DNA of 34,015 bases from a virus. A program made the position numbers and the translations under genes. The stretch is from IMG/VR virus record IMGVR_UViG_3300010885_029334, positions 1-34,015 of that record; one strand, given 5' to 3'. The notes under the pieces were generated by a model. That model saw only the letters and a list, made by a program, of their open reading frames with translations. It was not told where the DNA came from and made no database searches. How positions within the stretch are numbered: position 1 is the stretch's first letter; each line of letters opens with the position of its first letter. Positions 1 through 34,015 of this stretch are shown one piece after another.

Positions 1-8
1 AGGACGGC

Positions 9-245
9 ATGATGTCTGCTTCTAATCTGAGAATTGAAGGCCAGTATGAAGACGGCGCTTACCGCTGCCTCATTGATATTGATGGTGAAACGGTGTTCTA
101 TACCGCGCGGGCGGGGGACCCCGCCCCGTTGAATCTCTGGATTCTTGAGCGTATTGCTGCGTGGATTGCTCAAGGTAACGCGGTTCAATTGTGGGTAGAT
201 CCAGATCCGATACAGCCGGTTATGGATGGTGTGGCCGACCTGTGA
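9..245 (+). CDS. small hypothetical protein (78 aa)
   Basis: I do not recognise this family. It encodes an acidic 78-residue soluble protein with no signal peptide or membrane segment. Two consecutive ATG codons (9 and 12) could start it, and an AGGACGG stretch at the very edge of the window could serve as ribosome-binding site. The stop codon overlaps the GTG that most likely starts the next gene (GTGA), which is the translational coupling seen throughout this window. It sits at the head of the visible rightward arm, just before the lysis genes. The 5' edge is close to the window boundary, so a longer upstream form cannot be excluded. Confidence 0.6.
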   Translation: MMSASNLRIEGQYEDGAYRCLIDIDGETVFYTARAGDPAPLNLWILERIAAWIAQGNAVQLWVDPDPIQPVMDGVADL

Positions 246-514
246 AAAGCATCAACCCAGTTCGGTCTTTTGCAATCGATGGAGTGACGATAAATATCTA
301 TTACGCCGCTTGCGGTGAGGGATTACCAGAACATTCCCACGCACACGATCATGTGACTGCATGTATTTCAGGTTCGTGTCTCATTACCAAAGGTGGTGTT
401 CGTCACACTATCAACGCTGGCGCAGTGCCCGTACGTCTGCGAGCGCCTGACCCACACGAGATTGAGTCCATCGAAGACGGGACGGTATTTATTAACGTTC
501 TTGGTCAAATGTAA
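242..514 (+). CDS. small cupin-like protein (90 aa)
   Basis: A 90-residue protein with a single cupin-like barrel signature. A glycine-rich turn is followed by a histidine cluster (H31, H33, H35, H37) resembling cupin motif 1. A later PHE..S.EDGTVFINV stretch (residues 71-86) resembles motif 2 and could supply the third metal ligand. Cupins bind metals and cover many enzymatic and regulatory roles, so no substrate can be named. An in-frame ATG exists at 191, but it lies deep inside the preceding gene. The GTG at 242 overlaps the upstream stop as GTGA and gives a sensible N-terminus. Phage-encoded single-domain cupins are sporadic accessory genes. The fold assignment is inferred from motif spacing only. 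Confidence 0.65.
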   Translation: MKSINPVRSFAIDGVTINIYYAACGEGLPEHSHAHDHVTACISGSCLITKGGVRHTINAGAVPVRLRAPDPHEIESIEDGTVFINVLGQM

Positions 515-530
515 TAGGAATGTGAGTTTT

Positions 531-764
531 ATGGAAAACCAGAATTTGATAAATATTTTTCTTGGCCTCGGAATGACTGTTGTGGGCTGGTTTGCGCGGG
601 AACTGTGGGCTGCGGTCAAAGAACTAAAATCCGACATTTCACAGGTACGCGAGCAACTGATGAGAGAGTACCTAACAAAAGACGATTACCGCGAGGACAT
701 CCGAGAAATCAAAATGATGCTCGCAAAGATTTTTGAGAAACTTGAAAACAAGGCCGACAAATGA
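531..764 (+). CDS. small membrane protein with C-terminal coiled coil (77 aa)
   Basis: One hydrophobic segment (about residues 5-28) is followed by a highly charged helix (residues 29-77, with repeated E/K/R and spaced hydrophobics) likely to form a coiled coil. The ATG at 531 is chosen because it follows an AGGAATGTGAG ribosome-binding-like stretch and lies just after the previous gene; the same frame is open further upstream, where it overlaps the cupin gene. The architecture resembles small phage lysis-region membrane proteins (holin, antiholin or spanin-like), but no motif assigns a specific role. It overlaps the next gene as ATGA (761-764), and the next product carries a signal peptide, so the pair may act at the envelope. 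Confidence 0.7.
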   Translation: MENQNLINIFLGLGMTVVGWFARELWAAVKELKSDISQVREQLMREYLTKDDYREDIREIKMMLAKIFEKLENKADK

Positions 765-1282
765 AAAAGCTGCTTATTCTTGCGTTGTTTCCTGCTAGCG
801 TATTTGCTGCCGACTTGATGATCTGCAATGGCGAATATGCTCTGTGTGCTGCATCAGGCTCCACGCCTACCGGCAAGACGATCACGGTTAAAGGCAAAGT
901 TTTTCAGGAAGGGATGGCGGTCTGTCCGGTTCTAAAAGGACGAAGCGTAGCGAATGGCGCGTTGATGAAGAACTCTTGCGATGCGCCTCCCGGTAAAGTC
1001 TGGAGCCTGTTCAGCACCGTCAGCGAAGCACCACAAGCGCCGACATGGGCGGTAGCTCCGTTGGTTCACCGCACCTTTGTTTTGAGCAAGACAGAAGGCA
1101 TGAGCAATCAATGGTCATTCCTGTGCGACAAGCAATCCAAACTGGTCAACGGGGTACAGCTTGCGTCCTGCTACGGCCCGATCAACGAGTCCCCGGCGAC
1201 CAACGGGCATGTGAAGATGGGATCGACAATTGTTACCGACGCTCCAGCCGGAGTGTTGAATCCAGTAGGAGGTAATTTCTAA
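761..1282 (+). CDS. secreted hypothetical protein with signal peptide (173 aa)
   Basis: Residues 1-16 form a classic Sec signal peptide (MKK, a hydrophobic core, then SVFA before ADL) with a signal peptidase I site near residue 16. No cysteine follows the cleavage point, so it is not a lipoprotein and not an obvious outer spanin. The mature part has six to seven cysteines that could pair as disulfides in the periplasm, and many Ser/Thr/Pro/Gly residues typical of beta-rich extracellular domains. I do not recognise the family. It lies between two membrane-protein genes just upstream of the endolysin, so a role in the envelope during lysis, or as a superinfection-blocking moron, is possible but inferred. 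The start overlaps the upstream stop (ATGA) and its stop overlaps the next start (TAATG). Confidence 0.75.
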   Translation: MKKLLILALFPASVFAADLMICNGEYALCAASGSTPTGKTITVKGKVFQEGMAVCPVLKGRSVANGALMKNSCDAPPGKVWSLFSTVSEAPQAPTWAVAPLVHRTFVLSKTEGMSNQWSFLCDKQSKLVNGVQLASCYGPINESPATNGHVKMGSTIVTDAPAGVLNPVGGNF

Positions 1283-1512
1283 TGTACTCAATCAAAGCCA
1301 TGCTCCAAAGTAAAACTTTGTGGTTTTCTGGGGGCGTTACAGCCCTAGGAGTTGTGGGCTGGATCAGTGACCATTCGGGAATCATTCTGGCGCTGGCTCC
1401 CCAGCTTGGGCCGTTGCTGACCTGTATCGGCGCGGTCGGGGTTGTGCTGCGGGTACTGACGGAAAACTCGGCATCGTGGAAAGCCCCCGTAGAAGACCGT
1501 GAAATTAACTGA
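1282..1512 (+). CDS. holin-like small membrane protein (76 aa)
   Basis: A 76-residue protein with two hydrophobic stretches (about residues 13-34 and 38-58) separated by a short turn, and a charged C-terminal tail. That is the size and topology of class II phage holins, which open the inner membrane so the endolysin can reach the cell wall. It is immediately upstream of the endolysin remnant and the intact endolysin. It starts at an ATG overlapping the upstream TAA (TAATG). Holins have little sequence conservation, so the call rests on topology and position. Confidence 0.7.
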   Translation: MYSIKAMLQSKTLWFSGGVTALGVVGWISDHSGIILALAPQLGPLLTCIGAVGVVLRVLTENSASWKAPVEDREIN

Positions 1513-1618
1513 ACATTTCACCCTTGCTGAACTGACCCGTACCGACCACCGGACACTCGACAACACTCCAGACGCAGACGCAGTCGCCAAAGCAGAGCGC
1601 CTCATGGAGCGAAAGTAA
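1499..1618 (+). pseudogene. 39-codon remnant of a peptidase M15-type endolysin
   Basis: A GTG at 1499, inside the end of the holin-like gene, opens a 39-residue frame beginning MKLTEHFTLAELTRTDHR. A short DNTPDA segment follows, and the frame ends at TAA 1616-1618. The FTLAELTR..........DNTP pattern is the usual N-terminal lead of phage and bacterial M15A (D-Ala-D-Ala carboxypeptidase-like) peptidases. Those normally run on for about 100 more residues carrying the zinc ligands. None of that remainder is visible in any frame here. The next codon after the stop is the ATG of a different type of endolysin. I interpret it as a fossil left when a lambda-R-type gene replaced most of an M15 endolysin. 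It might still act as a translated coupling leader. Confidence 0.65.
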
Positions 1619-2092
1619 ATGCTTAACCGAGCGGTATTGAAACAGGCTCTGGAGTCCGTGAACATCCGGGCATTCCTTCGCGCTATCCGGTTGGGCGAAG
1701 GCACGAGCGATGAACTGGGGTACTACCGCATTGTCGGGGGCCAGACCTTTAATGACTTGTCCACGCACCCACGGGTCAAGGTTTTCATCCCGCGATATAA
1801 CGTACACTCCACTGCAGCGGGTGCGTACCAGATTATCTACCCGACATGGGCAGGGCTGGTGAAGCAGTACGGCTTCGAAGATTTTTCGCAGGAGTGTCAG
1901 GACGAGGCTGCTGTTGCGCTGATACTGGAGGTTGGCGCGCTGGGAGACGCGCAGGCGGGCAGGTTGCAGGAGGCGGTCGCGAAGTGCTCCAAGCTCTGGG
2001 CCAGTCTTCCGGGGTCCACAGCAGGGCAGCGCACCGAAGGATTCGACAAAGTGCAGCAGGTGTTTCTGGACAGTGGGGGTGTACTCGCATGA
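1619..2092 (+). CDS. endolysin, lambda-R-like lytic transglycosylase (157 aa)
   Basis: This cell-wall-degrading lysis enzyme resembles the bacteriophage lambda endolysin along its full length. Shared features are the FLRAIRLGEGT segment with the catalytic glutamate (E27 here, matching lambda E19), IVGG.TFNDLSTHPR, STAAGAYQI, FS.ECQDEAAV and LWASLPGS near the C-terminus. Lambda R is about 158 residues, so this copy is complete. In that family the enzyme cleaves the MurNAc-GlcNAc bond and forms the 1,6-anhydro product. There is no signal peptide, so it needs the holin for access. The ATG directly follows the stop of the M15 remnant (TAAATG), and its stop overlaps the start of the spanin-like stub. 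Confidence 0.93.
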   Translation: MLNRAVLKQALESVNIRAFLRAIRLGEGTSDELGYYRIVGGQTFNDLSTHPRVKVFIPRYNVHSTAAGAYQIIYPTWAGLVKQYGFEDFSQECQDEAAVALILEVGALGDAQAGRLQEAVAKCSKLWASLPGSTAGQRTEGFDKVQQVFLDSGGVLA

Positions 2093-2190
2093 ACCCTTGG
2101 GTGCTGGTTGGTGGCTTGGTAGCAGCGATCGTCCTGTCCGTGACGAGCTTTTTCTATGGACGCTCGGTCGTGCTTGAGGATCGGAAATAG
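2089..2190 (+). pseudogene. 33-aa membrane stub resembling the N-terminus of an Rz-like i-spanin
   Basis: The ATG at 2089 overlaps the endolysin stop (ATGA) and opens a 33-residue frame. It starts MNPWVLVGGLVAAI, continues as a hydrophobic helix and ends FFYGRSVVLEDRK before TAG at 2188-2190. Location directly after the endolysin, an N-terminal transmembrane anchor and the YGR exit match inner-membrane spanins. Spanins normally continue into about 100 residues of periplasmic coiled coil with an embedded Rz1 lipoprotein frame. That part is missing: the next virion gene starts two bases after the stop. It is either a truncated spanin or a minimal single-pass membrane protein. The first reading is favoured because the neighbouring M15 frame is truncated too. 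Confidence 0.6.
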
Positions 2191-2191
2191 C

Positions 2192-4498
2192 ATGCCGCTC
2201 CAGAAGCTACAGTTTCGCCCGGGCGTGAATCGGGAAGGAACCAACTACTCGAACGAGGGTGGCTTCTACGAGTGTGACAAGATTCGTTTCCGCTCCGGCT
2301 TCCCCGAGAAGATCGGCGGATGGATGCGTCTGAGTAGCAATACCTTTGTCGGGGTGTGCCGCACGCTGTGGAATTGGATCACGCTTGCCAGCAACAACCT
2401 CACCGCTGTCGGTACCAACCTCAAGTACTACGTTGAGAGCGGCGGTACTTACAACGACATCACCCCGCTCAGCACGACAGTTACGCTAGCCAACAATCCG
2501 TTTGCTACGGTCAGCGGCTCACCACTTGTCACGGTCACACACGCCGGGCATGGCGCCACTGCGGGCACCTACGTTACCTATTCCGGGGTGAGCGGTGGGG
2601 GTGTCGTCAACGGCGTAACGCTGAACGGCGAGTTTCAGATCGTGACAGTGCCAGATGGTAACTCGTACACGATCATTGGCGCGGCCAATGCGAGCGGGAC
2701 AGGTTCAGGCGGTGGTGCTGCGGTGTCCGCTGCGTACCAGATCAACGCCGGGCTTGCGACGTATACGGTAGGTACGGGGTTTGGGGCGGGGGCGTGGAGC
2801 CGCGGGACTTGGGGTTCCGGGACAACGGTTGGAGTAGGAACGCAGCTCACGCTCTGGTCGCAGGACAACTTCGGGCAGAACCTGATTTTTGCCCCGCGCG
2901 GCGGGCCGATGTACTACTGGGCGGTGGATGTCTCGACTTGGGCGCGGGGGATTACGCTTCAGTCATCCGCCAATGCGACTACGAAGTACACGACCACGGC
3001 GACCTTCTTGATCACTGACACGACGATCGTCGTGCCGCAGTCAGCGGTAGCGTACCTTACGCCGGGGATGGTGGTCGCGGGGTCCGGAATTGCTGCGGGA
3101 ACCTACATCACGACAGCGTATACCTACAGCACTTCGGTTCCGATATCGGCGGCGGCTACGGGCGGATCGTCTGGTTCGTATACCTTCAGCTACGCGGGGC
3201 GCCTGATCCCGAACACGGTCAACCAAGTAATCATGTCGGATGTGCAGCGGATCGTTATCGCCATCGGCGCCAATCCTTACGACCCCACGAACTTCAGTTC
3301 CACCTTCGACCCCATGCTGGTGCGGTGGTCAGACGTTGAGAACCTGTATGAGTGGGTTCCATCTTCCAGCAACTCTGCAGGCGAGCAGCGTTTGAGCCAC
3401 GGCTCGTATTTGGTGAGTGCACAGATTGCTCGTCAAGAGATTCTGGTTTGGTCCGATGCCGCGCTTTATTCTATGCAGTATGTGGGTTCACCGAACATCT
3501 GGGGCTTCACGCTTCTGATGGACAACACCTCCATCATCTCTCCCAGTGCTGCAGCTACCGTGAACAACCTCACCTTCTGGATGGGGGTGGACAAGTTCTA
3601 CGTCTACTCGGGTAGGGTAGAGACGCTGCCGTGCACGCTGCGCCAGTACGTCTTTGGTGATCTCAATTCTGAGCAGGCGTGGCAGGTGGTATGTGGAACG
3701 AATGAGGGGTTTAATGAAGTCTGGTGGCATTACCCATCCGCTGGTTCCACGGTAAATGACCGGTATGTCATCTACAACCACCTCGAGCGTATCTGGTACT
3801 ACGGCACGCTGAACCGCACTGCGTGGGAGGATAGCCCGTTGAAGACGTATCCGATGGGGGTCTTCAGCATCCAGCAATCGTGGCTGAATACCGCGGCCGA
3901 TTCTTCGGTGACGAGCCTTGTCCTTATCAACGGGTCAAGCTACCCAGCTTCTGGCACAGTGACGATCGAGTCCGAGCAGATCACCTACACGGGTGTGAGC
4001 GGCAACACGCTCACGGGCTGCACACGTGGCGCGAACGGAACAACTGCGGCGTCGCATAGCGCGTATCTCTCCGTGTCGTATTCTGCGAGCAACACGATCG
4101 TGTTCCACGAAGCGGGTGTCGATGACGCGGTGTCGTCTACGAACGAGCCGATCGAGTCTTACATCGGGTCTTCTGACTTCGATATCGGAGACGGCCACAA
4201 CTACGGGTTTGTGTGGCGCATGATTCCGGACATCAACTTCGACGAGTCAACCGCGTCGGAGCCGGCGGTCACGCTGTCTGTTCGCCCTCGGCGTTTCCCC
4301 GGTACTGCATACGGTACGTCGGCTTCGCCTTCAGTTGTGCAGACGCAGTCAAGCCCCGTGTCGCTCTACACCGAACAGGTGTACACACGCATTCGTGGTC
4401 GCCAGATGTCCTTTCGCATCGACTCCGACGGGCTTGGCGTGCAGTGGCAGCTTGGCACACCGCGTATTGATATCCGCCCGGACGGGCGTAAGACATGA
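2192..4498 (+). CDS. large virion structural protein, tail-nozzle or stabilisation-like (768 aa)
   Basis: The N-terminus (MPLQKLQFRPGVNREGTNY, then YECDKIRFRSGFPEKIGGW) is a lead found in large structural proteins of many environmental podovirus-type phages. The body is beta-rich with high Gly/Ser/Thr. Residues about 95-180 contain a repeat-like HAGHGATAGTYVTYSG module, residues about 265-345 a Thr/Ser-rich insert, and residues about 590-625 an EQITYTGVSGNTLTGCTRGANGT segment common in phage adhesion or baseplate-like proteins. The ATG at 2192 is preferred over the in-frame ATG at 2156, which overlaps the spanin stub. By position and composition it may be a tail nozzle or hub (analogous to P22 gp10 or T7 gp12), but I cannot assign that firmly. 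Its stop overlaps the next start (ATGA). Confidence 0.85.
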   Translation: MPLQKLQFRPGVNREGTNYSNEGGFYECDKIRFRSGFPEKIGGWMRLSSNTFVGVCRTLWNWITLASNNLTAVGTNLKYYVESGGTYNDITPLSTTVTLANNPFATVSGSPLVTVTHAGHGATAGTYVTYSGVSGGGVVNGVTLNGEFQIVTVPDGNSYTIIGAANASGTGSGGGAAVSAAYQINAGLATYTVGTGFGAGAWSRGTWGSGTTVGVGTQLTLWSQDNFGQNLIFAPRGGPMYYWAVDVSTWARGITLQSSANATTKYTTTATFLITDTTIVVPQSAVAYLTPGMVVAGSGIAAGTYITTAYTYSTSVPISAAATGGSSGSYTFSYAGRLIPNTVNQVIMSDVQRIVIAIGANPYDPTNFSSTFDPMLVRWSDVENLYEWVPSSSNSAGEQRLSHGSYLVSAQIARQEILVWSDAALYSMQYVGSPNIWGFTLLMDNTSIISPSAAATVNNLTFWMGVDKFYVYSGRVETLPCTLRQYVFGDLNSEQAWQVVCGTNEGFNEVWWHYPSAGSTVNDRYVIYNHLERIWYYGTLNRTAWEDSPLKTYPMGVFSIQQSWLNTAADSSVTSLVLINGSSYPASGTVTIESEQITYTGVSGNTLTGCTRGANGTTAASHSAYLSVSYSASNTIVFHEAGVDDAVSSTNEPIESYIGSSDFDIGDGHNYGFVWRMIPDINFDESTASEPAVTLSVRPRRFPGTAYGTSASPSVVQTQSSPVSLYTEQVYTRIRGRQMSFRIDSDGLGVQWQLGTPRIDIRPDGRKT

Positions 4499-5121
4499 CG
4501 CAGATCACAGCGCCCAAGGCGCCAAGTCTTCCTGCTGCGCCGACGCAGTACGACCAGCGGTTCCACGATCAGTACGGTAGCTTGCTGCGGCTGTACTTCA
4601 GCAAGTCGGACGACACGTGGCAGAACTTGTTTGGCTACTACGGCGGCAACTATCTGGATTCGAGCTACGGTGCATTCTCAAGCACCGCCACCCAGACGGC
4701 CGCTGTGATTAATACTGCGTACGCCGTGACGTTTGACACGACGCAGCATTCGCATGGGGTTGCAGTCGACACTACGGTGACCTCGCGGGTCGTTGTCTCC
4801 TACTCCGGGTACTACAATCTGCAGTTCTCCGCGCAGGTCGATAAGACGAACGCCTCGGTAGGGAACGTGTGGCTATGGCTTCGCATTGATGGAACTGATG
4901 TCGCCAATAGCGCGCAAAAGGTAGCCGTGCAAGGCTCGACGGGCCAAGCAGTGGTCTCGTGGAATTCGATTCACAGCGTCAGTGCGGGTAGCTTTTTCCA
5001 GCTCATGTGGGCTGCTGATGACACGCACTGCCGGCTCTTGGCTGCGGCGGCGTCGGCCCCTGTTCCGGCTATCCCTGCGGCGACCTTGACCCTGACCCGT
5101 GTATCGGGTCAAATTACCTGA
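4495..5121 (+). CDS. jelly-roll-like virion or tail accessory protein (208 aa)
   Basis: After a Pro-rich N-terminus (residues 1-20), residues 27-50 contain an L.LYFS...DTWQNLFG stretch. Residues about 80-160 carry a beta-sandwich pattern with SGYYNLQFSAQVDK followed by VWLWLRIDGTDV, typical of C1q/TNF-like jelly-roll modules in phage decoration and receptor-binding proteins. The C-terminus ends in ATLTLTRV, the last beta strand usually seen in that fold. It is translationally coupled to the preceding structural gene by ATGA. Likely exposed on the virion, as a fibre-like or decoration protein. The fold call is inferred from strand pattern; ligand unknown. Confidence 0.75.
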   Translation: MTQITAPKAPSLPAAPTQYDQRFHDQYGSLLRLYFSKSDDTWQNLFGYYGGNYLDSSYGAFSSTATQTAAVINTAYAVTFDTTQHSHGVAVDTTVTSRVVVSYSGYYNLQFSAQVDKTNASVGNVWLWLRIDGTDVANSAQKVAVQGSTGQAVVSWNSIHSVSAGSFFQLMWAADDTHCRLLAAAASAPVPAIPAATLTLTRVSGQIT

Positions 5122-5136
5122 TTCGTTGGAGGTTTT

Positions 5137-6471
5137 ATGTACCGGACTGCTGCCCAAGGAATAGCGTCTCTCGGCCGAGGAAATGACTCGATGCTGATGC
5201 ACGTCACCCCCCGGGAGGTGTCCAGCATGCAGGCGCTCGCGCAGCGCCACGGCAAGTCCCTGACAGTAAACCCCAAGACAGGCATGCCGGAGGCGGGCAT
5301 ACTGGACTCGATCCTGCCGCTGGTGGCGGGCATCGGGCTGAACGCCGCTTTCCCCGGGCTGGGCGCTCTGGGGGCGGGGCTGCTGGGTGGTGGAGTTACG
5401 GCGCTATTGACGGGGAATTTGCAGAAGGGGTTGATGGCAGGGCTGGGCGCCTACGGCGGCGCGGGACTGGGTAGCGCTCTTGCAGGGATGGGAGAAGCTG
5501 CTGCCGGACAAGCCGTCCAGACGTTGGCTAGTCCCGCGCTGGGTGTCGAAGAAATGACAGGGGCTATACCGAACAGCTTTGGCGGAACCCCCGAAATGAT
5601 AGCCAGTGAAATGGGCAGCATATCGCCCACGCTTCCCGGTGATTTGTACAGCACCAACTTTCCGGGCATTCAGCAAGCCGGTGCACAAGCATCGGCGGCA
5701 AAGGCTGCGCAGCTTGCCGCAATGACCCCCTACGACAAGATGGCGGGCGGCGTGCAGCAGCTCGGTTCGGGGCAGGGGTGGAAGACGCTGTACGACACAG
5801 CGAAGTACCCCATGCTGGCGGTTGCTGGATCGGTGGGTCCGTCGCTCATGTCCCAGCAGCAAGCCGCCCCGCAACAGCGTGGCTCCGGCCCGGTCAGCTA
5901 CTACAAGACCGAGTTCAACCCCGGCGAAGTGAACCCCAAATTTGGCCAGCCCGGAGAGACATACTTCACCGGCCGCGGGTTTGGCCCGGGGGAGTTCAGC
6001 CCGACATACCCCTACGCGGATGGTGGTGTCATTCCTATGGCAAATGGTGGCTATCCGCAGGCAAACATCTCCCGCGCGAACTATGCCAACAGCGTACAAG
6101 ACCCCAAGTCGGCCGAAGTGGTGGATGGCTACGGTCCTAAGATCGACCCGTTCACGGGCGAAGAGCGCATGGCAGGTGGGGGTATTGCCACGCTGACCTA
6201 CGCAGCTGGTGGGCAATTGCTTCGTGGTCCGGGCGATGGAGTGAGTGATTCGATTCCGGCTGTGATTGACGGCCCGCAGCCCCAACGCGCTGCTCTTGCA
6301 GATGGTGAATTCGTTCTGCCTGCTCGAGCGGTATCGGAGATCGGGAACGGTTCAACCGAGGCAGGTGCGCGTAAACTGTACGCGATGCTCGATCGTATCC
6401 AGAAGGGTCGAAAGAAAAGTCTGAAGGACATCGCCGCTGACACGCGGGCAGAAAGGCATCTCCCGGCATGA
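5137..6471 (+). CDS. virion or internal protein with Gly/Ala-rich hydrophobic segment (444 aa)
   Basis: A clear ribosome-binding site (TGGAGG, 5127-5132) precedes the ATG. Residues 54-118 form a long Gly/Ala/Leu-rich hydrophobic tract that could insert into membrane, as in internal or ejected phage proteins. Residues about 270-300 are Pro/Gly/Phe-rich and about 300-325 hold YADGGVIPMANGGY, a GG-turn motif that recurs in the protein encoded at 6902. The C-terminal region has a DGEFVLPARAV segment (residues 389-399) followed by GNGSTEAGARKLYAMLDRI, a conserved tail in this class of phage proteins. The role is inferred as an internal or tail-tube component. It overlaps the following gene by four bases (ATGA). 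Confidence 0.8.
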   Translation: MYRTAAQGIASLGRGNDSMLMHVTPREVSSMQALAQRHGKSLTVNPKTGMPEAGILDSILPLVAGIGLNAAFPGLGALGAGLLGGGVTALLTGNLQKGLMAGLGAYGGAGLGSALAGMGEAAAGQAVQTLASPALGVEEMTGAIPNSFGGTPEMIASEMGSISPTLPGDLYSTNFPGIQQAGAQASAAKAAQLAAMTPYDKMAGGVQQLGSGQGWKTLYDTAKYPMLAVAGSVGPSLMSQQQAAPQQRGSGPVSYYKTEFNPGEVNPKFGQPGETYFTGRGFGPGEFSPTYPYADGGVIPMANGGYPQANISRANYANSVQDPKSAEVVDGYGPKIDPFTGEERMAGGGIATLTYAAGGQLLRGPGDGVSDSIPAVIDGPQPQRAALADGEFVLPARAVSEIGNGSTEAGARKLYAMLDRIQKGRKKSLKDIAADTRAERHLPA

Positions 6472-6905
6472 GCGTTGAATTCTCCCTCGTTCCGTATGGC
6501 GTACTCTACACAGTGCTGCCCGGCGTGACAAAGTATCTGGAAGTAGCCCGGGAGTGGGCACGGGGGAGGGTGAGCGTGGATGATTTGCTGCGGCTTCTCT
6601 TCACTGGGCAGATGCAGTTGTGGGTGTTCTTCGAAGATGGGCAAATCCTCGGGCAGCTGATGACCGAGGTCAAACAGTACCCGCAGTGCAGAATGCTTGC
6701 GGTGCAGTACTGCGCAACGGAGCCCCACCTATCAGATGTGGTGGAGGACTCGACATTCGAAGTGCTTGAGAAATACGCCAAGGAAGTAGGGTGCGCCGGC
6801 GTTGAGATGACGGGGCGCTCGGGGTGGAGCAAGCACGTGGCTAAACGGGGGTACGACACCAAGAGCGTCGTGTTCCAGAAGTTCTTTGAAGTGAGGCCGC
6901 AATGA
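6468..6905 (+). CDS. GNAT-fold acetyltransferase-like protein, T7 gp13-like position (145 aa)
   Basis: The length and the pattern of strands and helices fit a single GNAT (acyl-CoA N-acyltransferase) domain. A central VEDSTFEVLEKYAKEVGC helix is followed by VEMTGRSGWSKHVAKRGY, resembling the end of the fold (GR.GW...L...GY) seen in phage GNAT-like proteins. The usual acetyl-CoA loop (Q/R-x-x-G-x-G/A) is not obvious, so it may be non-catalytic. T7 gp13, an internal virion protein needed for assembly, has a related fold and also lies just before the internal core genes. The same role is inferred here from order: this gene, then the Gln-rich protein, then the giant protein. ATGA overlaps link it to both neighbours. 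Confidence 0.72.
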   Translation: MSVEFSLVPYGVLYTVLPGVTKYLEVAREWARGRVSVDDLLRLLFTGQMQLWVFFEDGQILGQLMTEVKQYPQCRMLAVQYCATEPHLSDVVEDSTFEVLEKYAKEVGCAGVEMTGRSGWSKHVAKRGYDTKSVVFQKFFEVRPQ

Positions 6906-9466
6906 GCCGACTGCGCACTGTTCTGCTGGATATCGGTGAGGCGCCGGGGGACACCCGGGCCTTTACCCATGTGGGCGACCGCAAGATCAAACTCTTCGAC
7001 ATGGGCGGAGGCAGCGCACCTGCTGCTCCCACTTCGCAGAACGTCACCCAGACCTCCATCCCGGAATACGCGCGGCCCTACGTCGAGACCATGCTCGGCA
7101 AGGCGCAGTCGCTCACGCAGAGCGATCAGCCGACATCGTACACAGGGCAGCGGGTGGCGGGCTTCACCCCCATGCAGCAGCAGGCGTTCAGCAACCTGCA
7201 GGGCATGGACGTGGCGGAGCAGGTGGGGCAGGGGACGAATCTCGCCAACACCGCGGGGATCGGCGCTCTCGGAGCGGGGCAAGCGTACGCCAATCAGGCG
7301 ACCAACCCGGCATCCGTTCAGTCGTACATGTCTCCGTACATGCAGAACGTGGTTGACTGGCAGAAGGACCAAGCCGTTGCGGACTATGGCCGCCAGCTCC
7401 CCGGCATGCAAGCCGCGCAGATCGGGCAGGGTGCCTTTGGTGGATCGCGCACGGCCATCATGCAGTCAGAAGCGCAGCGCAACCTGCAGAACCAACTCGC
7501 TGGAATCCAAGCGCTGGGCTCCCAGAAGGCCTACGATTCGGCCACGCAGCAGCAGCAGTTCGGTGCCAACCTCGGCATGCAAGGCTATCAGACTGCCGGT
7601 CAGCAGGCCCAGACGCTCGGCCAGCTGGGCCAGACGCAGTACGGTCAGCAGATGGGGATCACCTCGGGGCTGCAGTCAGCTGGCGGGCAGCAGCAAGCGC
7701 TCGAGCAGCAGAATCTGAGCAACAACTATCAGGACTACCTGAACCAGCTGAACTACCCATACAAGCAGCTCGGCTTCATGTCCGACATCTTGCGCGGCAT
7801 GCCGCTTACGCAGCAGTCGCAGTCGGTCTACCAAGCACCGCCTTCGGCCACTAACCAGCTCATGGCGTACGGGCTGGGTGCGTACGGGCTGGGTAACCTC
7901 TTCGGGGGTACCCCGAAGAAAGCAGGTGGAGTGATCAAGGCTTTTGCCGCGGGGGGTGGGGTGCTGGGTGATCTGTCCCGTATCCCCGAGCAGACGTTGC
8001 AGCAGGCTGCACTCGGCAAGTCCGACATGATCGGGGCCGAAGACGCGCAGCGCGAGCTTCGCCGTCGCGTGGAGATTCGTCGTGCCGTGCACGGGCAGCA
8101 GGCACAAGCGCAGATGGCGCAGCCGCCGATGGCAGGCGGGATGGATGCAGGTGTGGGCGCGCTTAACCCGGGCAATATGGACTTCGCGGATGGCGGGATT
8201 GTGGCGTTCGCGGATAGAGGACTTGTGCAGGATGCTCCGGTTCGCTCAACCTCTGGCGGTGAAAGCTGGTTTTTGGACGTGCCTGAAGAAATCCGTGATC
8301 CTTCGACGTCTTTCTACAAGGCAATCCCCAACCCACTGTACTCGCAGCTATCGCCCTTGGTTTTTCCAACTAGAGCTGAAGCTGAAAGGGTCTATAAGAA
8401 TACGTACCAAGCTCTGTACCCAAAGGCGGGTGCAGCAGCACCCGCTGCGTATTCTCCGGCCCCCTCGGATGACATATACCCCCGCCCGGCTTCTAGCGTT
8501 ACTGCATCGCAAGCCGCTCCCAGCGTTGCAGCGCTTCGCGCCACGCGCACCGCTACTCCAACCCCCGCAGCACCCGCTTCACCGGGTGGACTTGCCATGG
8601 GCGCGCAGGACTACAGCGGTGCTTCGCCTACAGGGGTTGAGCGCTTGCTTAGCGCCACGCCAGAGTCCGAGATGGACAGTATCAAGCGCTATGCTGTGAT
8701 GAGCGAGAGTCTTACCAAAGCCGACCGGGATGCACTGTCAGCCAAGGAAGAAGCTATCCGCAAGAAAACCGAAGGCGATAAAGGGAACCGGCTGGATACG
8801 GCGCGGGGTGTAACTGCTTTGGGGGCTGCTAGTGAGTTGCTTGCCTCGGGCCGGAACCGGGCTGCGTCGATCGGTGCTGCGTTGAAGCTCGCGGCTGGTG
8901 AGGGCAAAGAGTACGCGGACAAGGAGCAGAAGATCGGTGACAAGATGGACGCCTCCGATCTCGCGGCTGCGCAGTCTCGCCTTGCGTTGAAGCAAGGTGA
9001 TGTGCAGCTGGGTGCCACACTGATGGGCCGCAGCCAAGAGATGCGGGTGAAAGCTGCAGAAGCCGCTGGCACGATTGCGTACCGTCGGGCGATGGTACAG
9101 CTGGAAGGCCAAGGGCTCTCGATCAAAGAAATGCAGGCTCGGGCGGAAGCCGCCAAGCATGATGCGGAGACACACATCCTTATCCCTGCGCTGGCGGCGC
9201 GGTACAACGCGGAAGCGCGGGTTGCGGGCGCCAAGGGGCAAGTGGACCCGGTGAAAGCGCGGGATATGGCCGCGGACAACGCGATGGCATGGGTAAAAAC
9301 TATGGCCGCCGCTGACCCTACGTTCATGCGGAAGAATCCCAATGCGTACGAGGATAGAGTACGCTCGATATACGCCTACCTGACGACAGGGCAGATGCCT
9401 GCAGCGCAGGGGCTTCAAAGCGACCAAGTGCCGGGAGCTGTTGCGGGCAAAATCAGCGTACAGTAA
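6902..9466 (+). CDS. Gln/Ala-rich internal virion or tail protein (854 aa)
   Basis: Residues about 48-110 contain SIPEYARPYVETMLGKAQ and TGQRVAGFTPMQQQAF, a signature I associate with a widespread structural protein of environmental podoviruses. Residues about 170-290 are Gln-rich with repeated Q/G/L heptad-like stretches. Short GGV/GGI turns (KKAGGVIKAFAAGG, FADGGIVAFADRG) follow at about 338-440. Residues about 480-580 are Pro/Ala/Ser-rich and probably flexible, and about 585-800 are an Ala-rich charged helical region. The position resembles T7 gp14/gp15, so it may join the DNA-ejection apparatus; this is inference. The start overlaps the GNAT-like gene (ATGA), and the next gene follows after nine bases that hold AAGGAG. 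Confidence 0.8.
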   Translation: MSRLRTVLLDIGEAPGDTRAFTHVGDRKIKLFDMGGGSAPAAPTSQNVTQTSIPEYARPYVETMLGKAQSLTQSDQPTSYTGQRVAGFTPMQQQAFSNLQGMDVAEQVGQGTNLANTAGIGALGAGQAYANQATNPASVQSYMSPYMQNVVDWQKDQAVADYGRQLPGMQAAQIGQGAFGGSRTAIMQSEAQRNLQNQLAGIQALGSQKAYDSATQQQQFGANLGMQGYQTAGQQAQTLGQLGQTQYGQQMGITSGLQSAGGQQQALEQQNLSNNYQDYLNQLNYPYKQLGFMSDILRGMPLTQQSQSVYQAPPSATNQLMAYGLGAYGLGNLFGGTPKKAGGVIKAFAAGGGVLGDLSRIPEQTLQQAALGKSDMIGAEDAQRELRRRVEIRRAVHGQQAQAQMAQPPMAGGMDAGVGALNPGNMDFADGGIVAFADRGLVQDAPVRSTSGGESWFLDVPEEIRDPSTSFYKAIPNPLYSQLSPLVFPTRAEAERVYKNTYQALYPKAGAAAPAAYSPAPSDDIYPRPASSVTASQAAPSVAALRATRTATPTPAAPASPGGLAMGAQDYSGASPTGVERLLSATPESEMDSIKRYAVMSESLTKADRDALSAKEEAIRKKTEGDKGNRLDTARGVTALGAASELLASGRNRAASIGAALKLAAGEGKEYADKEQKIGDKMDASDLAAAQSRLALKQGDVQLGATLMGRSQEMRVKAAEAAGTIAYRRAMVQLEGQGLSIKEMQARAEAAKHDAETHILIPALAARYNAEARVAGAKGQVDPVKARDMAADNAMAWVKTMAAADPTFMRKNPNAYEDRVRSIYAYLTTGQMPAAQGLQSDQVPGAVAGKISVQ

Positions 9467-9475
9467 GGAGCCACA

Positions 9476-12400
9476 ATGCCCTATCTACGGACCCCCTCCG
9501 GGCAGTACCTAGAAGTCCCCCCGGGGTTGAGCGACGCGCAAGCCGTAGACCTCGCTAAGAAGCAGTTTCCGGCTCTTTACGGCATCAAGCCTACGCTCGG
9601 CGGCAACCTGCGTGAGATACCCGGGGGCCTTGCCGAAGGTTTTGTCAGCACGCTGACGGGCGCTGCCCGTGGCGTTGGCGCTCTCTTGCCTGACGAGCAG
9701 GAAGCATCGCTTGGCCGGGGCATCGCGTCCCTTGAAAACACGCTCATCCCCAAGGCTGCACCGGGATACGAAGATTCGATCGGCCGCAAGGGCGCGTCCG
9801 CACTGGGCAGCATGCTGAGCTTTGCGTTGCCGGGTGGGGCAGTGGGGGCTGGAGCAAAAGCACTGGGCGCGGGAACGGCGGGTATCAAGGCCGCGCAGCT
9901 TGCAGCGCTCACTCCGCTTGCGGCCGCGAGTGGTGCAGGTGAAGCACGGCAGCGCGCCGAAGAAGCAGGCGCAACGCCCGAAGAGAAGCGCACGGCCACT
10001 CAGCTGGGGATACTCCCGGGCCTTACCGATGTCCTCCCTGTCGAGCGCTTGCTTGGTTCGATGGCTAAGGTCGAGTTGAAGTCCGTCATGGACTACGTGA
10101 AGCGTGCGCTCGTGACAGGCGGGTTCGAGGGCGCACAGGAAGCGGCGCAGAACGCAGCGCAGAACCTGATCGCCAAGCAGCAGTACAAGCCGGACCAAGC
10201 GATCATGGAGGGGGTGGGTGAGGGCGCTGCCTATGGTGGTGGCGCGGGCGCGGTAGCACAGGCGCTTCTCGATCTCACGGTCGGGCGCCGGCACGCAAGT
10301 CGACTCAGAGGGATACAGGCTGAGAAGGACGCAGCAGCCGCCGCAGCAGCGAACCCCCCGCAAGAGGAAGCCGCGCCTCCTTCACCCGCCGCTGCGGGTC
10401 CGGTGTCCCCCTCCGCGCCCATCCAGACGGACATGTTTGCTGGAGCTTCTGCTCCTTCCGAGTCGTCTGTCGATGATGCGGAAGAGCCCACGATGCGGGC
10501 CGCGCGCCTGCTCGGGCAGCAAAAGAACATGCGAGACCTTGCCGACGACCTCACGGTTAAAGCGCGGCAGGCTCGTGAGGCGGGTGATCTTGATGCGGCG
10601 GAGCGATTTGTCTCGCAGATCGAGCGTGTGCGGGGTGCGCTGGAAGCAACAAGTGCGCAGGCTGAAGCCGAAGGGGTGGCTCCGATAGACTCGGAGAAGC
10701 GCCTCGCTGATCTGGAGAAGACACGGAAGAAGATCGAGAAGCAGCTTCAGGCCAAAGCCGATGAGGGGGATGAGGCCGCTGCGCTGGCGCTCCAAAAGAA
10801 ACTCGCTGAAGTCTCCCGGGAAGCTGCGTCTTTGCAGGGTATGCTGAAGGGACTTCCCACGCTCGAGCAAGGGAACATTGAGCGCGAGACCGAGGCGGTT
10901 GCCGGCGCGAGGCCTGACTTTGGCGTGCAGCCTGTTGCCCTTCAAGGCGAAGAGACTGCGCAGATGGCTGATGAGCAGGAGCAGCTCCAGCTGCAGGGCC
11001 GACGTCAGCAAATTCTCAAACAGCGCGCGCAGAACCTGAGTGACGTCGAACTTGCTGACGTTGCTGACCGCGTACAGAAAATGGTGGAGAGCGCTCCGCT
11101 CGAGACGATCCTGATCGGACGGGGGGTTGCCCTTGCGGAGACAACGAAGCGCCGCGCGCAACTCGCGGAGGCAGAAGCAGCGCTGAAAGATGGACGCATT
11201 GTCCCGTCGCTCGCTTCGCTTTTCAGCCTTGGCGAGTTGAAAGGGCAGACCCTTGATCTGAACAACTACGACGATGCCAAAAAGGCAGCACCCGTTCTGC
11301 GGGCGCGGCGCGAAGAGCTTGAGCACCAGCGCACGAACGAGCACCCTAACCGTGAGCTGATCCGGGAGGGGGAGCTGACACCTGCGGGCAAGCGCTTTGC
11401 GGCAGGTGAGGCCACGTTGCAGGAGATACTCCGTCTGGGGCAGATTGCAGACGACACGGTGCGCCGCGACACGCCGGCAGTCAAGCTGGCGGAGACCGCT
11501 ACGCAAGCACCGAGTACCGAGAACATATTCCCCACCGCGAAGAACGCGACCAACGTGGGGATGCAGCGCTTGCAGGCCCTGCACGCCGGGAAAGCGGATG
11601 CCTACCTGAGTGAGTTCACGGGTGCGATCGACACGCTACGGGAAGACCCGGTGGTGCAGAACGGCAACGAACAGCAGGTGCGGCGCTATCTCCTTGACAA
11701 GCAGAGGGGCTTGAACAACCTGTTGGAGGGGTACATTGCGCACGCGACATCGCAGGTGGCCTACCAGCGCCGCCTTGCCGGTCTTGCCCCGCTCAAGATA
11801 GAGGAAGCACGGGCACTTGCTGAGCGTATCCGCAAACTGGCAGAGCCCTTTGAGCGGAACATGTACCAGTTCGTCCGCGGCGCGCCCATCAATAGCGCCA
11901 TGCAGGAGTTCACGGGTTCGGTGAAAGCTGCACAGGATGTGCTTGTCCGCAAGGGGCAGCCGAAAACGCAGATCGGGGCGTTTGACTTGTCTGCGGTGGG
12001 TGAGCGCGGGATGGCTGCGCGGGTCGAGGCCAACGCCGCTGCCGAGAAGGCACGGGAGGAAACCCCCACCCCCACGGAGGTGGCACCGGGGCAGGGTGAG
12101 CTGTTCTCCGGCGCTCTTGAGGACGCCAAGAAGCGGCGCGAGGCGCTGCTGCAAGGCCAGCAACCGGCCCAAGCACCGGCACCCAAGCCTGCTGCAAAGC
12201 CTGTACGTGCCACGCTGTCCACGCTGAAGGATGTGCTGCAGCAGCGCAGGGCCCCCACAGAGGCAGAGAAACAACAGGCAGAGCGCGATCAGAAAGAAAC
12301 GCTTGAGTCGCTGGATCGGGACATCGCCGCGCTCGAGCGGGAGGTGGCGTGGATGGCTAAGCCTCCCTCTGAAGAAAGCCTTGCAGCGGAGAAGAAGGCG

Positions 12401-15400
12401 TTCGACTTCCATGCAAGCAGGGCGATCGTCGAGGCACATGCCGCGCTGGATAAACGCGCTCGCCGCTGGAAAGCAACAGGGCGCCGTATGCGGGCTAAGC
12501 TTCTTGGCAAGGCCGAGAAAATAAAAGCAACGGGCAAGGCACAGCTGGACGCCGGCCCGACAGATACACGCGCCGCACGGGCGCAAATCGCTGCACGTAA
12601 AGAGCATGCGCAGGCTCTTGCACAGAGTGATCTTACCGAAGAGGAAGTTGAGGTGGAGTTGCAGAGTATTGCAAACCGTGCCAAGGAACTTATCGACGCA
12701 CAGATGACATCCGACTACGCGGCGTTCGTGCGGGAAGCGGACAAGCAGATGGCCGAAGCGAGCATCATGTACGACGCCGCGCTGCGCGATACCCTGCAGC
12801 AGCATGAAGCGATCGACGCCAGCATAGCGCAGCTTAACCGGGGAAGCGCCGCACCCAAAGGTAAGAGCCGGGGCCAGATTGCGTCGGAAGCCCGGGCAAA
12901 GCGCGACGCATTGATCCAGAAAAATGCACGGGAGGCAGCGGGCAAAACAGAATCTGCCGAGCTGGAGGAGCAGGACCGCGCACGCCAAGCGCAGGTTGAA
13001 GCCGCGCGGGAGGGACAAGAACGTCGACAGAAGAAGCCGGGCCGGGTGTCGTTCGAAGAGCTGGCTGCGCAGGTTGCGCGCTTGGACGAGCGCTTGAAGA
13101 ACCCGAACCTGACTGCAGGCGGGCGGAAGACTATCGTCACACAGCGGAACAAACTGAAGGGGCAGCTCGACGCGCCCGAGACACTGCGCAACGCCGACAA
13201 CTACAAGCCTGAGTCTCGCGGTAAGGCTACGGAGCAGCTTGCCACCGAGTTCAGCCGCCCGGAAAACATGTCGGAGCGCGGGAAGAAGAGAGCGCTTGCC
13301 AAGGCGAAGAAGAAGCTGGCTGCGGGCACGGGCACCGAGGCACAGAAGAACACCATTAGTGCCAGAATCGACTCGCTCAGCAGCTACTTCGAATCAGACG
13401 CGGGCGGACCGGACACGAACTACGACGCGAACGACTTGCGCAGTGAGCTGAACTTCGATCGGGATGACGGCGCTGCCCGGATGTTCGAGGGGAAGAAGCA
13501 GGCCGAGCGAGTCGACCCGCAGGCCGCGAAGGAGGCAGCCGATCGTATCATGTCGAAGCTGCCGAAAGGCGTGAAGGTTGTCTACGCTGCTACCGTCAAG
13601 AACGTGCCGATCAAGTTCTTGAAAGCGATAGAGCGGGGCGGCCTTGACCCGTCCGAAGTCAGCGGCATGATACTGCCGAGCGGCGAAACACTGGTGATCG
13701 GCGAGAACCATACCGATGTAGCGGACCTCGAGCGCACGTTTGCGCACGAGCTGATCGGGCACTACAGCATCGACACCCTTCTCGGGCCGGAGAAGTTCAA
13801 GCAGCTGACAGACGCGCTCTTCCCTGCTACGGAAGAGGGGTACAAGAAGCTGATGTCAACCGCGGTCGATCTTGGTGTCTACCCCGATGTGCTGACGGCC
13901 AGTATTGGGTTCGAGCGGATGGGCGTGAAGAACGATGCCTTCAGGAAAGCGCTGGTGCGCGAGCTGATCGCGCATGCTGCTGAAGGCCGGCCGGTCAAGC
14001 GTGATGCGGTGCAGCGTCTCAAGGATTTGTGGCACGGCTTGATTGGTGCGGTGCGTGACGCGCTGGCCCGGGCGGGTCTTGTCTCACCCGCCGGTATGGA
14101 TGCGCGCTCCGTACAGAAACTGATTCGAGAAGCGCACGCCGCGTTTGCGGGTGAGAAGCTGGGTGTGTACCGCTCACCCAATGGCGCTCTGGCTTTCCGC
14201 CAGCAACCGAAAGGGGGTGATCCAAGAGACCTTGCGCTGGGCGAAAAGGTACTTGGGCAGAACAAGCCTCTGAAAGATAAGCTTCTGAGAAAACACATGG
14301 GGCTTGAAGCGCTTGTTCGCTACGTTGATCGCTACGGCGTGAACCAGAAGATAGCTGACTCCGTAAAAGGTGATGTGCGGGCAGACCAAATGATGCACGA
14401 CGCGCGCTACGCCGACCAACGCATGAGCTTCACGAGTTCTGTTGCGGATATGGGGCCGCTCGTGCGGGAGTTGACGACTGATAAAAAGACGGGAGCCAAG
14501 TTCTACGTCTACAACGTGAAAGACGGCGCTAACCTGCGGCAGGTGGCGGACATCGTAGGCAAGGCGACCCGCGGCAATGCGGCAAAGAATGAGCAGGACT
14601 TTACAATGTTCATGATCGGGTCTCGCGCTGAAGAAGTGGGCTACGCAAAGTTCAACTTCAATCCGAAGGTCCAGCTTGAGATGCAAGATTTCATGCAGCG
14701 CATGCGCGCCGACAAAGAGAACGTCGCCATCTTCAAGAAAGCGCAGGAGGTCTACAACGCCTACAACAAAGGGCTGATTGACTTCATTGAGCAGACAGGG
14801 GCCGTGACGCCAGAAGCTGCGGCAAAGATGCGCAGCTACAAGAACTACGTGCCGTATTACCGCACGGACAAAGACGGTAACGTCAGTATGCTCTTTGACC
14901 CGGAGACGCCATTTCGAATTGGCGATCTGAAGAATCAGCCCCACTTGCAAGAACTGGTGGGGGGTGACTCTTCCATGTTCCGCGTGTTCGATAGCGCCAT
15001 CATGAACACAGGGCTTCTTTTGGATATGGGGCTTCGCAATCAGGCGACACAGACAACGGCGGAAACGCTGGCTGGATTGGGCCTTGGGAAAATTGCCAAG
15101 GGTAAAGGTGTTGACGGTAAAGAGATTCTGCGGTTCAAGCAAAACGGCGAGGAGATGCACATTCGTCTGAAGTTCGAGGGGACCGCGTTTGAGGGTATCC
15201 CCCCTTCGCTTCTTGTGCACGGGATGGAAGGCGTCTCTACGCTGGTGCCCACGTACGTGCGCCTGCTATCGGGTCCGGCCAAACTCCTTCGCAAGATGAT
15301 CACGCTCTCGCCCACCTATCCGATGGGCCAGCTGTTAAAAGACTCGATGGCCATGAACTTCACGACCGGCGCCTCGGGAGTACCGGTTCTGAATGCGCTG

Positions 15401-16765
15401 AAAGAAGCGGGTAAGATGTTTTCTGGTACGAGCGCTGCCGAAGAGACGCTTCGCCGAAGCGGGATGCTGAGCAGCAAGATTCTAACCGGGTCACATGAGG
15501 ACTACGCTACGATCCTGCGCCAGATTTCCAAGGGTGGCAGCTTTGATTTGGTGGCTAAGATGGAGCAGATCGGCATGATGGCCGATGCGGCCAACCGCGC
15601 AGTGCTTTACAACAGCTTCAAACAGCAGGGGCTGAATGAGATTGAGGCACGTATTGCCGCGTTGCAGGCGTTCAACTACAACCAGCGCGGGATATCGCCG
15701 TCGGTCTACCACCTCAACATGATGATCCCGTTCTTCAACGCGGGGATTCAGGGGTTGAACGTGTTCGCCAAAGCGGCTCGGGGCACCATGCCCTACAACG
15801 AGCGGTTGCAAGTTCAGAAAAAGTTTTTTGCCCGCGGTGCAATGATGCTTGCTATGACGGCGATGTACGCGGCTGCGCTGAGTGGGGAGGATTGGTACGA
15901 GGAGATTCCCGAAGAGGACAAGCTCCGGTACTGGTTCGTGAAGACCCCGGGGATGGAAGAGCCGATCCGCATCCCAATCCCGTTTGAAGTGGGCCTGCTT
16001 TTCAAGGCGCTCCCCGAAGCCGTGATACGTAGCGCGCGCCAAGACAAAGATGCAGCGCCTGTCCTGAAAGCGCTGGCTGGGTTGACGGCCAACATGCTGC
16101 CGGTGAATCCAGAGAATATGCTTCCTGCAGGCGTGAAGCCGATTGTTGAGCTTTGGGCCAACAAGGATTTCTACCGGGGGCAGGACATTGAATCGGCGCG
16201 AGAGCGCAAACTGGACCCCGCCGAGCGCTATCGGGACAACACGACCGAACTGGCCAAGACGCTGAGCGCCGTTACGCCGATCTCCCCTGTGCAGGTAGAT
16301 CACTTGATCCGGGGATACACTGCGGGGCTGGGCATGGAGTTGGTGTCACTTCTCAATCCGTTTGTGACGGGCTTTGCGCCCAAGACTTCGGGTGAACCCG
16401 CTACGCCGAAGATGAGCCAAGTGCCCGTTGCGCGTGCGTTCTTCCAGCCGCTTGATGCGCGGGGGTTGATCGACCGGGCCTATGAGGTCATGGAAGACGC
16501 GGACCGACGCGAGGCTACATACAAGAAGCTCGTTGAGGAGGGGCGTACGGACGAGGCCGACGTCTACCTCGACAAGTACGTGAACGATATCTCGCTTGGA
16601 AAGAGCGCCGATAAGTTCCGCCAGCAAATGGGCAAGTTGATTGCGTACGAGCGCCAAATCCGGGCAGATGGTACGATGGGCGGGCCTGAGAAGCGTGAGG
16701 CGCTGGACGAGCTGAAGCAGCTCAAGATCGACACGGCCAAGGCCTACGCTAGCGCTGCCTTTTGA
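9476..16765 (+). CDS. giant polyvalent-type virion protein, probably ejected (2429 aa)
   Basis: This is the largest gene, with AAGGAG ahead of its ATG. Residues 12-33 (LEVPPGLSDAQAVDLAKKQF) match the N-terminal lead of very large phage virion proteins. Gly/Ala-rich amphipathic stretches lie at about 110-150 and 225-265. Residues about 340-1300 are a long charged coiled-coil region. Residue 1424 starts HELIGHY, a zincin-like H-E...G-H motif with one extra residue compared with HExxH. Residues about 1600-2429 form a folded C-terminal region whose segment near 1940 (LSPTYPMGQLLKDSM) resembles the LPD38-type domain of large polyvalent proteins. Size and place in the order suggest T7 gp16-like ejection into the host. 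No lysozyme or transglycosylase motif was recognised. The domain names are from memory and tentative. Confidence 0.85.
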   Translation: MPYLRTPSGQYLEVPPGLSDAQAVDLAKKQFPALYGIKPTLGGNLREIPGGLAEGFVSTLTGAARGVGALLPDEQEASLGRGIASLENTLIPKAAPGYEDSIGRKGASALGSMLSFALPGGAVGAGAKALGAGTAGIKAAQLAALTPLAAASGAGEARQRAEEAGATPEEKRTATQLGILPGLTDVLPVERLLGSMAKVELKSVMDYVKRALVTGGFEGAQEAAQNAAQNLIAKQQYKPDQAIMEGVGEGAAYGGGAGAVAQALLDLTVGRRHASRLRGIQAEKDAAAAAAANPPQEEAAPPSPAAAGPVSPSAPIQTDMFAGASAPSESSVDDAEEPTMRAARLLGQQKNMRDLADDLTVKARQAREAGDLDAAERFVSQIERVRGALEATSAQAEAEGVAPIDSEKRLADLEKTRKKIEKQLQAKADEGDEAAALALQKKLAEVSREAASLQGMLKGLPTLEQGNIERETEAVAGARPDFGVQPVALQGEETAQMADEQEQLQLQGRRQQILKQRAQNLSDVELADVADRVQKMVESAPLETILIGRGVALAETTKRRAQLAEAEAALKDGRIVPSLASLFSLGELKGQTLDLNNYDDAKKAAPVLRARREELEHQRTNEHPNRELIREGELTPAGKRFAAGEATLQEILRLGQIADDTVRRDTPAVKLAETATQAPSTENIFPTAKNATNVGMQRLQALHAGKADAYLSEFTGAIDTLREDPVVQNGNEQQVRRYLLDKQRGLNNLLEGYIAHATSQVAYQRRLAGLAPLKIEEARALAERIRKLAEPFERNMYQFVRGAPINSAMQEFTGSVKAAQDVLVRKGQPKTQIGAFDLSAVGERGMAARVEANAAAEKAREETPTPTEVAPGQGELFSGALEDAKKRREALLQGQQPAQAPAPKPAAKPVRATLSTLKDVLQQRRAPTEAEKQQAERDQKETLESLDRDIAALEREVAWMAKPPSEESLAAEKKAFDFHASRAIVEAHAALDKRARRWKATGRRMRAKLLGKAEKIKATGKAQLDAGPTDTRAARAQIAARKEHAQALAQSDLTEEEVEVELQSIANRAKELIDAQMTSDYAAFVREADKQMAEASIMYDAALRDTLQQHEAIDASIAQLNRGSAAPKGKSRGQIASEARAKRDALIQKNAREAAGKTESAELEEQDRARQAQVEAAREGQERRQKKPGRVSFEELAAQVARLDERLKNPNLTAGGRKTIVTQRNKLKGQLDAPETLRNADNYKPESRGKATEQLATEFSRPENMSERGKKRALAKAKKKLAAGTGTEAQKNTISARIDSLSSYFESDAGGPDTNYDANDLRSELNFDRDDGAARMFEGKKQAERVDPQAAKEAADRIMSKLPKGVKVVYAATVKNVPIKFLKAIERGGLDPSEVSGMILPSGETLVIGENHTDVADLERTFAHELIGHYSIDTLLGPEKFKQLTDALFPATEEGYKKLMSTAVDLGVYPDVLTASIGFERMGVKNDAFRKALVRELIAHAAEGRPVKRDAVQRLKDLWHGLIGAVRDALARAGLVSPAGMDARSVQKLIREAHAAFAGEKLGVYRSPNGALAFRQQPKGGDPRDLALGEKVLGQNKPLKDKLLRKHMGLEALVRYVDRYGVNQKIADSVKGDVRADQMMHDARYADQRMSFTSSVADMGPLVRELTTDKKTGAKFYVYNVKDGANLRQVADIVGKATRGNAAKNEQDFTMFMIGSRAEEVGYAKFNFNPKVQLEMQDFMQRMRADKENVAIFKKAQEVYNAYNKGLIDFIEQTGAVTPEAAAKMRSYKNYVPYYRTDKDGNVSMLFDPETPFRIGDLKNQPHLQELVGGDSSMFRVFDSAIMNTGLLLDMGLRNQATQTTAETLAGLGLGKIAKGKGVDGKEILRFKQNGEEMHIRLKFEGTAFEGIPPSLLVHGMEGVSTLVPTYVRLLSGPAKLLRKMITLSPTYPMGQLLKDSMAMNFTTGASGVPVLNALKEAGKMFSGTSAAEETLRRSGMLSSKILTGSHEDYATILRQISKGGSFDLVAKMEQIGMMADAANRAVLYNSFKQQGLNEIEARIAALQAFNYNQRGISPSVYHLNMMIPFFNAGIQGLNVFAKAARGTMPYNERLQVQKKFFARGAMMLAMTAMYAAALSGEDWYEEIPEEDKLRYWFVKTPGMEEPIRIPIPFEVGLLFKALPEAVIRSARQDKDAAPVLKALAGLTANMLPVNPENMLPAGVKPIVELWANKDFYRGQDIESARERKLDPAERYRDNTTELAKTLSAVTPISPVQVDHLIRGYTAGLGMELVSLLNPFVTGFAPKTSGEPATPKMSQVPVARAFFQPLDARGLIDRAYEVMEDADRREATYKKLVEEGRTDEADVYLDKYVNDISLGKSADKFRQQMGKLIAYERQIRADGTMGGPEKREALDELKQLKIDTAKAYASAAF

Positions 16766-16940
16766 AGTAGACGCCAAGCATTCCGTTCTTGATCCCGGTC
16801 AGGGCTACGCCACGGCAGTTGTTGTAGATCGCCGCGCGTAGTCCGTCCGTCTTGGTCTTGTCGGGGGTAAGTGTGGGAACGAAGAACCCGCCTCCTATCG
16901 GAGTCTCATTCCACGGGTAGTGTACGGTCGGGATTTTCAA
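16749..16940 (-). CDS. small conserved-looking phage protein (63 aa)
   Basis: A 63-residue protein starting with a TTG codon at 16940, 35 bases before the end of the primase-helicase gene. The N-terminal YPWNETPIGGGFFVPTL stretch resembles small phage proteins with a W-E-T-P-x-G-G-G-F-F pattern that I have seen in replication regions; function is unknown. The rest is a compact beta-rich pattern ending in LGVYFKRQR. No strong ribosome-binding site is seen, so expression would rely on coupling to the primase gene. Its stop lies inside the last codons of the convergent giant gene, giving a 17-base tail-to-tail overlap. Confidence 0.6.
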   Translation of the reverse strand: MKIPTVHYPWNETPIGGGFFVPTLTPDKTKTDGLRAAIYNNCRGVALTGIKNGMLGVYFKRQR

Positions 16941-19824
16941 GTTGCTGCTTTATGACGGGGTCGATCGTGTCGATGGGTCGGCAAATGCGCAGTGCGTTGA
17001 CCCGCATCTGCGGGCCTTTCGTTCGCATCAGGAGGTCTTTCTTCATGGTCTCCACGATGCATGTACGCCCGAGCCCTTCCTTGAAGTCCACGTATCCATA
17101 GGAGTGGCTGGAGCAGTACGCCTTCAACACCTGCTCCTCGATGTACAGACTGATGTACCCCTTGGGCGAGTCATGCTCCACACGCCCGGCTATCTGCGTT
17201 CGCGTGATAGTCTCGTCGATCGCACCGCGCTCGCCTATCGTCGCCATCGTGTGCCCGTCCAGCATGCGGATGACCACCAAGCGCCCGTAGTATTCCCGGA
17301 TGTATGCGTTCAATACATCTTCCGCAGTCCGGGCGCTGGTCTTCACGACGGCGCGAGTCTTCTCGACGATCAGCTTCAGGCGCGCAGTGAGCGCTGCGAT
17401 CGGCAGGTCCACGATGTCCGCGTACTTGGTGCTGGCTAGTATCCACCCGGAGATGCAGCATGCGATGGCGCCGTGCCAGAAGCGCTCGTCGTTGGTGAAC
17501 CCGAACTCCGTCCTTGCCTTGGCGTACACCTTGCGGTACACAACCTCCGCTTCTTCCCGGTTCGCGGCTAGCCACGCTGCGTACTGCAGGCCGGCGTGGC
17601 CGTAGTTGTCATTCAGCGTGACGAGCGTGTCCACTTCGTGGGGTGCGAACTGCATCTGATCGCGCATCGTCCACTCCAGCATACGGCGCATCTCGCCTTC
17701 GGAGGAGTGCTTGCGGGCGCCAGACAGGTAGTCGAGCGCGTGGTCGTTCGATGACACGATGGAGAGGAGCGCCCACTGGGTGTTGTTGATCCGCTCCTTG
17801 TTGGCCCCGGACTCCATCCTGTCCTTGCCCTGCCCCTCGCTGATGTCGAACACGAACTCCGGGAACCACTCGAAGTCCTGCCGGTTCTTGGTTGTCACCT
17901 CATCGGACACAAGCGGCAGGCTACGAAGCAACCCGGCGCGCTGCTGCATGGCGACCTTGGATGTGCTGGGGTTGATGCGGTAGCGCACGGGGTCGCCCCA
18001 CACAGATGCGGTGAGCGAGAGGGCGAGGGACTTACCGGTGCCTGACTGCGAGGAGCCTGCGTGGAACACGAGACCCGCGAGCTTGCTGAACTGCATGAGC
18101 GGAGAGCCGAAGGAAATCCCCAACCCCACGGCCAGCAGGTCGTAGTCCTTGCGATTCACCAGCATGTAGATGACCTTGCGCCACCCATCCAGCGCGCCTT
18201 TGGGCTGCGTGGCGGCCACGATGTTGTCCAGCCCCGGCATGGGCATCGTCCGCACCTTGCCGTCAGGGTAGAAAATCTTCGACGCAGTGACGAAGCTGCC
18301 ATCGTCCTGCCACCCGAAGCTGGCGGGTACAGCAAGCGCTTGCCTGCTAGCACTCACCTCCTCCACACACGCCCGCACGTACTCGAACAGGTTCTTGTCA
18401 TTGCCCGATCCGAATGAGGCCACGACGTTCTGCGCAGCAAGCGCCTTGACTGTCTCGTCCTTACTGACCACCGCGCGCTGCGGCAGCGTCACTTGCACTG
18501 CACCCTCTGGACGAAGAGCCATGAGGTAGACGGTGTGCTCGCCTTGCATGTTCAGCAGGTCCACAACAAACAAGTCATACGGGAGGATCATCACCTGCCG
18601 CGTGATGCTGTTGCCGTCTGCATCCTCGTCCGTCTTGTCACGGTACACACCCCCCGTGCGCCCGTAGCTGAACCCGCGTGGTGGTGCAGGGCGGTTGAGC
18701 TTGATGGGTGGTGAGGCAGGTGCTGTGGCAGGCGGAGGCAGCTCGATCTCCCGCTCGGTGTTGTCCACCTGCGTCTCACGCCCGAGGGCGAGCGGGTTGG
18801 TGATCTTCCCCCAATGCGGGCAGGCCGTGCATACGCCGGGATTCTCACCGTCCAGCTTGGCGCATGGGTACGGCCCTTTGATCTCGCGCAGCTTCTGGTG
18901 CATGCGCTCTTCCGGGTAGGGGTGCAGCGCAGACAGGCGTAGTGCGGCCTTGTCCCCATCCTCGCAGGGTTTGGCGATCGACAGGATACCCCGCCACAAC
19001 GGCTCCATACCATCGTCCGTGGCGTTCTCGACGTAGTGCTTGATCTGCCCGCACCCCGTACCGTTCAGGCTCTTGACGAGGATGTTCTTGAATAGCGTGG
19101 TGCTGTTCTCGAATAGCTTGACCGCTGTTGCGTTCCCGTCATTCCGTGTCGGGCGCTTGCCGGGAAGGAGCGGGCTCTCGACCATCTCGCCATTCATCCG
19201 CTCCCGCACAGCACCCGCCAGCTGCGCAAAGGGTATGGACGCAGGCGCGCCTTCCTGCAGTATCTTCACAGGACGAGGGTTGCCCGGCTCCTTCCAGTTC
19301 ATCGTGCCCGGCACACGCAGCACCCGCGCAGCGTCCGCTGTGACGGTGAAGTCGATACGCAGGTCGTGCTTCTTGCACAGGCGCTTGAACCCCTCGGCGA
19401 TTGGGCGCCATACTTCAACGGGCACGTGCTCATCGAACGGCCAGTAGGCGTGTATCCCCCCGCCCGATGACACAATCCACGGGGCGCAGAGCTTGTCCAG
19501 CTCCGTGCCTTGCAGGAAAGCGTTCAGGGCATCGAGTGCGTCTTGCTGTGTGGCGTACTTCTTCGGGTCGTCTGCGTCGCAGTCTAGGTCTACGAACAGC
19601 GAGCGCATGTACTGCGCGTTTGTTGCGAGTCTGTTTCCGGCTTCCGTAAAAGTGGCAAGGGCGAAGTAGGTGTTGTATTTTTTCTTGTTGAAGCGCTCGA
19701 TAGCGGCGTCAAGCTCCGGCAGTGTGTCGGCAAAAACGTGCTCCCGCTTGGGCGAGCTTATCTCTGCAACGCAATACACACCCGCCGACGGCAAAACGGC
19801 CGCTAGAAAATCTAGCGGTTGCAT
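16906..19824 (-). CDS. primase-polymerase/helicase fusion, AEP-like with DUF927-like ATPase (972 aa)
   Basis: The N-terminal part is an archaeo-eukaryotic-primase-like domain: SLFVDLDCD (D79, D81, D83) for metal binding, SSGGGIHAYW (H125) for nucleotide binding, and IDFTVTADAARVLRVPGT (about 157-174) as the third motif. C321, C332 and C335 near HPYPEERMHQ form a possible zinc knuckle. From about 383, a DUF927-like region (SYGRTGG, then ASFGWQDDGSFV) leads to a Walker A, GSSQSGTGKS (590-599), of a helicase-like ATPase. Such fusions prime and unwind DNA at the phage fork. The ATG at 19824 follows GAGGAGAAGGGG and is followed at once by a perfect 8-bp hairpin. It is the last large gene of the leftward array, and its end overlaps a small gene. 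Confidence 0.9.
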   Translation of the reverse strand: MQPLDFLAAVLPSAGVYCVAEISSPKREHVFADTLPELDAAIERFNKKKYNTYFALATFTEAGNRLATNAQYMRSLFVDLDCDADDPKKYATQQDALDALNAFLQGTELDKLCAPWIVSSGGGIHAYWPFDEHVPVEVWRPIAEGFKRLCKKHDLRIDFTVTADAARVLRVPGTMNWKEPGNPRPVKILQEGAPASIPFAQLAGAVRERMNGEMVESPLLPGKRPTRNDGNATAVKLFENSTTLFKNILVKSLNGTGCGQIKHYVENATDDGMEPLWRGILSIAKPCEDGDKAALRLSALHPYPEERMHQKLREIKGPYPCAKLDGENPGVCTACPHWGKITNPLALGRETQVDNTEREIELPPPATAPASPPIKLNRPAPPRGFSYGRTGGVYRDKTDEDADGNSITRQVMILPYDLFVVDLLNMQGEHTVYLMALRPEGAVQVTLPQRAVVSKDETVKALAAQNVVASFGSGNDKNLFEYVRACVEEVSASRQALAVPASFGWQDDGSFVTASKIFYPDGKVRTMPMPGLDNIVAATQPKGALDGWRKVIYMLVNRKDYDLLAVGLGISFGSPLMQFSKLAGLVFHAGSSQSGTGKSLALSLTASVWGDPVRYRINPSTSKVAMQQRAGLLRSLPLVSDEVTTKNRQDFEWFPEFVFDISEGQGKDRMESGANKERINNTQWALLSIVSSNDHALDYLSGARKHSSEGEMRRMLEWTMRDQMQFAPHEVDTLVTLNDNYGHAGLQYAAWLAANREEAEVVYRKVYAKARTEFGFTNDERFWHGAIACCISGWILASTKYADIVDLPIAALTARLKLIVEKTRAVVKTSARTAEDVLNAYIREYYGRLVVIRMLDGHTMATIGERGAIDETITRTQIAGRVEHDSPKGYISLYIEEQVLKAYCSSHSYGYVDFKEGLGRTCIVETMKKDLLMRTKGPQMRVNALRICRPIDTIDPVIKQQLENPDRTLPVE
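19800..19818 (-). promoter_or_regulatory. perfect 8-bp hairpin just inside the primase start
   Basis: CCGCTAGA and TCTAGCGG form a perfect inverted repeat around a three-base loop. In the leftward mRNA the stem begins six bases after the primase AUG, in codons 3-8, inside the ribosome footprint. Such a structure can tune translation initiation; it could also be coincidence in coding sequence. Confidence 0.4.
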
Positions 19825-19839
19825 CCCCTTCTCCTCGGG

Positions 19840-19992
19840 TTACCAGATCGGCAGGTTGGATAGTCTCTTGACGATCTCCTGCTGCCATACTACCGGCAAG
19901 CTACCGTCCCGATGCAGGAAGAAGTCCGCGATGTTCGCCAGCTCCACGTTGGTCAGGCTTTGAGGTTGAATCGCTTGCACGTCTTTGTCCAT
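19840..19992 (-). CDS. small hypothetical protein (50 aa)
   Basis: An ATG at 19992, preceded by GGAGCAGG, opens a 50-residue frame that ends with TAA at 19840, 15 bases before the primase ATG. The product begins MDKDVQAIQPQSL and has the pattern LTNVELANIADFF....LPVVWQQEIVKRLSNL. That is an amphipathic two-helix layout like small phage proteins in which a short acidic helix is followed by a W-Q-x-E-x-x-x-R-L helix. It overlaps the end of the HTH gene by 40 bases in another frame and fills what would otherwise be an unusual gap in the array. Function unknown. Confidence 0.65.
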   Translation of the reverse strand: MDKDVQAIQPQSLTNVELANIADFFLHRDGSLPVVWQQEIVKRLSNLPIW

Positions 19993-20231
19993 GCCTGCTC
20001 CGCATTCTGTGATTGCCCCATGATGGAGATGAGATCGCGCACGCGCTGCGTGTACGCAGGGGACACATCGAAGTATCCCTTCATCCAGTGGTAGACGGTC
20101 TGCCTTGTCGCGCCGACGGCTATGGCGATGCGCACCACGGAGAAGTCGATCCGTACAGCACGCCGGCCAAGCTCACCCCCAAGCGTGCGGGGGGCTCGCG
20201 CGATTGCAGCTTTTATTTTCGATTGGTACAT
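19953..20231 (-). CDS. small helix-turn-helix DNA-binding protein (92 aa)
   Basis: The middle of the protein has a helix-turn-helix signature: VVRIAIAVGATRQTVYHWMKGYFDVSPAY, in which GATRQTVYHWMKG is a typical turn plus recognition helix of Cro/repressor-like or YdaS-like proteins. It probably binds an operator and regulates phage genes, perhaps replication. ATG 20231 is chosen; an in-frame GTG at 20261 would lie inside a GC hairpin between this gene and the upstream one. It sits between the SSB-like gene and the primase. A copy-control or early/late switch role is inferred only from the domain. Confidence 0.75.
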   Translation of the reverse strand: MYQSKIKAAIARAPRTLGGELGRRAVRIDFSVVRIAIAVGATRQTVYHWMKGYFDVSPAYTQRVRDLISIMGQSQNAEQAWTKTCKRFNLKA

Positions 20232-20237
20232 TGCCTT

Positions 20238-20261
20238 GTGGGGGAAGTTGCCCTCCCCCAC
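20238..20261 (-). promoter_or_regulatory. 7-bp GC hairpin between the SSB-like and HTH genes
   Basis: GTGGGGG (20238-20244) pairs with CCCCCAC (20255-20261) around a 10-base loop, six bases after the SSB-like stop codon and seven bases before the HTH ATG. There is no T tract, so it is not a canonical intrinsic terminator. It could attenuate transcription, stabilise the upstream message, or limit ribosome access to the HTH gene. Confidence 0.45.
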
Positions 20262-20267
20262 CCTTTG

Positions 20268-21263
20268 TTAGTCGTCCCAACCGTCCAGTACTGCGGCCAC
20301 TGCGGGCTTCACGGCAGGTGCTGCATCTGCCGCAGCTTTGCGTACCGTGGGCTCGGGCGTGGGCTCGGGCGTTTGCGTTGCAGGTGCGGGTGCCGTTGCA
20401 GCAGGTGCGGTCTTGGCAGGTCGACCCCGACGCGCAGCAGGTGCGGGTGCCGGTGGCTCATCGTCGGAAGTCTGAGCCGGGGCGGGTGCCGCTTGCGCTG
20501 CAGCTTTCGGGCGGGTGCCTCCCAGATCGGGCGGTGTGTGATCCACCTGCGAGACGGTCATGGTGACAGCCTGCAGTGCGTCGTCAGTCTCACCCTTTTC
20601 CTTGGCAATTGCAAACTCCTCGTCCGTCAGCCAGCGCATCGGCTTGAAGAAGAGCTTCGGGTTGGCCGCCGCAGTATCGAAGCGCATGCGGGTGATGACC
20701 TCATCCGGGCCGATCTTGTTGGCGACGAGGTAGCGGGCGTATGCCTGCAGCGGGCGGTTGTCCCCCTCCTCCTTGCCGAAGATGGAGGTTGCCGGGATGG
20801 TGAGCTGCAGCACATCGCCTTCCAGATCGTTGGCGAGCGCGAGCGCCACGCGCTGCGAGAAGCGGCACGCACGGGAGTCGCCTTCACCGGAGCCCTTCAC
20901 GTTCTGCGGGCAGGTTGCGCACGAGCTGGACTGCGGTGCCTTGACGGACGTATCGGGGGTGTCTCCATTCGCTGACCAGCAGTCCGGTGCAGCAGGGGTA
21001 CCCTCGTCGAACTTCGCCTCGTAGTAGGAGCGCCCGATCTTGGGCGCAGCCTTGACGATCACAACATCCAGAAAGCGCTCGTCGATGGCAGCGACTTCCT
21101 TGCCTGCAACCAGCAAGCGGAACACACCACCCTTGATCGACAGGCGTTTGCCGCTGAAGCCGCCACTACCTGCGAGGGCCTTGGCCGTATCAGACAGCTC
21201 GGTGCGGTTGCGCGCGAACGCGGGAAGTGCGGTGGGGTTGAATGCTACGACTTCATTTGCCAT
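20268..21263 (-). CDS. putative ssDNA-binding protein with zinc ribbon, AT-hook-like tail and acidic end (331 aa)
   Basis: The globular part (residues 1-240) contains a possible zinc ribbon formed by C95, C115, C118 and C133. A Pro/Ala-rich tail from about 250 includes ARRGRPAK (277-284), an AT-hook-like core, and the protein ends AVLDGWDD. A flexible tail ending in acidic/aromatic residues is the hallmark of single-stranded DNA-binding proteins such as T7 gp2.5 and bacterial SSB, which recruit partners through it. The location between helicase and primase genes agrees. No OB fold can be proven by eye, so the call is inferred from tail, zinc motif and neighbours. AAGGAACC precedes the ATG at 21263. 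Confidence 0.65.
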   Translation of the reverse strand: MANEVVAFNPTALPAFARNRTELSDTAKALAGSGGFSGKRLSIKGGVFRLLVAGKEVAAIDERFLDVVIVKAAPKIGRSYYEAKFDEGTPAAPDCWSANGDTPDTSVKAPQSSSCATCPQNVKGSGEGDSRACRFSQRVALALANDLEGDVLQLTIPATSIFGKEEGDNRPLQAYARYLVANKIGPDEVITRMRFDTAAANPKLFFKPMRWLTDEEFAIAKEKGETDDALQAVTMTVSQVDHTPPDLGGTRPKAAAQAAPAPAQTSDDEPPAPAPAARRGRPAKTAPAATAPAPATQTPEPTPEPTVRKAAADAAPAVKPAVAAVLDGWDD

Positions 21264-21489
21264 TGCTGCGGTTCCTTTTCGTGGTGGGTGTCTTGGGCTG
21301 CGTGTTGAGGAAGGCGACGTCCGGCACTTCCTTACGCAGCGAGGCGTATTCGAGCTGGAGTTTGGCGGTGCCGATTATCTTACCGGCTGCGTTACTGAGT
21401 TCCTTCGCCCGGTCGAGCGGCATGCGCTTACCTTTGACCGCTGAAAAAATGCCGATCAGTTCTTTTCTCAAATCAAGTATCGAGTTCAT
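21253..21489 (-). CDS. small hypothetical protein (78 aa)
   Basis: A basic 78-residue protein, mostly one or two helices (residues 3-57: MNSILDLRKELIGIF to QLEYASLRKEV), with a lysine/arginine/threonine-rich tail. AAAGGAG stands before the ATG at 21489. It overlaps the start of the SSB-like gene by 11 bases and the end of the repeat-protein gene by four. I do not recognise a characterised family. The position in the replication module suggests a small accessory or nucleic-acid-binding protein. Confidence 0.7.
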   Translation of the reverse strand: MNSILDLRKELIGIFSAVKGKRMPLDRAKELSNAAGKIIGTAKLQLEYASLRKEVPDVAFLNTQPKTPTTKRNRSNGK

Positions 21490-21962
21490 CTCTTCTCCTT
21501 TAGCATTCTATGAAGGTCCACCTGTAGTTGCTTCAGCGCGATAAGTTCTGGTGGTGCTCCGCATTTACCAAAATACCTGCGGGCGTAATATGCTGCTGTC
21601 TGAGAGCGCACTTTCTCCTTGTTCTTCAAGCACCACGCCGCCCTGTTCGCAGCTACTCGCTCTTTGTTCTTCAAGTGCCACGCCGCGTTTTTCGCAGCTA
21701 CTCGCTCTTTGTTCCTCGAGCGCCACGCCGCGCCAATCGCAGCGGCTCTCTCCTTGTTCTTCAAGCGCCACGCCGCGCTTTTAGCATTCAATTTCTCTCT
21801 GTTCTTCAAGCGCCACGCCGCCTTGTTCGCAGCTACTCGCTCCTTGTTCTTCAAGCACCACGCCGCGCTACTCGCAGCTACTCTCTCCTTGCTCCTCGAG
21901 TACCACGCCGCCTTGTTCGCAGCTATTCGCTCCTTGTTCTTCTCGGGATTCGCGTACGGCAT
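21486..21962 (-). CDS. 15-residue tandem-repeat protein (158 aa)
   Basis: After a short lead, the protein consists of seven clear copies of a 15-residue unit with consensus AAWxLKNKERVAANx, plus a degenerate copy at each end. A unique C-terminal domain follows (about residues 110-158, YARRYFGKCGAPPELIALKQL). The units are strongly basic and helical with one Trp each, resembling the (N/K)KE-rich repeats found in some phage proteins next to homing-endonuclease-like folds. No nuclease motif is present. ATG 21962 is chosen because it overlaps the upstream stop as TGATG; an in-frame GTG lies one codon earlier. Nucleic-acid binding is inferred from charge. Confidence 0.7.
   Translation of the reverse strand: MPYANPEKNKERIAANKAAWYSRSKERVAASSAAWCLKNKERVAANKAAWRLKNREKLNAKSAAWRLKNKERAAAIGAAWRSRNKERVAAKNAAWHLKNKERVAANRAAWCLKNKEKVRSQTAAYYARRYFGKCGAPPELIALKQLQVDLHRMLKEKR
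21597..21911. repeat. 7 tandem copies of a 45-bp unit
   Basis: On the + strand, units resembling CTTGTTCTTCAAGCGCCACG repeat every 45 bases, seven times, in phase with the leftward reading frame. Each unit adds 15 residues, so gain or loss of copies keeps the frame open. A further degenerate unit precedes (21912-21956). The array is coding, has no spacer/repeat alternation, and is therefore not a CRISPR. Confidence 0.85.
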
Positions 21963-22363
21963 CACGCACTCGGTTTGCGAACAGATACAACGTACTCGGC
22001 ATCGACGTTCAATCCGGGCGGGAAGAGCTTCGGGTTTGCCTGCAGAAACGTAGACATGTTCCCTTGAGCTATGCGCTTCTCGAACAGGTCAAGCGCATCG
22101 TGCTCGCGGCAGAACTGCTTGAAGCTGTCCCAGTCCTGCGTGTAGTACCGGCGCTTCTCCTGCAGCATGATGGTACCCTGCAGCGTGTTGACCGACTTCA
22201 CGCCGAGGCGCAGCAGCTGCGTCTTGATTGCGTCGGCAACAACTTTGCGCTGCTCTTCCAGCGCGCCGTCCTCTGCCTCATACTTGTGCTTGAGTTCCAG
22301 CTGCGCTGCACGAATCTTTCTGTGCACCTTAGCCAGTCGGTCCAACGGGGCGTCTTCGCTCAC
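21962..22363 (-). CDS. conserved-looking phage protein, function unknown (133 aa)
   Basis: The first half (residues 5-50) is a charged coiled-coil helix. The second half has GTIMLQEKRRYYTQDW, FCREHDALDLFEKRIAQGNM and PPGLNVDAEYVVSVRK, a pattern I have seen in phage replication and recombination neighbourhoods without a demonstrated function. A coiled coil followed by a small alpha/beta domain recalls nuclease-inhibitor (Gam-like) or accessory proteins, but the similarity is not enough for a name. It starts with GTG at 22363 after AAAGGAG. Its stop overlaps the repeat-protein start. Confidence 0.75.
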   Translation of the reverse strand: MSEDAPLDRLAKVHRKIRAAQLELKHKYEAEDGALEEQRKVVADAIKTQLLRLGVKSVNTLQGTIMLQEKRRYYTQDWDSFKQFCREHDALDLFEKRIAQGNMSTFLQANPKLFPPGLNVDAEYVVSVRKPSA

Positions 22364-22411
22364 TGTGTTCTCCTTTGTAGTTTACATCTTATGTATAACA
22401 CTTTACACGAA
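22364..22411 (-). promoter_or_regulatory. AT-rich 48-base spacer with dyad and promoter-like elements
   Basis: This is the longest clearly non-coding gap in the leftward array and is strikingly AT-rich compared with its GC-rich surroundings. It holds an imperfect dyad (GTATAA CACT TTACAC, 22393-22408), TATACAT and TAAGAT boxes that could act as a -10 element, and an AAAGGAG ribosome-binding site. No good -35 box is visible. A small 6-bp hairpin (22414-22431) overlaps the end of the helicase gene just upstream. This may be an internal promoter or operator. Confidence 0.35.
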
Positions 22412-23980
22412 TCAGGTTGTCTGCGCAACCTCTTCTTGGTACAGCGCAACCATTGCAGAGTGATCCAGCACCCGCTCGGCTAGGCGCTTGAACATCTTCT
22501 TCTCGACAGGGCTTGACTGCAGGTGCACGACTGTCACCTGATTCGAGGTCTGCCCCTGCCTGTCCAGTCGGGCCACGCACTGCACGTAGGTCTCCACCGA
22601 AAGTACCGGACCCCAGAACACCACTGTGTCTGCCGCCGTAAGGGTTACCCCATGGGATGCGGACATAGGTTGGATGACTAGGATGCGAATGTCTGGCGCG
22701 TCTTGGAACTCAGCAAAGATTCTCGTGCGGTTGTTAGCAGAGACATCGCCGTGTATCTTCTCGTGCCGGATACCCTGCTTATCCAGAAACGCTCCGATGG
22801 TGTCGATGCTGTGCCGGTAGGGCGCGAACACCAGTACCTTGCGCTTCGTCTCCTGCAGTACCTCCATCAGCACGTTAAGCCGTGGGTTGCAGTCAAACTC
22901 CACCACCTCACCCCCATCGGTGTACGCTGCCCCTGCGCTTATCTGCAGGAGCTTGTTCATTTCAGCTGCGGCGTTCACGGCCGAGATGGTTTCCCCTGCA
23001 GCTTCGATCAGCATGCGGTTCTTCAGCTGCGCATAGTACTTCTCCTGTTGTGGGGTGAGCGGGATGTCGCGCTCGGTTGTCAGGACGGGCGGTAGATCGA
23101 GGCACTCCTCCTTGGTGTATCGGATGGCGGGTTGCAGCGCGGCAAACACCTTGTCATTCGCATCGGGCTTCGGCGCCCACCGGAACATGGAGAGCTTGTT
23201 CATCACCTTGTCGCGCCAACCCGTGAAGAACTGGGGCACACCCGATGGGTTCACAAGCTTCGCCAACCCATACGCATCTTCCGGAGACTGCGCGGCTGGG
23301 GTACCTGTCATCATCCACAGGTACGTGTTCGGCGTGAGGATGCTGTTCAACGTCTTCCATCTACGCGTCGTGATGTTCTTGTAGGCGTTTGCCTCATCGA
23401 CAATCACAAGATCAAATGTACCGTCCTTCTTGATGGTGTCCGCCACGAGCGGTAGCCCATCATAGTTCAGCACGATGAACTCGTAGCCCTGCTCGATCGT
23501 CTTGACCCGCCGGCTCGCGTCGGCGTTGTGCGCAATTGCACCGCTACGATGGATGATGCTCCGCCCCATCTCGGCCAACCACGCCGAGTGCATGATGGAG
23601 AGCGGGCACACGATGAGGCAGCGTCGCACCAGTCCAAGTGTCATCAGGTAGTCCGCCGCCCACAAAGCCGATAGCGTCTTGCCGGTACCCGGGTCATTAA
23701 AGCAGAAGCCCCGTCTGTTCAGCGTGAGAAACGAAGCGGTGTCCCGCTGGTGAGCAAAGGGGGTATACCGTCCGGGCCAACCGTAGCGCCGCTCGATGGG
23801 TGAGGGGACATTGCGCACGCCCAAGTTCTTCAGTACACGCGCTTCGTCCAGACCCCAGTGCACGAGGACTTCGTGGATGCCGGGTGCCACCTCCCCCAAG
23901 ACCTTGCTCTTCGGGATGACCGAATACTTACCCGGCGTGCGCGTGCGAAAGAGTAGCGCGCGGTTGTCGACGACTTGCAC
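22412..23980 (-). CDS. SNF2-family DNA helicase/translocase (522 aa)
   Basis: Superfamily 2 motifs are in order: Q-like PFAHQRDTASF (about 74-84), Walker A NDPGTGKT (95-102), DEAN box VDEANAY (195-198), TGTPAAQSPED (225-235), and in the C-terminal half LVFAPYRHSID and the arginine-finger motif ARLDRQGQ. These mark a compact SNF2/RapA-like ATPase as found in many phages, acting on double-stranded DNA during replication or recombination. It starts with GTG at 23980 directly after the stop of the upstream gene (TAGGTG), so coupling is likely. Length is normal for phage members of the family. Confidence 0.93.
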   Translation of the reverse strand: MQVVDNRALLFRTRTPGKYSVIPKSKVLGEVAPGIHEVLVHWGLDEARVLKNLGVRNVPSPIERRYGWPGRYTPFAHQRDTASFLTLNRRGFCFNDPGTGKTLSALWAADYLMTLGLVRRCLIVCPLSIMHSAWLAEMGRSIIHRSGAIAHNADASRRVKTIEQGYEFIVLNYDGLPLVADTIKKDGTFDLVIVDEANAYKNITTRRWKTLNSILTPNTYLWMMTGTPAAQSPEDAYGLAKLVNPSGVPQFFTGWRDKVMNKLSMFRWAPKPDANDKVFAALQPAIRYTKEECLDLPPVLTTERDIPLTPQQEKYYAQLKNRMLIEAAGETISAVNAAAEMNKLLQISAGAAYTDGGEVVEFDCNPRLNVLMEVLQETKRKVLVFAPYRHSIDTIGAFLDKQGIRHEKIHGDVSANNRTRIFAEFQDAPDIRILVIQPMSASHGVTLTAADTVVFWGPVLSVETYVQCVARLDRQGQTSNQVTVVHLQSSPVEKKMFKRLAERVLDHSAMVALYQEEVAQTT

Positions 23981-24433
23981 CTAGAACAACCTGATCTGCT
24001 GCGTGACCGGGTTCAGTTCCGCGCTCTTGCGCTCGCGCATCACGGCGAACGCTGCGGCATAGAACGCGCCTGCTTCGGCTACCCTGTCGAGGGGTGCCAC
24101 CAACCCGCCAAAGCGGGCGGTCCAGATGTCCCGGATGTTCTCGGTCGTCATGTCGGAGAGAGCGCTCAAGTCCTCTAGCGTGGGGTTTACCGTGAGCGGA
24201 GGGTTTGGGGGGTATGGGGGGTATGGGGCCGACATTGTTGGGCCGTACGCTTTGGGCGCGTATGTCTTTGCTTGCGTACCCAGCTGCGCCGCCGCCGACT
24301 GCGTGATGGATGAGTATTGCGGAATTTGATTAGCCGCGCTCAGCGTGCTCTGAATTCTGTTCGCTTCTTCTTGCGTATACAGGCTTTCCAACGGCTTCGA
24401 TCCATATATCTTCGACCACAAAGTAAACGCCAT
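23981..24433 (-). CDS. hypothetical protein with Pro-Tyr-rich linker (150 aa)
   Basis: I do not recognise this family. Residues 1-60 are polar and helical. Residues about 60-82 are a Pro/Tyr-rich linker (APYPPYPPNPP) encoded by a tandem GGGGGGTAT-type repeat on the opposite strand. Residues about 85-140 form an Ala-rich helical domain with TTENIRDIWTARFGGL. AAAAGGAG precedes the ATG at 24433. It sits between the Cas4-like nuclease and the SNF2 helicase and could be a partner of either, but no motif supports this. Confidence 0.7.
   Translation of the reverse strand: MAFTLWSKIYGSKPLESLYTQEEANRIQSTLSAANQIPQYSSITQSAAAQLGTQAKTYAPKAYGPTMSAPYPPYPPNPPLTVNPTLEDLSALSDMTTENIRDIWTARFGGLVAPLDRVAEAGAFYAAAFAVMRERKSAELNPVTQQIRLF
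24201..24228 (+). other. G-quadruplex motif
   Basis: Four runs of guanines (3, 6, 6 and 4) are separated by three-base loops (TTT, TAT, TAT), a textbook G3+N1-7 quadruplex pattern. The G-rich strand is the template strand for the leftward transcript. It encodes the Pro-Tyr linker of the 150-aa protein, so codon constraint alone could explain it. Confidence 0.6.
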
Positions 24434-24434
24434 G

Positions 24435-25097
24435 TCATTCTCCTTTTGGGTTCATCTCGCATGTGAGTACCTCGCAGTACCCACATAGCCCCGACTTTTG
24501 CGGGTTCCATATACCCGAGGCGTGTGCTGCGTCTATCCTTGCCACCCGCTCCCGGTACTTCCACCACAGTGCATCCGCCTGCGCGCGCTTGTAGGTGTCC
24601 TTGAATACACTACCTTTCACGACGAACACCAGCGCACTTCGCACCTCGTCTATATCGGGGTACAGCGCAAACACGCACAGCGCCATGATCTCCAGCTGAT
24701 CCCGGTCAGGGTACTTGTCCTTCCCCGTTTTCCAGTCAACAATCCACGCCCGCTTGCCACCGCGATCTATCACCAATAGATCAGCAATGGCCCGTACCCA
24801 CACATCCTTGTCGTACCACGAGCGGGGTGCGAGCGCACCACTCAACGCAAACTTCAACTCGGTGTGCACCTCTCCTTCTTTCTTCAGCATGGCATCCACG
24901 ATGGGAACCATGAACCCGAACTCTGGTGCCATCGGCTTACCCTTGGCGTATGCATCGGCAGCCGCATGCAGCCTGTCTCCGTAGAGGATCGCCTCCGTTC
25001 TGATGATCGGGTAGCGCTTCAATACACGCACCTCGTGGTACTTGCGGGGGCAGTTCTCGTACATCTTCAAAGCTGTATGCGACCACGCTATGCTCAT
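24435..25097 (-). CDS. Cas4/RecB-like PD-(D/E)XK exonuclease with Fe-S-type cysteines (220 aa)
   Basis: SHTALKMYENCPRKY (6-20) is the usual N-terminal motif of the PD-(D/E)XK exonuclease superfamily. The catalytic core follows: H44, E80, D106 in VRAIADLLVI, IVDWKTGK (D121, K123) and the QLEIMAL helix (Q134). Four cysteines (C16, C205, C208, C213) have the spacing of the iron-sulfur cluster in AddB/Cas4-like nucleases. It probably resects DNA ends in phage recombination, together with the SNF2 helicase and SSB-like protein. It is not a CRISPR component, as no other cas gene or array is present. Its ATG overlaps the SprT-like stop (ATGA). Confidence 0.9.
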   Translation of the reverse strand: MSIAWSHTALKMYENCPRKYHEVRVLKRYPIIRTEAILYGDRLHAAADAYAKGKPMAPEFGFMVPIVDAMLKKEGEVHTELKFALSGALAPRSWYDKDVWVRAIADLLVIDRGGKRAWIVDWKTGKDKYPDRDQLEIMALCVFALYPDIDEVRSALVFVVKGSVFKDTYKRAQADALWWKYRERVARIDAAHASGIWNPQKSGLCGYCEVLTCEMNPKGE

Positions 25098-25381
25098 TTC
25101 GGTTCCAGTCCTTTCAGTAGTGCGTGCAGCCGTTTGGCGAATGTCTTGACGAATGCCTCGTTGCTGTGCAGTGTCGAGTCCATGTCATACAAGATCGCAT
25201 GCGTTGCTTCGTGAAGCAGTGTCTCTTCGCGCGTATCGTGAGACAGCTTCTTGGGTGACATGCTGATCAGCCGTCGTTCGTAGAACACCTTCCCCAGATA
25301 CTTCTCGTGCAGGTCCGGGGGGCGCTCAATCCGGTACCACTTTCTTCCAATCCGGACTCTCTCCGGTATCTTGAACCTCAT
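25094..25381 (-). CDS. SprT/ImmA-like small zinc metallopeptidase (95 aa)
   Basis: A 95-residue protein with the zinc-peptidase signature LLHEATHAIL (H57, E58, H61) in a helix, preceded by short strands (KVFYERRLISMSPK) as in minimal SprT/WLM/ImmA-like gluzincins. A candidate third ligand may lie in the downstream helix (N73, E74). Phage members are common but their substrates are unknown; candidates are repressors or DNA-protein crosslinks. GGAGGG precedes the ATG at 25381. The gene lies between DNA polymerase and the Cas4-like nuclease, consistent with a DNA-metabolism role. Confidence 0.82.
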   Translation of the reverse strand: MRFKIPERVRIGRKWYRIERPPDLHEKYLGKVFYERRLISMSPKKLSHDTREETLLHEATHAILYDMDSTLHSNEAFVKTFAKRLHALLKGLEPK

Positions 25382-25390
25382 CCACCCTCC

Positions 25391-27370
25391 TTAGTTTTTC
25401 GCATCACCGTATCGGTATGCGTACCCACCATCTGCAGCGAGCGGAATGCCCGGCATGTAGGCAGGTTCAACTATCATCTGCTCCAGCCCCCAGTCATAGG
25501 CATCGCGCGCTTCTTCCTCCGGGGCCAGTGCGCCTGCTTCGTCATGCACGGTCAGCACACATGGGTAGCGTACTTGAATCCTGAGCATGCCATCTGTCAT
25601 GATGCATCGAGCGACAGCCTGCGTGATGTTCTCCGCAATCTTCCCGCCGTAGAGCTTCTTCCTCTTGTTGCCTGCAGCGTAGGTCCACTGCGGCCGGCCC
25701 GCTTCATCAAGCTCCGATTGCAGGTCGGGGTAGCGCAGCGACATCCCGCTCGGCAGCACAATCTCACCGCGCTTGAACGTGATGCATTTGTGCGTGTACT
25801 CCCTCCCTCCTATTAGACATTCTACAAGAGCTTGGTCGCACAGTTTCCAGAAATCCACTACGGGGTCTGCCGCTGCACGGTACTTGTCGATGATCATCTT
25901 GGCGGCTGCGCAGTGCACCATCAGCTCATCCTCGGTACAAAGGTGGGGTATCTCCGCCATGCGATCGAGGTTCTTCTGCCAGCCAAGAAACTCTGCCATC
26001 CACTGTCCCGTTATACCCAGCTGCTTTGCGAAGGCACGGTCGTAGAGGACGGGAGGAGCGCCGAGGAACCCTGTGAGAAGTTGCGCTGCGAACGACGCCC
26101 ACCCAAGACCATAGCCCGCACCAAGCAAAGCAGACTTTGCAGATTGGCGAAGCAGCGGGTGGCTGTCCTTTGTCAGCCCCGGTATGCCGAACATCTGCGC
26201 CCCGAAGTGTGCGTAGGGATCGCCCCCCTGCCGGAAGATATCGAGCATGGCGTCGTACCCTGCAAGCCATGCCAGCACACGCGGCTCGATCTGTGACAAG
26301 TCCCACACCAGCATCACGGACCCATCAGGTGCCATGATCGAGCGGCGCAGGAACGAGCCCCGCTTCAGGTTCTGCATGTTGAGCCCACTGCCCTTGCTCG
26401 CTGCCCACCGCCCCGTGTGCGCCTTCCAATAGTCAAGCGGTACAGGGAGCAGCCCCCGCCCGGCGATGTCCAGAAAGCGCTGCGCTCGAGTCCGCTCAAG
26501 CGTTGACTTCACTGCAAGGCGCGCCTCACACAGCAGCGCCACATCCTCGTTGTCCGATTGCAACAGCGCTTGGAAGTGGGCGTCGTTCTTGGCGAAGGCG
26601 AAGGCTTCCTTCCCGGTCGTCTTGCTCACCTTCGTCGGCGGCTCGACCCCCAGCTGCCGCAGCACCACGGCGAACTGATCGTTGCTGGCAAGCGCGGACT
26701 CCTCCACGTCCAGCCGACTAAGGAGCGACTCTCTCCGATCGCGCTCGTCCACAATGGCAGCCTGCAGCATCACGGGGTCAAGGCGCAGCTGCGGCTCTGT
26801 GAACATGCGAAGCGTCATGTCGATAAGACGCAACTCCTTCTTCGGATACCCGGGCGCGAACCGGTTGAATATCTGCTCGCATAGCCACACGTCGTGCCTG
26901 CAGTAGTCAGCAAGCTCCTGCTCAACGGGGTGGTTGGGGTCAAGGTAGGTCATCCCGCTCGTCGAGTACACCGCGTTTCCCTTGGGGGGCAGGCCGAAGA
27001 ACTCGGCAAGTTTCGCCAAGCTGTTGCCCACCTCCACGCTACGCAACGCGCGCCCCATGCTGAGCGAGTCGAGGATGAAGCCGGGCCGGATACCGTACAC
27101 CCACTGCGCGATCGACACATCGAACTGGGCGTTGTGCGCAAGGATGGCGGTGTCGTTCCAGTCGTGCTCACTGAAGAACTCGGGCAACCCGTCGTGGCTG
27201 ACCCATGTAGCCGGCGCGGTATCACCCAGCCACTTCCATGCAAGCCCGTGTGCGCGAAAGCGCGGATCGCGGATGTACTCCTCCGTTGTCATCTTGCTCA
27301 GCGTGTAGTCCTGCCTGTCCCAGTAGGTCTCGAAGTCGAGCACCATGACACGCCCAAACGGGGCGCTCAA
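25391..27370 (-). CDS. family-A DNA polymerase with 3'-5' exonuclease (659 aa)
   Basis: The replicative polymerase. Exonuclease motifs are VLDFET (D12, E14), AHNAQFD (N80, D84) and YCRHD (Y156, D160). Polymerase motif A is VWDLSQIEPR (D357), motif B is RQSAKSALLGAGYG (R408, K412, Y420) and motif C is VHDE (H609, D610, E611). All catalytic residues are present. At the position of E. coli Pol I F762 there is leucine (L416), not the tyrosine of T7. The frame opens with TTG at 27370, overlapping the upstream stop (TTGA). ATG 27346 is an alternative start that would keep the exonuclease motif but lacks a ribosome-binding site. No RNA polymerase gene is in view. Confidence 0.97.
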   Translation of the reverse strand: MSAPFGRVMVLDFETYWDRQDYTLSKMTTEEYIRDPRFRAHGLAWKWLGDTAPATWVSHDGLPEFFSEHDWNDTAILAHNAQFDVSIAQWVYGIRPGFILDSLSMGRALRSVEVGNSLAKLAEFFGLPPKGNAVYSTSGMTYLDPNHPVEQELADYCRHDVWLCEQIFNRFAPGYPKKELRLIDMTLRMFTEPQLRLDPVMLQAAIVDERDRRESLLSRLDVEESALASNDQFAVVLRQLGVEPPTKVSKTTGKEAFAFAKNDAHFQALLQSDNEDVALLCEARLAVKSTLERTRAQRFLDIAGRGLLPVPLDYWKAHTGRWAASKGSGLNMQNLKRGSFLRRSIMAPDGSVMLVWDLSQIEPRVLAWLAGYDAMLDIFRQGGDPYAHFGAQMFGIPGLTKDSHPLLRQSAKSALLGAGYGLGWASFAAQLLTGFLGAPPVLYDRAFAKQLGITGQWMAEFLGWQKNLDRMAEIPHLCTEDELMVHCAAAKMIIDKYRAAADPVVDFWKLCDQALVECLIGGREYTHKCITFKRGEIVLPSGMSLRYPDLQSELDEAGRPQWTYAAGNKRKKLYGGKIAENITQAVARCIMTDGMLRIQVRYPCVLTVHDEAGALAPEEEARDAYDWGLEQMIVEPAYMPGIPLAADGGYAYRYGDAKN

Positions 27371-27624
27371 TTCAGCACCCGGTCTGGGGATACGGCCGCC
27401 TCGCGCATGCTGTGCAGCGTCTCGGCAAGAAGTGTCGCCACGTGCTCCACCTGCGTCACGGACAGGTTGACCGGCATGATGGATAGCTTCTCCGGCTCAA
27501 GGCACAGCATCAGCACACCACACTCTTCAGTGCACGCCCCCTTCAGCATGTCGATGCCGTTCTTGAACTCGGTCTTGTAGTCCTGACTTTCCGGGTCAGG
27601 GTTCACCATGATGGTGATCTTCAT
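27367..27624 (-). CDS. small hypothetical protein (85 aa)
   Basis: An 85-residue protein starting MKITIMVNPDPE, with three cysteines and a later VTQVEHVATLLAETLHSM helix. The pattern is an N-terminal strand pair followed by helices, with no known motif. GAAGGAG stands before the ATG at 27624. It is coupled to the polymerase by a four-base overlap, so it may be a polymerase accessory factor, but this is only positional. A gap of 10 bases separates it from the VRR-NUC gene. Confidence 0.7.
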   Translation of the reverse strand: MKITIMVNPDPESQDYKTEFKNGIDMLKGACTEECGVLMLCLEPEKLSIMPVNLSVTQVEHVATLLAETLHSMREAAVSPDRVLN

Positions 27625-27634
27625 TTCTTCTCCT

Positions 27635-27991
27635 TCACTCTAGGTGTTCGTACTTGTTGTATGTGTTGTTCACAGCGCGGGTAAGCACCGCCCATCGATC
27701 GAAGTCCCGTTCAAAGTACGCAAGAGATTTCTCATCGACCACCCACACGATACCCCCCGCGCTCTCGATGTTGCTCAGCGCTTTGCGCTGTAGCGCCGTA
27801 GGCTTGCCCCCGTTCGCCTTGCACTCGATACCGAAAAAGAAACCGTTCAAGCACCCAATGATGTCAGGTTCGCCAGACGACCCGTAGCCGTATGTAGCGG
27901 GCGTGAACACATGCACTGCCCCGCGCTCTGCCGTATTCCACTTTGCAATAACGCGCCGGACTGCCGCCTTCACCTTTCCTTCAGGTGTCAT
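27635..27991 (-). CDS. VRR-NUC-type nuclease (118 aa)
   Basis: A stand-alone VRR-NUC domain of the PD-(D/E)XK superfamily. E4 lies in the first helix, followed by GEPDIIGC (D43), the core FFFGIECKANGGKPTALQ (E56, K58) and Q68 in the following helix. Stand-alone viral VRR-NUC proteins act like Holliday-junction resolvases or structure-specific nucleases. That role suits a replication module next to the polymerase. It starts at ATG 27991, overlapping the methyltransferase stop, with GGGGGGAG upstream. Length is normal for the family. Confidence 0.92.
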   Translation of the reverse strand: MTPEGKVKAAVRRVIAKWNTAERGAVHVFTPATYGYGSSGEPDIIGCLNGFFFGIECKANGGKPTALQRKALSNIESAGGIVWVVDEKSLAYFERDFDRWAVLTRAVNNTYNKYEHLE

Positions 27992-28560
27992 GCTCCCCCC
28001 TTCACGTGGACAGCACGGTGCTCGCCCTGCACTTCACTTGGCTTCACCGCTTTCAGCATGAAAGCAAGGGTGTCCTTCTGCTCCTGTACCAGCGTGATCC
28101 TGAAGTCGGCCTTGTAGATGTGGCGAAAGTCGGACGCCGCTGTCACCCCAACGTCGTCCTTGTAGAACTGCTGCGATAGGAAGATGAGATGCTCCTTCTG
28201 TACCACCCGTGTGTGCGACGGGTCACCCCACGCCCACACCGAGTCCTTGTGCGGCACAGTTGCAGCGAAGTAGCCGCCCGGTTTCAGGATGCGCCAGAAC
28301 TCCGACCACTGGCGGAAGAACCACACGTAGTCTCCTTGGGCGCCCGTATGCTCAAGCACCTCGTATGCGTGTATCTCATCGAAGGTGTCCGACTCGAACG
28401 GTAGCGGCAGGCTCATCAAGTTCCACACGACATCCGGTGTGTGCGCCGGGTTGTAGTCCAGCGTAGTCAGGTTCCGCCACCCCGTTGTCGCGCCGGGCAC
28501 ACCGAACAGGCGCTCTCTACGTGAGCCGCATCCGATGAGTAGTTCGCGGTAGTCGCTCAT
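27988..28560 (-). CDS. class I SAM-dependent methyltransferase (190 aa)
   Basis: Rossmann-type methyltransferase features are in order: LLIGCGS near the N-terminus (SAM loop), LTTLDYNPAHTPDVVWNL (acidic residue binding the SAM ribose), LPFESDTFDEIHAYEVLEHTG (motif IV region, as in Methyltransf_11) and LKPGGYF. The N6A/N4C DNA-methylase motif (D/N/S)PP(Y/F/W) is absent, so DNA base methylation is not supported. Small-molecule, RNA, protein or sugar substrates are all possible. ATG 28560 is chosen because GGGAGG lies seven bases before it and it overlaps the upstream stop (ATGA); a TTG two codons earlier is less likely. Confidence 0.85.
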   Translation of the reverse strand: MSDYRELLIGCGSRRERLFGVPGATTGWRNLTTLDYNPAHTPDVVWNLMSLPLPFESDTFDEIHAYEVLEHTGAQGDYVWFFRQWSEFWRILKPGGYFAATVPHKDSVWAWGDPSHTRVVQKEHLIFLSQQFYKDDVGVTAASDFRHIYKADFRITLVQEQKDTLAFMLKAVKPSEVQGEHRAVHVKGGA

Positions 28561-28658
28561 TTCCAATCCTCCCTTACGATCCGATACGGGATGTACGCAA
28601 TCAAGTACAGCGAAGCGATGACCGGCGTGATAACGATCCCGAGAATAACGTCAGTCAT
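28557..28658 (-). CDS. 33-aa single-pass membrane protein
   Basis: AGGAG stands before an ATG at 28658 that opens a 33-residue frame, MTDVILGIVITPVIASLYL and a short YIPYRIVREDWK tail. One hydrophobic helix (residues 3-23) with a basic end suggests an inner-membrane microprotein. The stop overlaps the methyltransferase start (ATGA), the same coupling used by its neighbours, which supports that it is translated. Function unknown. Confidence 0.72.
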   Translation of the reverse strand: MTDVILGIVITPVIASLYLIAYIPYRIVREDWK

Positions 28659-28659
28659 C

Positions 28660-28968
28660 TCACTTCTCCTCTTCTCCAAATCCTCGTGTCCTCGGCACGG
28701 CTGTGCGCGTGGGCGTGGGCGTTTCCATGAATGTGTTGATCCGCGTGCGCTTCGGGAAATGATGAAGCTCGTTGACCACGCGCATGGGCATCTGTTTGTG
28801 TGTGGGTTTGGGTGGGGGCTTGCGCTCGGCCTTCTCTACCGCATCCTCCTTGTGTGTCCGCAATGCATTCGCCACCCGCGCCCTGATGAGCGTGTTGATA
28901 GCGAATGCCTGCTGCGCCTGCGTTGCTGGGTGAAGGGCCATGGCCCAGTGACTACGGGGCTGATTCAT
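28660..28968 (-). CDS. hypothetical basic protein (102 aa)
   Basis: A 102-residue protein, basic and Pro/Thr-rich in its second half (ERKPPPKPTHKQ, TPTPTRTAVPRTRG) and helical in its first half (QAQQAFAINTLIRARVANAL). It ends GFGEEEK. I do not recognise a family. The start overlaps the stop of the 24-aa gene, and the stop lies one base before the 33-aa gene's ATG. It may be a DNA- or RNA-binding accessory protein by charge alone. Confidence 0.62.
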   Translation of the reverse strand: MNQPRSHWAMALHPATQAQQAFAINTLIRARVANALRTHKEDAVEKAERKPPPKPTHKQMPMRVVNELHHFPKRTRINTFMETPTPTRTAVPRTRGFGEEEK

Positions 28969-29039
28969 CTTTGGTTCTCCAGTTGCAGGCTGGACAGAAT
29001 CTTGAATACCTTCGCATCAGTTCTCGGCGTGTCGCTCAT
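28965..29039 (-). CDS. 24-aa microprotein gene
   Basis: GGAGG stands eight bases before an ATG at 29039 that opens a 24-residue frame starting MSDTPRTDAKVFKIL. The start overlaps the upstream stop and the stop overlaps the next ATG, both as ATGA. MSxTPRTDA is a lead I have seen in short phage proteins of unknown role. It is kept as a gene because both couplings and the ribosome-binding site fit. Confidence 0.6.
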   Translation of the reverse strand: MSDTPRTDAKVFKILSSLQLENQR

Positions 29040-29266
29040 TTCGTCCTCCACACCCGCAGGCATCCGTTCTTCTGCGCGCTGACAGAGTAATTCCCCGCGC
29101 CGAAGATACGCGAAGCAACTCCGACAACCCGGTTCCGCGATAACCCTTGCGGGGTAAGCATGGACTGCCCGGGCTGCATTTTCTCGAACACCTTTATCAG
29201 CTCCGCGTTATTGCTCGGCCGACCACGTGGGGGGACTGGTACGCCATCTTCTATTTTCATAGTCAT
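29036..29266 (-). CDS. small protein with RGRP motif (76 aa)
   Basis: ATG 29266 follows AAGGAGAAGAGT. An in-frame start further upstream would overlap the preceding gene and is not preferred. Residues about 8-16 (VPVPPRGRPSNN) contain an RGRP core like an AT hook. The remaining part (IKVFEKMQPGQSM, then NRVVGVASRIFG and CLRVWRT) resembles small phage DNA-binding domains with winged-helix-like layout. Binding of DNA is inferred, not shown. The stop overlaps the 24-aa gene. Confidence 0.68.
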   Translation of the reverse strand: MTMKIEDGVPVPPRGRPSNNAELIKVFEKMQPGQSMLTPQGLSRNRVVGVASRIFGAGNYSVSAQKNGCLRVWRTK

Positions 29267-29280
29267 ACTCTTCTCCTTTA

Positions 29281-29469
29281 TCAATGCTTCTTCTTGTGGT
29301 CCGGGTGCCCCACCCACTTCGGCCCCAGCTCTACTATCAGCGCCTCGACTCGCTCCTGCCGGCGCAGCACGGCCGCCTCGTCAGGCTCCATCCCCTTTGC
29401 AAAGGGCGGTATCTCCAGCATCAATGGTGCGGGTGTTCGGGTGTCCAGCCACTGCAATATGTTAAACAT
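29281..29469 (-). CDS. small hypothetical protein (62 aa)
   Basis: A 62-residue protein starting MFNILQWLDTRTPAPL. It has an acidic middle (KGMEPDEAAVLRRQERVEALI) and ends in a His/Lys-rich tail (GHPDHKKKH). The frame is open further upstream inside the DUF3310 gene, but the ATG at 29469 overlaps that gene's stop as TAATG and is preceded by AAGGGTG, so it is chosen. I do not recognise a family. Confidence 0.65.
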   Translation of the reverse strand: MFNILQWLDTRTPAPLMLEIPPFAKGMEPDEAAVLRRQERVEALIVELGPKWVGHPDHKKKH

Positions 29470-30056
29470 TATACACCCTTTCCTTTCGTCTCCACTTCGA
29501 TCAGCTTGTCGATGTAGTGCCGGGCTTTCCGCAGGTCTTCCACCCCGCCCTTGTTCCGGAATCGCACCAGATACTTGAGCGCGTTGCCATCCAGAAACCC
29601 CATGCCCCACATAACGATGGCATCCCACGGCTGCAGCCCCTTGTCCTTGTAGTGCGTGCCCCCCACCTGCACGGCGTTGGCCGAAGACGTAGCGTCAATC
29701 CGGGCAGCGGTTCTTTCTCTAGCCGCAATGACGACACTACATGCCCATGCTGCGGGGATATGCGGGTGCCGCTCGCGGTACGCAGCCAGCATGCGGTCTG
29801 CTTCAGCGCTAACCACCGCCCCGCCTTCCTTCTTCAGCTGCGCCTCCCCAAACTTTGAAGGTGCTTTCACCAGTACAGCGGTTGTCTTTACCTGAAGACG
29901 CGCGCGCGCCTGCTGGTTCCTCCTCCGGCGCAAGTTACTACGCACCACGGCAATCAACCCCCGCGATGCCTCAGGCACAATAGCTGCGATCTCATCGTCC
30001 GTCTTACCCCTGCTGATAGCAGTACGAATCCTCGTGGATGTGCATTGCTGGCTCAT
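29469..30056 (-). CDS. DUF3310 protein with N-terminal HTH-like region (195 aa)
   Basis: The last 65 residues (VGGTHYKDKGLQPWDAI, then GNALKYLVRFRNKGGVEDLRKARHYIDKLIE) are a clear DUF3310 domain, also present in T7 gp1.7, which acts on nucleotides. Residues about 5-45 (TRIRTAISRGKTDDEIAAIVPE) look like a helix-turn-helix, so this is a two-part protein. ATG 30056 is chosen because GAGGAG precedes it and it overlaps the upstream stop (ATGA); the frame is open further upstream. A nucleotide-metabolism role is inferred from the T7 case and the replication context. Confidence 0.82.
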   Translation of the reverse strand: MSQQCTSTRIRTAISRGKTDDEIAAIVPEASRGLIAVVRSNLRRRRNQQARARLQVKTTAVLVKAPSKFGEAQLKKEGGAVVSAEADRMLAAYRERHPHIPAAWACSVVIAARERTAARIDATSSANAVQVGGTHYKDKGLQPWDAIVMWGMGFLDGNALKYLVRFRNKGGVEDLRKARHYIDKLIEVETKGKGV

Positions 30057-30304
30057 TTCATTGCTCCTCTTGTTTGTTGGTGATGCTCGACGAACCACTG
30101 CCTACCCTTTTCCGTACCCTTCAGACGGCACAGGGTGGCGCCGTCCTGCTCCTTGCACACACGCTCCAGATACCCCTCGCTCAACAGGTACCCGAGCACC
30201 CGGCCGCGCGTGCCGCTTCTTCGGTAGAACGCCTCGGGTCTGCCATCCACACGCGAGACGATCTCGCACAGCAGCCGCACCTGTTGCTCGCTCAGCGCTA
30301 CCAT
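30053..30304 (-). CDS. small winged-helix-like protein (83 aa)
   Basis: An 83-residue protein with helix-helix-strand layout: LSEQQVRLLCEIVSRVDG, then RGRVLGYLLSEGYLERV and LCRLKGTEKGRQWFVEH. This is the typical order of a winged-helix domain, in which the LLSEGYLERV segment precedes the wing and a TEKGR stretch follows. It probably binds DNA and may regulate early genes. Weak ribosome-binding site; seven-base overlap with the DUF3150-like gene and four with the DUF3310 gene support translational coupling. Confidence 0.68.
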   Translation of the reverse strand: MVALSEQQVRLLCEIVSRVDGRPEAFYRRSGTRGRVLGYLLSEGYLERVCKEQDGATLCRLKGTEKGRQWFVEHHQQTRGAMK

Positions 30305-31173
30305 GAGAGCTTCGACAGCACGCTGTCCACGCTCTGCTTCACCTCGGTACGCACGTTCAGGTTCTTGCGAAGCTCATCAATAGCCACCCCGGAGATGGCA
30401 CTTTGCAACTGGGCACGGGCCATCTCGATATCCGGATCAGCGGTGATGTTCAAGTCTTTCACCAGATCGGTCAGCTCCAGCCCCCACTCAAGCACTGAGT
30501 CGTGCAGACGCCGGCCCTTCTCAGTACCATCCACGATGTCCACCGTCAGGCGCTCTGACATGCGGTGCAGGTGCTCACGCAGCAAGTCACGCACGTAGTT
30601 CTTGGCGGCATCCACCCGCTCCGCAGCAACGCGCTCGAGCTGCGCCGTGAGTTCCGCCTGTGCCTCCTGCCCCACCTGCACACGCCAGTCACCTGATGTG
30701 GGCACCGGCAGGTAGCTGACACCCACGCTGAACTTCTGCCTCACCGAATCAACGGATGGGAATTCGCTCCGATCGAACATGTCCCCCAAGGCAAGCGCTT
30801 GGGCCGTGATGAGCGTGGGGTAAATCGTGAGGAAGTCCTCCACCAACGTGTTGAACGTGAGGCACTCGCTGTCTATCCACTGGTTGAAGGTGCGAAAACG
30901 TGTGCTTGGCAGTAGCCGGATGCCGCTGTCGGACCACGGCATGGTCTGCGTGTACATCTTGGTGCGCATCGCGCTCACGTGCTGGCTGATTACTTCCAGC
31001 TCACTGCGCCCGGCAAGCAGGTTCTTGTTGACACGCGCTGCGTCCCGGGCGGCTGCGCCTTTGGTGCTCACCACTTCATCGGTGGTTGAGCGGTCGAGTT
31101 TCCGTGCAGACCACACACACGCACGAAATTCCACAAGCATCGCGCACGTTTCAATTCCGTATTGGGTACTCAT
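30298..31173 (-). CDS. DUF3150-like helical protein associated with MoxR-VWA (291 aa)
   Basis: A 291-residue, mainly helical protein without membrane segments. Residues about 60-110 (HVSAMRTKMYTQTMPW, LLPSTRFRTFNQWID) and the long coiled coil after about 180 (QEAQAELTAQLERVAAERVD) resemble DUF3150-type phage proteins, which I recall being encoded beside AAA ATPases. Here it lies two genes downstream of the MoxR ATPase, directly after the VWA gene and its repeat gene. A substrate or adaptor role for the MoxR-VWA pair is inferred from position. AAGGAGAAG precedes the ATG at 31173. The family name is tentative. Confidence 0.68.
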   Translation of the reverse strand: MSTQYGIETCAMLVEFRACVWSARKLDRSTTDEVVSTKGAAARDAARVNKNLLAGRSELEVISQHVSAMRTKMYTQTMPWSDSGIRLLPSTRFRTFNQWIDSECLTFNTLVEDFLTIYPTLITAQALALGDMFDRSEFPSVDSVRQKFSVGVSYLPVPTSGDWRVQVGQEAQAELTAQLERVAAERVDAAKNYVRDLLREHLHRMSERLTVDIVDGTEKGRRLHDSVLEWGLELTDLVKDLNITADPDIEMARAQLQSAISGVAIDELRKNLNVRTEVKQSVDSVLSKLSW

Positions 31174-31492
31174 TTGCTTCTCCTTGTATTGTAGTTGGTG
31201 GTGTTATTGATTCTGAGAACACGTGACGCAGCATGGCGAGCGTCGGGTTGTCCAGCTTGTAGCCGTAGCCGTAGCCGTAGCCGTAGCCGTTGCCGTCGCC
31301 GTTGCCGTCGCCGTCGCCGTAGCCGTAGCCGAAGCCGTAGCCGTAGCCGAAGCCGTAGCCGTAGCCGTCGCCGTCGCCGTAGCCGTAGCCGTTGCCGTTG
31401 CCGTTGCCGTCGTTGCCGTCGTTGCCGTCGTTGCCGTCGTTGCCGGTGCCGTTGCCGGTGCCGGTGCCGGTGCCTCTTAGTAGATGCAGCAC
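31151..31492 (-). CDS. Gly-Tyr hexanucleotide-repeat protein, copy A (113 aa)
   Basis: From a GTG at 31492, just after the VWA stop, the frame runs through about 35 G-x dipeptides (x = T, N, D, Y, F), including four GND tripeptides. The frame then enters a unique tail, KLDNPTLAMLRHVFSESITPP, and stops at 31151, overlapping the next gene's start by 23 bases. Every x codon ends in C, so the DNA is a near-perfect hexamer array. All frames are open through the repeat, so the frame choice rests on the open tail and gene spacing. The same tail occurs in copy B at the window end. Function unknown; a low-complexity, possibly phase-separating or structural protein is conceivable. Confidence 0.5.
   Translation of the reverse strand: MLHLLRGTGTGTGNGTGNDGNDGNDGNDGNGNGNGYGYGDGDGYGYGFGYGYGFGYGYGDGDGNGDGNGYGYGYGYGYKLDNPTLAMLRHVFSESITPPTTIQGEANEYPIRN
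31203..31284. repeat. direct repeat DR-A, matching DR-B at 33899-33980
   Basis: 78 of 82 bases match DR-B, in the same orientation, with 71 uninterrupted identical bases (31214-31284 equal 33910-33980). It covers the 3' end of Gly-Tyr gene copy A and the start of its hexamer array. Confidence 0.92.
31261..31474. repeat. hexanucleotide low-complexity array (copy A)
   Basis: About 36 units of six bases (AGCCGT, TGCCGT, CGCCGT, AGCCGA variants) plus four nine-base CGTTGCCGT-type units. Variation is limited mostly to one base per unit. All six reading frames stay open. Length is likely to vary by slippage in multiples of three. Confidence 0.9.
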
Positions 31493-31496
31493 ACCC

Positions 31497-32708
31497 CTAC
31501 CCCAGCGTGCTGTCGATGTGCAGCACCTTCCCCTGCTGCGGGCGGAACCGCGGGTTATCGACGACACCCCACAGCTGCGGGATACTCATCGCCGTCGACG
31601 ACCCATCGAGATCACCGTCTGTCAGCCACACGACCGCCTTGGGGTTGTATCGTTTCTCGGTCATGTATGGCGGGATGCAACCGGGGCGTGTGCCACCCCC
31701 GCCGACTGGCTTCAAGAGCTTGCCGATCTCATGGTAGTTGCGCGGGAAGAACACCTGATCCCCGCACACCGCAGTATCCCACCACAGTATGCGCACCCAC
31801 TCGGGCTTCGCATTGTGGCAAAGCTGCGCGATCTCCCCGAACACCACGGGGTAGACCGACCCCATCGAGCCTGAAGTATCACACGCGATCACGATCCCCC
31901 CTGTTGACTCGCTGAAGTGCGAGGGCATCACGAACCCAAGTGCCATGAAGCGCTTGTTGGGCGGGCAGTAACGCGAGTAGTCATCCCCCTCGGTGATGCT
32001 GGAGAAAAACTGCGCAAGCGGATCACGCCAGTTGGTGCGGCGCTCGGCAACCATCTTGTCCAACGCACGGTTGGCGCTCTTGTTACCGGGGATACTGCGC
32101 GCCACGATGTGGCCCTGTGCCACGGCCTCATCGACGGCATGCTCAAGCACCTTCGCTTCCTCTACAGAGAGGGGCGCAGCACGGTGCCCATCGAACGTGC
32201 CTCCTTTTGCGCTACCTCCTGCGCTCCCGCCGCTACCTCTTCCGGACTTCGCGCTCTGCAGAAGATCGCGCAGCACCTCGATGCACGACATGCCACGGTA
32301 CTTCTCGTCGAAGCATATCGGTATCGGAGGGCGCTCGGCAAAGACTTGCGCGGTGTCCATCTCGTCGATCATCAGGTTGACAACGAAGTCAAGCGCCAGA
32401 CCAAAGAGTTCCGGGTGCTTCTCGTTCACATCCCGGTACAGGGTGCAGTGCTTGAGCGCCTTGTGAAAGTTCTCATGCAGTACCACCCACCGGGTCTGTC
32501 TCATAGACAAACTGTCCATGAACTCGCGCCCGTAGAACGCATCACGCCCGTCGGTTGCCGCCGTAGGCAGGCCGTCCACCACGTGTGCCTCCCCCATACA
32601 TACCACGCCGGAGAGCAGCGCGAACTCCGGATGTCGCATGATGTCGATGGTGGAAGCCACGAGCCTGTTCTCCACCGACATGTTCCGCCAGCTGTGTTCG
32701 GAAGCCAT
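31497..32708 (-). CDS. VWA-domain protein with N-terminal metallopeptidase-like domain, DUF2201-like (403 aa)
   Basis: The N-terminal half has VVLHENFHKALKH (H78, E79, H82), an HExxH helix, followed by LALDFVVNLMIDE as in the DUF2201-type metallopeptidase-like domain. A Gly/Ser linker (about 155-172) leads to the C-terminal VWA-like domain with the metal-ion site CDTSGSM (D277, S279, S281). Such proteins pair with MoxR AAA ATPases as substrate-binding chaperone partners, the RavA-ViaA arrangement being a known example. Here the MoxR gene is directly upstream with eight bases between. TTAGGAG precedes the ATG at 32708. The target of the pair in phage infection is unknown. Confidence 0.9.
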   Translation of the reverse strand: MASEHSWRNMSVENRLVASTIDIMRHPEFALLSGVVCMGEAHVVDGLPTAATDGRDAFYGREFMDSLSMRQTRWVVLHENFHKALKHCTLYRDVNEKHPELFGLALDFVVNLMIDEMDTAQVFAERPPIPICFDEKYRGMSCIEVLRDLLQSAKSGRGSGGSAGGSAKGGTFDGHRAAPLSVEEAKVLEHAVDEAVAQGHIVARSIPGNKSANRALDKMVAERRTNWRDPLAQFFSSITEGDDYSRYCPPNKRFMALGFVMPSHFSESTGGIVIACDTSGSMGSVYPVVFGEIAQLCHNAKPEWVRILWWDTAVCGDQVFFPRNYHEIGKLLKPVGGGGTRPGCIPPYMTEKRYNPKAVVWLTDGDLDGSSTAMSIPQLWGVVDNPRFRPQQGKVLHIDSTLG

Positions 32709-32716
32709 GTCAACTC

Positions 32717-33841
32717 CTAAAGAAAGATGTGGTTTTCACGCAGGAGATCGGTGAATGCAGCCACCGAGCAGAAGCTTGCTACTTTCGGTGAGCCTGCCAC
32801 CGTGTTGCACATCATGGCCTGCATCTCCTTGCGCATGCGCTTCACGTAGATGGTCACGGCCTCGATCTCCGGGCGGCTGGCTGCCCTGCTCACGAACTGG
32901 AACAGCTGGATGACTTGGGCCGTGGGGTTCTTGGTAACCGGTGCGCCCCCCGGATCAGCAATGACCAACGCATAGTCGGTGATGTCCTGCTCGAACTTCA
33001 CGAACGCGTTCAGCGTACCGGCGCACGAGCTACCCAGCGCACCGCACAGCGCAGCGAACATCGTTGCGTCATCCAGTTCGGTCTTGCATTTCACGATGTC
33101 ACTTGCCGCATGCAGCGAGCGCGGGCTGGCGTACCCATCCTGCTCGCTACGCGGGTTGAAGATGTACGGGTTCTCCTTCGATAGATCAATTCCTCCTTTG
33201 TGGAAGCTGCCACCCGGCTCGTAGTCCAAGAACGAATGCATCACCCGATCATTTTGGTGAACGAAAGCCATGACAACCGGGTCGATGCCGGCGTCTTCTG
33301 CCCACTTCAACCACTCGGTGGCAGTAGGCTTCCGCATCCTGACCACGATCAGCCTGTTACGCAGGTGCGCTTGAAGCGTGTCGCCCAACCCCTCGACGCC
33401 GAGGTTTGTGCACCCGAACACGATGCTCCCTTCGGGCAGGTGGTAGTTACCTACACGTCTTTCGTAGATGATGGGGGCCAGCACGTTCTTGATGTATTGC
33501 GGCGCCTTCAGCACCTCATCGAGACAGATGACAGAAGGAACGGAACCCGTTGTACCACGGTGGTTGTTCGCGTTCACACCGAAGCGCTCGTTGGGCAGCT
33601 CGCGCGATACGCCCATCACCTTGTCGATATCCGGCATCCATACCGAGCCGTCGGAGAGTTGCGTGCAGTCGATCGGATCGACCATGTTGTACCCCCTGAA
33701 CTGGGGCAGCGCCTTCATCTTCCAGAAGATCGAGGTCTTGCCTATACCGTTCTCCCCCTGTACGAGGACAGTGCGGTTCGGGCCTACGCTTGCGATCAGG
33801 TTCACGATCTGGCCGAAAGAAAGAAATCCTTGGATATCCAT
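32717..33841 (-). CDS. MoxR-type AAA+ ATPase (374 aa)
   Basis: Walker A GENGIGKT (29-36), Walker B VICLDEV (D108, E109), sensor 1 GCTNLG (N146) and an arginine-rich HLRNRLIVVRMR segment (about 160-172) mark a MoxR-type AAA+ ATPase. The C-terminal lid region continues to 374. It forms an operon with the VWA gene, the usual partner that delivers substrates or metal-dependent adhesion. AAAGGAG precedes the ATG at 33841. Phage MoxR-VWA pairs have no settled function; remodelling of virion, host or defence proteins has been proposed for related systems. Confidence 0.9.
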   Translation of the reverse strand: MDIQGFLSFGQIVNLIASVGPNRTVLVQGENGIGKTSIFWKMKALPQFRGYNMVDPIDCTQLSDGSVWMPDIDKVMGVSRELPNERFGVNANNHRGTTGSVPSVICLDEVLKAPQYIKNVLAPIIYERRVGNYHLPEGSIVFGCTNLGVEGLGDTLQAHLRNRLIVVRMRKPTATEWLKWAEDAGIDPVVMAFVHQNDRVMHSFLDYEPGGSFHKGGIDLSKENPYIFNPRSEQDGYASPRSLHAASDIVKCKTELDDATMFAALCGALGSSCAGTLNAFVKFEQDITDYALVIADPGGAPVTKNPTAQVIQLFQFVSRAASRPEIEAVTIYVKRMRKEMQAMMCNTVAGSPKVASFCSVAAFTDLLRENHIFL

Positions 33842-33879
33842 GTGCTGCTCCTTTGAATTTAGTTGTTGTGGTTGGTACT

Positions 33880-34015
33880 TCAGGTGATCGTCTTGCAGGT
33901 TATTGTGGTTGAGAACACGTGACGCAGCATGGCGAGCGTCGGGTTGTCCAGCTTGTAGCCGTAGCCGTAGCCGTAGCCGTTGCCTTTGCCGACGTAGCCG
34001 TTGCCGTAGCCGTAG
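33880..34015 (-). CDS. Gly-Tyr hexanucleotide-repeat protein, copy B (partial, 5' end beyond window)
   Basis: The visible C-terminal 44 residues are a Gly-Tyr/Asn repeat (YGYGNGYVGKGNGYGYG) followed by KLDNPTLAMLRHVFS, then STTITCKTIT and a TGA at 33880-33882. The tail before the last ten residues is identical to copy A, but the final residues differ. It lies just upstream of the MoxR gene in the leftward array, with 38 bases between. The 5' part is outside the window, so length and start are unknown. Frame choice carries the same caution as for copy A. Confidence 0.5.
   Translation of the reverse strand, partial: YGYGNGYVGKGNGYGYGYGYKLDNPTLAMLRHVFSTTITCKTIT
33899..33980. repeat. direct repeat DR-B, matching DR-A at 31203-31284
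   Basis: Same-orientation copy of DR-A with 71 uninterrupted identical bases (33910-33980). Divergence is confined to a four-base block at 33906-33909. Together the repeats bracket the MoxR and VWA genes. Confidence 0.92.
33957..34015. repeat. hexanucleotide low-complexity array (copy B, cut by window end)
   Basis: Four AGCCGT units followed by TGCCTTTGCCGACGT-type variants and further AGCCGT/TGCCGT units. The array continues past position 34015. Confidence 0.85.

Follow-up and report, generated by a model that had tools for sequence, protein, structure and literature searches.

Paired Gly-Tyr repeat genes around an N4-like MoxR/VWA module in a viral contig, and the association of such genes with a predicted Sm-like protein across phages

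The window, that is, the whole stretch of DNA analysed, is a full IMG/VR record (linear, 34,015 bp) that contains, close to one end, two direct repeats whose longest exact match is 71 bp (31,214–31,284 and 33,910–33,980, no strand assigned; 2,696 bp from start to start). In a longer register of 96 bp (31,203–31,298 and 33,899–33,994) their identity is 93 %. Two minus-strand genes sit between the repeats, coding for a VWA protein (31,497–32,708) and a MoxR-type ATPase (32,717–33,841), which is the arrangement reported in the initial annotation: two identical copies in the same orientation enclosing the MoxR and VWA genes. Reading of the minus strand also bore out its statement that each repeat is the 3′ part of a gene for G-X dipeptides, with the tail KLDNPTLAMLRHVFS and differing end residues. 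Both copies run ...GYGYGYGYKLDNPTLAMLRHVFS and then diverge (ESITPPTT... and TTITCKTIT), so the identity of the repeats ends before the stop codons. The low-complexity array accounts for around 20 of the 71 bp, and the remainder is unique sequence, far beyond what is expected by chance. The repeat locus showed no DNA similarity to phage records, and searches with Rfam and PADLOC gave no match. Elsewhere in the window (21,486–21,965, minus strand), a 45-nt tandem repeat with seven in-register copies encodes a motif of ca. 15 aa (AAWRLKNKERVAANK-like) in a separate repetitive protein.

The Gly-Tyr repeat (GY) gene that includes the first repeat (copy 1; 31,151–31,492, minus strand) is a G-X dipeptide array gene with a short unique leader and tail, coding, in this order, for the leader MLHLLR, G-T/G-N, D-G-N and G-Y/D/N/F repeats, and the tail KLDNPTLAMLRHVFS. 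The frame stays open until a stop at 31,151, thereby extending over the beginning of the next gene. Its start is probably the GTG at 31,492, situated four bases past the VWA stop codon; the listed ORF is of 138 aa, and its residues upstream of this GTG would correspond to out-of-frame VWA sequence. A programmed frameshift from the VWA gene into the GY frame was considered and is not needed, since the end of the VWA protein matches that of its relative. The array itself (31,259–31,474, minus strand) consists of hexanucleotides, (GGCNAC)n, specifying G-X dipeptides, plus a short stretch of 9-nt units (D-G-N), and its GG-codons are all GGC, compared to 34 % GGC in the large genes of the window. 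Only the 3′ part of copy 2 is available (33,880–34,015, minus strand, ending ...YGYGNGYVGKGNGYGYGYGYKLDNPTLAMLRHVFSTTITCKTIT), because the contig end cuts it inside the array; its start and its upstream neighbour thus lie beyond the available sequence. Contig breaks are expected at such arrays. The possibility that copy 2 is a mis-assembled copy 1 was ruled out by its different array (YGYGNGYVGKGNGY...) and different downstream flank.

The MoxR-type AAA+ ATPase is N4 gp24-like (phrog_1297, E 1.2e-38) and has the Walker A motif GENGIGKT, whereas the VWA protein is an N4 gp25-like cochaperone with an N-terminal metallopeptidase domain, matching Pfam PF13203 (DUF2201_N) and PF09967 (DUF2201), both over cut-off; its HExxH motif can be read directly in the sequence as HENFH (residues 78–82). 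The profile phrog_1314, named 'HNH endonuclease', also matches this DUF2201 protein, and its label looks wrong. A third gene (30,298–31,173, minus strand, 291 aa) is DUF3150-like, being 54 % identical to a protein from locus L005 that passes the Pfam DUF3150 model (PF11348) with 25.7 bits for a cut-off of 24.9; the 291-aa protein itself did not match Pfam DUF3150. This gene lies beside MoxR/VWA in most relatives. A tblastn search with MoxR found matches in 163 phage records, related VWA genes are likewise present in many such records, and the homologues from Escherichia phage Pollock are annotated as 'N4 gp24-like' (MoxR) and 'N4 gp25-like' (VWA). Two alignment-based scans yielded 150 relatives of the module, in most of which the three genes occur together in an order that varies. 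MoxR, VWA and the DUF3150-like gene are a known N4-like module, and its MoxR/VWA pair is ordinary for this phage group. A MoxR protein with a metallopeptidase-vWA cochaperone has also been described in jumbo phages (PMC7824862). As a candidate for an N4-type virion RNA polymerase, the window contains a 2,429-aa ORF that gave no match to PDB sequences and whose PHROG matches are all of unknown function.

GY arrays were then searched in viral contigs independently of MoxR, using a pattern of six GGNNAY hexamers, which found at least 120 stretches and indicates that these arrays are widespread in phages. With our definition of a G-X array, we gathered 97 loci comprising those of the scan, eight from an earlier pattern, the window and locus L137; 95 of them are pattern-derived and come from the matches listed, which are a part of the whole set. 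Among the loci listed, the array of a typical GY protein is preceded by a short leader and followed by a short tail, and 21 of the 97 contain two or more GY ORFs. In five loci (L186, L226, L245, L266, L276) the GY proteins extend into a C-terminal domain (like GLKSLNxxxVYxIDGVPTII...AKGYIL), and two others (L014 and L008) have large tandem clusters of nine and seven GY-like ORFs, by our count, with shared leaders or tails, upstream of which no DUF6948-type gene was found. GY arrays are sometimes missed or annotated in the wrong frame: gene25 of Chlorobiaceae phage CV-1-33 (L291:4280-4525) has been annotated in a different frame (MAMAMALAMAL...), and the array of PhiPLPE (L290, from position 1,200) has no annotation.

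An all-against-all comparison of the ORFs flanking the GY loci listed revealed two large families of neighbours, present in 35 and 34 loci, always encoded by the same strand as the array and in most cases located immediately upstream of it. The two are homologous subfamilies (hhalign probability 96.8, E 2.5e-10); subfamily 1 passes Pfam DUF6948 (PF22253) with 76–108 bits, and members of subfamily 2, which includes those of L137, L281 and Rheinheimera phage Barba, are below the Pfam cut-off or do not match, their link to DUF6948 resting on the profile comparison. HMMs built for both subfamilies found a DUF6948-superfamily gene in 72 of the 97 loci listed; in 67 it lies upstream, on the same strand and within 1.5 kb, in 65 of these within 200 bp, and the median distance from its end to the start of the array is 27 bp. 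Among the 30 loci listed without such an upstream gene, 14 have the array near a contig edge, including the window. Clustering at 80 % identity divides the 72 genes into 68 clusters, so the association does not come from one phage counted repeatedly. Conversely, among the MoxR/DUF3150 relatives the gene occurs in one of 150, L137, and in none of the 149 that lack arrays (Fisher p 5e-41 versus the GY loci listed), these controls being a single phage group. In the reciprocal test, a Gly-X array was located right behind the DUF6948-like gene in all six cultured lineages examined, namely those of Rheinheimera phage Barba, Rhodobacter phage RcapNL, Iodobacter phage PhiPLPE, Chlorobiaceae phage CV-1-33, Pectobacterium phage Koroua and Manatee Spring podovirus, the last of which is known from its sequence. 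The association is strong, even if synteny by itself shows no mechanism. Additionally, the window GY protein gives a low-complexity match to positions 61–131 of the profile phrog_18306 and DUF6948 matches its positions 154–231, so that this profile looks like a fusion of both genes, although its low-complexity part could attract any Gly-X protein.

The HMMs of both subfamilies found no DUF6948-superfamily gene in the 34-kb window, where the order is GY (copy 2)–MoxR–VWA–GY (copy 1)–DUF3150-like and copy 1 comes after VWA and lacks an Sm-like gene (the fold predicted for this superfamily, see below) at its side. Nevertheless, the order in both L137 and L281 is GY–Sm-like–GY–MoxR–VWA, from which we predict by analogy that the corresponding gene of the window would be situated just past base 34,015. 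Outside phages, DUF6948 was absent from 398 genomes of the phylum containing the Roseovarius match described below, with a positive control detected in seven of eight records, and appeared in three records of the plasmid collection. DUF6948-like matches in this collection include NZ_CP119142.1 and NZ_CP119140.1, filed as Neisseria gonorrhoeae plasmids, which at ca. 2.17 Mb have the size of chromosomes. A literature search, the scope of which left out most subscription papers, found no mention of DUF6948, no relevant papers on GY phage proteins and no earlier description of the pair.

In 11 of the 115 Barba genomes, mostly chosen for being different, the Sm-like gene showed 0–1 nt differences and the following ca. 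260 bp none, and the GY gene had nine alleles, differing by whole hexamers or by Y/N/D exchanges, always in frame. These alleles look like the result of hexamer shuffling and length change instead of targeted, DGR-like mutagenesis of adenines, which we had considered as a source of the variety in X codons. Across the loci listed, Gly and X codons track genome GC (from GGATAT to GGCTAC) with the G-X peptide pattern being kept, and codons, in particular those for Gly, are homogeneous within arrays; these codon statistics are descriptive, because the GGNNAY pattern of the scan itself fixed part of the codon structure. Likewise, the variety of X codons versus the uniformity of the third position of Gly codons is explained by recent expansion as well as by selection.

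The window thus carries a low-complexity protein gene in duplicate. Direct repeats were not exclusive to it, since a gene beside MoxR is likewise enclosed by GY copies in L137 and L281: a 166-bp repeat of 96 % identity surrounds the Sm-like gene of L137 (8,937–9,102 and 9,560–9,725), and L281 contains exact matches of 47 and 43 bp. This makes recombination or duplication of GY-flanked cassettes, an idea put forward in the initial annotation, plausible from their sequence arrangement. The L137 repeat extends from the GY tail across an intergenic region as far as the next start codon, and this region includes two short, perfect hairpins (GCAGAG-GACTT-CTCTGC and GCTGGTG-CGGAT-CACCAGC), which might serve as a promoter or as a signal for processing. 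Taken further, the arrays could act mainly at the DNA level, with hexamers and direct repeats being hot spots of recombination through which small cassettes are moved or duplicated, and with incidental peptides, in agreement with the repeats around MoxR-VWA and around the genes in L137 and L281, the multiple copies in the 21 loci listed and the homogeneous Gly codons. However, the peptide pattern persists while codons change with GC, paralogous ORFs have leaders and tails in common and are located after the Sm-like gene in the same orientation, both genes seem to be joined into one protein in phrog_18306, and single-copy cassettes are common, all of which makes this explanation rather unlikely.

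The structure of one member of each DUF6948 subfamily was modeled by AlphaFold with pLDDT of 97.4 and 94.9. In these models, the upstream neighbour found in the relatives is an Sm-like small beta-barrel: nearly all the PDB matches listed by Foldseek were Sm/LSm for both subfamilies, with E-values from 6e-4 to 2e-2, and the top match of subfamily 2 was 3by7, an Sm-like structure from an uncultured source. The best Z values in VIA-align were 7.8 and 8.9, the tool cautioning that values of Z below 8 may stem from an arrangement that is common. Profile searches against PDB sequences gave a single weak Sm match for one subfamily (4xq3, E 0.34) and an unrelated weak match for a mixed alignment (5jqc, E 0.095). 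Owing to the modest E-values and the caution on Z below 8, we consider the Sm-like fold likely, and function does not follow from fold. With this fold, the Sm-like protein might be a regulator of the Hfq or Rof type that acts on its own, either an RNA chaperone or a Rho inhibitor, the GY protein being an accessory tail or decoy without an assembly function. Rof is presented in PMC11018626 as an Sm-like inhibitor of Rho, and folds of this kind are also present in further phage proteins of the structure library, some of them named Sm-like; against this, the close pairing of both genes across 68 independent clusters, together with the fusion-like profile, speaks for a contribution of the GY part, and we regard a lone regulator as unlikely.

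The initial annotation had suggested that the low-complexity proteins may be partners or substrates of the MoxR-VWA pair, a proposal that was not supported: arrays occurred in only one of the 150 module relatives (L137), the other 149 lacking them, and a strong MoxR homologue in three of the 95 pattern-derived GY loci listed (L281, L173 and L210), leaving 92 without one. It had also proposed to score how often the tail neighbours MoxR/VWA genes in phages; the exact tail KLDNPTLAM was absent from viral_contigs, its single match in genome_contigs was a Roseovarius site without a GY array, and tblastn of the tail in phages gave no match. With the DUF6948-superfamily gene as the regular neighbour, MoxR/VWA is then an occasional, not a regular, partner, and the partner idea is weak. 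GY proteins as substrates or adaptors of the MoxR/metallopeptidase-VWA machine, acting as assembly chaperone or protease and recognizing short C-terminal tails, are quite improbable: in spite of GY genes that adjoin MoxR, or are separated from it by one small gene, in L281, L173 and L137, are also close to it in the window and lie 2.1 kb away in L210, of a loose D-N-(L)-P-x-L-x-M shared, by eye, by the tails of the window (DNPTLAMLRHVF) and L137 (DDNLPALLMCMTLI), of the retained HENFH, and of the virion-assembly role proposed for phage MoxR-vWA proteins with a metallopeptidase domain (PMC7824862), the tails are not alike in L137, L281, L173 and the window, and L137, L281, L173 and L210 carry the DUF6948-superfamily gene as well.

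The reading that we prefer, at about even chances for the whole of it, is that the repeats of the window are two paralogous GY copies whose normal setting is a gene of predicted Sm/LSm fold followed by a GY gene, the pair working in ribonucleoprotein assembly. The cassette would consist of the gene for a small Sm/LSm-fold protein of the DUF6948 superfamily with the GY gene within tens of bases after it, and in the window two GY copies would flank the N4-like MoxR/metallopeptidase-VWA genes, with the Sm-like gene predicted beyond the contig end. Starting from the observed synteny, predicted fold, fusion-like profile and array variability, this reading presumes that the pair is expressed and that its products interact physically, bind RNA and assemble. 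The Sm-like protein would assemble into a ring that binds RNA, and the Gly-Tyr/Asp/Asn protein could be a multivalent 'sticker' chain that clusters rings and RNA, possibly giving rise in the course of infection to a condensate or other ribonucleoprotein assembly. By rapidly gaining and losing hexanucleotide units, the array would remain able to evolve in length and composition next to an unchanging Sm-like partner. More tentatively, and with a lower probability, the pair may constitute a previously undescribed, widespread phage system of an Sm-fold RNA-binding ring and a fast-diversifying Gly-Tyr protein, a bacterial-virus counterpart of assemblies of the RNA-granule type, which diversification of the array would tune against host factors or defence. 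If correct, this would place in a functional context the Gly-Tyr low-complexity ORFs found repeatedly, and without annotation, across phages and add a predicted Sm-like family to these viruses; the 115 closely related Rheinheimera phages from one host strain would then be a natural model for the evolution of a low-complexity protein and for its role towards a folded partner.

Regarding known systems, the MoxR and metallopeptidase-VWA proteins of the window belong to the same two families as gp24 and gp25 of N4-like phages (Schitoviridae); nearly all of these relatives lack GY genes, whereas the pair in the window is flanked by them. Both DUF6948 subfamilies have the same predicted fold as the Sm/LSm RNA-binding ring proteins, including 3by7, with an identity of ca. 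10–20 %. Eukaryotic RNA-binding proteins of the FUS or hnRNP type have low-complexity Gly-Tyr domains. These resemble the GY/Sm-like pair in placing a multivalent, Tyr/Gly-rich composition beside an RNA-binding-type fold, but the phage GY proteins have a strict G-X dipeptide periodicity and are encoded by a separate gene instead of forming a fused domain.
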